Shown here in pieces: positions 1-49,224 of a DNA stretch of 49,224 bases. How positions within the stretch are numbered: the first letter of the stretch is position 1; every line of letters starts with the position of its first letter. The notes beneath the pieces were generated by a model that searched no databases, was not told where the DNA came from, and saw only the letters and a list, made by a program, of their open reading frames with translations. The translations under genes were made by a program, and so were the position numbers. The stretch is from an uncultured Caryophanales bacterium (GTDB taxonomy: Bacteria; Bacillota_I; Bacilli_A; RF39; UBA660), in assembly GCA_948442255.1 (NCBI GenBank), contig CAOJRT010000010.1, positions 1-49,224 of the forward strand, given 5' to 3'.

Positions 1-965
1 TGCGATTGATCTTCAGTTTGTTGCTCTGAACTCTGTTCTTGCGATTGTTCTTCAGTTCCTTGCTTTGAACTTTGGTCTTGGGATTGTTCATCAGATTCTT
101 GCTTTGAACTTTGGTCTTGGGATTGTTTCTCAGATTGTTGCTCCGAACTCTGTTCTTGTGATTGCTCTTGAGGTTGTTGCTCTGAACTTTGTTCTTGCGA
201 TTGATCTTCAGATTCTTGCTCTGAACTCTGTTCTTGTGGTTGTTCTTCAGTTTGTTGCTCTGAACTTTGTTCTTGCGATTGATCTTCAGTTTGTTGCTCT
301 GAACTCTGTTCTTGCGATTGTTCTTCAGTTCCTTGCTTTGAACTTTGGTCTTGGGATTGTTCATCAGATTCTTGCTTTGAACTTTGGTCTTGGGATTGTT
401 TCTCAGATTGTTGCTCCGAACTCTGTTCTTGTGATTGCTCTTGAGGTTGTTGCTCTGAACTTTGTTCTTGCGATTGATCTTCAGATTCTTGCTTTGAACT
501 CTGTTCTTGTGGTTGTTCTTCAGTTTGTTGTTCAGGACTCTGTTCTTGCGATTGATCTTCAGTTTGTTGCTCTGAACTCTGTTCTTGCGATTGTTCTTCA
601 GTTCCTTGCTTTGAACTTTGGTCTTGGGATTGTTCATCAGATTCTTGCTTTGAACTTTGGTCTTGGGATTGTTTCTCAGATTGTTGCTCCGAACTCTGTT
701 CTTGTGATTGCTCTTGAGGTTGTTGCTCTGAACTTTGTTCTTGCGATTGATCTTCAGATTCTTGCTTTGAACTCTGTTCTTGTGGTTGTTCTTCAGTTTG
801 TTGTTCAGGACTCTGTTCTTGTGATTGTTCATTAATTTTCTGTTGATTTTTATTTTCTTTTTTTCTAGTATTATCAATTCTAAAATAATCGCTCATTATT
901 AAATCTGGATATTGATATTCTTCACCATAATCTAATAATTCTTCTAAATTAGGAATATTTTCCAT
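1..965 (-). CDS. Gln/Glu/Ser-rich tandem-repeat protein (partial, C-terminus outside window)
   Basis: Minus-strand frame starting ATG at 965-963 and open to the left edge, so the C-terminus is missing. About 45 non-repetitive residues (acidic and tyrosine-containing, beginning MENIPNLEELLDYGEEYQYP) are followed by a tract of 13-residue units such as SQEQSSEQQTEEQ. No signal peptide or membrane segment precedes the repeats, so the visible part looks cytoplasmic and intrinsically disordered. Its ATG shares one base with the TAA stop of the upstream AAA+ ATPase (TAATG), which implies translational coupling and joint function. I do not recognise a family. A scaffold, aggregation or surface role would be guesswork. 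The frame is stop-free over more than 320 codons. Confidence 0.75.
   Translation of the reverse strand, partial: MENIPNLEELLDYGEEYQYPDLIMSDYFRIDNTRKKENKNQQKINEQSQEQSPEQQTEEQPQEQSSKQESEDQSQEQSSEQQPQEQSQEQSSEQQSEKQSQDQSSKQESDEQSQDQSSKQGTEEQSQEQSSEQQTEDQSQEQSPEQQTEEQPQEQSSKQESEDQSQEQSSEQQPQEQSQEQSSEQQSEKQSQDQSSKQESDEQSQDQSSKQGTEEQSQEQSSEQQTEDQSQEQSSEQQTEEQPQEQSSEQESEDQSQEQSSEQQPQEQSQEQSSEQQSEKQSQDQSSKQESDEQSQDQSSKQGTEEQSQEQSSEQQTEDQS
58..830. repeat. Nested tandem repeat: 39-bp unit within a 273-bp higher-order unit
   Basis: The sequence ccttgctttg recurs at 58, 331 and 604, exactly 273 bp apart. Each 273-bp block holds seven diverged 39-bp units (13 codons each on the minus strand). About 2.8 large blocks lie between 58 and 830, and further 39-bp units continue left to the window edge. 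Identity between large blocks is much higher than between neighbouring 39-bp units, which indicates recent block duplication on top of an older 39-bp amplification. All periods are multiples of three, so copy-number change keeps the minus-strand frame open. Confidence 0.93.
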
Positions 966-3250
966 TATTTTAAAGTCCTTTTTAAAACCTTATTTGGAGT
1001 AATAATAGCAGATGATTGAGAAATAGAATCATAATAATTTGTAAAATCAGGTTCAGTAGTAATATCTTGACTTATACCAGGAATTCTATTTCTATTATTT
1101 TCATCTTCTACAATTCTACCAGTTTGAGACATTGTTAAAGATGAAAAATAATTAGGATTTCTCTCACTAGAAAATTGAGGAATAAAATTACCAAAAATAC
1201 TTCTTGCAATGAAAGCAATTTCCCTTTGGAATGGATCCAACTGTTTAAAAACATCATTATTTTCAAAATCTTCATCAGAAGTATATAGCAAATATTCACC
1301 TTTTAATTTATATTTTGGATAAACATATAGCCTTTTTTTATCTTCATCTCTTTCAACTTTCCACTCGAACACAAAATTATCTTCATCAATATCCATTTTA
1401 GGTTTATTATCCCAATAATCATCACTAGGGCTCATACTGACAAATGATAAATTCATTGGTATAAAGTCCTCAATTTGAACTTCCCATCCTTCTAATTTTA
1501 ACCTTTCCCAATCTTCTTTCTCTCGTTCAAAATAAGATAATCTTCGAACTAAATCTCTATCAGTAAATATACTAAATTTTTTTGCATTAATAAATGATGC
1601 TGGAATAGCTAGTTCGGGATTAAATCTACAAATTTTTTCTATTGTTTCATAAAGTGGTTCAGCCTTATATTTTTGTAAATATCTAAAATAACAAACATTT
1701 AGACTATCATCATGTGTAATTTTTACATTAGAAGTTTGATAAGTATGAACTCCATTTTGAAAACTCATTTTATCCAAAACTAAATTTGGTATATTAGACA
1801 ATATTTTAGCATTTAGTCCAGTAAGTTTAAAATCTTTTGCTGTAAAATCTGAAAAGTATAAATGGTTCATATCAATATTTTCTTTATGGTCATAAATTAT
1901 AGTTATTATAGTGCATAATCCTCTCATCAATAATCTTGGAGAAACATATTCTTTATTGGCAATTAGTATTAAAGTATTTTTATATTTCATTAATCCCACA
2001 AAATTGTCATCTTCAAAATTTAAAAATCCAAATCTACTATTGGGATTTCCCTTATATTTAATCTTTTCAAATAAGATTTCTAATGCTCTAGGGTCTTGAT
2101 GAGTAATAACTCCAAGTTCTACGATTTTTTCTTTATTTTCTTTATCTAAAAAGACTAATGCTTGATCATCCTTCATATTATCCAAAATACTGGCAATATC
2201 TTTCATTGGATCTTCAAATTCATCTTCTTCGAAAATATATTCACCATTATCCTTTTTTTCTATATATTGTTCTACTAAACTATCGGCATCTTTTTTACTC
2301 ATATAGTCATCTTGATTATCCATATCTAAGTCAAGAGTTTCATTAGTATAATTACTTTCTTGATTTTGATATTTAAACTTTTTTGTTAATATGTTTGTTA
2401 TAATTTCGCGACTTTCACTATCTTTACCTAATTTTCTTATTAAACTACTAATTCTTCTTGTACTGCTAATTCCATTTTCATATAATTCATTATCACTTGT
2501 AATTGCTGTAATAAGTTCTTGAAGAGCCGGCAAACGAGATAATAATTCTTCATTACTATTCATTTGCTCATTATAAATTGCTTCATAAACTTTACTAATG
2601 AATTTTAAAAATTTTGGATCGTGTTCGATATTATCAAATTTTCTTAATAATGTTTTATATGCTAATACTGGTGGCATTGGTGGAAGTTTTATCACTGAGC
2701 ATCTTCTTAGTAAGGCATCAAGTAAATTTCTCTCATTATTTTTTGCAAGAATTACATATAAGTTTTTTCTTCCATCTTCTGTTAAAGATAATATTTCATT
2801 ATTTGAAGTTTCAATTTTACCATTTTGCAAAAAATCTAAAAAGTAAGAATCTAAAACTTCTCTTGCTTTATCTAACTCATCTATGGTTAATACAACCTTT
2901 TTGCCTGCATTCGCTAAATTTATTGCTCTTGTTAAAATACCTTCAGCAATAGACTTGTCTGCATCTCCTTTAACAATAGCAGGGACATTATATGTAGCAA
3001 TTAATCTATCACTATTCGTTTCTTCAACACATTGTGTATAAATATATTCTGTTTCAGTTCCTAAAAACTGACTAAAAACTTCAGATAAAAAAGTTTTACC
3101 ACAACCAGGATCACCTTCAAGCAAAATAGCTGAAACACCTTTATTAGCTTTATTATTATAATACTTATAAAATAGGTATACATCTTCCAAAACATCTGCA
3201 CTTTGAAATGTATAACCTAGTTCTTCAAATAATTCCTTAAATTCTCTCAT
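965..3250 (-). CDS. MoxR/AAA_5-type AAA+ ATPase with long unassigned C-terminal region
   Basis: 761 residues, start ATG at 3250 after an AAGGGGGAA ribosome site. The N-terminal third is a AAA+ module: Walker A GDPGCGKT at residues 46-53, Walker B VVLTIDEL with D124/E125, a sensor-1-like Asn pair near 171-172 and arginine-finger candidates R182/R183. The spacing fits MoxR/AAA_5 chaperone ATPases, which remodel partner proteins or complexes. Residues of about 330-761 match nothing I recognise. MoxR proteins normally sit beside VWA-domain partners. Here the coupled downstream gene instead encodes a Q/E/S repeat protein. No signal peptide is present, so a cytoplasmic location is likely. The ATPase call is firm and the biological role is unknown. 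Confidence 0.85.
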   Translation of the reverse strand: MREFKELFEELGYTFQSADVLEDVYLFYKYYNNKANKGVSAILLEGDPGCGKTFLSEVFSQFLGTETEYIYTQCVEETNSDRLIATYNVPAIVKGDADKSIAEGILTRAINLANAGKKVVLTIDELDKAREVLDSYFLDFLQNGKIETSNNEILSLTEDGRKNLYVILAKNNERNLLDALLRRCSVIKLPPMPPVLAYKTLLRKFDNIEHDPKFLKFISKVYEAIYNEQMNSNEELLSRLPALQELITAITSDNELYENGISSTRRISSLIRKLGKDSESREIITNILTKKFKYQNQESNYTNETLDLDMDNQDDYMSKKDADSLVEQYIEKKDNGEYIFEEDEFEDPMKDIASILDNMKDDQALVFLDKENKEKIVELGVITHQDPRALEILFEKIKYKGNPNSRFGFLNFEDDNFVGLMKYKNTLILIANKEYVSPRLLMRGLCTIITIIYDHKENIDMNHLYFSDFTAKDFKLTGLNAKILSNIPNLVLDKMSFQNGVHTYQTSNVKITHDDSLNVCYFRYLQKYKAEPLYETIEKICRFNPELAIPASFINAKKFSIFTDRDLVRRLSYFEREKEDWERLKLEGWEVQIEDFIPMNLSFVSMSPSDDYWDNKPKMDIDEDNFVFEWKVERDEDKKRLYVYPKYKLKGEYLLYTSDEDFENNDVFKQLDPFQREIAFIARSIFGNFIPQFSSERNPNYFSSLTMSQTGRIVEDENNRNRIPGISQDITTEPDFTNYYDSISQSSAIITPNKVLKRTLK

Positions 3251-3434
3251 AGTGTTCCCCCTTAAAATTAGGTTTTATTATAGCATAAAATGATAAAAAT
3301 ATTAATAAAATGGTGTTACTATTCATTGAAAATATGGTAAGATATTATTAGAAATTGATACTTTTGTAGTATTAATTCCTAATTTGCGGGAAAAAGTTTG
3401 AAATAACTTAACCACTCGCTCCATTAATCGGAAC

Positions 3435-3451
3435 GTACAAAATTTTTGTAC
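3435..3451. repeat. 17-bp palindrome GTACAAAA-T-TTTTGTAC
   Basis: Perfect 8-bp inverted arms around a single T. The near-zero spacer makes a hairpin unlikely and a dimeric-regulator operator more plausible. It lies about 70 bp upstream of the small ORF at 3522 and about 185 bp upstream of the divergent AAA+ start. A TATAAT hexamer at 3484-3489 is nearby. Role inferred only. Confidence 0.35.
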
Positions 3452-3521
3452 TTTAGATAAAGAGTCATTATAAATTAAGGGGTTATAATGATTTTTGTTT
3501 GCAATAAAATGGTGAAAAAAA

Positions 3522-3689
3522 ATGGAATTTAAAAGTAAGAGTTTAATAAGAGATTTAGACTTTGAAAAAAAGTTAAAGATAATATGTAGCTTTAATAATG
3601 CAAAACGTGAATTTATTAGCGGAAGAATATTAGACATAAAAGGGACTGATATTAGTTTTATGGAATTAAAATATAGCAAATTTATCTAA
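3522..3689 (+). CDS. Small ORF, 55 residues, unknown
   Basis: ATG at 3522-3524, TAA at 3687-3689. The predicted protein is charged and mixed (starts MEFKSKSLIRDLDFEKKL and ends SFMELKYSKFI), which is more protein-like than the opposite-strand frame. A weak GGTG lies about 9 bases upstream and a TATAAT lies at 3484-3489. The family is not recognised. The central GRILDIKGTDI stretch could be one beta-strand pair. It may be a real small protein or chance. Confidence 0.35.
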   Translation: MEFKSKSLIRDLDFEKKLKIICSFNNAKREFISGRILDIKGTDISFMELKYSKFI

Positions 3690-3871
3690 ATCATAAAGAG
3701 ATTAAGATAATTATTATATAAAAAATTTTTCTAATAAAATGTTAAACCGAATATTGTGTTCATAAAGATCATTTCTATGTTTAAATGTTTAAAAATTAAT
3801 TATAACATTCAATAATCTTCTTTTTTATGTCTTCCCCAAAATAATTCTACACTATCATTATAGATTAAAAT

Positions 3872-3900
3872 TTGACACAAAAGAAATAATAAAATAAAAC
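3872..3900 (+). promoter_or_regulatory. Candidate promoter of the lipoprotein gene
   Basis: TTGACA at 3872-3877, a 17-bp spacer and TAAAAC at 3895-3900. The -35 is consensus and the -10 is weak. It lies just before the AAAGGAGG ribosome site of the gene starting at 3927. Confidence 0.4.
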
Positions 3901-3926
3901 AACAACAAAAAAAGGAGGAAATAATT

Positions 3927-4620
3927 ATGAAAAATTTAAAATTATTTTTAGGTGCTTTAGGAACTTCCATTTCTTTAGTCGGTTGTGGAACAGGAAATAT
4001 CCAAACTTATCCTGAGAATCTTCGCTTAGAAATTGAAACTATGAATGAGGAAAAATATACATTAAGTTATGAAATAGAATCTGAGAGAAGAGAACTTAAA
4101 GAACTTGAAAAAGAAACGGACAGCTTAGCGAATCAAGTTGCTAGTCTAGAAGCTGTAAAAGAAAGTTTAGAAAAAGATAACAAAAATTGTACTCCAATTA
4201 CTTGTCCAATAAGTAATGAATTTTCAGAAAATGGATGTTATTATTTGGGGGGAACCGCAAATTTGTCTAGCAGAAGTATACCACTCTATAGGATTGAAAA
4301 ATGATATTTTATTTTATGTAGAGGCACATTGGCCTAAAAGTATTTATGAGGAATCAAGTTATTTTTCTATAGTATCAACTTCAGGATACTATAATTATAG
4401 TGTAAGTACAAATCCAGGAAGTATCGATCATAATGAAAAAAATAAAAATATATATGAAAGTTTTTATGATATAATTGTTCCTTTAGAAGAAGTTTTGAAA
4501 GAAGAAGAAACAAAGCCAAGTTATACAACAGAAGAGTTAAGGAATACGATGAATGATATGAACCTTGGAAGCTACAACTTTGAAGAAAATGAGCAACCAG
4601 CATTTACTTTTTCTAGATAA
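3927..4620 (+). pseudogene. Lipoprotein gene interrupted by a one-base frameshift at a G6 run
   Basis: Strong ribosome site AAAGGAGG and ATG at 3927. The N-terminus MKNLKLFLGALGTSISLVGC has a basic start, a hydrophobic segment and lipobox LVGC (Cys20), so it is a predicted lipoprotein. Residues of about 35-90 form a charged coiled coil. The frame ends at 4304 with 125 residues. A second frame, +1, runs to TAA at 4620 with convincing protein composition. Removing one G from the G6 run at 4247-4252 fuses them into about 230 residues, reading YYLGEPQICLAEV across the joint. Causes could be phase variation at the G run, mutation or a sequencing error. No known family is recognised. Confidence 0.65.
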
Positions 4621-4694
4621 ATAAGAATTAAAATATAGAAAATTACAGAATTTTAAAGAATGGTGGAAGGGATGAAAAGGTTGCATATTTAAAG

Positions 4695-4751
4695 AAAAGA
4701 CTAAAATAATAATCTAAATATCAAAATGATTAGTAAAATAGTCTTTTTTTT
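4695..4751 (+). terminator. Intrinsic terminator
   Basis: Outer stem AAAAGACTA (4695-4703) with TAGTCTTTT (4739-4747), an inner TAATC/GATTA helix, and a T tract to 4751. It lies between the lipoprotein locus and the gene at 4783. Confidence 0.65.
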
Positions 4752-4782
4752 GTGATATACTCATAATAGAGTAGGTGATATC

Positions 4783-5727
4783 ATGGCAAAAAGAAAAAAG
4801 AAACAAGATGTAAAGCTAATTTCTTTTCTCTTAACACTACTCTTAATAGTAGCATCTTGTATTCTAAGCAATTACAATTCAAAAGAAAGTTTTAGTTATA
4901 AAGAAGATTCCAATAATCAAGTCATACAAGAAGTAATGCAGGAACCGCAAGAAAATCAAGTGACCACCAACTTAGAGGTTTATTTTCTGGACGTAGGGCA
5001 AGCAGATAGTATTTTAATAACCAATAACGGGCATCATATGTTAATAGATGCTGGTAATAATGCAGATGGGAAAAAGTTAGTAACTTATTTAAAAAGTTTA
5101 GGCATTAAAAATTTTGATTACGTAGTAGGAACACATCCTCATGAAGATCACATTGGTGGATTAGACGATATAATCAATAATTTCTCTATTGATACTCTAT
5201 TTCTTCCTGAAGCCTATACAACAACAAAAACATTTGAAGATGTTTTAGAAGCCATAGAACAAAATAATGTAAGCATTACTGTACCAAAAGTAAATGAGAC
5301 TTTAAAGTTAGGAGAAGCGAATTTAAAAGTAATCTATACGGGAAAAGATACAAAGGACTTAAATAATACATCCATTATTTTAAAAATGACTTTTGGACTA
5401 CATAGCTACCTCTTTACAGGTGACGCTACCAAAGAAACAGAAAATATAATCAATAATTTTGATATACAAGCTGACTTTTTAAAAGTAGGCCATCATGGCT
5501 CAGCGTATAGTACAACAGAAGCCTTTATAAAGAAAGTAAACCCTAAATATGCTTTCATCTCTGTTGGAAAGGAAAACTCTTACGGGCACCCAGCTGAAAG
5601 TACAATAGAAAGACTTACAAAGTATAATATCGAAATATTTAAAACAAGTGAGTTAGGAACAATAAAAGTAACAAGTGATGGAGAAAATATAAATATCACG
5701 CATTTTGCAACTGACACAAATGGATAG
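4783..5727 (+). CDS. ComEC-like metallo-beta-lactamase-fold hydrolase, membrane-anchored or lipoprotein
   Basis: 314 residues with AGGTGA upstream. After a basic N-terminus and a hydrophobic segment (about 11-27) containing a lipobox-like VASC (Cys26) comes a COG2333-type domain: FLDVGQADS (68-76), a metal-binding motif H118-P-H120-E-D122-H123, LFTGDA and VGHHGSAYS further on. This is the hydrolase part of ComEC/Rec2 proteins without the competence transmembrane domain. Stand-alone versions are common in Bacillota and are usually taken to be extracytoplasmic nucleases or phosphodiesterases. The DUF3006 gene 8 bp downstream is a usual companion. Substrate unproven. Confidence 0.85.
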   Translation: MAKRKKKQDVKLISFLLTLLLIVASCILSNYNSKESFSYKEDSNNQVIQEVMQEPQENQVTTNLEVYFLDVGQADSILITNNGHHMLIDAGNNADGKKLVTYLKSLGIKNFDYVVGTHPHEDHIGGLDDIINNFSIDTLFLPEAYTTTKTFEDVLEAIEQNNVSITVPKVNETLKLGEANLKVIYTGKDTKDLNNTSIILKMTFGLHSYLFTGDATKETENIINNFDIQADFLKVGHHGSAYSTTEAFIKKVNPKYAFISVGKENSYGHPAESTIERLTKYNIEIFKTSELGTIKVTSDGENINITHFATDTNG

Positions 5728-5735
5728 GAGTTATT

Positions 5736-5954
5736 ATGAAATTTAGTATAGATAGAATTGAAAATGAGGTAGTCGTAGTAGAAAATATAGAAACAAAAGA
5801 GATAAAAGAAATTCATAAAAATCTTTTACCCTCTTCTATTCATGAAGGAACTATTCTAGTATTCGTAGATAACTATTATATAATAGAAGAAGCAGAAGAA
5901 GAAAAGCGTTTAACAAGTATCAAAGAAAAATTTAACAGACTGAAAAAGGGATAA
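5736..5954 (+). CDS. DUF3006 family protein
   Basis: 72 residues with ribosome site AGGAG. It begins MKFSIDRIENEVVVVE and ends in a charged tail, matching small DUF3006 proteins, which probably fold as a short beta-barrel and typically follow ComEC-like hydrolase genes. It starts 8 bp after the hydrolase stop, so co-transcription is near certain. Molecular function unknown. A regulatory or accessory role to the hydrolase is inferred from context only. Confidence 0.8.
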   Translation: MKFSIDRIENEVVVVENIETKEIKEIHKNLLPSSIHEGTILVFVDNYYIIEEAEEEKRLTSIKEKFNRLKKG

Positions 5955-6000
5955 TTTCTCTTTTTAATTTTTATTAATATAATGTGTTAAGGAGTAAGTT

Positions 6001-6315
6001 ATGATATTTAAATTTGATTTATTTGCTAGTACCCTATGGTTAGGGCTTCTTTGTGGTACTCTTTCTTCTTTAGCCATTCAAAAGATAAAACAGACAAAAT
6101 TAATAAGCAATAAAAAGAGAATAATTTTGTTAAGTGCTTTCATTGATTTTATCCTGGGAATAGGAATTACACTACAGTTTACTAATCTTAATCTTAGTGC
6201 CTCTTTATGCGTTGGTTTATTTACTTATATAGGAGCAGAAACAATTTACGAAAAGCTAAAAAGTAAGGGAATAATGAAAAGTTTAAATGATATTCTTAAA
6301 GAAGAAAAAGAATAA
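6001..6315 (+). CDS. Small membrane protein, holin-like
   Basis: 104 residues, ATG at 6001 after AAGGAG. Three hydrophobic stretches (about 8-26, 40-57 and 63-80) are separated by basic loops, with a charged C-terminal tail (KSLNDILKEEKE). Topology and size resemble phage-type or chromosomal holins, but no diagnostic motif exists. It is the last gene before a bidirectional terminator and lies 46 bp after the DUF3006 gene, so it may belong to the same transcript. An unrelated small membrane protein is equally possible. Confidence 0.55.
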   Translation: MIFKFDLFASTLWLGLLCGTLSSLAIQKIKQTKLISNKKRIILLSAFIDFILGIGITLQFTNLNLSASLCVGLFTYIGAETIYEKLKSKGIMKSLNDILKEEKE

Positions 6316-6318
6316 TAA

Positions 6319-6348
6319 AAAAAATGAAGAAGTTTGTCTTCATTTTTT
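6319..6348. terminator. Bidirectional intrinsic terminator
   Basis: 12-bp stem at 6319-6330 pairing with 6337-6348 (AAAAAATGAAGA/TCTTCATTTTTT) with a 6-base loop. A and T tracts on both sides suit the convergent genes ending at 6315 and 6350. Confidence 0.9.
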
Positions 6349-6349
6349 C

Positions 6350-7471
6350 TTAATTTAATTTCGTTCCACAATTTCCACAAAAATTAGAACCATTTGTTGG
6401 AGTTCCACAATTAGGACAGAAATTCATTCCCATCTTGTTATTATCTTCTTTTGTATTTTGTGAAGACATGCCTGCTACAGTATGCAAAACATTATTTCCA
6501 GCTCCTTGAGCCATATTAAGCCCAGCAAATCCCATCATGGCACCATTTTCGTTAGAAGCCGCATTCTTCATAGCATCCGCAGTAGCAGCTGCCATCGCTC
6601 CTTGCATATTGTCAGAGTATACGGTGCTCATTGTTCTTGCATCCAACGCTTTTGATTCTATTGCTGCAATCTTATCAGCATATTCATCCGTAGGTTCAAT
6701 AGCTTCAATAGCTAGATCTTCTATAAGAACACCATATTTTGCTCCCCATTTTTCACTTAAAATGCCATTCATTAAAGTGGCTAAGTCTATGATATAGTTT
6801 CCAATTTCAGAGTACTTAATTTTTTTATCTGTCATAACATTACTAATAGCTTTGTAGATTTGCCCATTAAATTCTGATTTGAATTGACTTCCAAATATTT
6901 CATCGAAAGTAACACGATCTTTTGGGTTCCCTCCAATCACTGTATTAACAAGTAGTATTGGATTATCAATGCGATAAGCATAAGCACCACGACACATAAT
7001 TTTAATTGACATTTGATAAAAATTATCATAAACATTAATCGGAGAACTAGTACCAAATAAATTCCCTGTGACTGTATTTAAATTGATATAGTAAACTCGT
7101 TGGTCTTTAGCTGTTTGTCCACCAAAAGTAAAACGTGACCCAAGGGTTTTAAAAGAATCAATAATTCCTTTTCCTAATCCACCAGAAAAGATACTTGGCT
7201 CACTGCTATTATCGTAAATATATTCTCCTTCTTCAGCAGAAAATTCAATTTTACCATTGTCTATAAGCATCATCGCCCAATTCTTAGGAATGATAATTTT
7301 GCTCCCATTAGATATAATGTTTTTAGATGCGTTTTTATTTCCCTCTCCATGTTGCACATTTCCTTTTACAATGACAACATCATTTTCAACTTGAGGGATT
7401 GATACATATTCTTTAAATTGATCCCCGACTGTAGTTGACACAGAATTTCCTAAAGCTTTAATTAAACCCAT
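6350..7471 (-). CDS. SPFH-domain protein of the YdjI/virion-core-like family with C-terminal zinc ribbon
   Basis: 373 residues with AGGAGG upstream of ATG at 7471. Residues of about 30-290 form the SPFH-like domain of the B. subtilis YdjI type (GDQFKEYVSIPQVENDVVIV near the start, EAIEPTDEYADKIAAIESKALDA at the end of the domain). An Ala/Met/Gly-rich linker follows, then a zinc ribbon with C352, C355, C365 and C368. YdjI-type proteins are associated with membrane-stress (PspA-type) systems and recruit partners to the membrane. No transmembrane segment is seen. The TPM and zinc-ribbon pair at 10096-12080 belongs to the same functional neighbourhood in many Bacillota, though here it is a separate unit. 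Confidence 0.85.
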   Translation of the reverse strand: MGLIKALGNSVSTTVGDQFKEYVSIPQVENDVVIVKGNVQHGEGNKNASKNIISNGSKIIIPKNWAMMLIDNGKIEFSAEEGEYIYDNSSEPSIFSGGLGKGIIDSFKTLGSRFTFGGQTAKDQRVYYINLNTVTGNLFGTSSPINVYDNFYQMSIKIMCRGAYAYRIDNPILLVNTVIGGNPKDRVTFDEIFGSQFKSEFNGQIYKAISNVMTDKKIKYSEIGNYIIDLATLMNGILSEKWGAKYGVLIEDLAIEAIEPTDEYADKIAAIESKALDARTMSTVYSDNMQGAMAAATADAMKNAASNENGAMMGFAGLNMAQGAGNNVLHTVAGMSSQNTKEDNNKMGMNFCPNCGTPTNGSNFCGNCGTKLN

Positions 7472-7731
7472 TATTAAAATCCTCCTTATTTAAATTCGCT
7501 TTTGCTATCTAATATATTAATATTTTAGATAGTTATTAATAGTATGATAAAAAAATATTTTTTCTCTTCTAAGAGCAACCAATACCATTATTTAAATTAA
7601 TTATATAATTCTTAACAACTGATTGCAAGTAAACTTTATTCTATTAGACAAAAACAATGATTTTATAAATCGGTTAAATCTTATTACCTGAATAAAAACT
7701 TTTTCTCAAAAAAAGAAATAGTTGCGTATTT

Positions 7732-8676
7732 CTATAAAATGGTTTCATTATTAAATCCTAGTTTTTCTTTTACTATATAAAGAGGTCTTCCTTTTATTTC
7801 GGTATAAGCTTTTGCCATATATCCGCCAATAATGCCCATGATAATAAATTGACATCCAAATAAAACTAAGAAAATAAGAATGATGGCATGAATGCCACTA
7901 AAATAATGAGTAAAAAACAAAGATTGTATCAAAATCACAAGAAAATAAATAAAAGAAGCAAGTAATAAAATAAATCCTAATCCAATAGATATCGTAAGTG
8001 GTTTTGTAGAAAAAGACAAAATACCATCAAGAGCATAATTTAAACTTGCTTTAAAATTAAACTTAGAAACACCACTTGTTCGTTCTTCTACTTCATAGGG
8101 TAAATACTTTATCTGAAATCCAACCCAAGAAAAAATGCCTTTAGTAAAACGAACCCTTTCTGACAAACTTAAAATAGCCTCTTTTACATTTGTACGAAAC
8201 ATTCTAAAATCAGAAGCAGAATCCTTAAAAGATACTTCACTTATAGAATCAATAATTTTATAGAATGCTTTTTTACATATTTTCATAAAAAAACTTTCTT
8301 TACTCCTTTTTTTCATTACCATAGCAACTTCATCATAACCTTTTTGTTCATCCAAAACTTGCATCATTTGCAATAAATAAGTAGGATTTTGTTGTAAATC
8401 TCCATCTATAATACAAGTATATTCTCCAGTAGCATGTTGTAATCCAGCATACATGGCAGCTTCTTTCTTAAAATTTCTAGAAAAAGAGAGTACTTTAATA
8501 TGAAGCATATCTTTAGCATAAACTTCTCTTAATTTTTCTAATGTTTTATCTGTAGAGCCATCATCAATATAAATAATTTCGTATTTTATCTTTTTTAATA
8601 CATTATTAATCTTATTGTATGTTTCTACTATATTTCCTTCTTCGTTTTTACAAGGAACAATTATACTTAGTTTCAT
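7732..8676 (-). CDS. GtrB/DPM1-like membrane glycosyltransferase (GT2)
   Basis: 314 residues. GT-A fold signatures: SIIVPCKNEEGN at the start, DDGS at 38-41, and DGD with QQ (91-96, metal and acceptor region). Two hydrophobic helices near 228-250 and 262-285 end the protein. The family transfers a sugar from a nucleotide donor to undecaprenyl or dolichyl phosphate (GtrB, CsbB and YkcC type) for later transfer to cell-surface polymers. It stands alone: a 55-bp stretch without an obvious terminator lies on its downstream side, and the SipW-like gene is divergent. The GtrA flippase and GtrC-like partners are not in the window. Sugar specificity cannot be read. Confidence 0.88.
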   Translation of the reverse strand: MKLSIIVPCKNEEGNIVETYNKINNVLKKIKYEIIYIDDGSTDKTLEKLREVYAKDMLHIKVLSFSRNFKKEAAMYAGLQHATGEYTCIIDGDLQQNPTYLLQMMQVLDEQKGYDEVAMVMKKRSKESFFMKICKKAFYKIIDSISEVSFKDSASDFRMFRTNVKEAILSLSERVRFTKGIFSWVGFQIKYLPYEVEERTSGVSKFNFKASLNYALDGILSFSTKPLTISIGLGFILLLASFIYFLVILIQSLFFTHYFSGIHAIILIFLVLFGCQFIIMGIIGGYMAKAYTEIKGRPLYIVKEKLGFNNETIL

Positions 8677-8909
8677 TTTGACACCTCATAGCTATTATAC
8701 CACATTTCTTCTAAGATGACTTTCTAAATATTAACTTGCTAATAAGCTCTATTTTTGATATGATTATCTATAATAAAGGGATTAAAAAAAGGCTAAAAAG
8801 TGTGATAACAATTAACTCTATTTATTCTTTTAAATGCCCACAAGAAAAAAGTTTTTCTAATTTTTATTCCTAGATTTGTAGTAGAACTACTAGAATAGAA
8901 AGGCATATT

Positions 8910-10076
8910 ATGCAAAAAGAAAATAAAGTTCTAAATATAATAAGTCATATTCTTAAACTACTTTATTATGTTGTAGTTGTTTTTATATGTTTAATCGCAA
9001 TATGTCTAGTCATCTATATTATTTCTTCTCAAATAAATGCAAATAACGAAAATTACAAACCAAAACTATCTATTTATACAATTATAAGTCCAAGTATGAC
9101 ACCCGTTATTAATGTATACGACGTAGTCGTAAATATAAGACCAAATAATGAAGATGATATTCAAGTGGGAGACATTATTACCTATAAATCGGAATCTTCA
9201 GCTTCTTATGGAATGATGATAACGCATCGAGTAACGGAAATCACAGAAGAAAATGGTAGTATAGCTTATAAAACACAAGGGGATAGTAATAGTGAACCAG
9301 ATAGTATGTTAGTTTCCTATAATCAAATAGTAGGGAAGGAAATCTTAATCATTCCTTATATTGGGAAATTACAATTTTTAATCGCCAATAAAAAAGGATG
9401 GTTGTTATTAGCACTAATTCCAATCGGTTTTTTTATAATTAAAGATTTCTGGAAAATATTAGAATTGTTTGGTTTAAGAAAAAAAGTAGAATCTCTTTCA
9501 ACGACAAAGTTTGATTTTAAGAAAAAGAAAAAAGAACAACAAAGAAAAGAAAACATATTAAAAGATTTATTGCAAAAAGAGGAAGAAAAAAGATTAAAAC
9601 TGCAAACGGAATTTTTAACAGCTAAAGTTTCAAGCCAAAACACAAATAAAGAAGAACAGGAAGAGTATGAAATATTAGATACAGATGAAATAACAGCAAC
9701 AATAAAAGAATATGATAAGAAAATAGCAGAGTTGGATAAAAAGTTAAAACAAGTAGAAATGGAAATGACAGAGGATAAAGAAGAACAAGAAGAAAACTTT
9801 TTAAAAGAAACAAAAGTTAAAGTTATTTTAGTAGAACCTACGAAAAATCAAAGGTTAAGTAAAAAAGAAGACATAAAAAAAGAACTCTTTGTTCAAGAAG
9901 AAAAAATCAAGCCAATTATAAACAATACGATAGAAAAGACCTTAACGAGTCCAAGGGCAAAGAATAGAACTTTAAATTTAAAGCCAAATCAAGTAAGTCA
10001 AATAAAAAGTTCTCAAGTCAAAAAGGAGTCACCAAAGAAAACGCCACTCATTCGTATTGAAAAAACAAAAAAATAG
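8910..10076 (+). CDS. SipW/archaeal-type signal peptidase I with charged coiled-coil tail
   Basis: 388 residues, AGAAAGG before ATG at 8910. N-terminal membrane helix at about 15-40, then a signal peptidase core: nucleophile motif SPSM (S62), THR (H106) in place of the bacterial catalytic Lys, and GDSN (124-127). The His identifies the SipW/Sec11 (ER/archaeal) type. A second helix near 155-177 is followed by about 200 Lys/Glu-rich residues with coiled-coil character that are absent from usual SipW (about 190 residues) and should be cytoplasmic. SipW enzymes process TasA/CalY-like proteins. The exported protein at 43617-45110 has a compatible leader and is a candidate substrate. Monocistronic, ending in a terminator. 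Confidence 0.87.
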   Translation: MQKENKVLNIISHILKLLYYVVVVFICLIAICLVIYIISSQINANNENYKPKLSIYTIISPSMTPVINVYDVVVNIRPNNEDDIQVGDIITYKSESSASYGMMITHRVTEITEENGSIAYKTQGDSNSEPDSMLVSYNQIVGKEILIIPYIGKLQFLIANKKGWLLLALIPIGFFIIKDFWKILELFGLRKKVESLSTTKFDFKKKKKEQQRKENILKDLLQKEEEKRLKLQTEFLTAKVSSQNTNKEEQEEYEILDTDEITATIKEYDKKIAELDKKLKQVEMEMTEDKEEQEENFLKETKVKVILVEPTKNQRLSKKEDIKKELFVQEEKIKPIINNTIEKTLTSPRAKNRTLNLKPNQVSQIKSSQVKKESPKKTPLIRIEKTKK

Positions 10077-10097
10077 AAGCCAAGTTCTATTATTTTT
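10072..10097. terminator. Bidirectional intrinsic terminator
   Basis: Stem AATAGAA (10072-10078) with TTCTATT (10085-10091), 6-base loop, then TATTTTT. It overlaps the stop of the SipW-like gene and serves the convergent TPM gene ending at 10096. Confidence 0.75.
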
Positions 10098-11016
10098 ATC
10101 CGTGTCTACCGCCTCCAGAGTGTCCTCCACCAGAAGAACCTGAATGTCCTCCTCTTGAAAAACTACTTCCGCTAGATGTGGAAATCGTATAGTGCGTCAC
10201 ATGAGAATGTAAAAATTGATTTTTTTTCTCTGTAATAGATACGCTTTCTTTATTTAAGTATTGCGTTGCTACTACTGCTTTTTTAACCATTTTATTCTTA
10301 GAAATTGTAATTCCCAAAAAAATGACTGTTAGAATAATAGAAAGGAGAGTCGCTAAAAGAAAGGGAGGAACATACTTTTTAATGAGAACCCCATTTTCAT
10401 CGAGAGTATAATGCTTTATATAAGGGTCTTTTCCTTCTTTATAATAGTTGCTCATATCTTTAATAAGCCGTTCTAATCCTTCCATGTAATTAGCTGAACG
10501 AAAATCATTATAAATAGAATCTAAAAGAATATTATTACGCTCTTCAGAATAATAAAGCTGTGCTTCACCAAAATAATAAACACCATAATAAGGATCCGCC
10601 TTGTAAGTATTTCTAAATATAATAACTCCACTATAGTAGGAATTCTCTAATCCAAAATCATTATAATCATAAAAATCCGCTGCATAATCTTCATTTTTTT
10701 TATCGGAGGAATAACTAATATTATCACTCAAAAAAACAAGAGAGAATCCCGTCAATTCTTCATAGGCTAAAATCAAATGATACAATTCTTCTTCCTCTTC
10801 ATTCGTTAATATATTAGAAAAATCATAGATTTTTTCTCTCGCATCCACATAGGGAGTTTTTAAAGCATAACGAATTCTTTCTTCGTTCATGTCCCATTTT
10901 TTATTGACTCCATAATTATTTTCTTCTGTACGATTCATCTGGTGTGTAGAAGCATAAGTGATATCTAAAAAAATAAAGAAGAAAAGAAAACTAATGAATA
11001 AATATTTTTTTCTCAT
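10096..11016 (-). CDS. TPM-domain (YgcG-like) membrane protein with Gly/Ser/His-rich tail
   Basis: 306 residues from ATG at 11016. The longer frame to 11034 is rejected because GGAGGG lies just upstream of 11016. Signal peptide or anchor at about 3-22, extracytoplasmic TPM domain at about 50-195 (YVDAREKIYDFSNILTNEEE start), transmembrane helix near 220-240, then a cytoplasmic part ending in a flexible G/S/H-rich tail. TPM proteins are linked to membrane-protein quality control and cofactor or photosystem assembly elsewhere. The bacterial role is unclear. It overlaps the upstream gene by ATGA, so the two are translated together. Confidence 0.85.
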   Translation of the reverse strand: MRKKYLFISFLFFFIFLDITYASTHQMNRTEENNYGVNKKWDMNEERIRYALKTPYVDAREKIYDFSNILTNEEEEELYHLILAYEELTGFSLVFLSDNISYSSDKKNEDYAADFYDYNDFGLENSYYSGVIIFRNTYKADPYYGVYYFGEAQLYYSEERNNILLDSIYNDFRSANYMEGLERLIKDMSNYYKEGKDPYIKHYTLDENGVLIKKYVPPFLLATLLSIILTVIFLGITISKNKMVKKAVVATQYLNKESVSITEKKNQFLHSHVTHYTISTSSGSSFSRGGHSGSSGGGHSGGGRHG

Positions 11017-12080
11017 GATGCCCTCCCAATCCAATAAAGTACAAAGCTAATTAAAATTATAACAAAGAATAAAACAAGAAAGAGAAGTATAGCATAAAAA
11101 ACGACTTTTTTCTTGTCAAGTGGTATGTCGCCAATAAACTCCCCTGTCTGCCCGTTCATCGCAAACAAGTATAATTTATCTTTATATTTAACATTGACCA
11201 TCCATACAGGTAATAAAACATATTTATTGCTTTCTACTTTTGTTTGTAAGTTGTTTTTTGCCACCGTTTTTGCTTGAAATCCTACACAATCATTATATAG
11301 TATATCTTTGGCGGTCTCTAAGCATCTCGTTTTGGCATCAGGAAATGCATCCTGTTCATTAACATCATACTTCTCAGCAAAAAAACCAGCCAAATACCCA
11401 TGATTATAAGGAATTAATTCTTCATAAGAAAAAGGTTCAATCGTATTCATAATTGCATTGTCAAAATGAGTAGAACCATCTACTGGTACCTTAAAAAAGT
11501 GCATATTGCCTGTTCGATATAATTTGTAATAACTAGTTTTAGTATACACTGTATCTCCAACACGCCAAGTATTTACTCGATTTGCATCCACTTCTATAGA
11601 ACCATTTACAAAAACATCATATAACCAAAAGGGAATGTAAATTCCTCTAATTTTCTCAATATTACTTTCGTTACTAAAATCCTTTGGAACAAAAAGTCTT
11701 CCCTTAGAAAGAGCTTTAAATGCTTCAATTGCTTCCTTTTTCTCTTTCTTAAACGGAATGATATAATCAGGAGCAAAGCGTCCACTTAATTTGTTTTTTA
11801 GTATGGCGGTATTGCCGCAATATAAACAGAAAGTAGCAGCAGTCTCCGAATCTGCAACAATCTCTGCACCACAATCACTACAAGTATAAGTGTCATAGGA
11901 GGTTTCATCCATTTCCTTATTATTATTTTTTACAGAGCTAGCATTGGTATACTTCGAAAACTCTTCTAAAGAAAATTCTCCATCACAATATTTACATTTA
12001 AACTTTTTTAAAGAAGGTTGAAATAAAACTATCCCTCCACAATTTGGACATTTATTATCTAAAGCTTTCTTCCTTGCCAT
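11013..12080 (-). CDS. Zinc-ribbon membrane protein (TFIIB-type zinc ribbon family)
   Basis: 355 residues from ATG at 12080. A GTG at 12089 is in frame but lies within the AGGTGA ribosome site. Two zinc ribbons occur: C11/C14/C29/C32 and C67/C70/C85/C88. A globular middle domain follows (IYIPFWLYDVFVNGS and YLAGFFAEKYDVNEQDAF), then a C-terminal transmembrane helix near 325-350. Such proteins are often annotated as TFIIB-type zinc ribbon or PriA-like but are not helicases. They commonly accompany TPM and SPFH/YdjI genes. The four-base overlap with the TPM gene indicates a two-gene operon. A membrane-stress role is inferred from context. Confidence 0.82.
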   Translation of the reverse strand: MARKKALDNKCPNCGGIVLFQPSLKKFKCKYCDGEFSLEEFSKYTNASSVKNNNKEMDETSYDTYTCSDCGAEIVADSETAATFCLYCGNTAILKNKLSGRFAPDYIIPFKKEKKEAIEAFKALSKGRLFVPKDFSNESNIEKIRGIYIPFWLYDVFVNGSIEVDANRVNTWRVGDTVYTKTSYYKLYRTGNMHFFKVPVDGSTHFDNAIMNTIEPFSYEELIPYNHGYLAGFFAEKYDVNEQDAFPDAKTRCLETAKDILYNDCVGFQAKTVAKNNLQTKVESNKYVLLPVWMVNVKYKDKLYLFAMNGQTGEFIGDIPLDKKKVVFYAILLFLVLFFVIILISFVLYWIGRAS

Positions 12081-12655
12081 ATATTTCACCTAATTAAGTA
12101 TATCATAAAAAGTAGAAGCACATGATAAAAATAGGGAAAAGTGCATATACAAATTTTAGTAAAGTAAAAAAATAAAAATTTAGTATAATAAAAAATGCAT
12201 CAATATGGTATATAAAAATTTGAGAAGTAGTGGAATTTCACATAATTTATTAGCAAAAATAGAGCAAAAATAGGCTGATTTCCAAAAGCAAGAAAAGGAA
12301 TCAATTCCAATTGAGTAATCTCTTTAGAAGAACAATTTGATTTAATAGAAAATCCGACTCCTTCATTTTCCAAGTTTTAGAACAAAAGGTAATTTTCAAA
12401 AAAAGCAACGTTTTGTTGCTTTTTTTGAATCATCTTTTTAAAAGAAAAATCTTTTTATGTAAAAGAGAGTACAAGCCAATCTTGATTTGTGGCTTTCTAA
12501 ACCTTCCTAAAAAAGTAAAAAATTTATCATTTCCATTATGAGTGGCTTAATCTACTTTTTCTTTTTTTCATAGTATAAAGTAGAATGGGTGTGAAAAAAA
12601 TGAAAAGAGATTCTTTTTGTAAGGATAGCATCTATCTGAATGGAAGGGATTCTTT
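12081..12655. other. Intergenic region, 575 bp, no convincing gene
   Basis: AT-rich with scattered stops in all frames on both strands. A strong hairpin terminator lies at 12398-12426. Stretches around 12180-12370 read like short fragments of a decayed gene, but no family can be named. A TATAAA near 12576 may be the -10 for the phosphoesterase gene. Confidence 0.6.
12398..12426. terminator. Strong hairpin terminator
   Basis: 12-bp stem AAAAAAAGCAAC (12398-12409) with GTTGCTTTTTTT (12415-12426) and a 5-base loop. It is usable on either strand. Its nearest plus-strand gene was probably lost, since no ORF precedes it. A near-identical GCAAC/GTTGC hairpin occurs at 15250-15274. Confidence 0.8.
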
Positions 12656-13537
12656 ATGGAAAAATTAGATAAAATATATGCAAAAGCAAAAAGAATTCCA
12701 ATAGATGATGCTACTAAAATAGTAATTATGAGTGATTGTCATCGTGGAAATGGAAATAATGATGATAATTTCGAAAAAAATAAAAATATTTATGATTCAG
12801 CTTTACAACATTATTTTAATAATGGTTTTACTTACATTGAATTAGGTGATGGAGATGAGATGTGGGAAGTAAAAAATTATAAAGAAATTATTGAAGAACA
12901 TATAGATTCCTTTAAAGAATTAAAGCGATTTAATGATGAAGGACGCTTAATTATGATTTATGGAAATCATGATATTGTGAAAAAAAGTCCAGCCATATTA
13001 AGAAAATATTTTTATGAATATGAGGATAAAGAAACAAACGAAAAGAGAAAACTACTTTTTAATTTAGAAGCTTATGAATCACTAATCTTAGAATACAAAG
13101 GACAAGAAATTTTTTTAATTCATGGACACCAAGTTGATTTTTTGAATAGTACTATTTGGCCAGTTTCGCGCTTTTTAGTACGCTATGTTTGGAGAAATCT
13201 TGAGTTAGTAGGAATCAAAGATCCAACAAGTGCAGCAAAAAACTATCGAGTAAAAAATAAAGTGGAGAAAAAATTGCAAAAATGGAGCCAAGAAAATAAA
13301 AAAATGGTAATAGCAGGACATACCCATCGACCTTTATTTCCAAAAGCTAAAGAGAGTTTATATTTTAATGATGGAAGTTGTATTCATTCTAACGGAATTA
13401 CATGCCTTGAAATAGAAAATGGAAAAATTGGTTTAGCAAAATGGGGGTTAGATGTAAATAACGATGAGCAAATTGTTGTAAAACGATTCGGTTTAGAAAA
13501 AAGTGAGCCGATTGAAAACTTTTTTCCAACAAAATAA
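12656..13537 (+). CDS. Calcineurin-like metallophosphoesterase
   Basis: 293 residues, GGAAGGGA upstream of ATG. All five signature blocks are present: D27-x-H29, G64-D65, G103-N-H-D106, H156/H158 (HGH) and G221-H222-T-H224. These residues coordinate two metal ions in the metallophosphoesterase fold. Overall layout resembles LpxH/YkuE-like phosphoesterases, but a Gram-positive-type organism without other lipid A genes makes a UDP-diacylglucosamine substrate unlikely. No signal peptide. It stands alone, followed by a 132-bp gap. Substrate unknown. Confidence 0.87.
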   Translation: MEKLDKIYAKAKRIPIDDATKIVIMSDCHRGNGNNDDNFEKNKNIYDSALQHYFNNGFTYIELGDGDEMWEVKNYKEIIEEHIDSFKELKRFNDEGRLIMIYGNHDIVKKSPAILRKYFYEYEDKETNEKRKLLFNLEAYESLILEYKGQEIFLIHGHQVDFLNSTIWPVSRFLVRYVWRNLELVGIKDPTSAAKNYRVKNKVEKKLQKWSQENKKMVIAGHTHRPLFPKAKESLYFNDGSCIHSNGITCLEIENGKIGLAKWGLDVNNDEQIVVKRFGLEKSEPIENFFPTK

Positions 13538-13669
13538 AGAAAACCAAATTTCTGATTAAGTAAAATGCAGTAAAAAAATATAATAAAAAAAGTAAATAAA
13601 TTATTTTTTATAAGGAGGTAGCCGTTTCAAAATTAGCATGCAAATCTAATATATAATAGGAGGTGAATT

Positions 13670-14572
13670 ATGAGATATTTCTTATTAGGATTAGCAGTCT
13701 TAATTATTGTCATTTGCCTTGTTTGGAATTACTTGCGTAGGAGATGGGCTATTAGAAAAGTAAAATGTTTATCTGATGAAGAAAAATTGTTATATGTAGA
13801 TGCAGCACTAAATCCCTTTGGCTTTGAATTCGATTTAAATTGTGATATTGTTGTTTCTAAAAATGATGTATGGCAAAGAGATTTTGGATATATGGATTTG
13901 TATGATGAAAAAGCTCCATTTTTTAATATGGTAATGGATGCAGTACCAATTTATTTTGATTATGATGGAAAAGAATATCGCATTGAATTGTGGAAGGGGC
14001 AATATGGAATTACAACGGGCGGTGAAATTGGTGTTTATATCCGCGATAATCATACAAACTATCCTAAAACGTATTATCGAGCAGCTAATGATGAAGAAAG
14101 ATTGGATATGAGCTTTGTTTTAACAAAAAAATGTGACTTGTTTTGCCGCTGTGACAAGAGTTGGTGGTTAACAGGATTTGATGTAGGTGTTTTTTCAAAA
14201 CCAAAAGATTTAAAAATGAGCATTTGTATATGCTTTCCAAATTGTGAAATGCAAGAGGCTTTTGTAAATGCTTTAATAGAAGCTGGTTATGCTTGTTGTC
14301 AATTAAATAATTGTGAAAATGCTGTTTGTTTTGAATATTGTTGTCCTAATCATTATAAACCAAATATGAAACATCGTATTATAAAATGTTTTGCCCAAAT
14401 AGCTAATTATATCAATTGTCACATTTATATGCATTTTACTAGATGGTTTAATCGTACAATAGATAAATTAACTTATTTAAGATTTATGTCTCCGTGTTTA
14501 TATCGCTTTATTATCCGCTTAAGTATTCCAAGAAGAAAACAAATGAAACCACATAAACATATAAAAAAATAA
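13670..14572 (+). CDS. DUF4474-domain membrane-anchored protein
   Basis: 300 residues, AGGAGGTGA upstream of ATG. One N-terminal transmembrane helix (about 3-24) with basic flank RRRW, then a DUF4474 domain at about 40-270 (NPFGFEFDLNCDIVVSKNDVWQ start, YDGKEYRIELWKGQYG core, GGEIGVY). The C-terminal half is Cys-rich (many CC and CxxC pairs between about 155 and 235), suggesting metal binding or disulfides, followed by a basic tail. Function of DUF4474 is unknown. A terminator follows directly. Confidence 0.72.
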   Translation: MRYFLLGLAVLIIVICLVWNYLRRRWAIRKVKCLSDEEKLLYVDAALNPFGFEFDLNCDIVVSKNDVWQRDFGYMDLYDEKAPFFNMVMDAVPIYFDYDGKEYRIELWKGQYGITTGGEIGVYIRDNHTNYPKTYYRAANDEERLDMSFVLTKKCDLFCRCDKSWWLTGFDVGVFSKPKDLKMSICICFPNCEMQEAFVNALIEAGYACCQLNNCENAVCFEYCCPNHYKPNMKHRIIKCFAQIANYINCHIYMHFTRWFNRTIDKLTYLRFMSPCLYRFIIRLSIPRRKQMKPHKHIKK

Positions 14573-14581
14573 TATCATTTT

Positions 14582-14614
14582 AACCTAAGATGAAGATCTT
14601 AGGTTATTAATTTT
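14582..14614 (+). terminator. Intrinsic terminator
   Basis: 10-bp perfect stem AACCTAAGAT (14582-14591) with ATCTTAGGTT (14596-14605), GAAG loop, then ATTAATTTTT. It ends the DUF4474 transcript. Confidence 0.9.
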
Positions 14615-15249
14615 TATAATGATATACTCGATTTGTACAATAGAAAAAAATTAGTTCCAGATGAACCAGTTAAAATATTATAATGTGTAAAATTTTCGAA
14701 TCATCTTCTATATTACATGAGTTATGAAGATAGAAATGGTGTTCTAATTTTTTAAATTTAAAACAAATGAAAAATCAAAATGTTTACTATATGTTTCATG
14801 GTACATAATATCCTTATTATGACAAAGTCTTTAGTGGCTTTGTCACTAGCTTCACATTATAATAATGACATCATAATATTTTTAAATTAATTAATATTTA
14901 CTACTCTTGAATGTAAAAATATAAATATCTTTCAAAATAAAAAGGTCTTAAACCTTCATAAATAAAGGTTATAACGTCTTAAAAAATTTCTAAAACAGTA
15001 ATCAAAAAATTGCTATATTTTATGAAAATCTACCTACTTACCAGTAATCATATTATTGACAAGGATTATATGTTACCCCTTATACTCCATCTTCATATCT
15101 CTTCGTTTATCAAGTAATAGTAAGTATTTATCCTTTTAAATATCCTAAAACTTTGATGCACTATCTTTTGGTGAAATCCTAATTTTAAAAGTCTTTTTGT
15201 ACAGCTTAAGAATTAATTAAAAAGTAGAACAAGAAAATTTATACAACTA
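14615..15249. other. Intergenic region, about 635 bp, no gene seen
   Basis: Stops are frequent in all six frames. A 7-bp inverted repeat GACAAAG/CTTTGTC occurs at 14821-14844 without a T tract. This is the downstream flank of the interrupted ABC operon and may contain decayed sequence, but nothing recognisable remains. Confidence 0.55.
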
Positions 15250-15274
15250 AAAAAGCAACGCCATGTTGCTTTTT
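15250..15274 (-). terminator. Terminator of the ABC transporter operon (minus strand)
   Basis: Stem AAAAAGCAAC (15250-15259) with GTTGCTTTTT (15265-15274). Read on the minus strand it directly follows the TAA of the permease C-terminal fragment and ends in six T. It is now about 10 kb away from the rest of its operon because of the inserted element. Confidence 0.8.
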
Positions 15275-15449
15275 ATGATTTAATTAATATCTTTTCAAGA
15301 ATAGAAATAATTTTATAGATAAGAAAAGATATAATACCAAGTAAAACGATACCAGCTAATACTAAGTTTAAATTAAATACTTGCGTTCCATAAATAATTA
15401 AATATCCAATACCAGCTTTACTAACTAAAAATTCTCCCATAATAACGCC
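15273..15449 (-). pseudogene. C-terminal fragment of ABC transporter permease split by the element
   Basis: The minus strand reads VIMGEFLVSKAGIGYL..., ending IKS-stop at 15275-15273. This is the conserved last part of BPD_transp_1 permeases of the SsuC/TauC/ThiX class (GEFLVSKAGIGYLI box and last membrane helix). It has no start of its own. The N-terminal 205 codons lie at 26098-25484, on the other side of the 10-kb element. Joining both at the shared GG (15449-15448 and 25483-25482) gives codon GGC and one continuous 263-codon frame, so the gene is interrupted rather than decayed. Confidence 0.93.
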
Positions 15450-15470
15450 GACCTAAGACATATAGGGAGA
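15437..15470. other. attL site
   Basis: Left junction: permease sequence (ATAACG side), core CC at 15448-15449, GAC, then arm CTAAGACATAT (15453-15463). The crossover dinucleotide is deduced because only GG (minus strand) keeps both the permease frame and the arm symmetry. Confidence 0.88.
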
Positions 15471-15524
15471 ATTTATAAATAAAGGCTTTTTTGTTTAAGA
15501 ACTTGCATGTATTGGAGGAATTAG

Positions 15525-16145
15525 ATGGGAAAAGCTAATTGTCCGTTTTGTAATAGTGGGAATACATTTAATATTGCCTATGGATATTTAGGGGAAAAGA
15601 AAACGAAAAAGAATTATATTAACCAAGAGGACATTGGATTAAATGAATCTTATCGTAAGGGATTTGAAAAATATGACTTTGATGGTGAACGATTAATGAG
15701 CCATTTACCTAATCGTTATTGTAAGACTTGTAAGAATACTTTTCAATCTAGAAAAGTTATGTATACAGTTGATATATCAATCATTAACTTTATCATTTGT
15801 ATTAACAATAACTATTATAGATATATCCTTGATTTTAGTGATAAAGAAAATCCAAAATATTCTTTAAGAATCAATTGGGTATCTATTAAAGAAAATGAAT
15901 CTCTTACAATTGATAACAAAAATAAAATTCTTTCTAGTTTTAAGAACTATAAGCCTAATATTTGGAATGGTCATTATGGTAAAAATTATGATTATGATGA
16001 ATACTATTGGATATTAAAATGTACCTATTACAACGGAGTTGATTATGTAAAAAGTGGTAATGATAAAGTTCCTGACAATTGGAGGCATTTTATAAAACCA
16101 TTTAAAGAAATATTTGTGAGTAATATTTTTGATTTAGAGTCCTAA
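15525..16145 (+). CDS. Element protein with zinc-ribbon motifs, unknown
   Basis: 206 residues, ribosome site GGAGG 9 bases before ATG, first gene inside attL. CxxC pairs at residues 6-9 (CPFC) and about 66-69 (CKTC) would form one zinc ribbon flanking a charged insert. The rest is Tyr/Asn/Lys-rich without a recognised domain (ends FKEIFVSNIFDLES). No membrane segment. It could be a DNA-binding or adaptor protein of the element. Function not recognised. Confidence 0.6.
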   Translation: MGKANCPFCNSGNTFNIAYGYLGEKKTKKNYINQEDIGLNESYRKGFEKYDFDGERLMSHLPNRYCKTCKNTFQSRKVMYTVDISIINFIICINNNYYRYILDFSDKENPKYSLRINWVSIKENESLTIDNKNKILSSFKNYKPNIWNGHYGKNYDYDEYYWILKCTYYNGVDYVKSGNDKVPDNWRHFIKPFKEIFVSNIFDLES

Positions 16146-16194
16146 GAAATTAGGATTTTTTCATGTATAAAAATAAAAAGAAAGGGTGATTATA

Positions 16195-16979
16195 ATGGCT
16201 GTATTTAAAGTTGAAAAAACTAAAATTTTTACAATTATGAGTAATCACCATCTACAAAACAAAAATCTAAGTTTAAAAGCTAAAGGGCTTCTTTCTTATA
16301 TGTTATCTCTACCTAGTGATTGGGATTATTCACTTGCTGGACTTGTTTCTAACTCTAAAGAAAGTAAAACATCAATTAGAAATACACTAAATGAATTAAA
16401 AGAAAATCATTATCTTTCTATAACTAAACTATATCCTAATCAAACTGAAAGTAAGAAAATTGAATATGTTTATAATATCTATGAAGAACCTCGTTTAGAA
16501 CCATCTATACAAAAGCAAGATACCGAAAACCAATACATTGATTTTCAATCTCTTGAAAATGATACACAACTAAATACTAATAAACAAAGTATGAAAGAAC
16601 AAACAGATAAAGTAGATAAAACCAAAATAAAATTTTTGAAGATAATCATCATTTTTTAACAATTGATTTAATAGATAGGAAATATATTACAAAAGATGAT
16701 ACTGATATTTATAATTATGACAAGCTATTTGAAAATCTATTAAATGAGTATGAAACAAAGGATTTGCTGATGATTTTGCACTATATTATACCAAGAGTCC
16801 TAGTTCGTGATTTTGTTGATGAGAATGGTGAAAAAATATCAAATAAGTTTGGGTATCTAAAAAACTCTATTTTAAATAATATAGATAGGTTAAAAAATAA
16901 TGAACTTGAATGGGATGAAGAGCTAGGATGGTTTAAAGAAAATGAACTAAATCAGGAAGAATATGAGATAGATATGTGA
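16195..16979 (+). pseudogene. HTH replication-initiator-A-like protein, frameshifted
   Basis: ATG at 16195 after AAAGGGTGA (the GTG at 16186 lies in the ribosome site). Residues of about 1-90 match the N-terminal winged-helix domain common on Firmicute plasmids and integrative elements (NKNLSLKAKGLLSYMLSLPSDW, NELKENHYLSITK). A Gln/Asn-rich linker follows. The frame stops at 16659 with KIIIIF, but from about 16630 the -1 frame continues with sensible protein (KIFEDNHHFLTIDLID...) to TGA at 16979. The shift maps to the A4T5 run near 16629-16637, where one extra base would restore a protein of about 261 residues. It lacks a canonical slippery heptamer, so mutation or sequencing error is likelier than programmed shifting. 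Confidence 0.75.
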
Positions 16980-17055
16980 TATAATGAATATAGATTATTT
17001 ACTTATATGGTTTATAAATCTTAATCTTGTAAATGTATATCATAAGGAGGTAAAA

Positions 17056-18447
17056 ATGTTTATATCAAAACTTTTAATAAGAAATTATAGATTGTTTAAT
17101 AACGATAATGAACATTCATTTAATGAATTTAATATTCCTGATAATGTAAATGAAGGTTCTGGTTTAACTGTTTTTGTTGGTGAAAACGGTTGTGGAAAAA
17201 CAACGATATTAGATGCAATTTCATCGTGTATGTTAGAATACAAAGCTGAAGCATTTAATATTTCTGATATGAATGATCCAAAAGAAAAAACAGAAATTAA
17301 AATTTTTGCAGATAAAGATTTTAATGTTTCAGGAACATTCCCTAATACTGACTTTATGTCTAAAGGCATATGCTTTAAAGGTAGTTTAAGAACTAGAGGT
17401 AGTAAATCTTTTCTTTTATCACCAGTAGTTTATGATCAATTATTTATAAAAGTTGATCCAAACAAACCAAAGGATAATAGCCCAGATTTAAGATTAAGTG
17501 TTAATAATCCATTTAGCGGTAAGCGTTTTAATGATACTGATATACTTTATTTAGATAAAAATAGAATATTTCAAACTCGTTCTGGAACTTATAACAATAC
17601 TAGATTTGATAGAATTATGAATGATTTTGATTTTCAGTATACTAAAAATTCTACAGATATTGAAGATTTAAATTTAGATTTAAATGAAAAAATCAAAAGA
17701 AATAAGATAGAAAATAAATTTTTAGAAAATGCAATAAATGAATTTGAAAAAATAAGTGATTATAAAGTACAGCTTGATTTTATAGACAATTATCATCCAT
17801 TTAAAAATGCTAACTTTATAATTAAAAAAGATAATAATCAACAAATTGCTTTATCAAGTCTTGGCTCTGGTTATGAAATGCTATTTTCTTTGATTTATTC
17901 TTATTATATGTCAATTCAAAATGATAAAAAATTAATAATACTTATTGATGAACCTGAATTGCATTTGCATCCAAATATTCAGAAGAAATTTATTGATTTT
18001 TTATTAAATATTTCAAAAAGTGTGCAAATTATTATTACAACTCATTCTACACTTTTGATTAAACAAATTGCTTATAATAGTTATGTTAAAACTGTAATTT
18101 TAAACAAAAATTCTAGTTATACTCTAATGTCTAATAGAAAATTGTCTTATATATCTTACAACGAAACTAATTATTTGGCATTTGGCTTAGCTACAGAGGA
18201 ATATCATAATGAATTATATGAGCAATTAAAAGATTTACATGGTTCTAGTCTTGGAATTAAAGATTTTGATTATCAATTCTTTATCAGTGTTAAAGGTGAA
18301 CAAGCAAATTATCCATGGAAAGGAAATGCAAATGAAGTTTCTCTACATACTTTTGTAAGAAATCAAATACATCATCAATCTGATAATGGAAAAGTAAATC
18401 AATACGATTTAGAAAATTCAATTAAAATAATGAGAATGTATATTTAG
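17056..18447 (+). CDS. AAA15-family ATPase with C-terminal HEPN-like motif (candidate defence protein)
   Basis: 463 residues from ATG at 17056 after AAGGAGG. The in-frame extension to 16984 has no ribosome site. Walker A GENGCGKT at 42-49, LSSLGSGYE signature, Walker B LIILIDEPELHLHP, and H-loop TTHS: an OLD/AAA15 (SMC-like) ATPase with the usual insert between the motifs. The C-terminal about 60 residues end with R435-N-Q-I-H-H440, fitting the RN-x3-H ribonuclease motif of HEPN domains, as in anticodon nucleases such as RloC. No TOPRIM is seen. It stands 30 bp upstream of rhuM inside the mobile element. Abortive-infection-type defence is the best inference, not shown. Confidence 0.75.
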   Translation: MFISKLLIRNYRLFNNDNEHSFNEFNIPDNVNEGSGLTVFVGENGCGKTTILDAISSCMLEYKAEAFNISDMNDPKEKTEIKIFADKDFNVSGTFPNTDFMSKGICFKGSLRTRGSKSFLLSPVVYDQLFIKVDPNKPKDNSPDLRLSVNNPFSGKRFNDTDILYLDKNRIFQTRSGTYNNTRFDRIMNDFDFQYTKNSTDIEDLNLDLNEKIKRNKIENKFLENAINEFEKISDYKVQLDFIDNYHPFKNANFIIKKDNNQQIALSSLGSGYEMLFSLIYSYYMSIQNDKKLIILIDEPELHLHPNIQKKFIDFLLNISKSVQIIITTHSTLLIKQIAYNSYVKTVILNKNSSYTLMSNRKLSYISYNETNYLAFGLATEEYHNELYEQLKDLHGSSLGIKDFDYQFFISVKGEQANYPWKGNANEVSLHTFVRNQIHHQSDNGKVNQYDLENSIKIMRMYI

Positions 18448-18477
18448 TATTTTAATAATAATTAGGAGGTGATTACA

Positions 18478-19497
18478 ATGAAACCAGATATATTTAAAGA
18501 TTTAATTTTATATCAAAGTGAAAATGGAAATGTACAAGTTGAGGTTTTGTATGATAATGAAGATTTTTGGCTTACTCAAAAAACAATGGCTGAATTATTT
18601 GGATGTACTTCTGATAACATAGGATTACATCTTAAAAATATCTACAAAGAAAAAGAATTAAATAAAGATGCAACAACCGAGAAAATCTCGGTTGTTCAAA
18701 AAGAAGGAAATAGAAATGTTAAAAGAAAAGTAGATTTTTATAGTTTAGATGCTATTATTGCTGTTGGTTATCGTGTTAATTCAAAAGAAGCTACTGATTT
18801 TAGAATATGGGCAACTAACACTTTAAAAGAATATATAAAAAAAGGTTTTGTTTTAAATACTGAATTGTTAAAAAACGGTCCTAAATTTGGTAAAGATTAC
18901 TTTGATGAATTATTAGTTAAAATCAAAGAAATTAGAGCTAGTGAAAGAAGATTTTATCAAAAGATTACCGATATTTATAAAGAATGTAGTTATGATTATG
19001 ATAAAAATAGTGAAACAACAAAAGAATTCTACAAAAATGTTCAAAATAAGTTGCACTTCGCTATTACAGGAATGACAGCACCAGAGATTATATATAATAG
19101 AGTTGATTCAAAGAAAGATTATATGGGACTTCAAACGTGGAAGAATGCACCTGATGGTAAAATCCTTGAAACAGATGTTGTAATTGCTAAAAACTATCTA
19201 TCAGAAGAAGAAATAAAAGAACTTAATAATTTAGTATCTATGTATTTAGATTTTGCTGAAAGACAGGTTAAATTAGGACATATTATTTCTATGCAAGAAT
19301 GGAAAGATAAATTAGAAATGTTTTTAAATTTAAATGAATATAACATTTTAAAAGATAATGGCAAAATTAAAAGGGAAATAGCAGATAAATTAGCATTAGA
19401 TGAATATGAAAAATATCGTGTAGTGCAAGATCAAAAGTATATATCTGATTTTGATGAATTAGTACTAGAAACTAAAAGTATAGAAACGCAAGAATAA
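18478..19497 (+). CDS. RhuM family protein
   Basis: 339 residues from ATG at 18478 (AGGAGGTGA upstream, the GTG at 18469 lies within it). The N-terminal domain (about 20-120) has the family pattern FWLTQKTMAELFGCTSDNIGLHLKNIY, then VDFYSLDAIIAVGYRVNS and ATNTLKEYI, i.e. a KilA-N/Bro-like putative DNA-binding module. The C-terminal part is a helical domain (TGMTAPEIIYNRVDSKK, AERQVKLGH). RhuM was named from a Salmonella pathogenicity island and is frequent on mobile elements and in defence islands; mechanism unknown. It probably shares a transcript with the AAA15 gene just upstream. Confidence 0.88.
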   Translation: MKPDIFKDLILYQSENGNVQVEVLYDNEDFWLTQKTMAELFGCTSDNIGLHLKNIYKEKELNKDATTEKISVVQKEGNRNVKRKVDFYSLDAIIAVGYRVNSKEATDFRIWATNTLKEYIKKGFVLNTELLKNGPKFGKDYFDELLVKIKEIRASERRFYQKITDIYKECSYDYDKNSETTKEFYKNVQNKLHFAITGMTAPEIIYNRVDSKKDYMGLQTWKNAPDGKILETDVVIAKNYLSEEEIKELNNLVSMYLDFAERQVKLGHIISMQEWKDKLEMFLNLNEYNILKDNGKIKREIADKLALDEYEKYRVVQDQKYISDFDELVLETKSIETQE

Positions 19498-19498
19498 T

Positions 19499-19557
19499 GT
19501 TCCCTTCTCCATACAGATTATAGTATTTTGTATGGAGAAAGGAACATACAAAATACT
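19499..19557 (+). promoter_or_regulatory. Two overlapping, mutually exclusive hairpins before the cupin gene
   Basis: Hairpin 1: 19499-19514 pairs with 19530-19545 (16 bp with one mismatch). Hairpin 2: 19522-19533 AGTATTTTGTAT pairs perfectly with 19546-19557. They share 19530-19533 and hairpin 2 loops out the rest of the hairpin 1 right arm, so the two cannot form fully together. No long T tract follows. This could be a terminator/antiterminator, a translational switch or RNA processing site between rhuM and the cupin gene. Confidence 0.55.
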
Positions 19558-19579
19558 TACTAAGGAAAGGAAAGATGAA

Positions 19580-19924
19580 ATGGAATTTATTAAAAAAGAA
19601 AAAGCAGAATTTTATAGTGGAGATGGTTATTCAGGTATGGATTATCCTTCAGCTGATAAAGATATAAATTTTGCAGTAATAAAAATAAATAGTAGAAGTC
19701 CAAAAACGGGATTTCAAGTAAATATAAATTGCAAAGAGTTATTATATATCATTAATGGTAATGGAATTATGTATATGAAAGATAGTGATGAAAAAATAAA
19801 TTTTAATCAAGGAGATGTAATTCTTATCAATAAAAATGAATGTTATGCTTTTGATGGTAACTTTGAAGCAGCAGTTCCTTGTACACCAGCGTGGACAAGT
19901 GAACAACATAAATATGTTGATTAG
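19580..19924 (+). CDS. Cupin-domain protein
   Basis: 114 residues from ATG at 19580 with AAGGAAAGG upstream. The in-frame start at 19532 would lie inside the hairpin region. A single small cupin barrel: ELLYIINGNGIMYMKDSDEKINFNQGDVILINKNECYAFDGNFEAAVPCTPAW. Cupin motif 1 is weak because the usual His pair is absent (GNGIMYM), so metal binding is doubtful. It starts the cupin-dipeptidase-pnuC-HAD cargo run (20-bp gap to the dipeptidase). It may be a sugar or amino-acid isomerase-like or sensory protein. Specific role unknown. Confidence 0.78.
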   Translation: MEFIKKEKAEFYSGDGYSGMDYPSADKDINFAVIKINSRSPKTGFQVNINCKELLYIINGNGIMYMKDSDEKINFNQGDVILINKNECYAFDGNFEAAVPCTPAWTSEQHKYVD

Positions 19925-19944
19925 TAATAAAAGAGGGATAATAT

Positions 19945-21255
19945 ATGAGAGAAACTTTAATTAACAATTTTTTAAGAATTTCTAGAATACCTAGAGAATC
20001 AGGACACGAACAAAAAATAGCAGATTTCTTTGTTAATATTGCTAAAGAAAATAATCTATACTATTTTAAAGATGAAAATAATAATGTTTTAATTAAGAAA
20101 AAAGGTAATGTTGATTCTAAACCAATCGCACTACAAGCACATTTAGATATGGTATGTGTTAAAAATAAAGATAGCAATCATAATTTTGAAAATGATGGAA
20201 TTGAAGTAATCATTGATGGTGATAAAGTAACTGCTAAAGATACTTCTTTAGGTGCAGATCAAGGTGTGGGTCTTTCCATGATGCTGACTATTATGGAAGA
20301 TAATACTTTAAAGCACCCTGATTTAGAATTTCTTTTTACTACTGAAGAAGAAACTACATTTAATGGTGCGGTAACATTTCCATATGATAAAGTTGAAAGT
20401 AATAGATTAGTAAATTTAGATTATGATAAAGATAATGCTGTAGTTAATGGCTCCGATGGAGATATATTAAATGAATATTCTGCTAAAGGAAAAATAATTG
20501 AAAATAATTTGCCTAGTTATAAAATATTAATAGACAGTTTTCCAGGTGGTAACTCTGGAGAGAATATAGAGTTATCATCATACAATGCAATCACTACAAT
20601 GGCAAGGATATTAAAAAATAAAGATATTCTTTTAAAAAGTATAAATGGTGGAACATTTGAAAATGATTTAGCGACTTATTGTGAAGTTATAATTAATACA
20701 AATATTGATGTTGAGAAAATATTTCAAGATTTATCAGCTAAAATAGAAAAGGTAGATAATAAATATTGTTTTTCAGGTGAAGATACTAGAAATATTATAA
20801 GTGAAATATTAGATTTGAAATGTGGATATATATCAGGTACTGCTTCTGGAAATTTAGGTATGATAAGAACAAAAGATAATGAAGTGAAAATTAATTATAT
20901 TGTTAGAAGTATTGATCAAGTTGAATTAGAAGATATTAGCAATAAAAGTAAAGCATTAAATAATAATTTCCAAGTTGATGAAATATATAGAGATTCTATA
21001 TGGAAAGTTAATAAAGAATCAGAATTGTTAAATAAATATAAAGATTTATATTTCAACAAATTTAATAAATATCCAAAAGAAAAAATTGGACATGGTGGAA
21101 CTGAATGTTCTTCAATAAAGAAAAGAATAGATGAATTAGACATAATTTCTATTGGGGCTAATATGGAAAATATTCATACAACAGCGGAAACAACATATAT
21201 CAGCTCATGGTTAAAAACATATGATTTATTAATTAAATTTATTGAATCTTTGTAA
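19945..21255 (+). CDS. Aminoacyl-histidine dipeptidase (PepD-like, M20 family)
   Basis: 436 residues, ribosome site AGAGGGA upstream of ATG. M20 metallopeptidase motifs in order: AHLDMVC (metal His/Asp), SLGADQGVG (bridging Asp), TTEEET (catalytic and metal Glu), NLDYDKDN, GHGGTECSS and NIHTTAE (last metal His). The ligand set is complete, so the enzyme should be active, cleaving Xaa-His or related dipeptides in the cytoplasm. It is slightly shorter than E. coli PepD (485). Unusual as mobile-element cargo. It is followed 27 bp later by the broken pnuC. Confidence 0.9.
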   Translation: MRETLINNFLRISRIPRESGHEQKIADFFVNIAKENNLYYFKDENNNVLIKKKGNVDSKPIALQAHLDMVCVKNKDSNHNFENDGIEVIIDGDKVTAKDTSLGADQGVGLSMMLTIMEDNTLKHPDLEFLFTTEEETTFNGAVTFPYDKVESNRLVNLDYDKDNAVVNGSDGDILNEYSAKGKIIENNLPSYKILIDSFPGGNSGENIELSSYNAITTMARILKNKDILLKSINGGTFENDLATYCEVIINTNIDVEKIFQDLSAKIEKVDNKYCFSGEDTRNIISEILDLKCGYISGTASGNLGMIRTKDNEVKINYIVRSIDQVELEDISNKSKALNNNFQVDEIYRDSIWKVNKESELLNKYKDLYFNKFNKYPKEKIGHGGTECSSIKKRIDELDIISIGANMENIHTTAETTYISSWLKTYDLLIKFIESL

Positions 21256-21282
21256 AAGAAAATAAATGGGTGGTTATAACAA

Positions 21283-21961
21283 ATGAATAAGAAATATTTA
21301 ATAATAACAATTTTAAGTTTAATTATTTCAGTCATATCAGGTATTATTTCCAAAGATTTAATGATTGGAGGAACGATTCTTTTAACAGGACTTTTATGTG
21401 CTTATTTTGCTAGTGAAGGGAAAAGAATAAATTATATACTAGGTTTAATAAATTACTTGTTAATGGGATATGTTGCCTTTAAAAATAATTTATTTGGTAT
21501 CTTCTTCTTTTACATATTCATTTTTTCTCCACTTCAAATTAATGGTTTTATTACTTGGAATAAAAACCTAAATGGGTGATAAGAATGTTAAGGTACGAGA
21601 ATTTACTTTTAAAAATTCTATTATTATAACTTTATCTTGTATAATAGGAAGTATTATTTTAGGTTATTTATTAACTTTAATACCTACTCAAAGATTAGCA
21701 TTTATGGATGCTACTTCAAATTGTATAAATCTTTGTGGAGTCATTTTAATGATATTAAGATTTAAAGAATCATGGTGGTTATGGTTAATAAATAATATTA
21801 TAGATTTAATAATTTGGATTATAACTGCAATAAATGGTGGAAATGGATCAATAATGATGCTTCTTGTATCGGTTGGCTATTTATTAATAAATATTTATGG
21901 TGTTATAAAGTGGAATATTGAAGCCAAAAACAATAGAATTAGAGGTGAATTAAATGAGTAA
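21283..21961 (+). pseudogene. pnuC: PnuC-family vitamin transporter gene, frameshifted
   Basis: Two overlapping frames, 21283-21579 and 21572-21961, make the N- and C-terminal halves of one PnuC protein of about 225 residues. The first ends in the family motif LQINGFITWNKN. The second holds DATSNCINLCGVILMILRFKESWWLW and the final helices. Deleting one base in AATGGGTGATAAG (21571-21583) fuses them. PnuC proteins take up nicotinamide riboside, and relatives (PnuT, PnuX) thiamine or riboflavin. The ATG of the second half overlaps the first stop and lacks a convincing ribosome site, so two functional half-proteins are less likely than a broken gene or sequencing error. Confidence 0.82.
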
Positions 21962-22663
21962 AATTATATTTAGTGATTATGATGGAACTTTAGATACAAG
22001 TGAAAATGATATAGCAAAAAATATTGAAGCAATTCAAAAATTTAGAAATAATGGGAATTTATTTGTAATTGCAACAGGCAGAAGTTATTTAGATTTAAAA
22101 AGAAAACTTGATTTATATCCTATACCATTTGATTATTTAATTGTAAATCATGGAGGAGTTATTTTAGATAAAAATGAAATAGTTATTGATGCTTGTTTAA
22201 TTCCTAAAAATATTGGTGTTGAGATTTTAGATACAGTAAAATCTAATGAAAATTTAGAACAAATAATTCTTTTTGATACTATGAAAAAAGATATAAAAGA
22301 TATATCAGATGAACTTACAAAATTATGTTAGAAATGAAAGACGAAAAGTCTGCTAGAGATTTATCTGAAGTTATAAATGAAAATTGGAAAGAAACAGTTA
22401 AATCCTATGTTATAATAACGAAAAAATATTATTTAGTTGAAATTATTTCTATAAAAACGGATAAGGGAAAGGCTATTGAAAAAATATTAAAAATTGAAAA
22501 TATATCCGATACTGATGTTTATCCTATTGGTGATGGAGCTAATGATGTAGAAATGATTTTAAAATATAATGGTTATGGTATGAAAAAATCTGAAGAGGTT
22601 GTTTATAAAGCAACAAATAAACTTTGTAATACTGTTGCTGAATTGATAGAAACTTTAAATTGA
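21954..22663 (+). pseudogene. Cof-type HAD-IIB hydrolase gene, frameshifted
   Basis: Frame 1 (21954-22331) carries motif I SDYDGTLDTS (nucleophile Asp), motif II ATGRS and the start of the cap. Frame 2 (22325-22663) carries the rest of the cap, the motif III Lys (KTDKGKAIEKIL) and motif IV GDGANDVEM. One added base near 22318-22326 (AAAATTATG) gives a normal enzyme of about 236 residues reading LTK-x-MLEMKDEKSA. It overlaps the pnuC end by 8 bp (GAGTAAAA region), so the pair was one transcript. The family dephosphorylates sugar phosphates, FMN, PLP or HMP-PP. Pairing with PnuC hints at nucleotide-vitamin processing (inference). Confidence 0.82.
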
Positions 22664-22693
22664 ATTATAAAATATTGAAACATTTCTAATTGA

Positions 22694-22732
22694 GATAGTT
22701 AAAAACTATTTGGTCTAGAGCTATCATTTTTT
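22694..22732 (+). terminator. Probable terminator after the HAD gene
   Basis: GATAG (22694-22698) pairs with CTATC (22721-22725), followed by ATTTTTT. The loop contains a competing ATAGTT/AACTAT hairpin. The stem is short, so moderate support. Confidence 0.4.
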
Positions 22733-22861
22733 ATTAAATTTTAATATTAAAAATGGAATTTTTTGTTTTTTGATAAAGTGTAAAAAAAGTAAATTTTTAG
22801 AATTTTTGCAAATCCTTATAAATACTGAGCAAAACAGGTATGAATTCATTTTCAATTTCCG

Positions 22862-22890
22862 TTTACTTTCCTATTAAATCGTGCTATTAT
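22862..22890 (+). promoter_or_regulatory. Sigma-A-type promoter
   Basis: TTTACT (22862-22867), 17-bp spacer, TATTAT (22885-22890). Transcription would begin about 22897 and meet a terminator hairpin after roughly 85-105 bases, giving an attenuated leader or a short RNA. Confidence 0.6.
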
Positions 22891-22980
22891 GGTAATATAG
22901 GATAATTGAAAGGAAGTACTAAAATATTTACTTTTAAATTAACCTATATAATATTTTAAAATATAAAATTGGACTTTAGG

Positions 22981-23003
22981 GAGATATATTATCTCTCTTT
23001 TTT
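22981..23003 (+). terminator. Leader terminator
   Basis: GAGATA (22981-22986) pairs with TATCTC (22990-22995) with a 3-base loop, then TCTTTTTT. It can extend with GGAC at 22971-22974 and GTCC at 23007-23010. It ends the transcript from the promoter at 22862. Confidence 0.65.
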
Positions 23004-23110
23004 CATGTCCTTTTTTATATTTTTAAAAGAAAGGAGCGTGAGTTTATAAATAAAACATGAAAATAGTAATATTATTTGTTAATTTTTTAATGAATTTTGA
23101 AAAAATCTTT

Positions 23111-23190
23111 AAACTGTCGGAGACTAATAGAGGGTCTTAGGGATATGCCCTAACGAGTATTGGGTGTGTAGACACCATGCTTGATAGTTT
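23111..23190 (+). ncRNA. Candidate structured RNA or cis-regulatory leader
   Basis: Noticeably higher GC than its surroundings and foldable into a closed multihelix: closing stem AAACTGTC (23111-23118) with GATAGTTT (23183-23190); TTAGGG/CCCTAA at 23137-23142 and 23148-23153; GGTGT/ACACC at 23163-23167 and 23172-23176 with a GTAG loop; a short AGAC/GTCT helix near 23121 and 23134. No reading frame fits. It lies about 60 bp before the gene at 23250. I cannot assign it to a known RNA family. Confidence 0.5.
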
Positions 23191-23249
23191 TAATAGTAAA
23201 AAAGACCAATTTCAGTAATCCCAAATTTTAAAGAAAAGGAGGCATTTTC

Positions 23250-23789
23250 ATGGGAAAATTGTATGTTGATCCTTATTGGTTTCTTTGTAAGAAACTTTCA
23301 TTTTCATATCAAGAACATTTTGAAATTTTGAAAAAAATAAAAAGGCGTTCTAAATGGTGGAGTGCGTTTTGTTATCGAAAGTCAACAGTAGACGGATCTA
23401 CTATTACTTCTGTATCCGTAGAATGTCTAATTTGGTTTATAGAAGTAGAATTCAAAGAAGGTAATTCAAAAGATTTAAAAATTAATTTTCTTGAAAGGTA
23501 TATTGAAGTGCTAGAAGACTATTTGGAAATTCCTCATGAAAGACTAGAGTATTGTGATCTACCATTAAAATATTTAAGAACTCATTTTAATAAAACCAAA
23601 AATGCTATAGGAGTAGCAACAAATAGAATGCAGAAACATTTTCCTTATCCACTTAAATATATTAAGTATGGAAAGGTTTATGTTTCTGCTGTTGGTGTTA
23701 AATGGTTAAATGAAAAGTATTTTAGAACGAAGTATATTGAGTATTTAGAAACCTATAAAGACTCGTTAGAAAGTAGAATTTCTAATTAG
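23250..23789 (+). CDS. Element protein of unknown function, upstream of recombinase
   Basis: 179 residues, AAAGGAGG 7 bases before ATG. Aromatic and basic (YVDPYWFLCKKLSFSYQEHFE start; KKIKRRSKWWSAFCYRKS; later LRTHFNKTKNAIGVATNRMQKHF), predicted soluble and largely helical, with no signal or membrane segment. No family recognised. Position between the structured leader and the recombinase resembles the slot for recombination directionality or replication accessory genes in other elements, but there is no motif to support a specific role. Confidence 0.65.
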   Translation: MGKLYVDPYWFLCKKLSFSYQEHFEILKKIKRRSKWWSAFCYRKSTVDGSTITSVSVECLIWFIEVEFKEGNSKDLKINFLERYIEVLEDYLEIPHERLEYCDLPLKYLRTHFNKTKNAIGVATNRMQKHFPYPLKYIKYGKVYVSAVGVKWLNEKYFRTKYIEYLETYKDSLESRISN

Positions 23790-23851
23790 TCTTTTTTTGA
23801 TGTAATCAGTCTTGTGTCTTAAAAATATAATTTAGAGAGGGAGCTGTTTAT

Positions 23852-23968
23852 ATGAATTTAACTATTGAGAACTATGATAAGAATGAAAATAGAATTGAAC
23901 CTAAAAAAATAATTTTAAATCAGGCATTAATATATACATTGCTAAAGAAGTATCTAAAAGAAGTGTAA
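23852..23968 (+). CDS. Small element protein, 38 residues
   Basis: ATG at 23852 with GAGGGAG upstream and TAA at 23966-23968. Sequence begins MNLTIENYDKNENRIEPKK, followed by an amphipathic helix (IILNQALIYTLLKKYL). The good ribosome site and location just before the serine recombinase gene support expression. It could be an excision factor or simply a leader peptide. No family recognised. Confidence 0.5.
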   Translation: MNLTIENYDKNENRIEPKKIILNQALIYTLLKKYLKEV

Positions 23969-24064
23969 TAATCTATAAGTATTTCATTTTTTGTATAAAA
24001 ATGGTATTATGTAGTTGCAAGTTTTTTTACAAAAAATGCTTTTATAAAAGAAGGAGGAAAAAAT

Positions 24065-25441
24065 ATTAACGATATAAAAGCAGAAGTAAAAAAAATTAAA
24101 GCTCTTTATGTTCGTGTATCAACAGATGCTCAAGTTGATGGATATTCAATAGAAGCTCAAATAGAATCATTAGAAGGTTACTTGAAAAGTCAAGGATGGT
24201 CTGATTATGAATTATATGCTGATCCAGGATTTAGTGGTAAGAACTTAGAAAGACCTGCAATTCAGAAATTAATAAAAGACTGTGAAGATGGAAAAATTGA
24301 TACGGTTTTAGTTTTCAAACTAGATAGACTATCTCGTAGTCAAAAAGACACTTTATATTTAATTGAAGAAATATTTAATAATAATGAAGTTGGTTTTATT
24401 TCTGTTAGAGAAAGCTTTGATACGACTACTCCATTTGGTAAGGCAATGATTGGAATATTATCAGTATTTGCTCAATTAGAAAGAGAAACTATTTTAGAGC
24501 GTACTAGAATAGGTCTTAAAAAGCGAGCTGAAAATGGTTATTGGCGTGGTGGCGGTAAAACTCCTTTCGCTTATGATTACGACAAAGAAGCAGGTATGTT
24601 AGTTGTTAATGGTGAAAGAAAAGTCATCTTTGATTTAATGAAAACATTAAGACTTCAAGGATATAGTTATAATGAACTTTCTAAAGTAACAGGATATGAT
24701 GAATCATGGATTCAAGGAATATTAAGTTCTAAAACTAATTTAGGGAAGATTCCATTTAAAGGTGAACTTTATGATGGCAAACATGAAGCCATAATTAGTG
24801 AAGAAGAATATAAGCAATTACAGGAAATAGAAAAACAAAGAAGCAAGAATCAACATGCAAGTCATTACTTGTTATCAGGTAAAATATATTGTGGTAATTG
24901 TGGAGCAAAGTACCGTTATCAAAAATGGGGACAAAGAATTATTTGTTATTGCTACTCTCAACAAAAGAGTAAACCAAAACTAATCAAAAATCCTAATTGT
25001 AATAATATAAGGCTTGATAGTTTTGAAATTGAGGATAACTTCTTGGAACAATTATTTGCCATGTCTTTAAATGAAGAATTATTTAGAGATACTTTTGATT
25101 TATCTAAAACAAATCTTGTTGATGAACTTAATTTAAGACTTGATAAGACACAGAAAAAAATTGAAAACTTGATTCAGTTACTTTCAGATAATATAGCAAA
25201 TGAAGAAATAAAAAAGGAACTTGCTAAATTAACAAGTGAAAAGTCTAATATAAAAAAAGAGCTAGAAAATATAAAAGAAAAAGAAAGAGCAACCAAAACT
25301 TATGATAAAATTAAAAATCTAGAAAGTGTTTGGACGGGCATGGAATTTAAAGAAAAAAGAAATGTCGTAGAACAATTACTAGATAAAATAGTTGTAGATG
25401 GTGCGTCGCTAAAGATATATTGGAATGTTAGTGAAAGCTAA
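24065..25441 (+). CDS. Large serine recombinase (integrase of the element), probable ATT start
   Basis: 458 residues if started at ATT 24065, seven bases after AAGGAGG (24051-24057). No ATG, GTG or TTG in frame follows the ribosome site before the catalytic motif, and a TTG at 24182 would cut it off. Catalytic Ser19 lies in YVRVSTDAQ; the resolvase domain (about 12-160) contains FKLDRLSRSQKDTL and QLERETILERTRIG. Then come a recombinase domain, a zinc beta-ribbon (YCGNCGAKY, with later CYCYS and NPNC) and a coiled coil (about 325-420), the full TnpX/TndX/phiC31-like order. It ends 40 bp from attR. It should catalyse attP x attB integration with the GG crossover. Confidence 0.92.
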   Translation: MNDIKAEVKKIKALYVRVSTDAQVDGYSIEAQIESLEGYLKSQGWSDYELYADPGFSGKNLERPAIQKLIKDCEDGKIDTVLVFKLDRLSRSQKDTLYLIEEIFNNNEVGFISVRESFDTTTPFGKAMIGILSVFAQLERETILERTRIGLKKRAENGYWRGGGKTPFAYDYDKEAGMLVVNGERKVIFDLMKTLRLQGYSYNELSKVTGYDESWIQGILSSKTNLGKIPFKGELYDGKHEAIISEEEYKQLQEIEKQRSKNQHASHYLLSGKIYCGNCGAKYRYQKWGQRIICYCYSQQKSKPKLIKNPNCNNIRLDSFEIEDNFLEQLFAMSLNEELFRDTFDLSKTNLVDELNLRLDKTQKKIENLIQLLSDNIANEEIKKELAKLTSEKSNIKKELENIKEKERATKTYDKIKNLESVWTGMEFKEKRNVVEQLLDKIVVDGASLKIYWNVSES

Positions 25442-25457
25442 CATAAAAAATATAGAG

Positions 25458-25495
25458 TTTTCTCTACATATGTCTTAGCTCCCAATTAATGTCAT
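25458..25495. other. attR site
   Basis: Arm ATATGTCTTAG (25468-25478), CTC, core CC (25482-25483), then permease sequence AATTAATGTC. The arm-to-core distance (3 bases) equals that in attL. TCTC outside the arm is also partly shared with attL in inverted orientation, so the true recombinase site is probably longer than 11 bp. Confidence 0.88.
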
Positions 25496-26098
25496 AGAAA
25501 TATTAATCTTTAAAGAAGATATAATTGTATGATAGGAGTTAGGTATTACAACATATCTTAATATTTGCCATTTATTTGCGTGTAAAGACTGCATCATCTT
25601 TATTTTTATCGGTTCTATAGATTGAAATCCATTATAAATGTTAAAAATACTAATAATGACATTAATTAATAAGGCCATGATAATTATGGATTGTATATTA
25701 GCTCCAAACCATATAATCAAAATAGGTCCTAATGCCACTTTAGGTAATGAATTTAACATTGTTAGAAAGGGCTCCAATACTTTATATAATAACGGAAAAA
25801 TATAAATTAATAAAGCAACAATAAATCCTATAGATATTCCAATCAAAAAGGAAATAAAGACTTCATATAAAGTAGTATAAATATGTACAAATAAATTATT
25901 TGCTTGATATAAATCAACAAAACATTTTATAATTTTAGATGGACTACTATAAATAAAAGAATTGATAAGTTGGTATCTTGCTAATAATTCCCATCCTAAA
26001 ATGAAAGTAACAAGTAAGAAGAGTTGTATGCTAATAACAATTATTTTATTCTTTTTTATTTTTTTTAAAAAAGCTTTTTGACTATTAGATAATGACAT
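25484..26098 (-). pseudogene. N-terminal part of ABC transporter permease split by the element
   Basis: ATG at 26098 overlaps the ATPase stop by 14 bp. 205 native codons end in ISMTLI; translation then runs into attR and stops after G-S at 25475. Membrane helices at about 21-42, 68-95, 105-125 and 130-155, and the EAA-like loop (SLHANKWQILRYVVIPNS) mark a BPD_transp_1 permease of the SsuC/TauC/ThiX class. The missing GEFLVSKAGIGYL end is at 15447-15273. The truncated product lacks the last helix or helices and is probably non-functional until the element leaves. Confidence 0.93.
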
Positions 26099-26840
26099 CT
26101 AAACATCTCCATATTTTCTCATAATACTGAGTAAACTCTTCTGTGTTTCTTTTTTCTATTGTTGATAACTTTTTATTAAATGTTATAGGAATAATTGTTT
26201 TTACATAACATGGTCTTTTTGAAAGGACAACGACTTTATCAGCAACACTAATCGCTTCAGCAAGATCATGAGTAACTATAATCATCGTAATATGCTCTCT
26301 CTTGCAAATGGAAACCACATCTTCACAGATAAGTAGTCTTGTTTGGTAATCTAAGGCACTGAATGGCTCATCTAACAACAGTAAATCCGGTTTTAAAGCA
26401 AGGGTACGAATAAGTGCAACTCTTTGTTTCATTCCACCTGAGAGACTAGTCGGTTTTTTGTCTTTAAAATCATATAAATCATAAAGTTTTAACAACTTAT
26501 TTACATAGTCAATATGTTCTTTATCATATAAATGATTTATTTTTAATCCAATTGTGGCATTATCATATATGCTTAACCAAGGAAGTAAAGCATCTTGCTG
26601 AAGCATATAACCAACTGTCACATCTTTAGTAAAGAAAAATTCTCCATCTGATTCTTTATCGAGTGCAGATAAGATAGATAGTAGTGTGCTTTTTCCACAG
26701 CCACTACTACCTACAATCGCAACAAATTCCCCTTCTTTTACTTCTAAGCTAATATTGGATATAGCTGCTATCTCTCCACTTAAAGTATTATACCTTTTAC
26801 TTAAATTGTTGATAACTAATAAGTTATTCACAACATGCAT
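26085..26840 (-). CDS. ABC transporter ATP-binding protein (SsuB/TauB/ThiZ class)
   Basis: 251 residues. Walker A GSSGCGKS at 44-51, Q-loop QQD at 81-83, signature LSGGMKQR at 133-140, Walker B LLLLDEP (D157/E158), and H-loop TH. It is the cytoplasmic motor of an importer for small anionic or aromatic solutes (sulfonate, nitrate, taurine or thiamine precursor). It overlaps the binding-protein gene by 17 bp and the permease by 14 bp, so the three are co-translated. The enzyme itself is intact even though its permease is interrupted. Confidence 0.93.
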   Translation of the reverse strand: MHVVNNLLVINNLSKRYNTLSGEIAAISNISLEVKEGEFVAIVGSSGCGKSTLLSILSALDKESDGEFFFTKDVTVGYMLQQDALLPWLSIYDNATIGLKINHLYDKEHIDYVNKLLKLYDLYDFKDKKPTSLSGGMKQRVALIRTLALKPDLLLLDEPFSALDYQTRLLICEDVVSICKREHITMIIVTHDLAEAISVADKVVVLSKRPCYVKTIIPITFNKKLSTIEKRNTEEFTQYYEKIWRCLDVII

Positions 26841-27813
26841 TATTAATTAAATCATTATAGGAAACATAATCATCAATTAAATTATCGCTTTTCATTATAT
26901 CTTGTAAATGAACAAATGATTCCTCGCTAATATAAGTAGTATCTAACCATGAATCTGCATCTCTATAATTTTTAACAATAGTAGTGATTTCATTCAATGA
27001 AGAATCAGGAAATTGTTTTAATATGGTTTTCGCTACTTCTTCATCACTATTTTCTTTAACAAAAGTTAATCCTTTATTTAAAGCTCTTGTAAATTTATCA
27101 ATTGTTTCTTTGTTATTTTCTATGTAGCTCTTTCTAGCATTAAACGCAGTATAAGGAACTTCTCCAGAAAGCATTCCTATACTTCCTACTATATAACCTA
27201 AGCCAGTACTTTCTAACTTTGTTGCATTAGGTTCAAATAAATTAACAAAGTCACCAGTACCTCCAATAAACGCTCCAGATAAAGAAGCAAACTCAATCGT
27301 ATAATTTAAATTGATTTTATTTAAATCACTACCAGAATTATTTACCGCATTAATAAAATTTAACGCTGGCATTCCTGCTTTTCTTCCTACTAAAACTTCT
27401 TTGCCATATAAATCTTCAATAGAGAAATTCTCCATTTTTTCTCTTGCTACAATAAATTGCCCATCTCTTTTAGTAAGTCCAGCAAATGATTGGATAAAGT
27501 CTTTCTCTCCACCATTGTATACATAAATGGTACTCTCTGGTCCACAAAAACCTATTTCTACATCGTTAGATAAAACAGCTGCTGCAACTTTATCTGCTCC
27601 TGGAGTCAATATAACTTCTATGTCTAATCCTTCTTCTTTAAAGTATCCTTTTTCTAAAGCAACATACCAAGGTGCATAAAATACACTATGTGTTACTTCA
27701 GCAACACGTATTTTTGTTAAGTCTTCCTCTTTTTTGTCTTGCATTTTTACAACCCCAATGATTGCAAAGACAATTAAAATAAGACTACTAAAAATAATTA
27801 TAAACTTTTTCAA
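26824..27813 (-). CDS. NMT1/THI5-like substrate-binding protein of the ABC importer
   Basis: 329 residues from TTG at 27813, directly after AGGAGGGATTT. The further upstream TTG at 27834 precedes that ribosome site and is rejected. An N-terminal hydrophobic segment (about 2-22, KKFIIIFSSLILIVFAIIGVV) has no lipobox Cys, so the protein is probably anchored by an uncleaved helix. The periplasmic-binding fold follows (VFYAPWYVALEKGYFKEEGLDIEV, NDVEIGFCGPEST, KEVLVGRKAGMPALNF). This family binds thiamine pyrimidine precursors, sulfonates or similar ligands. Which one cannot be told, and no THI-box riboswitch is visible upstream. Confidence 0.88.
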   Translation of the reverse strand: MKKFIIIFSSLILIVFAIIGVVKMQDKKEEDLTKIRVAEVTHSVFYAPWYVALEKGYFKEEGLDIEVILTPGADKVAAAVLSNDVEIGFCGPESTIYVYNGGEKDFIQSFAGLTKRDGQFIVAREKMENFSIEDLYGKEVLVGRKAGMPALNFINAVNNSGSDLNKINLNYTIEFASLSGAFIGGTGDFVNLFEPNATKLESTGLGYIVGSIGMLSGEVPYTAFNARKSYIENNKETIDKFTRALNKGLTFVKENSDEEVAKTILKQFPDSSLNEITTIVKNYRDADSWLDTTYISEESFVHLQDIMKSDNLIDDYVSYNDLINNACCE

Positions 27814-27877
27814 AAAAATCCCTCCTAAGTTCAATGTATTATATTCTATAAATAATAAATAAGTTCATATTAAGACA

Positions 27878-27906
27878 TTTACAAGTCAAATAATCTTTGA
27901 TATAAT
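27878..27906 (+). promoter_or_regulatory. Promoter of the coiled-coil protein operon
   Basis: TTTACA (27878-27883), 17-bp spacer, TATAAT (27901-27906), 28 bp before the GTG start at 27935. Divergent from the ABC operon. Confidence 0.75.
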
Positions 27907-27934
27907 CTATTACATAATAGAAGAGGTGGCTAAT

Positions 27935-30244
27935 GTGATAGAAATAACACAAGAGAAAGTGGATGTTCTATCTAAACTATACAATTTAAGAGGAGAAGAC
28001 AGTATAGTACTTGATAGAATAAAAAGGGAAATCGATTCAATTGAATCAACAAAAGAAAAAGTTACAGAAAATAAAATAGAAGAAGAAGATTTAAAAAAAA
28101 GCAAAGAAGAAGAGCTAGAGAATTTTAATAAGGATGAAGAAAAAGCTTTTAAAGATTTTTCTGCTTTTGAAGAGAATTCATATGATGCATTATCTGCTAT
28201 TGGTGTTTCTTTTGATATCAAAAAACAACTCACTCTATTAAGAGAAGAAGGTAAAAAATACAAAGATAACCTTAGTGCAGAAATTAGTGATGCCATCGAT
28301 AAAATCTCCTCGCTTGTAAATGAAATCGCTTCTTTAGAGTCAGATTTAGAAGAACAAAATGAAAAATTAGAAGAAGAAAGAAAAACACAAGAAAAATTAA
28401 ATGCTTTATTAGAAGATATTTTAGTAAGACAAAATGACTCTTATAATAGAGGGTATGTAAGAAAACTTCTTGAGGAAGTAGCAATCTTTGACGAAGAAGA
28501 AATAACCATTTTAGAAATGCTGATCTTATTTCCAGAAACTGGATTGTCACATTACGAAGATCAAATCAAAAATAAAAAACCAATTCGTGTGAAGAAAACA
28601 GCTAAGGAGAATACTCCTAAACAAGAAAGTGCTCCTAAAGTAGAAAAAGTAGTAGAGGAAATTGAGTCAGTTGCATCTGTAAAAGAAGAAGTTAAACAGC
28701 CAATTGAGAAGGAAACGGTTAAAGAAGTTCCAATAATTGAAGAAAAGCCAATTATGACAGAACCAATCTCTTTCCATTTTGATGAAGAATCAAGTGTATC
28801 TCCTTTTCAAGAAAATAAAGAACCTGTTATTAATTTCCCTTTTGAGGAAGAAACACCTATTAGTTTAGATGAAATAAAAATTGAAGAAGAAAAACCACTT
28901 ATTCCAGATACACCTATTATAGAAAGTTCAATAATAAAGGAACCTATTATGCAAGCTTCTCCACAAATCGAAGAAATTGTTCCAATAACGCCACCTCAAG
29001 CAAATCCATTAGACAGTGCTTTAGAACAATATTTAATAACGTTAGGATTAGATTTAAGTACAAATAAAGAGACAATTTTAACAGCCTTAAATAATGTAGA
29101 TAAAAAGATTATTGAGGACAATAAACGTTTATTAGTTGATGAATTAGAAATAAATAAAAGCAATAATGTACTTTATACAATAATAGATGGGTATTTTTAT
29201 TTAAAAGATTCAGACTTAATAGCAAAAGTAAACTTCCTTCGTAGCAAAGGAATAAATGACAAGATAATAAGAGAAGAAATCGAAAATAAAAACTTTACAT
29301 GTTCATTGAAAGACTTAAAAGAAAGAATAGCACTTTTAGAAGAAGAAAATAGTAATATAGCAAGTTCCCTTTACCTAGTAAAACATGATATAAAAATGTA
29401 TCGTAAAAATGTAAAAGAATTAGAACAAGCTGGTATTGCTTTAGATGAGAAAGAGAAAGTAAATTATCGTTATCTATTATCGTTAAAAGATATCTCGCCT
29501 TTAATTAAAGTTTTAAAAGAATACTTAATAATGATTAGAAAAACAAACGGTAAACTAGCTCTTAATGTTTTAAATAAAGGAGCTAAAGAACTATCATTAG
29601 AATTAGATAAACTATTAGAAACAGAATTAGATGAATTAATAACAAATTATCCAGAAGTATTAAGCCAAAAAGCAGATAACATCATTAAAAGAGTTTTATA
29701 TTGTATAACGAATAATATTGAAATAAAAACAAACTCTAATTCTTATATGAAATATATTTATGATGCACAAGCCTTTGCAGAATTAGTTAAAAATAGAAAT
29801 GATTCGGTTGATATTGAACTATTTGATGAGAGAAAAGTAAACGAAGCAATTAAAACTATTGTTGAAAATAACCAAGAAATACCTAAATTAGTTGATATTT
29901 TAAATAATTACTATAATAAAAAAGAATTTGAAAAAATAGAGTTGAATGTTACTCAAGAAGAAATTTATAAAGTCTTAATAGAGCATGCACCAAGTATTCT
30001 AAAAGCAACTAGTGAAAATAATGGTCGCATTTACAAAGTTTGTGATAAAGCCATTTCTACAAATAAGGTACACAGAAACATAAGAATCATTCTTGCAAAC
30101 TCTGATACAACAGATGAAAAAGCAATCGTATTAGTTTCTGCTTTATACAATCTTCTAACGGATAATGAAACCATTGCCAATATCACCGAAACATGCCTAA
30201 CTACAGGAGAAGAAAAAGTAAGTCAGGGAGGCGCAACAGAATGA
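27935..30244 (+). CDS. Long coiled-coil protein with Pro/Glu-rich linker, unknown
   Basis: 769 residues from GTG at 27935, six bases after AGAGGTGG. The GTG at 27926 is part of the ribosome site. Residues of about 1-165 are heptad-rich coiled coil, and 190-215 form a short folded motif. About 215-365 is a low-complexity linker rich in Pro, Glu and Ile (repeated EEKP, PIIE and KEP words). 365-760 is a helical domain (ALEQYLITLGLDLSTNKETIL...). No signal peptide or membrane segment. No family recognised. The build recalls cytoskeletal or division scaffolds, an inference from shape only. It overlaps the next gene by ATGA. Confidence 0.75.
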   Translation: MIEITQEKVDVLSKLYNLRGEDSIVLDRIKREIDSIESTKEKVTENKIEEEDLKKSKEEELENFNKDEEKAFKDFSAFEENSYDALSAIGVSFDIKKQLTLLREEGKKYKDNLSAEISDAIDKISSLVNEIASLESDLEEQNEKLEEERKTQEKLNALLEDILVRQNDSYNRGYVRKLLEEVAIFDEEEITILEMLILFPETGLSHYEDQIKNKKPIRVKKTAKENTPKQESAPKVEKVVEEIESVASVKEEVKQPIEKETVKEVPIIEEKPIMTEPISFHFDEESSVSPFQENKEPVINFPFEEETPISLDEIKIEEEKPLIPDTPIIESSIIKEPIMQASPQIEEIVPITPPQANPLDSALEQYLITLGLDLSTNKETILTALNNVDKKIIEDNKRLLVDELEINKSNNVLYTIIDGYFYLKDSDLIAKVNFLRSKGINDKIIREEIENKNFTCSLKDLKERIALLEEENSNIASSLYLVKHDIKMYRKNVKELEQAGIALDEKEKVNYRYLLSLKDISPLIKVLKEYLIMIRKTNGKLALNVLNKGAKELSLELDKLLETELDELITNYPEVLSQKADNIIKRVLYCITNNIEIKTNSNSYMKYIYDAQAFAELVKNRNDSVDIELFDERKVNEAIKTIVENNQEIPKLVDILNNYYNKKEFEKIELNVTQEEIYKVLIEHAPSILKATSENNGRIYKVCDKAISTNKVHRNIRIILANSDTTDEKAIVLVSALYNLLTDNETIANITETCLTTGEEKVSQGGATE

Positions 30245-30528
30245 ATTATTTAATAGACTTAGGTTTTGATAAAGAAACAATTGAATTATTAAAATCTACA
30301 CTACCAGAAAATACATTAAAAACGTTTGAAAAAGAACAAGAAAACATTACAAATAATATAAATTATTTAAAAAGACTAGGAGTAAAGAATTATACCGATG
30401 CTTTTATTAAGTTTTACAATATGTTCTTATTAGATAATAAAGATTTTGATGAGATTTTCAATAAATATGATAATGAAGATTTAATAGCTAAATTAGAAAA
30501 AAATGTTGCTATTATGGAATATTTATAA
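30241..30528 (+). CDS. Small helical protein of unknown function
   Basis: 95 residues from ATG at 30241, overlapping the upstream stop (ATGA), with GGGAGG ten bases before. A start at 30193 would lie deep in the upstream gene and is rejected. Predicted all-helical and acidic (MNYLIDLGFDKETIELLK..., ending KLEKNVAIMEYL). Translationally coupled to the coiled-coil protein, hence probably its partner. No family recognised. Confidence 0.7.
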   Translation: MNYLIDLGFDKETIELLKSTLPENTLKTFEKEQENITNNINYLKRLGVKNYTDAFIKFYNMFLLDNKDFDEIFNKYDNEDLIAKLEKNVAIMEYL

Positions 30529-30576
30529 GGATAGGAGAAATTCTATTCTTTTTTCTTTCTATCTAAAGTTGTACCA

Positions 30577-30585
30577 TGGTATAAT
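30577..30585 (+). promoter_or_regulatory. Extended -10 promoter of pcrA
   Basis: TG at 30577-30578, one base, TATAAT at 30580-30585; 22 bp before the pcrA ATG. The -35 region is weak, as expected with an extended -10. Confidence 0.6.
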
Positions 30586-30607
30586 GAAAAAGAAAAGAGG
30601 ATGTAGC

Positions 30608-32695
30608 ATGAACTATTTAGACAAATTAAATGAAAAACAAAAAGAAGCTGTACTACATGTAGGTGGACCTTGTCTAGTAATAGCTGGTGCAGGATCAGGG
30701 AAAACAAAAGTATTAACGACTAGGATTGCACATTTAATCGAAACAGGAGTTCCTTCTTACCAAATATTAGCCATTACCTTCACTAATAAAGCAGCGAAAG
30801 AAATGAGAGAAAGACTAGAGGCTATAATCCCCAACAATAATGCTTTCGTAGGAACTTTTCATTCCTTGGGAGTTCGTATTATTAGAGAAAATGCCCCACT
30901 TCTTGGACTTGATAGAACGTTTTCTATCGTCGATAGTGATGACTGCTTATCGATTATTAAAAAAATTATGAAGGAACATGGTTACGACCCTAAACTAACG
31001 ACCCCTTCTTTTATAAGAAATAAGATTAGTACAATAAAAAATGAAATGTTAACCGAAGCCGAAATCGAAAAACTTTTTAATACCAAAGAAGATAAAACAG
31101 CAAAGAAAGTATATGAAGAATACCAAAATATCTTAAGGAAAAATAATTCTGTTGATTTTGATGATTTACTTCTATTACCAGTTAAACTATTTATGGAGAA
31201 TAAAGATTGTTTAAATGCTTACCAAGAAAAATTCAAATATATATTAATTGATGAATATCAAGATACAAACGAAGTCCAATATAAACTATCTAAACTCCTA
31301 GCTAAAAAGTACAAGAATATTTTTATCGTCGGGGACCCAGACCAATCCATTTATATGTTTAGAGGAGCCAACTTCCGAAATATTTTAAACTTTGAAAAAG
31401 ATTATAAAGAGGCTAAAATAATCCCTTTAGAAGAAAATTATCGTTCGACAAAATATATCTTAGATGCTGCCAATTCTGTAATAAAAAATAACAAAGAAAG
31501 AAAAGAAAAAAATTTATGGTGTAGTAAAGGAGAAGGGAAAAAAGTCAAATATTTGCGTGCTTATGATGGAAAACATGAAATCCAGTTAGTTATTGATGAA
31601 ATAAAAAGATTATTAGAGGAGGGGTATACAAAGCAAAATATAAGTGTTTTATATCGTACAAATGCACAGGCTCGTTTAGTAGAAGAATGTTTTTTGAAAG
31701 CAAATATTCCTTACAAAGTTATTGGAAGTTACTACTTCTATGCTAGGAAAGAAATAAAAGATTTAATTTGTTATTTAAGGCTGATTTTAAACAATGACGA
31801 TGAAATCTCTTTAAGAAGAGTCATTAATGTTCCTAAAAGAGGAATAGGAGAATCAACATTAAAAAAATTAGAAACAGAAGCAAAAGAACAAAATATAAGT
31901 ATGTTTGAAGCGATAGCAAAAGGAAAAGAACTAGACTTTAAAGAACTTATAAAGAACATGACAAAGAAAAGTGAAAGTTTATCACTTACAGATTTAATTG
32001 ATTTAATTCTTGAAGATTCTGGGATGCGTGCTGAATATGAAGAAAATAAAAACTTAGAAAATGAGTTAAGATTAGACAACTTAGAAGAATTTAAATCTAT
32101 TACCAAAACCTATGAAGAACGGACTGGCTCTGTTTCCTTGAGTGATTTCTTAGAAGAAATTAGCTTAATCGCAGATATATCAGAACACCAAAATACAGAG
32201 GATGTCGTTACTCTAATGACTATTCATAGTGCTAAAGGCTTAGAATTTGAAGTTGTTTTCTTAATAGGCATGGAAGATGGCATCTTCCCACATCAAAATT
32301 CTTTCTTAGATAAAGATGGTTTAGAAGAAGAGCGAAGACTTTGTTATGTCGGTATTACAAGAGCGAAAGAAAAGCTTTATTTATCCAATGCGAAAAGGAG
32401 AATGCTTTATGGAAAAGATGTGATAAATCCACCAAGCAGATTCATAAAAGAAATAACACCTGACATACTAGAAATAGAACAAGCCAATATGTTTGAAGAA
32501 GAGCCTATAAAAAAAGAAGAATTCTACCACGAAGAAAACGCAGTCGATTTAAATATAGGGGATGTTATCATGCATACCATTTATGGGCGAGGCGTTATTG
32601 TAGATAGCAAAGGCGATTTTATTACAGTTGCTTTCGCTAAAAATTTTGGTATAAAAAAATTGATGAAAACACATAAAAGTATAAAAAAGATTTAA
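30608..32695 (+). CDS. pcrA: ATP-dependent DNA helicase PcrA/UvrD
   Basis: 695 residues from ATG at 30608 (GAGGA upstream). The frame extends to 30503 but lacks a ribosome site there. SF1A helicase motifs: Q motif and Walker A AGAGSGKT (26-33), Ia AITFTNKAAKEMR, II DEYQDTN, III VGDPDQSIYMFRGA, IV LEENYRST, V TIHSAKGLEFEVVF, VI YVGITRAKEKL. It unwinds 3'-tailed DNA in excision repair, and in plasmid replication and RecA displacement. Length is near the family norm (about 720). It heads a run with a nucleotidyltransferase and ligA. In Bacillota pcrA and ligA are classic neighbours. Confidence 0.96.
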   Translation: MNYLDKLNEKQKEAVLHVGGPCLVIAGAGSGKTKVLTTRIAHLIETGVPSYQILAITFTNKAAKEMRERLEAIIPNNNAFVGTFHSLGVRIIRENAPLLGLDRTFSIVDSDDCLSIIKKIMKEHGYDPKLTTPSFIRNKISTIKNEMLTEAEIEKLFNTKEDKTAKKVYEEYQNILRKNNSVDFDDLLLLPVKLFMENKDCLNAYQEKFKYILIDEYQDTNEVQYKLSKLLAKKYKNIFIVGDPDQSIYMFRGANFRNILNFEKDYKEAKIIPLEENYRSTKYILDAANSVIKNNKERKEKNLWCSKGEGKKVKYLRAYDGKHEIQLVIDEIKRLLEEGYTKQNISVLYRTNAQARLVEECFLKANIPYKVIGSYYFYARKEIKDLICYLRLILNNDDEISLRRVINVPKRGIGESTLKKLETEAKEQNISMFEAIAKGKELDFKELIKNMTKKSESLSLTDLIDLILEDSGMRAEYEENKNLENELRLDNLEEFKSITKTYEERTGSVSLSDFLEEISLIADISEHQNTEDVVTLMTIHSAKGLEFEVVFLIGMEDGIFPHQNSFLDKDGLEEERRLCYVGITRAKEKLYLSNAKRRMLYGKDVINPPSRFIKEITPDILEIEQANMFEEEPIKKEEFYHEENAVDLNIGDVIMHTIYGRGVIVDSKGDFITVAFAKNFGIKKLMKTHKSIKKI

Positions 32696-32714
32696 AGTAG
32701 AAAAGGAGAATATT

Positions 32715-35590
<2,876 letters not shown>

Positions 35591-35660
35591 CTTCTTTTTA
35601 ATTGCTCCTCTATACGAAATATATTTCTTTCTTATACATAAGATTGTAATAATTGAAACA

Positions 35661-35689
35661 TTGCTTAAAAGAACATGTTGTAGTATAAT
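35661..35689 (+). promoter_or_regulatory. Promoter of the 35717 gene run
   Basis: TTGCTT (35661-35666), 17-bp spacer, TATAAT (35684-35689). Drives the membrane-protein, GGDEF-like and YihY genes. Confidence 0.72.
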
Positions 35690-35716
35690 TTAAGTACACA
35701 AAAAGAGGTGGGAAAA

Positions 35717-36232
35717 GTGAAAAAAATCAAAACATTTTATAAAGAACATCGCATATTTACCATATTAATGGCAGTCGGCCTTGTCTGTTTGATTATTATA
35801 ATTACTGTCTTATTTAATTGCTTTTATGGTGGAAATGGTAAAGATAAATATGGTACAAGATTAGAAAATATTAGCGAATATGAAATTAGTGAAGAAAGAC
35901 TAGAAGAATTAAAAAATTCTTACTTTGTCGAAGAAAAGGTAATAGCAGCAGATGCACGAATAACAGGAAGAATTGTCTACATAGATATCCAATTTTCCGA
36001 AGATATTCCATTAGAAGAAGCACAAAATATGGCCTTAAAATCATTAGAACAATTTACTGAAAAAGAACAAAATTATTATGATTTTCATTTTACTTTAAAA
36101 GAAAATCCAAGTGAAACTAGCAAAGGATTCTTGATATCTGGAGCCCAAAACAAAAATGGCGAAAGAATCGAAGAAAATGGTTCTAAAATAGTTTGGAATC
36201 TAAATAAGGAAATTGTTGAAACTGAGGGTTAA
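35717..36232 (+). CDS. Single-pass membrane protein of unknown function
   Basis: 171 residues from GTG at 35717 (AGAGGTGG six bases upstream; the GTG at 35708 sits in that site). Basic N-terminus (KKIKTFYKEHR), one transmembrane helix at about 15-37, then an extracytoplasmic domain of about 130 residues (VAADARITGRIVYIDIQFSEDI..., ending VWNLNKEIVETEG) with alternating strands and one long helix. No family recognised. Three bases separate it from the GGDEF-like gene, suggesting a shared pathway. Confidence 0.7.
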   Translation: MKKIKTFYKEHRIFTILMAVGLVCLIIIITVLFNCFYGGNGKDKYGTRLENISEYEISEERLEELKNSYFVEEKVIAADARITGRIVYIDIQFSEDIPLEEAQNMALKSLEQFTEKEQNYYDFHFTLKENPSETSKGFLISGAQNKNGERIEENGSKIVWNLNKEIVETEG

Positions 36233-36235
36233 TTT

Positions 36236-38281
36236 ATGAAAAAGAAAAATAAAAAGATAATCATTACGATTGTAATAGTTCTTTTATTAATAGTAGGAAC
36301 AATTGGACTAACTTTTCAAATCCTAAACGATGAAAATAAATTAACAGTCCAAGAAAAAGAATGGTTAACAGAAAATTTGAATGTGGCACAGAATGTTCAT
36401 GTTGTAAATAATGTCGATATTTATGGTAAAAATGCAAGTGGAGTATTTTATGACTTTTTAGAAGATTTAAAGAAAGAATATAAAATAGAACGTATTAATC
36501 CTATCACTTATAATTATGGAGAAGAAGTATCTTCTAAAGCATTCAAAGTAGTTCATGAGCCAAAAGAAAATGATACGATTTTCCAAAAAGAGCATTATGT
36601 AGTGATTAGTAAAAAGAAAGATCTTATTTTTGATATAAAAGAGTTAAAAGATCGAAATATTGGTGTGATAGCTGAAGATGAGTCAGTTATAACTAAATAT
36701 TTACAAGACGCTAGTATTGAAATTCATAGTTATGAATCATCTACTAAGTTATTCGAAACACTAAGTAATGCCGATGAAATAGAGTTTGCTATCATCCCTT
36801 TAGATGAGCATTTAACAACCATTCTTTCTTCTAATTACTACATAGATTATCACATAAGTGATTTAAATAAGTATTTCGTATTTGAGCCAAAAGAAGAGGA
36901 TATGTTTAGTAGCATTATAAAAAAATACTTTGCTGTTTGGAAAGAAGAAAACTTAGAAAAATCGATTAATGAAAATGAATTAAAAACATTCGTTAATGCT
37001 TTATCTATTTCAGAAAAGGAAATAACAAATATTCAATCCAAAGTCTATAATTATGGCTTTGTAGATAAAAATCCATATGAAGTATTAATTAGTGGATCAT
37101 ATGGAGGAATTGTAAGTGAATATATTGCTGAATTTAGTGCGTTTAGCCAAACAGAGTTTAGTTTTACAAAATACAAAAATTTTAATAAATTTGCTGAAAG
37201 TATTGCAACGAATCAACTAGACATGTACTTTAATTTCTATAGCTTAGATACAGACTATAAGAAAATCGATTCCTTAATGAATGTATCCTTTGTTGTAGTA
37301 GCCCCATCAAGTGATAATTTACTAATAAATTCTTTATCCTCTTTGAAAGAAAAAACAATTTATGTTGAAAAGAATTCTCTATTAGAAACTTATTTAAGTA
37401 CATGGAGTGGTTTAGAAATAAAAACGTATGGAAATGAAAAAGATTTAAAGAAGATAATTAAAAAAGAAAATTATATAGTGATGGATAAAGATACCTTCAT
37501 TTATTATCAAAAATCACTTTTAGCCAATTATAACATTCGTTTTGAAAGTACATTATCTGAAACTTATAATTTCTATGTAAAAAATGATGATACATTCCTT
37601 TTACTATTTAATAAGTATATTACCACCCTAGACCCAGCAGAGGTAAGAGTAAAAGGATTACATAACCATGAAGTTACTGTAAAATCAGGAACTCTTCTAG
37701 GAACAATAGCAAAATATTCGCTAATTGTAGTTGTGATAATCTTAATCATCATCTTTATAATCTATCGTTCTACAAAAAAAATTAAAATAGCGAAAAAAAT
37801 TAAAAAAGAAGATAAGATAAAATATATTGATCAATTAACATCTTTAAAAAATAGAAATTATTTAAATGAAAATATTGCTAATTGGAATAAAAATACAATA
37901 TATCCACAAGCAACTATTATAATTGATTTAAACCAATTACAAATGATTAATGATACATTAGGATATGAACAAGGAGACATCCAAATTAAAGCGGCAGCCA
38001 ATGTCTTAATAAAAACGCAACTGGATAATACAGATATTATGCGTACTGACGGAAACGAGTATTTGATTTATATGGTAGGTTACCAAGAAAAACAAGTAGT
38101 TAGTTACATTAGAAAACTATACAAAGAATTTAAAAATCTGCCATATAAACATGGTGCTTCCATTGGGTATAGCATGATTACTAGTGATATAAAAACAATC
38201 GAAGATGCAATTAACGAGTCTATCGAAGATATGAAAAGTAAAAAAGAGGAATTAGATAATGAAAACGAGGAGAAAAACTAG
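36236..38281 (+). CDS. Two solute-binding-like domains plus degenerate GGDEF domain, membrane-bound
   Basis: 681 residues. Transmembrane helix at about 7-28, then roughly 470 extracytoplasmic residues that look like two SBP_bac_3-type modules (KEHYVVISKKKDLIFDIKELKDRNIGVIAEDE, and later MNVSFVVVAPSSDNLLINSLSSLKEKTIYVEKNS). A second helix (about 492-515) leads into a GGDEF fold (DQLTSLKNRNYLNE, IIDLNQLQMINDTLGYEQGD). The active-site GG[DE]EF is D-G-N-E-Y (605-609), so diguanylate cyclase activity is doubtful. It may sense a ligand and act as a c-di-GMP or GTP-binding or interaction module. Overlaps yihY by 23 bp. Confidence 0.8.
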   Translation: MKKKNKKIIITIVIVLLLIVGTIGLTFQILNDENKLTVQEKEWLTENLNVAQNVHVVNNVDIYGKNASGVFYDFLEDLKKEYKIERINPITYNYGEEVSSKAFKVVHEPKENDTIFQKEHYVVISKKKDLIFDIKELKDRNIGVIAEDESVITKYLQDASIEIHSYESSTKLFETLSNADEIEFAIIPLDEHLTTILSSNYYIDYHISDLNKYFVFEPKEEDMFSSIIKKYFAVWKEENLEKSINENELKTFVNALSISEKEITNIQSKVYNYGFVDKNPYEVLISGSYGGIVSEYIAEFSAFSQTEFSFTKYKNFNKFAESIATNQLDMYFNFYSLDTDYKKIDSLMNVSFVVVAPSSDNLLINSLSSLKEKTIYVEKNSLLETYLSTWSGLEIKTYGNEKDLKKIIKKENYIVMDKDTFIYYQKSLLANYNIRFESTLSETYNFYVKNDDTFLLLFNKYITTLDPAEVRVKGLHNHEVTVKSGTLLGTIAKYSLIVVVIILIIIFIIYRSTKKIKIAKKIKKEDKIKYIDQLTSLKNRNYLNENIANWNKNTIYPQATIIIDLNQLQMINDTLGYEQGDIQIKAAANVLIKTQLDNTDIMRTDGNEYLIYMVGYQEKQVVSYIRKLYKEFKNLPYKHGASIGYSMITSDIKTIEDAINESIEDMKSKKEELDNENEEKN

Positions 38282-39305
38282 AACATTTTTCCAAAGATTC
38301 TGGGATGCCTTTTGGCGCTCAGAAATGCTTATATTACCAGGACAAATAGCCTTTTTCCTATTTTTATCATTAGTACCAACCATTACATTAATCGGTTATG
38401 CCTGTACATATTTAAACATATCCAATGATTTAGTATCCACTCTCCTATCTAATGGAATCGGCTCTAATTTTTCTGATTTATTAACTCCAATTATTACCGA
38501 TACCAAAATAACACCAACATTTTTCATTACTTTAGGATTTGGATACTTTATTGCATCCAACGGAATGTCTTCTATCATAGTTGCGTCAAATACAATCTAC
38601 GGAATAAAAGACTTAGGATTTTTCAAAAGAAAATTAAAAGCACTGATTATGGAATTAATTATTGTTTTTCTATTCCTGTTCATTTTAGCAGTTCCTTTAT
38701 TGGGGGATAGTATTATCAATTTATTACATTATTTCAACTTAGATGTAAATACAACCCAGATTATAGTAAATACATTTAAATTCTTAAGCGGACCATTTTC
38801 ATGGTTAGTTATCTTCTTTTTCATAAAAATAATTTATACTATGGCTCCTGATAAAAAATTACCAAGTCGTAATGTGAATGGGGGAGCAATTTTTACAACG
38901 CTAGGATTTATTCTAATCACAATGGCTTATTCATATTACATCAAAAATTATGCCAATTATTCCGTTTTCTATGGAAGTTTAGCAAATATAGTTGTTTTAA
39001 TGCTTTGGGTATACTTACTTTCTTATATCTTTGTTATCGGAATGGCAATGAATTACCATGAAGAATTAGAGCGTACAGGCGTTATAGACGTTCAAAATGT
39101 AATTAAGGAATCAGCAAGCAGTGCCCCAGTCCTACCAGAAGAACCTAGTAAAATAAAAAAAGAAGAAAAGAAAGAAAAAACAAGTATAGAGAACAAAATA
39201 GAAGAAGTTCTAGAAAAAGAAGAAGATAAAATAACGCAAGAAGAAGCACCAAAGAAAAAGAAGACGACGAAAAAAAAAGAAACCACAAAAGAATCAAAAA
39301 AATGA
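38259..39305 (+). CDS. YihY/virulence-factor BrkB family membrane protein
   Basis: 348 residues, ATG 38259 with GAGG before it. Family hallmarks: basic N-terminus (RTFFQRFWDAFWRSEM), LPGQIAFFLFLSLVPTITLIG, then about six membrane helices to residue 265 (SVFYGSLANIVVLMLWVYLLSYIFVIGMAMNYHEE). YihY proteins are integral membrane proteins formerly mis-annotated as RNase BN; function uncertain. The last about 70 residues are a Lys/Glu-rich disordered tail, longer than in most relatives. It begins inside the GGDEF-like gene (23-bp overlap), so translation is coupled. Confidence 0.88.
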   Translation: MKTRRKTRTFFQRFWDAFWRSEMLILPGQIAFFLFLSLVPTITLIGYACTYLNISNDLVSTLLSNGIGSNFSDLLTPIITDTKITPTFFITLGFGYFIASNGMSSIIVASNTIYGIKDLGFFKRKLKALIMELIIVFLFLFILAVPLLGDSIINLLHYFNLDVNTTQIIVNTFKFLSGPFSWLVIFFFIKIIYTMAPDKKLPSRNVNGGAIFTTLGFILITMAYSYYIKNYANYSVFYGSLANIVVLMLWVYLLSYIFVIGMAMNYHEELERTGVIDVQNVIKESASSAPVLPEEPSKIKKEEKKEKTSIENKIEEVLEKEEDKITQEEAPKKKKTTKKKETTKESKK

Positions 39306-39316
39306 TTCTTTTCTTA
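39288..39316 (+). terminator. Terminator overlapping the yihY stop
   Basis: AAAGAATCA (39288-39296) pairs with TGATTCTTT (39303-39311), 6-base A loop, then TTCTT. The left arm is coding sequence of the Lys-rich tail. Confidence 0.7.
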
Positions 39317-39362
39317 TGGTAAAATCTCTTAAAATTAGCTATAATGAAAAAGGTGATAAAAG

Positions 39363-41537
39363 ATGGAAGAATTCGTCATCAATAATGATGTAATAAAATA
39401 TTTAGTAAGTACTTTAAACTTACAAGAAAAACAAATTAAAGAAGTCTTAACTATGTTATGTGAAGGAGCCACAATTCCTTTTATAGCGCGTTATAGAAAA
39501 GAAAAAACAGGTAATCTTGATGAAGATCAAATAAGAGCAATAGAAGAACAATATAGATACCAAGAAAATCTTTATAATAGAAAACAAGATGTTATTCGTT
39601 TAATAAGGGAAAAAGATCTTCTAACAGATGAGATAGAAAAAAGTATATTAAATGCTACAAAGTTAACAGAAGTAGAAGATATTTATAGACCATTCAAAGA
39701 AAAGAAAAAAACAAAAGCAAGTGAAGCCATTAAAGCAGGATTAGAACCCCTTGCTAAAATGATTATGTCTTTTCCAACAACAGGTTCTTTAGAAGAAATG
39801 GCAAGCAGATTTATTAATGAAACAATTAAAGACACGAATAGTGCTAAAGAAGGGGCAGGTTACATTATTGCAGAATGGATTAGTGATAATGCTGCTTATC
39901 GTAAATGGATACGCTACCATATCTTTAATCATGCTACTATCTCTTCAAAAATAAAGAAGAATGCAATTGATGCAAATAAATTATTTGAAATGTATTACGA
40001 TTTTCAGGACAGAATAAAATATATCAAGCATTATCGTGTATTAGCACTAAATCGCGGAGAGAAAGAAGGCATTTTATCGGTTTCTATCGATGAAGATAAC
40101 GTTGCCATAGAAGATTATTTAGAAGGAAAATTAATAAAGAATAAAGATTCTTTTGTTGTAGATTTAGTATGTTCAAGTATAAAAGATTCTTTAAAAAGAT
40201 TAATTTTACCAAGTATAGAAAGAGAAATTAGAAATGAATTAACAGAAAATGCCGAAAAAATAGCAATCGAAACATTTGGTACTAACTTAGAACATTTACT
40301 TCTAACTAGACCATTAAAAGGAATGGTTGTACTAGGTTTTGATCCTGGCTATGTAAATGGTTGCAAATTAGCAGTAGTAGATAAAAATGGTGCATATTTA
40401 GATTCCACAGTTATCAAACCCTTTTTAAATGGTGCCAAACAAGAGGAATATAGGGCAGCAGGTAAATTAATCGTAAAAAATTTAATTGAAAAATATAAGA
40501 TTGATATTATATCAATAGGAAACGGAACAGCCTCTCGTGAATCAGAAAAATTTTGTGCGGAGTTAATCAAAGAATACAATCTTCCTTGTAAGTATGTCAT
40601 CACTTCAGAAGCAGGAGCCTCTATATATAGCGCATCAAAACTAGCAATTGAAGAATTCCCAGACTTAGCAGTTGAAAAAAGAAGCGCCGTTTCTATCGGT
40701 AGACGTATTCAAGATCCTCTATCAGAGCTAGTAAAAATTGACCCAAAATCAATAGGAGTAGGAGAGTACCAATACGACGTAAATCAAAAAGAATTAACAA
40801 GCGCTCTTGATTTTACAACCTCTAAAGTTGTAAACGAAGTAGGAGTAAACATAAATACAGCTTCCAAAAGTATTTTAAAGTACGTATCGGGGCTTACAAA
40901 ATCTGTAATAGAAAATATCTATGCATACAAAGAAAATAAAAAAATAACTTCAAGAGAAGAAATAAAAAAAATAAAAGGCATGTCAGACAAGGTTTATGAA
41001 CAATCAATAGGATTTTTAAGAATAACAGATGGAACAAATCCTTTAGATAAAACAGGAATCCATCCTGAAAGTTATGAAATAACGAACAATTTATTAGCAA
41101 AATTAAACTTAGACATGAAAGACGTAAATGCAAACAATTTTAAAGAAGTCTTAAAAAAACAAAACGTCAAAGAGTTAGCGAAAGAATTAAATTGTGATAT
41201 TTTTACAATGGATGACATTATAAAAGAGTTATTAAACCCTGGATTAGATCCGCGTGATGAATTAGATGCTCCTGTACTAAAAAGTGATATCCTACATTTA
41301 GAAGATTTAAAAGTGGGTATGGAATTACAAGGAACCGTTAGAAATGTCGCTTCTTTTGGAGCATTTGTAGATATCGGCTTACATGATGATGGGTTGATTC
41401 ATATTTCCAAAATGAGTAAAACCTTTGTCAAAAATCCAAATGATATCTTGCATGTAGGAGATATCATCACATGTTATGTAGATAATATAGATATAGAAAA
41501 ACAAAAAGTACAACTAACATTATTAAAAAACAATTAA
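39363..41537 (+). CDS. tex: Tex family RNA-binding transcriptional accessory protein
   Basis: 724 residues, AAAGGTGAT before ATG, TATAAT about 24 bp upstream. Tex N-terminal HTH-like region (CEGATIPFIARYRKEKTGNLDEDQIR), YqgF/RNase H-like domain (VLGFDPGYVNGCKLAVVDKNG), helix-hairpin-helix module (INTASKSILKYVSGL) and C-terminal S1 domain (GMELQGTVRNVASFGAFVDIGLHDDGLIHIS). Length is standard for Tex (about 720-780). It binds nucleic acid and affects transcription fidelity and toxin expression in other bacteria. Monocistronic between two promoters. Confidence 0.96.
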   Translation: MEEFVINNDVIKYLVSTLNLQEKQIKEVLTMLCEGATIPFIARYRKEKTGNLDEDQIRAIEEQYRYQENLYNRKQDVIRLIREKDLLTDEIEKSILNATKLTEVEDIYRPFKEKKKTKASEAIKAGLEPLAKMIMSFPTTGSLEEMASRFINETIKDTNSAKEGAGYIIAEWISDNAAYRKWIRYHIFNHATISSKIKKNAIDANKLFEMYYDFQDRIKYIKHYRVLALNRGEKEGILSVSIDEDNVAIEDYLEGKLIKNKDSFVVDLVCSSIKDSLKRLILPSIEREIRNELTENAEKIAIETFGTNLEHLLLTRPLKGMVVLGFDPGYVNGCKLAVVDKNGAYLDSTVIKPFLNGAKQEEYRAAGKLIVKNLIEKYKIDIISIGNGTASRESEKFCAELIKEYNLPCKYVITSEAGASIYSASKLAIEEFPDLAVEKRSAVSIGRRIQDPLSELVKIDPKSIGVGEYQYDVNQKELTSALDFTTSKVVNEVGVNINTASKSILKYVSGLTKSVIENIYAYKENKKITSREEIKKIKGMSDKVYEQSIGFLRITDGTNPLDKTGIHPESYEITNNLLAKLNLDMKDVNANNFKEVLKKQNVKELAKELNCDIFTMDDIIKELLNPGLDPRDELDAPVLKSDILHLEDLKVGMELQGTVRNVASFGAFVDIGLHDDGLIHISKMSKTFVKNPNDILHVGDIITCYVDNIDIEKQKVQLTLLKNN

Positions 41538-41566
41538 GCTTGTTTCTCTTATAAAAAAATAAAAGT

Positions 41567-41575
41567 ATGGTATAA
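41567..41575 (+). promoter_or_regulatory. Extended -10 promoter of the sulfatase gene
   Basis: TG at 41567-41568, then TATAAT at 41570-41575, 24 bp before ATG at 41600. Confidence 0.6.
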
Positions 41576-41599
41576 TAACAAACGAAAAGGAAGTATCTT

Positions 41600-43531
41600 A
41601 TGAAAAAAATAAAAATAAACCCATTTCTTTTTTTCTTATTTATATTAATATACTTAGAACTTTTAATCAAAATAATAATGTGTAAAAATATATGGAGTAT
41701 AAATCTTTTATATACATTTATTTTTTTAATCCCGATTATTCTTTTATTGACCATTTTAACCAAAGCGTTTCGACCATTAATTAACAAAATAATATTGTTT
41801 ATAACAACCATTTTATTAACAATCTATTTTGAAGTACAATTTATTTTCTATGCATTATTTTCGGTACCATTTTCTTTTTCTACAATTGGATTAGCTGACC
41901 AAGCTCTTGACTTTGTTTCTATCATCAAAGATGCCATAGTGGCCAATTGGTTTTTTTTCATCCTCTTTTTCATCCCTCTTATTCTAGTCATTGTCCTAAA
42001 TAAAAAGATAGATACAAAAAGATATACAAAGTACGAAATAATCTCTTTATTTCTAATGTGCGTAATTTCCTATGGCTTTACTTATTTAACCTTGCTTCCT
42101 AATAAAAAAGGATTTTATTCTCCTTATAAACTTTACTATAATTTAGATGACTCTATCAGTATCATTGATACTTTTGGTATGCTAAATTATAGTAAAATAG
42201 ATATTAAAAGACAGCTATTCAATTATGAAACAGAAATCATTTTAGAAACACCATCTGACATAGTAGAAGAATTACCTGAAGAGTTAAAAGAATATGGTCT
42301 TAATGTATTAAATCTTAATTTGGGAGAAAATAAAAATGAAATAGGCAAAATAAATGAGTACATAGCAAATCAAGTGCCTAGTAATAAATCAGAATATACA
42401 GGAATGTTTAAAGATAAAAACTTAATTTTTATACTAGCTGAAGGTTTTAATGAAATAGCTGTAGATGAAAATAGAACCCCTACGCTATATAAACTATCTA
42501 ATAATGGTTTTGTCTTCAAGAATTTTTACTCACCAGTTTTTTTAAGTACGACAGGCGGAGAATTTCAAGCAACAACAGGACTCATTCCTACCCAGGAAAT
42601 ATTAAAATTATGGAAGAGTAAGTCTCCTAATATAAATTATGCTTTAGGGAATGCATTTACTAATATCGGTTATCGAGCACAAAGCTTCCATAATTGGACT
42701 TATACTTATTATAAAAGACAAACTACTATGGAAACTTTAGGATTTTCAAACTATTTAGGATGTGGCAATGGGCTTGAGAAAAGGATGGATTGTTCTTGGC
42801 TCCCAAAAGACACTGAAATGATTGAGCAAACTGTAGGCGATTATCTAGGAAAAGAAGGCAACTTTGTAACTTATTATGTTACTGTAAGTGGACATTCTCC
42901 TTATAACGCAGGAGACAATATAGCACATCTTCACTGGGATGCTGTAAAAGACCTTTCCTATAGTGATACAGTTAAATATTACTTAGCTTCTCAAATAGAA
43001 CTAGACAAAATGGTAGAAAATTTAATAAATAAATTAGAAGAGGCAGGAGAGTTAGACGATACAGTGATTGCTCTCGTAGGAGATCACTATCCTTATACTT
43101 TGTCCGAAGCAGAAATGAATGAAGCAGCAACCTATTATAAAGATGGCATAGTAGAAGTAAACCATAGTAATTTTATTTTATGGAATAATAAAATCGAAGA
43201 GCCTATTATAGTAGATAAAGTAGGAAGTCAAATTGACGTATTACCAACTCTATTAAATCTTTTTGGCATTGAATATGATTCAAGGACAATTATTGGTAAA
43301 GATATACTAAGTAACTATGAAGGTTTAGCTATCTTCTCCGATCATAGTTGGGTAACAGATTATGGAACCTATCAAGCAAGGACTAGAACATTTACTAAAA
43401 AAGAGGGAGTTAGCTTAGAAGATGAAAGTGCTTATATAACTAGAATAAATAATCGTGTAACAAATGCTTTTAGTATAAGCAAATTAATTATAAATAGTAA
43501 CTATTACAATTACATTAAAGATTATTCTTAA
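41600..43531 (+). CDS. LTA-synthase-like membrane sulfatase (phosphoglycerol transferase family)
   Basis: 643 residues, AAGGAAG before ATG. Five membrane helices fill residues of about 8-180, followed by an extracytoplasmic alkaline-phosphatase-fold domain: LIFILAEGFNEIA (first metal site), SPVFLSTTGGEFQATTGL (nucleophile Thr region), VTVSGHSPYN and ALVGDHYPYTL (metal Asp/His). This is the LtaS/OpgB class, which moves phosphoglycerol groups from phosphatidylglycerol to teichoic acids or glycans. It suggests a Gram-positive-type envelope. LtaS itself has EGLES; the first site here is EGFNE, so substrate may differ. Confidence 0.88.
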   Translation: MKKIKINPFLFFLFILIYLELLIKIIMCKNIWSINLLYTFIFLIPIILLLTILTKAFRPLINKIILFITTILLTIYFEVQFIFYALFSVPFSFSTIGLADQALDFVSIIKDAIVANWFFFILFFIPLILVIVLNKKIDTKRYTKYEIISLFLMCVISYGFTYLTLLPNKKGFYSPYKLYYNLDDSISIIDTFGMLNYSKIDIKRQLFNYETEIILETPSDIVEELPEELKEYGLNVLNLNLGENKNEIGKINEYIANQVPSNKSEYTGMFKDKNLIFILAEGFNEIAVDENRTPTLYKLSNNGFVFKNFYSPVFLSTTGGEFQATTGLIPTQEILKLWKSKSPNINYALGNAFTNIGYRAQSFHNWTYTYYKRQTTMETLGFSNYLGCGNGLEKRMDCSWLPKDTEMIEQTVGDYLGKEGNFVTYYVTVSGHSPYNAGDNIAHLHWDAVKDLSYSDTVKYYLASQIELDKMVENLINKLEEAGELDDTVIALVGDHYPYTLSEAEMNEAATYYKDGIVEVNHSNFILWNNKIEEPIIVDKVGSQIDVLPTLLNLFGIEYDSRTIIGKDILSNYEGLAIFSDHSWVTDYGTYQARTRTFTKKEGVSLEDESAYITRINNRVTNAFSISKLIINSNYYNYIKDYS

Positions 43532-43557
43532 GGCAGTTATCTTTTTATAATACATCA

Positions 43558-43586
43558 TTGTATTTTTCTTGAAAAAAAGTTATACT
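43558..43586 (+). promoter_or_regulatory. Promoter of the SipW-type exported protein
   Basis: TTGTAT (43558-43563), 17-bp spacer, TATACT (43581-43586). It argues against the upstream TTG start at 43569, which would lie inside the promoter. Confidence 0.65.
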
Positions 43587-43616
43587 ATTAATAATAAAGT
43601 ATGGATGTGTTTAAAA

Positions 43617-45110
43617 ATGAGAAGTAAATATAGAAGCAATGCAAAGAGAAAAATGATTCTCTTTGTCATTTTAAGTATTTTATCTTTAGGGATGGGGTTT
43701 GCTTATCTATCACAAAGTTTAAAAATAAATAATAGGGTTACAATTGCTACTATATGGTGCGTTCATTTAGAAAATGTAGTAGTTCGTGATGGGAGTGTAG
43801 CTGCAACGGCTCCAATTATAGGAAATGATAAAATAAGTGTTACAGCATCAGTTACGCTTTCAAAACCATTAGATTTTTATGAGTATTCTGTTGATGTGGT
43901 GAATGAAGGAACACTAGATGCAAAATTAGATACACTCATAAAAACAACCTTAACAGAAGAACAAAAGAAATATTTGAATTATACGATTACTTACAAAGAT
44001 CACACGGAAATAAAACAAAATGATTTACTAGCTCCAGGAGAAAGAGAAACAATACGAATTGTCATTGAAATAAAAGATGTTGTAGATGCAAGTGTTCTCC
44101 CAAGCGGAGAAGTTACCATAAATCTAAGTGGTCAATTAAACTACGTGCAAGATGATGGGAAAGGTATAAAAAGAAATACCAATTCTTTATATGAACAAAT
44201 AGCAAAAGAAACGCAAATTGATACAAGTATTAACTTTGGAGCTATCTCAAGTGATACGAATGGACTTGGCGTATATACTTTAGAAAGAACAGTAAACACC
44301 GCAAATCCTGTATTGTATTATCGAGGAGCAGTAGAAAACAACAACGTCATCTTCGGAGGATTCTGTTGGAAGATGATTCGAACTACCAGTACAGGTGGAA
44401 TCAAGATGATTTATAATGGAAGACCAGAGAGTGGTGTATGTAACGCAACAGGGGATGCAACTGAGATAGGCAAAAGTGCTTTTAATACAGAAAATAATGA
44501 CCCTAAATATGTAGGATACATGTATGATGATAATACAAAAGATTCTACTATCAAAGGAGTAATAGATGAATGGTTTGCTAATAACTTAATAGATTATCTA
44601 AGCTACTTAGAAGATACTCCATTTTATAATGAAAGAGATTATGTAGAAGGAGATGGATTTCCAATTGCATTTGCGCCGAGAGTAAGAATATGGGGAACAG
44701 GAAATATTCTTGAAACTGTAATACATACAACAGTTAAATTAGGTGCTCTTAACAAAGAAGATATATTTACCATAAATAGTGACATAGGAAATGGTGCTTT
44801 AACTTATCCTGTGGGCCTTATAACAAGTGATGAAGTCGTTTTAGCAGGCGGAAGAGGTGAAAAAGTATTTGCGTCTGATAAAGGCGAGAACACAAACTAT
44901 TTTATGTATACAGGAGAATGGTATTGGACAATATCACCAGACAGATTTGATGGAACAGCGAGAGTTCTAAACGTTAGTGACATTGCATGGCTTAGAAATG
45001 ATTATTCTTATTATTCAGGAGGAGTAAGACCTGTTATCTCACTTAATCCCAATACACCATTTATAAGTGGAGAAGGAACAAGTAATTCTCCTTACCTTAT
45101 TACAGATTAA
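43617..45110 (+). CDS. Exported protein with SipW-type signal peptide
   Basis: 497 residues from ATG at 43617; an in-frame ATG at 43605 is possible. Basic N-terminus (RSKYRSNAKRK), hydrophobic segment and LGMGFAYLSQSLKINNRV, resembling the SipW-cognate leader of TasA/CalY-like proteins (AYFSD-type region). Residues of about 35-180 form a TasA-like beta domain (IWCVHLENVVVRDGSVAATAP, DFYEYSVDVVNEGTLDAKLD). The C-terminal about 280 residues carry FGGFCWKMIRTTSTGGIKMIYNG, CNATGD and a final GGVRPVISLNP, seen in repeat-rich surface proteins of uncultured Bacilli. No sortase or anchor motif. Likely surface or matrix component. Confidence 0.75.
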   Translation: MRSKYRSNAKRKMILFVILSILSLGMGFAYLSQSLKINNRVTIATIWCVHLENVVVRDGSVAATAPIIGNDKISVTASVTLSKPLDFYEYSVDVVNEGTLDAKLDTLIKTTLTEEQKKYLNYTITYKDHTEIKQNDLLAPGERETIRIVIEIKDVVDASVLPSGEVTINLSGQLNYVQDDGKGIKRNTNSLYEQIAKETQIDTSINFGAISSDTNGLGVYTLERTVNTANPVLYYRGAVENNNVIFGGFCWKMIRTTSTGGIKMIYNGRPESGVCNATGDATEIGKSAFNTENNDPKYVGYMYDDNTKDSTIKGVIDEWFANNLIDYLSYLEDTPFYNERDYVEGDGFPIAFAPRVRIWGTGNILETVIHTTVKLGALNKEDIFTINSDIGNGALTYPVGLITSDEVVLAGGRGEKVFASDKGENTNYFMYTGEWYWTISPDRFDGTARVLNVSDIAWLRNDYSYYSGGVRPVISLNPNTPFISGEGTSNSPYLITD

Positions 45111-45137
45111 AGGTGAAAGAGCAAACTTTACCTTTTT
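45109..45137 (+). terminator. Intrinsic terminator
   Basis: AAAGGT(G)AAAG (45109-45119) pairs with CTTTACCTTT (45126-45135) with one bulged G, then T tract. It starts at the stop of the exported-protein gene. Confidence 0.7.
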
Positions 45138-45179
45138 ATTACTATGTATGTAGATATAATACGTAATTTAGCCAAAAAA

Positions 45180-45188
45180 TGGTATAAT
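45180..45188 (+). promoter_or_regulatory. Extended -10 promoter of asnB
   Basis: TG at 45180-45181, then TATAAT at 45183-45188, 18 bp before ATG. Confidence 0.6.
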
Positions 45189-45206
45189 AAATAAAGGTGA
45201 TAGATT

Positions 45207-47027
45207 ATGTGTGGAATAGCAGGTTATATAAGTAACAAAAAGCCTACAAAAAAGATTTTAAAAAAAATGACTGACCGTATCGCTTATCGAGGACCAGATG
45301 CCGAAGGTTTTTATCTAGATGATTTATGTGCTTTAGGACATCGACGTCTTTCTATCATTGATTTATCCGTATCAGGAAATCAACCAATCTATAATGAAAA
45401 TAAGGATATTGTAATTGTTTTTAATGGAGAAATCTATAACTATGTAGAGTTACGCGATGCACTAATAAAAAAGAATCATCAATTCTACACATCTACAGAT
45501 ACAGAAGTATTAATACATGGATATGAAGAATGGGGACACGATTTACCAAAAAAACTTCGCGGAATGTATGCCTTCGCAATTTGGGATAAAAAGAAAAAAG
45601 AACTTTATTTAGCTAGAGATGAATGGGGAATTAAACCATTATATTACTATCAAAACGATAATAATTTTCTATTTGCATCAGAAATTAAAGCTTTTCTAGA
45701 TCATCCTGATTTCCAAAAAGAATTTAATGAATCCATTCTATCTGCGTATTTATGTTTTAACTCTACTCCTACAGAAGAAACTTTCTTTAAAAATGTGTAT
45801 AGAGTAGAACCAGGTCATCAAATTATATATAAAAGCGGGAAAATAAAAAAAGGAAGATTCTTTAAAATGGAATTTGAAGAAACAGAGGAAGCACACGATA
45901 AAATAGTAGAAAAGATTAATCAAGCAATGGAGAATTCTGTAAAATACCATGAAATAGCCGATGTAGAAGTAGGATCTTTCTTATCAAGTGGCATAGATTC
46001 CTCTTATCTAGTCTCTCTAGCGAAACCAGATAAAACCTTTACGGTAGGTTATGACAACCCTAAGTACGATGAAATCTCTTACGCGAAAGATTTAACAGAT
46101 AAACTAGGAATAGCAAATACAGCTAAAAAGATAACGAAAGAAGAGTATATGAAATCTTTCCCAAAAATTATGTATCATATGGACGAACCTTTAGCAGACC
46201 CATCTGCCATTGCCTTGTATTTTGTAGCCGAAATAGCTTCTAAAGAAGTAAAAGTCGTTACTTCTGGGGAAGGAGCAGACGAATTTTTCGGAGGATATAA
46301 TACATATAAAGAAGAAATAGACCAAGCGTGGTATATGAAAATCCCATTCCCATTAAGAAGAATGGCATCCTTTTTTGCCAGTTTATTTCCTGAAGTAAGA
46401 GGATTCAATTTTATCTATCGAAGAGGAAAAAAATTAGAAGATTATAACATTGGCTTAGGACGAATTTTTAGAGATGAAGAAGCGATGAAAATCGTAAAAC
46501 CTAAAAATCAAATGCATACAAAAGACATAGTAGCTCCTTTTTATGCGGAATATAAAAAAAATTCTAATATAGTAAAAAGACAGGTTATTGATTACTACTT
46601 TTGGTTAGTAAGAGACTTTTTACATGCAGTAGATAGAAATACGATGATGTTCGGTTTAGAAGCGCGTACACCATTTTTGGATAAAAAAGTATATGAAGTA
46701 GCAAGAAAATTACCAATTAATGCAAAAATAAACAAAACGACAACAAAACCTGCTTTAAGAGAAGCAGCAAAAAAAGTAATACCAAATGACTCTTATAAAA
46801 AGAAAAAGTTGGGTTTCCCAGTTCCTTTAAGAGAATGGATTAAAGAAGAGGATTTATATTCTGAAATAAAAGAAAAATTTAATAGTGAGATAGCAAATAA
46901 ATATTTTGATATCAAAAGAATCAACAAATTATTAGAGCAACATAAAAATGGTAAAAAAGATTGTTATAAAAAAGTGTGGACGATTTATACTTTTATAGTA
47001 TGGTATCAACAATTTTTTGAAAACTAA
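45207..47027 (+). CDS. asnB: Asparagine synthetase (glutamine-hydrolysing)
   Basis: 606 residues, AAAGGTGAT before ATG. N-terminal class II glutamine amidotransferase domain with catalytic Cys2 (MCGIAGYI), YRGPDAEG and NGEIYNY; C-terminal ATP-pyrophosphatase domain with PP-loop SFLSSGIDSS (canonical SGGIDS, here SSGIDS), TSGEGADEFFGGY and KLGFPVPLREW. It makes Asn from Asp, Gln and ATP in the cytoplasm. Length matches AsnB/AsnO-type enzymes of Bacillota. It could also amidate wall precursors as some paralogues do. Monocistronic, ending at a bidirectional terminator. Confidence 0.93.
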   Translation: MCGIAGYISNKKPTKKILKKMTDRIAYRGPDAEGFYLDDLCALGHRRLSIIDLSVSGNQPIYNENKDIVIVFNGEIYNYVELRDALIKKNHQFYTSTDTEVLIHGYEEWGHDLPKKLRGMYAFAIWDKKKKELYLARDEWGIKPLYYYQNDNNFLFASEIKAFLDHPDFQKEFNESILSAYLCFNSTPTEETFFKNVYRVEPGHQIIYKSGKIKKGRFFKMEFEETEEAHDKIVEKINQAMENSVKYHEIADVEVGSFLSSGIDSSYLVSLAKPDKTFTVGYDNPKYDEISYAKDLTDKLGIANTAKKITKEEYMKSFPKIMYHMDEPLADPSAIALYFVAEIASKEVKVVTSGEGADEFFGGYNTYKEEIDQAWYMKIPFPLRRMASFFASLFPEVRGFNFIYRRGKKLEDYNIGLGRIFRDEEAMKIVKPKNQMHTKDIVAPFYAEYKKNSNIVKRQVIDYYFWLVRDFLHAVDRNTMMFGLEARTPFLDKKVYEVARKLPINAKINKTTTKPALREAAKKVIPNDSYKKKKLGFPVPLREWIKEEDLYSEIKEKFNSEIANKYFDIKRINKLLEQHKNGKKDCYKKVWTIYTFIVWYQQFFEN

Positions 47028-47049
47028 AAAACCGATAAAAATCGGTTTT
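47028..47049. terminator. Bidirectional terminator between asnB and upp
   Basis: AAAACCGAT (47028-47036), AAAA loop, ATCGGTTTT (47041-47049). Serves both convergent genes and overlaps the upp stop. Confidence 0.9.
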
Positions 47050-47674
47050 ATTTTGTCCCAAAGATTCTATCTCCCGCATCTCCAAGACCAGGAACAATAT
47101 ATTTATTTTCATTTAAATGCGAATCGATTTTTGCACAAAAAATCTGTACATCAGGATGTTTTTCCTCAACTGCTAGAATCCCTTCAGGCGCAGCAATAAT
47201 ACATAAAAATTTAATTTTTTTAACACCTTTGCTTTTCAATAGCTCAATAGCATCAATAGCAGAACCTCCTGTTGCTAGCATTGGATCTAATATAATAACC
47301 TCTCTATGTTCAATATCTTTTGGTACCTTAAAAAAATAATTGACAGGTTCAAAAGTTTCTTCATCACGATACATACCAATATGTCCTATTTTTGCATTCG
47401 GAATAACACTTATAACACCATCAAGCATTCCCAAACCTGCTCTTAAAATAGGAACGAACGCATAACAATCTTCATTTAATTTCCCCGATTTGATTTTTGT
47501 TATTGGTGTTTCTATTTCAACACTTTCTAACTTTACATCTTTCATAGCTTCATAACATAGAAACATACTAATTTCTTGAATCAATTCTCTAAATTCTTTT
47601 GTTCCTGTATGTTTATCTCTTAATATAGACAATTTATGTTCAATTAAGGGATGATTTAATTCAATAACTTTCAA
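47048..47674 (-). CDS. upp: Uracil phosphoribosyltransferase
   Basis: 208 residues from TTG at 47674 (AAGGAG eight bases upstream). The upstream extension to 47698 would begin before the ribosome site. Family features: [37 protein letters not shown], the PRPP loop [14 protein letters not shown] and the uracil-binding end [16 protein letters not shown]. It converts uracil and PRPP to UMP. Length equals the norm (208-209). It lies 32 bp downstream of uraA, forming a uracil uptake and salvage operon. Confidence 0.96.
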
Positions 47675-47706
47675 AATAGTTCTCCTTTTGTAAAACAATA
47701 CAAAAA

Positions 47707-49104
47707 TTATTTTTTACTTGTACTTTTCTTTTTCGTTTTATTCTTTTTTTGCATTATATCTTTTGGTATCTCATCTACGACACCGTTAATTTTAACACTT
47801 TCTTCAATTAGAGAAACTTCTTCCTCTTTTTCTTCTGGAATAAGTAGATTTAATAGAATTCCCACTATAGCGGCTAAACTCATGCCACTAAATGAAATAC
47901 TTAAATCTCCGCTTGTAATAGAAATAGCAGCTCCTCCTAATCCTAAAACTAACATACTAGAAGCAACTATAACATTTTTTGCTTTTTCAAAATTAACCTG
48001 ATTTTTAATTAATACCTTTAAACCATTAACAGAAATAAATCCATATAATAGCAAAGAAACTCCTCCTAATACAGCGCTTGGAATAGTTGAAACTAAAGCA
48101 GTAAATTTTCCTAAAAAGCCGATTAAAATAGCAAAGATAGCAGCAAGTCCTATAACCCAAATAGAAGCAATTTTTGTTAAACCTACAACAGAAGTATTTT
48201 CTCCATATGTTGTATTAGCAGGTCCACCGATTAAACTAGCAGCTAACGTTGCTACTCCATCCCCTAATAAGGTTCTATCTAATCCAGGATCTTTTAATAA
48301 ATCTTTTTCAATAATATTACTTAATGAAGTATGATCTCCTATGTGTTCACAGATAGTAACTAAAGCAATTGGTGCAATAGTTAAAACTGCAATGAATGTT
48401 GGTTTATAATGAATAAATGGGAATGCAAACGCAGGAATACTGAAGAAGCTAGCTTCCAGTACAGGTGTAAAATCAACCATTCCTAATATGACAGCCATAA
48501 TATAACCAGATATAATACCAATTAAGAATGGAATAACTTTTAAAAATCCCTTTGCTACTGTCATTACGATAGCAGTAACTAAAAAAGCGCCAACTGCAAC
48601 AAGAATAATTTTCCAATCAAATGCAGTTTCTGCTGCTAATCCCATTTGCGAAATAGCACTAGGCGCTAATCCAAGCCCTATAACCATAATCATAGGTCCA
48701 ATAATAACAGGTGGTAATATCTTATTTAGCCAATTCTTTCCTATTAATTTAATAAGGAATGATACGATAATATAGACAACACCTACTACCATAATACCAG
48801 TCATAGCTCCAGCTATACCACCTTTCAAATAAGCAGCTGCAATTGGAGCAATGAAGGCAAAGGAACTACCTAAATAAACTGGTGACCTTCCTTTGGTACA
48901 AAGAATGTAAATGAGTGTACCAATTCCTGATGAGACTAATGCAACTGGAATAGTTAAAACAGTTTCTCCTGCTGCAGCATTGACTAAAATAGGTACTAAT
49001 ATAGTTGCTCCAAACATAGCAAAAACGTGTTGAATCGCCAGAATAACCCATTTTCCTATTGTAGGCTTTTCATTGACATCAAGTATCATTTTTTTATTTT
49101 TCAT
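47707..49104 (-). CDS. uraA: Uracil permease (NCS2/NAT family)
   Basis: 465 residues from ATG at 49104 with AGGAGG upstream. The frame to 49140 lacks a ribosome site. NCS2 transporter with about 12-14 membrane helices: [39 protein letters not shown] (substrate-binding Glu region) and [22 protein letters not shown] (NAT signature region with second Glu). Proton-coupled uracil uptake. A charged Lys-rich C-terminal tail (about 30 residues) is unusual but harmless. Co-directional with upp. Pyrimidine-dependent control is expected, but the leader is cut by the window edge. Confidence 0.94.
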
Positions 49105-49142
49105 AAATCCTCCTTCTAATAAGCGTAGAGCTATTTCCATTT

Positions 49143-49171
49143 TTGCATAATAAAAAAGGGTACCCTATAAT
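49143..49171 (+). promoter_or_regulatory. Plus-strand promoter divergent from uraA
   Basis: TTGCAT (49143-49148), 17-bp spacer, consensus TATAAT (49166-49171). It would drive a plus-strand transcript that leaves the window. Confidence 0.65.
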
Positions 49172-49179
49172 GATATGAA

Positions 49180-49215
49180 CCCCGTTTCTTGGACAAAATA
49201 GAAACGAGGTTTTTT
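49180..49215 (+). terminator. Terminator-like leader hairpin
   Basis: CCCCGTTTCT (49180-49189) pairs with AGAAACGAGG (49200-49209) with one C-A mismatch on this strand (G-U on the other), then T6. It lies immediately after the promoter at 49143-49171, so it would stop transcription after about 40 bases: an attenuator or a tiny RNA. Confidence 0.65.
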
Positions 49216-49224
49216 ATATGTCAA

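Follow-up and report, generated by a model that had tools for sequence, protein, structure and literature searches.

What divides the permease gene of an ABC importer into two parts in this uncultured Caryophanales bacterium, and could the gene be made whole again? In the window (the whole stretch of 49,224 nucleotides analysed here), both parts are encoded on the minus strand: a 5' part (25482..26098; 205 codons plus GG, Pfam BPD_transp_1) that ends ...ATGACATTAATT|GG (25484 | 25483-25482), and a 3' part (15273..15449; the GGC codon, 57 further codons and the stop) that restarts GG|CGTTATTATGGG (15449-15448 | 15447). Between them lies an inserted element, flanked within codon 206 by two minus-strand copies of a GG core, one at the 3'-half junction (15448..15449) and one at the 5'-half junction (25482..25483). 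Fusing the flanks over a single GG gives an open permease frame of 263 codons containing LIGVIMGEFLVSKAGIGYL; the target gene is undamaged once its flanks are joined, as a sequence-only reading of this DNA had proposed. That reading had also placed the element at 15448..25483 (no strand assigned). The positions stand and recur in relatives, whereas as a length the interval is too long, because it counts both GG copies: the mobile unit is 10,034 bp (15450-25483 or 15448-25481).

The unit encodes a large serine recombinase (24065..25441, plus strand; 458 codons). A Pfam search with the 419-aa ORF found a catalytic Resolvase domain, a Recombinase domain and a zinc ribbon (Zn_ribbon_recom) in one protein, and the PHROG integrase family phrog_95 matched at 3.7e-114. 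By sequence, the serine integrases of TP901-1 and A118 (PDB 3bvp, 4kis) are relatives in the catalytic and C-terminal domains; both are phage integrases, whereas no phage structural gene was recognised among the scanned ORFs of the window element. NCBIfam models for XisF (119 bits, cut-off 375) and for the SCCmec Ccr proteins (CcrB 126 bits, cut-off 900) matched far below their cut-offs.

Joining the two ends of the element produces an attP in which perfect 11-bp arms (ATATGTCTTAG, 15453..15463, and CTAAGACATAT, 25468..25478, both minus strand) each stand a 3-base spacer away from GG, forming predicted inverted recombinase half-sites around the core. Of the window's 2332 GG centres, counted on both strands, none showed 11-bp perfect pairing at the same spacing. 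The inverted arms had been described before, and domains, core and arms now agree on a large serine recombinase element with its crossover at GG. The likely attB is the conserved permease stretch encoding (S/T)LIGVIMGEFL; a half-site common among hosts, ATG-TCT-TTA-ATT-GG, resembles the attP arm side ATGTCTTAG-GTC-GG.

Related genomes provide the comparison that the sequence-only reading had pointed to, namely whether element-free relatives have a different permease sequence and whether sister insertions have other boundaries. A sister species without the element carries the uninterrupted joined sequence (293 of 300 bases identical, no gap), which together with the restored frame bears out the exact split at GG. 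The same 2-bp core is present at both element ends, and there is no target-site duplication beyond it, as the gap-free empty site shows. Among 47 permease 5' junctions, counting that of the window and three rows that are duplicate contigs, 45 depart from host sequence right after the same GG, and the host permeases differ widely. The two exceptions are an ambiguous locus that stays host-like for about 8 bases further (L115) and a contig whose end falls at the GG (L118). Precise insertion at the permease is thus well supported. That the split is an artefact of assembly or binning is hardly credible: the genomes are metagenome bins or drafts and many contigs end near the recombinase, yet 42 of the 44 contigs with the junction region (after removal of 3 duplicates) have element DNA right after the GG, and both ends are on one contig in the window and in several relatives.

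A search by recombinase found the permease-site clade in 16 of 145 family genomes, and in all 16 its contig also bears a permease fragment. In 13 of these the recombinase adjoins the 5' half; in G032 and G147 it is nearer the 3' half, and in G028 a contig end cuts the recombinase locus off some 18 kb away from the 3' half. The 5' half lay downstream in 29 of 31 genome-contig loci, the remaining two running to contig ends. Two elements have the recombinase at the opposite end, and our simple model does not account for them. Recombinase identity barely tracks host permease identity (rho 0.10): the 72 recombinase pairs with at least 94% identity have a median permease identity of 56%, and at least nine genera hold both split and intact species. 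Sequence comparison thus places elements of this clade at the same codon in distantly related Bacilli.

We put at about 0.88 the probability that the 10,034-bp serine recombinase element splits the permease at the GG in codon 206, most likely placed there by its own recombinase, with a predicted exact exit that would rejoin the permease. The recombinase would recognise the conserved coding stretch as attB and insert the element at GG. Since the integrated element removes the last quarter of the permease, the importer is likely to be off; scarless excision would make the permease whole and switch the importer back on.

The start of the recombinase gene suggests how such an element may be held in check. 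The start proposed in the ORF list, TTG at 24182, was rejected because the catalytic-serine motif would be lost; the frame most likely begins at ATT 24065, a predicted AUU start following GGAGG in a conserved start region. AUU, AUA or AUC is the apparent start in all 34 readable genes of the permease-site clade, whereas 40 of 42 recombinase genes of the other operon clades begin with an ordinary start codon. This conserved start probably keeps recombinase output low.

The other genes listed for the element, all on the plus strand, include candidate defence and metabolic cargo. A 206-aa protein lacking Pfam, PADLOC and PHROG matches (15525..16145) lies at the permease 3'-half end and has relatives equally placed in several other elements. 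It is followed by a replication-initiator-like HTH_36 protein (16186..16659), a PtuA-like AAA ATPase that is candidate defence cargo (16984..18447), a RhuM family protein (18469..19497; PADLOC candidate PDC-S05) and metabolic cargo (19532..22663). The last comprises a 130-aa protein (cupin-like by eye, no NCBIfam match), a PepD-like dipeptidase, PnuC-like half ORFs and, spread over overlapping ORFs, a HAD hydrolase; by-eye assignment also applies to the first PnuC half and the second HAD piece. Upstream of the recombinase, a 179-aa protein without an assigned family (23250..23789) is common to many sister elements. No relaxase or conjugation genes were found in the subset of element ORFs scanned, though an initiator-like gene is present, and no virion structural genes among the six run against PHROGs or those run against Pfam. 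L064, the smallest element seen, consists mostly of RhuM and the recombinase; RhuM was dropped as a candidate universal accessory factor, as several other complete elements gave no tblastn match to it.

The permease is not the only gene affected. In the window it is accompanied on the minus strand by an intact ABC ATPase gene (26085..26840) and an intact gene for an NMT1/ThiY-like substrate-binding protein (26824..27834), which relatives split at about residue 142 or 200 and at about residue 79, 105, 153 or 205, respectively. In this family of uncultured Bacilli the three-gene importer operon is therefore split at seven fixed positions, the seventh being known from two loci. The operon was found in 114 of 145 genomes. 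By our own count 64 of these 114 are split (20 at two or three positions), and no split was recognised in the other 50. Wherever both halves of a split share a locus (42 cases), a serine recombinase ORF lies between them, and the recombinase tree sorts by insertion position, weakly for two SBP79 rows. Up to three elements occupy one operon at once; those at the permease site range from about 2.7 to 33 kb and vary in cargo. As six further positions are split, by related but distinct recombinases, the window is one instance of a pattern that spans the operon and that the sequence-only reading had missed. Because five other recombinase clades and the seventh position share the arrangement in the ATPase and binding-protein genes, the whole operon is a landing zone.

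The operon is predicted to encode a nutrient importer. The nearest solved structures to the binding protein by sequence are the ABC binding protein 4nmy (9e-11) and the FAMP-binding protein 3ix1 (4e-7), and an Rfam search of 10 loci whose permease is intact, made to name the substrate through a riboswitch, gave no match at the gathering threshold.

Genes split in frame and restored by precise excision through a site-specific recombinase are familiar from skin in sigK and from the comK prophages. SPbeta in spsM likewise splits its gene in frame, with demonstrated excision (PMC4191935). Those cases involve a single gene and a single element, whereas the importer operon has seven positions in three genes and excision is predicted; they also differ in that no phage structural gene was recognised among the scanned ORFs of the window element. 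The closest parallel is the nif "interruption elements" of cyanobacteria. Such elements are described in nifD, nifH, nifK, fdxN and hupL of heterocyst-forming species, with the recombinases XisA, XisC and XisF (PMC4874684). Like the importer elements, they sit at several fixed points within genes of a single operon, their recombinase genes mostly group by position, and length and cargo vary (PMC4874684). Their recombinases belong to two superfamilies, one being serine recombinases (PMC4874684), the type carried by the importer elements found. Here, too, precise removal would restore the frame and recombinases cluster by insertion position, as in gene interruption of the nif or skin type. Unlike the cyanobacterial elements, those described here reside in a Bacilli family, target an ABC importer and have recombinases almost unlinked from host divergence.

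This parallel raises the possibility of a programmed rearrangement, in which several dedicated elements would leave jointly in a given state and serve the host as a switch, as the nif elements do in heterocysts. Seven fixed positions in one operon, recombinase clades matched to sites, variable cargo and length with up to three elements together, and permease halves that remain open (5' halves in 46 of 47, the exception being a contig that ends at the core; 3' halves in 15 of 15 occupied loci) are consistent with such a switch, and the cyanobacterial elements have the same features (PMC4874684). The excised form, however, was not seen in 386 genomes or in viral contigs, a differentiated cell type is not known in these hosts, and 50 of the 114 operon-bearing genomes have no recognised split. 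Positions also co-occur as independence predicts (20 genomes with several positions split, 19.3 expected), with no association in either direction found by this count. We regard a host switch as possible, though on the improbable side. Its fullest form is a doubtful conjecture: an operon assembled by recombination, each of seven positions with its own serine recombinase lineage and regulated removal, the permease-site recombinase throttled by its AUU/AUA/AUC start so that initiation fidelity (IF3) gates the switch, as a non-cyanobacterial counterpart of nif interruption.

The search for excised forms used a pattern fitted to the permease-site clade; no attP junction was found in the 386 family genomes, assemblies being a weak test, and all 11 attP-like matches were host-element junctions. 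The exact pattern was absent from viral contigs, where a recombinase scan returned one relative at 27%. No recombinase match of at least 60% identity was found among 1185 phage records and the best 5000 plasmid records. One 'phage' record of 5.9 kb, whose recombinase is 44% identical, was rejected as a circle: terminal repeats of 20-199 bases are absent from it, and it gave no significant match to the permease. One bin (G110) has both the empty and the occupied form, but these may be two strains, because the sources are metagenome bins.

Alternatively, the importer may be dispensable and endowed with good attB sites, a cheap landing place from which excision plays no role in host biology. Given high occupancy, positions filled independently and recombinases spread over distant hosts, we give this an even chance; distantly related large serine recombinases are also known to share target genes (PMC10083194). 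The operon is nevertheless found in 114 of 145 genomes, and long-useless copies should show decay, which the open permease halves do not. Those halves may simply reflect recent insertion. An ATPase match with two TAG codons in G039 is candidate decay.

A third explanation is selection for inactivation, the insertions being favoured loss-of-function alleles of an importer that admits something harmful (a toxic analogue or phage). By our own count a split is present in more than half of the operon-bearing genomes, but losses by point mutation or deletion would be expected as well, and the permease halves are clean; most full-length matches of the three genes lack stops, a minority carrying one. 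We consider this unlikely.

To our knowledge, work on why several gene-interrupting elements gather in a single operon has centred mainly on nitrogen fixation in cyanobacteria. The importer operon would add another, unrelated case, in which seven positions, many hosts and the presence of empty and occupied species within a genus allow a comparative test of whether such an operon is a switch, a safe harbour or a site of selection for loss. Diverse large serine recombinases converge on one gene, those for Mg chelatase and prolyl isomerase being examples, and their attB lies within conserved coding sequence (PMC10083194); unlike the shared-target recombinases described there, the different importer clades target different positions within one operon, and several do so at once. 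As these clades supply related serine recombinases whose natural attB sites are well defined and differ, they are useful for studies of specificity change. The non-AUG start kept in one clade suggests a simple, testable means by which the recombinase of such an element may be held low.

The permease gene is interrupted exactly and in frame. On the minus strand, its 5' part runs from 26098 down to 25484 and is followed by GG and then element DNA; the 3' part picks up past the second GG, at 15447, and reaches a stop codon at 15275-15273. Joined over a single GG, the two parts encode 263 residues without a stop, as the sequence-only reading had proposed. The boundaries given there, 15448..25483, hold as positions, but this span includes both copies of the GG, and a single unit measures 10,034 bp. 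The predicted attP is also borne out: in the joined element ends, 11 bases pair perfectly three positions off the GG on either side, and not one of the window's 2332 GG centres is flanked in this way. The window is a complete contig (C10) of an 80-contig draft genome (1.64 Mb, 89% complete). Elsewhere on it, 32297-32396 matches, above the gathering score, Rfam n00280, an sRNA family that in C. difficile lies within a helicase gene.

The window's genus includes both species with a split permease and species with an intact one, and so do at least eight more genera (g21, g45, g52, g79, g91, g110, g136 and g149); g22 and g89 are possible further cases, resting on contigs that stop at the core GG. 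The earlier reading had called for comparison with a close relative lacking the element. Joining the 150-base flanks of the occupied site in genome G034 gives a sequence that aligns gap-free with the empty site of G173, with 293 of the 300 bases identical; over longer flanks the match is 89% and 97%. All 77 intact-permease loci checked (several genomes in twice) carry the junction motif unbroken, mostly as LIGVIMGE(F/L)L. In the G110 draft an intact permease occurs alongside a 3'-half junction with which it shares 96.7% identity over 395 bases; the two may come from different strains. In G035 and G225 a contig ends within ~2 bases of the core, which is only suggestive of coexisting occupied and empty forms.

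A scan of genome contigs with the recombinase protein yielded 31 loci. The permease 5' part follows the recombinase in 29 of these, within 45 bases in 28 and at 3.6 kb in L067; in L066 and L068 the contig ends before any permease part is reached. Across both collections we read 47 permease 5' junctions, including the window's (L160, L165 and L167 are repeat contigs). The host sequence is abandoned directly past the GG at 45 of them. At L115 (G032) it remains host-like for ~8 bases past the GG, leaving the crossover point ambiguous, and at L118 (G035) the contig terminates at the GG. The target gene is indeed undamaged: 46 of the 47 5' halves are open, the sole exception, L118, being due to the contig end, as are all 15 3' halves (57-61 codons). 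Among 145 genomes of the window's family, 16 carry a permease-clade recombinase (E up to 1e-50), and in every one the contig that carries it also bears part of the permease gene. It lies beside the 5' half in 13, beside the 3' half in G032 and 1.3 kb from the 3' half in G147; in G028 the contig end cuts the locus ~18 kb from the 3' half. The divergent elements L175 (G032:C58) and L100 (G147:C38) carry the recombinase towards the permease 3' half rather than the 5' half, as though the element, or just its recombinase module, had been flipped. Locus L200 (G335:C4; turned to place the permease on the plus strand) contains the 3' fragment twice, at 10884-10997 and 15918-16031, behind a single 5' half, and probably represents a tandem pair of elements that share one attachment site.

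Recombinases and hosts are discordant. For the 72 recombinase pairs with at least 94% identity, the host permease halves share 42-99% identity, with a median of 56%, and over all pairs of 32 loci the correlation of recombinase with host permease identity is low (rho 0.10). Most likely, then, the element passes from host to host while its target codon stays fixed.

The cargo varies in kind. The smallest permease-site element seen (L064, 8607-11286; ~2.7 kb) is almost filled by a RhuM gene and the recombinase. In the window, 16984-19497 encodes a PtuA-like AAA ATPase followed directly by a RhuM protein (PADLOC candidate PDC-S05), a possible defence pair. PnuC-like and HAD-like genes at 21283-22663 are each in two overlapping ORFs; the sister elements L049 and L103 contain segments that match, at 92-99% identity, the two ORFs of either gene.

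The permease is not the only target in its operon, which also encodes an ABC ATPase and a substrate-binding protein (SBP). Searching these two proteins against the 145 family genomes revealed fixed breakpoints near SBP residues 79, 105, 153 and 205 and, among the matches listed, near ATPase residues 142 and 200, in addition to permease residue 206. Wherever a single fetched locus spans both halves of a split, 42 cases in all, a large serine recombinase ORF separates them (permease, 9; SBP, 23; ATPase, 10 among the matches listed; the inverted G054 locus excluded). In the latter (L124, G054:C4, 1736-7394), the ATPase 5' part is on the plus strand, and the ATPase 3' part and permease are inverted ~5 kb away, adjoining an ATP142-clade recombinase; this is an inversion at the insertion site. 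A hand-made table, in which some splits are inferred from fragments ending at a site or contig end, gives at least one split in 64 of the 114 operon-bearing genomes, two in 17 and three in 3. Examples are G077 (SBP153, SBP205 and permease) and G098 (ATPase split twice, and SBP205). The 20 genomes with two or more splits compare with 19.3 expected under independent occupancy, although the genomes are not phylogenetically independent.

Recombinase clades match these positions. In a 103-recombinase tree, with 16 rows taken, not all on individual checks, to lie elsewhere, ATP142 (15 rows), SBP153 (13), SBP205 (12), ATP200 (3) and SBP105 (2) each occupy one side of a branch (support 98-100), and the 37 permease-site rows form a single group of 39 with two of unreached site (support 100). 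Position labels change 11 times on the tree, versus 60 when shuffled. A slower tree of 96 rows, seven having been dropped as truncated, long or doubtful, agrees, with a bootstrap that had not settled; the two SBP79 rows join only weakly in it. Because rows outside the permease clade were chosen for lying in the operon, the tree alone cannot show site fidelity there. An ATP142 recombinase used as query found 16 members at ≥56% identity, 12 of them within the operon's ATPase gene. The member in G050 adjoins a 42% identical ABC ATPase fragment that stops at the same residue, and three run into contig ends; of these three, the one in G063 comes from a genome with an intact operon on another contig. 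The window genome itself is rich in serine-recombinase genes, since 17 stretches on 12 contigs match the window recombinase (E up to 0.001).

The window recombinase has Resolvase, Recombinase and zinc-ribbon domains (Pfam), and its solved-structure relatives by sequence include the TP901-1 and A118 integrases. The TTG start given by the ORF caller would remove its YVRVST motif, which we take to hold the catalytic serine. There is no ATG, GTG or TTG upstream in frame; GGAGG lies 7 bases 5' of an ATT at 24065. An AUU start is used by infC, under IF3 control. We read the starts of 40 recombinases (the 37 permease-site tree rows, L066, L068 and L175), setting aside five that are 5'-truncated and one at a contig edge. 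Each of the 34 readable genes has a Shine-Dalgarno-like sequence, GGAGG itself in 29 and a weaker version in 5, followed by ATT in 26, ATA in 7 and ATC in 1. Our script sought a start near a ribosome-site match and is biased towards finding one; the solid part of the pattern is the 26 genes without any ATG, GTG or TTG ahead of the motif. In four genes an ATG lies four codons ahead of the motif, preceded in L068 even by GGAG, and is a plausible alternative start; in another four an ordinary start codon lies 30-36 codons ahead. Of 42 rows read from the other operon clades, 40 have an ordinary start codon, accompanied in 22 by a ribosome-site match; five ATP142 rows that lack the motif were left out. 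A literature search by title found no report of such non-AUG starts in recombinases.

Serine integrases integrate at matching dinucleotides and need a directionality factor for excision. We searched 386 genomes for an excised circle using an attP-shaped pattern. It matched in 11, each time at host codons joined to element DNA, and none of the 11 read as attP; the host half-site thus resembles an attP arm. The search therefore revealed no excised circle, which is the principal negative result.

Large serine recombinases sharing target genes are already known, as an excerpt of PMC10083194 states, and our search of openly licensed papers found no title reporting this operon pattern. In a phage-labelled sequence (L191, MT839977.1, 112-2007), a 44% identical recombinase directly abuts what appears, by eye, to be an internal segment of a sporulation sigma factor gene. 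The interruption elements of cyanobacteria, as described in the parts of PMC4874684 consulted, are similar in their fixed positions, several targets in one operon (there nif), variable cargo and recombinases that for the most part group by position; they are excised as part of development. SPbeta restores spsM by excision with its recombinase and one small factor (excerpt of PMC4191935). In the window, the truncated permease has 207 codons, lacks the end of its BPD_transp_1 domain (Pfam) and is predicted to be non-functional. The window recombinase would carry out both integration and excision, and excision would bring import back.
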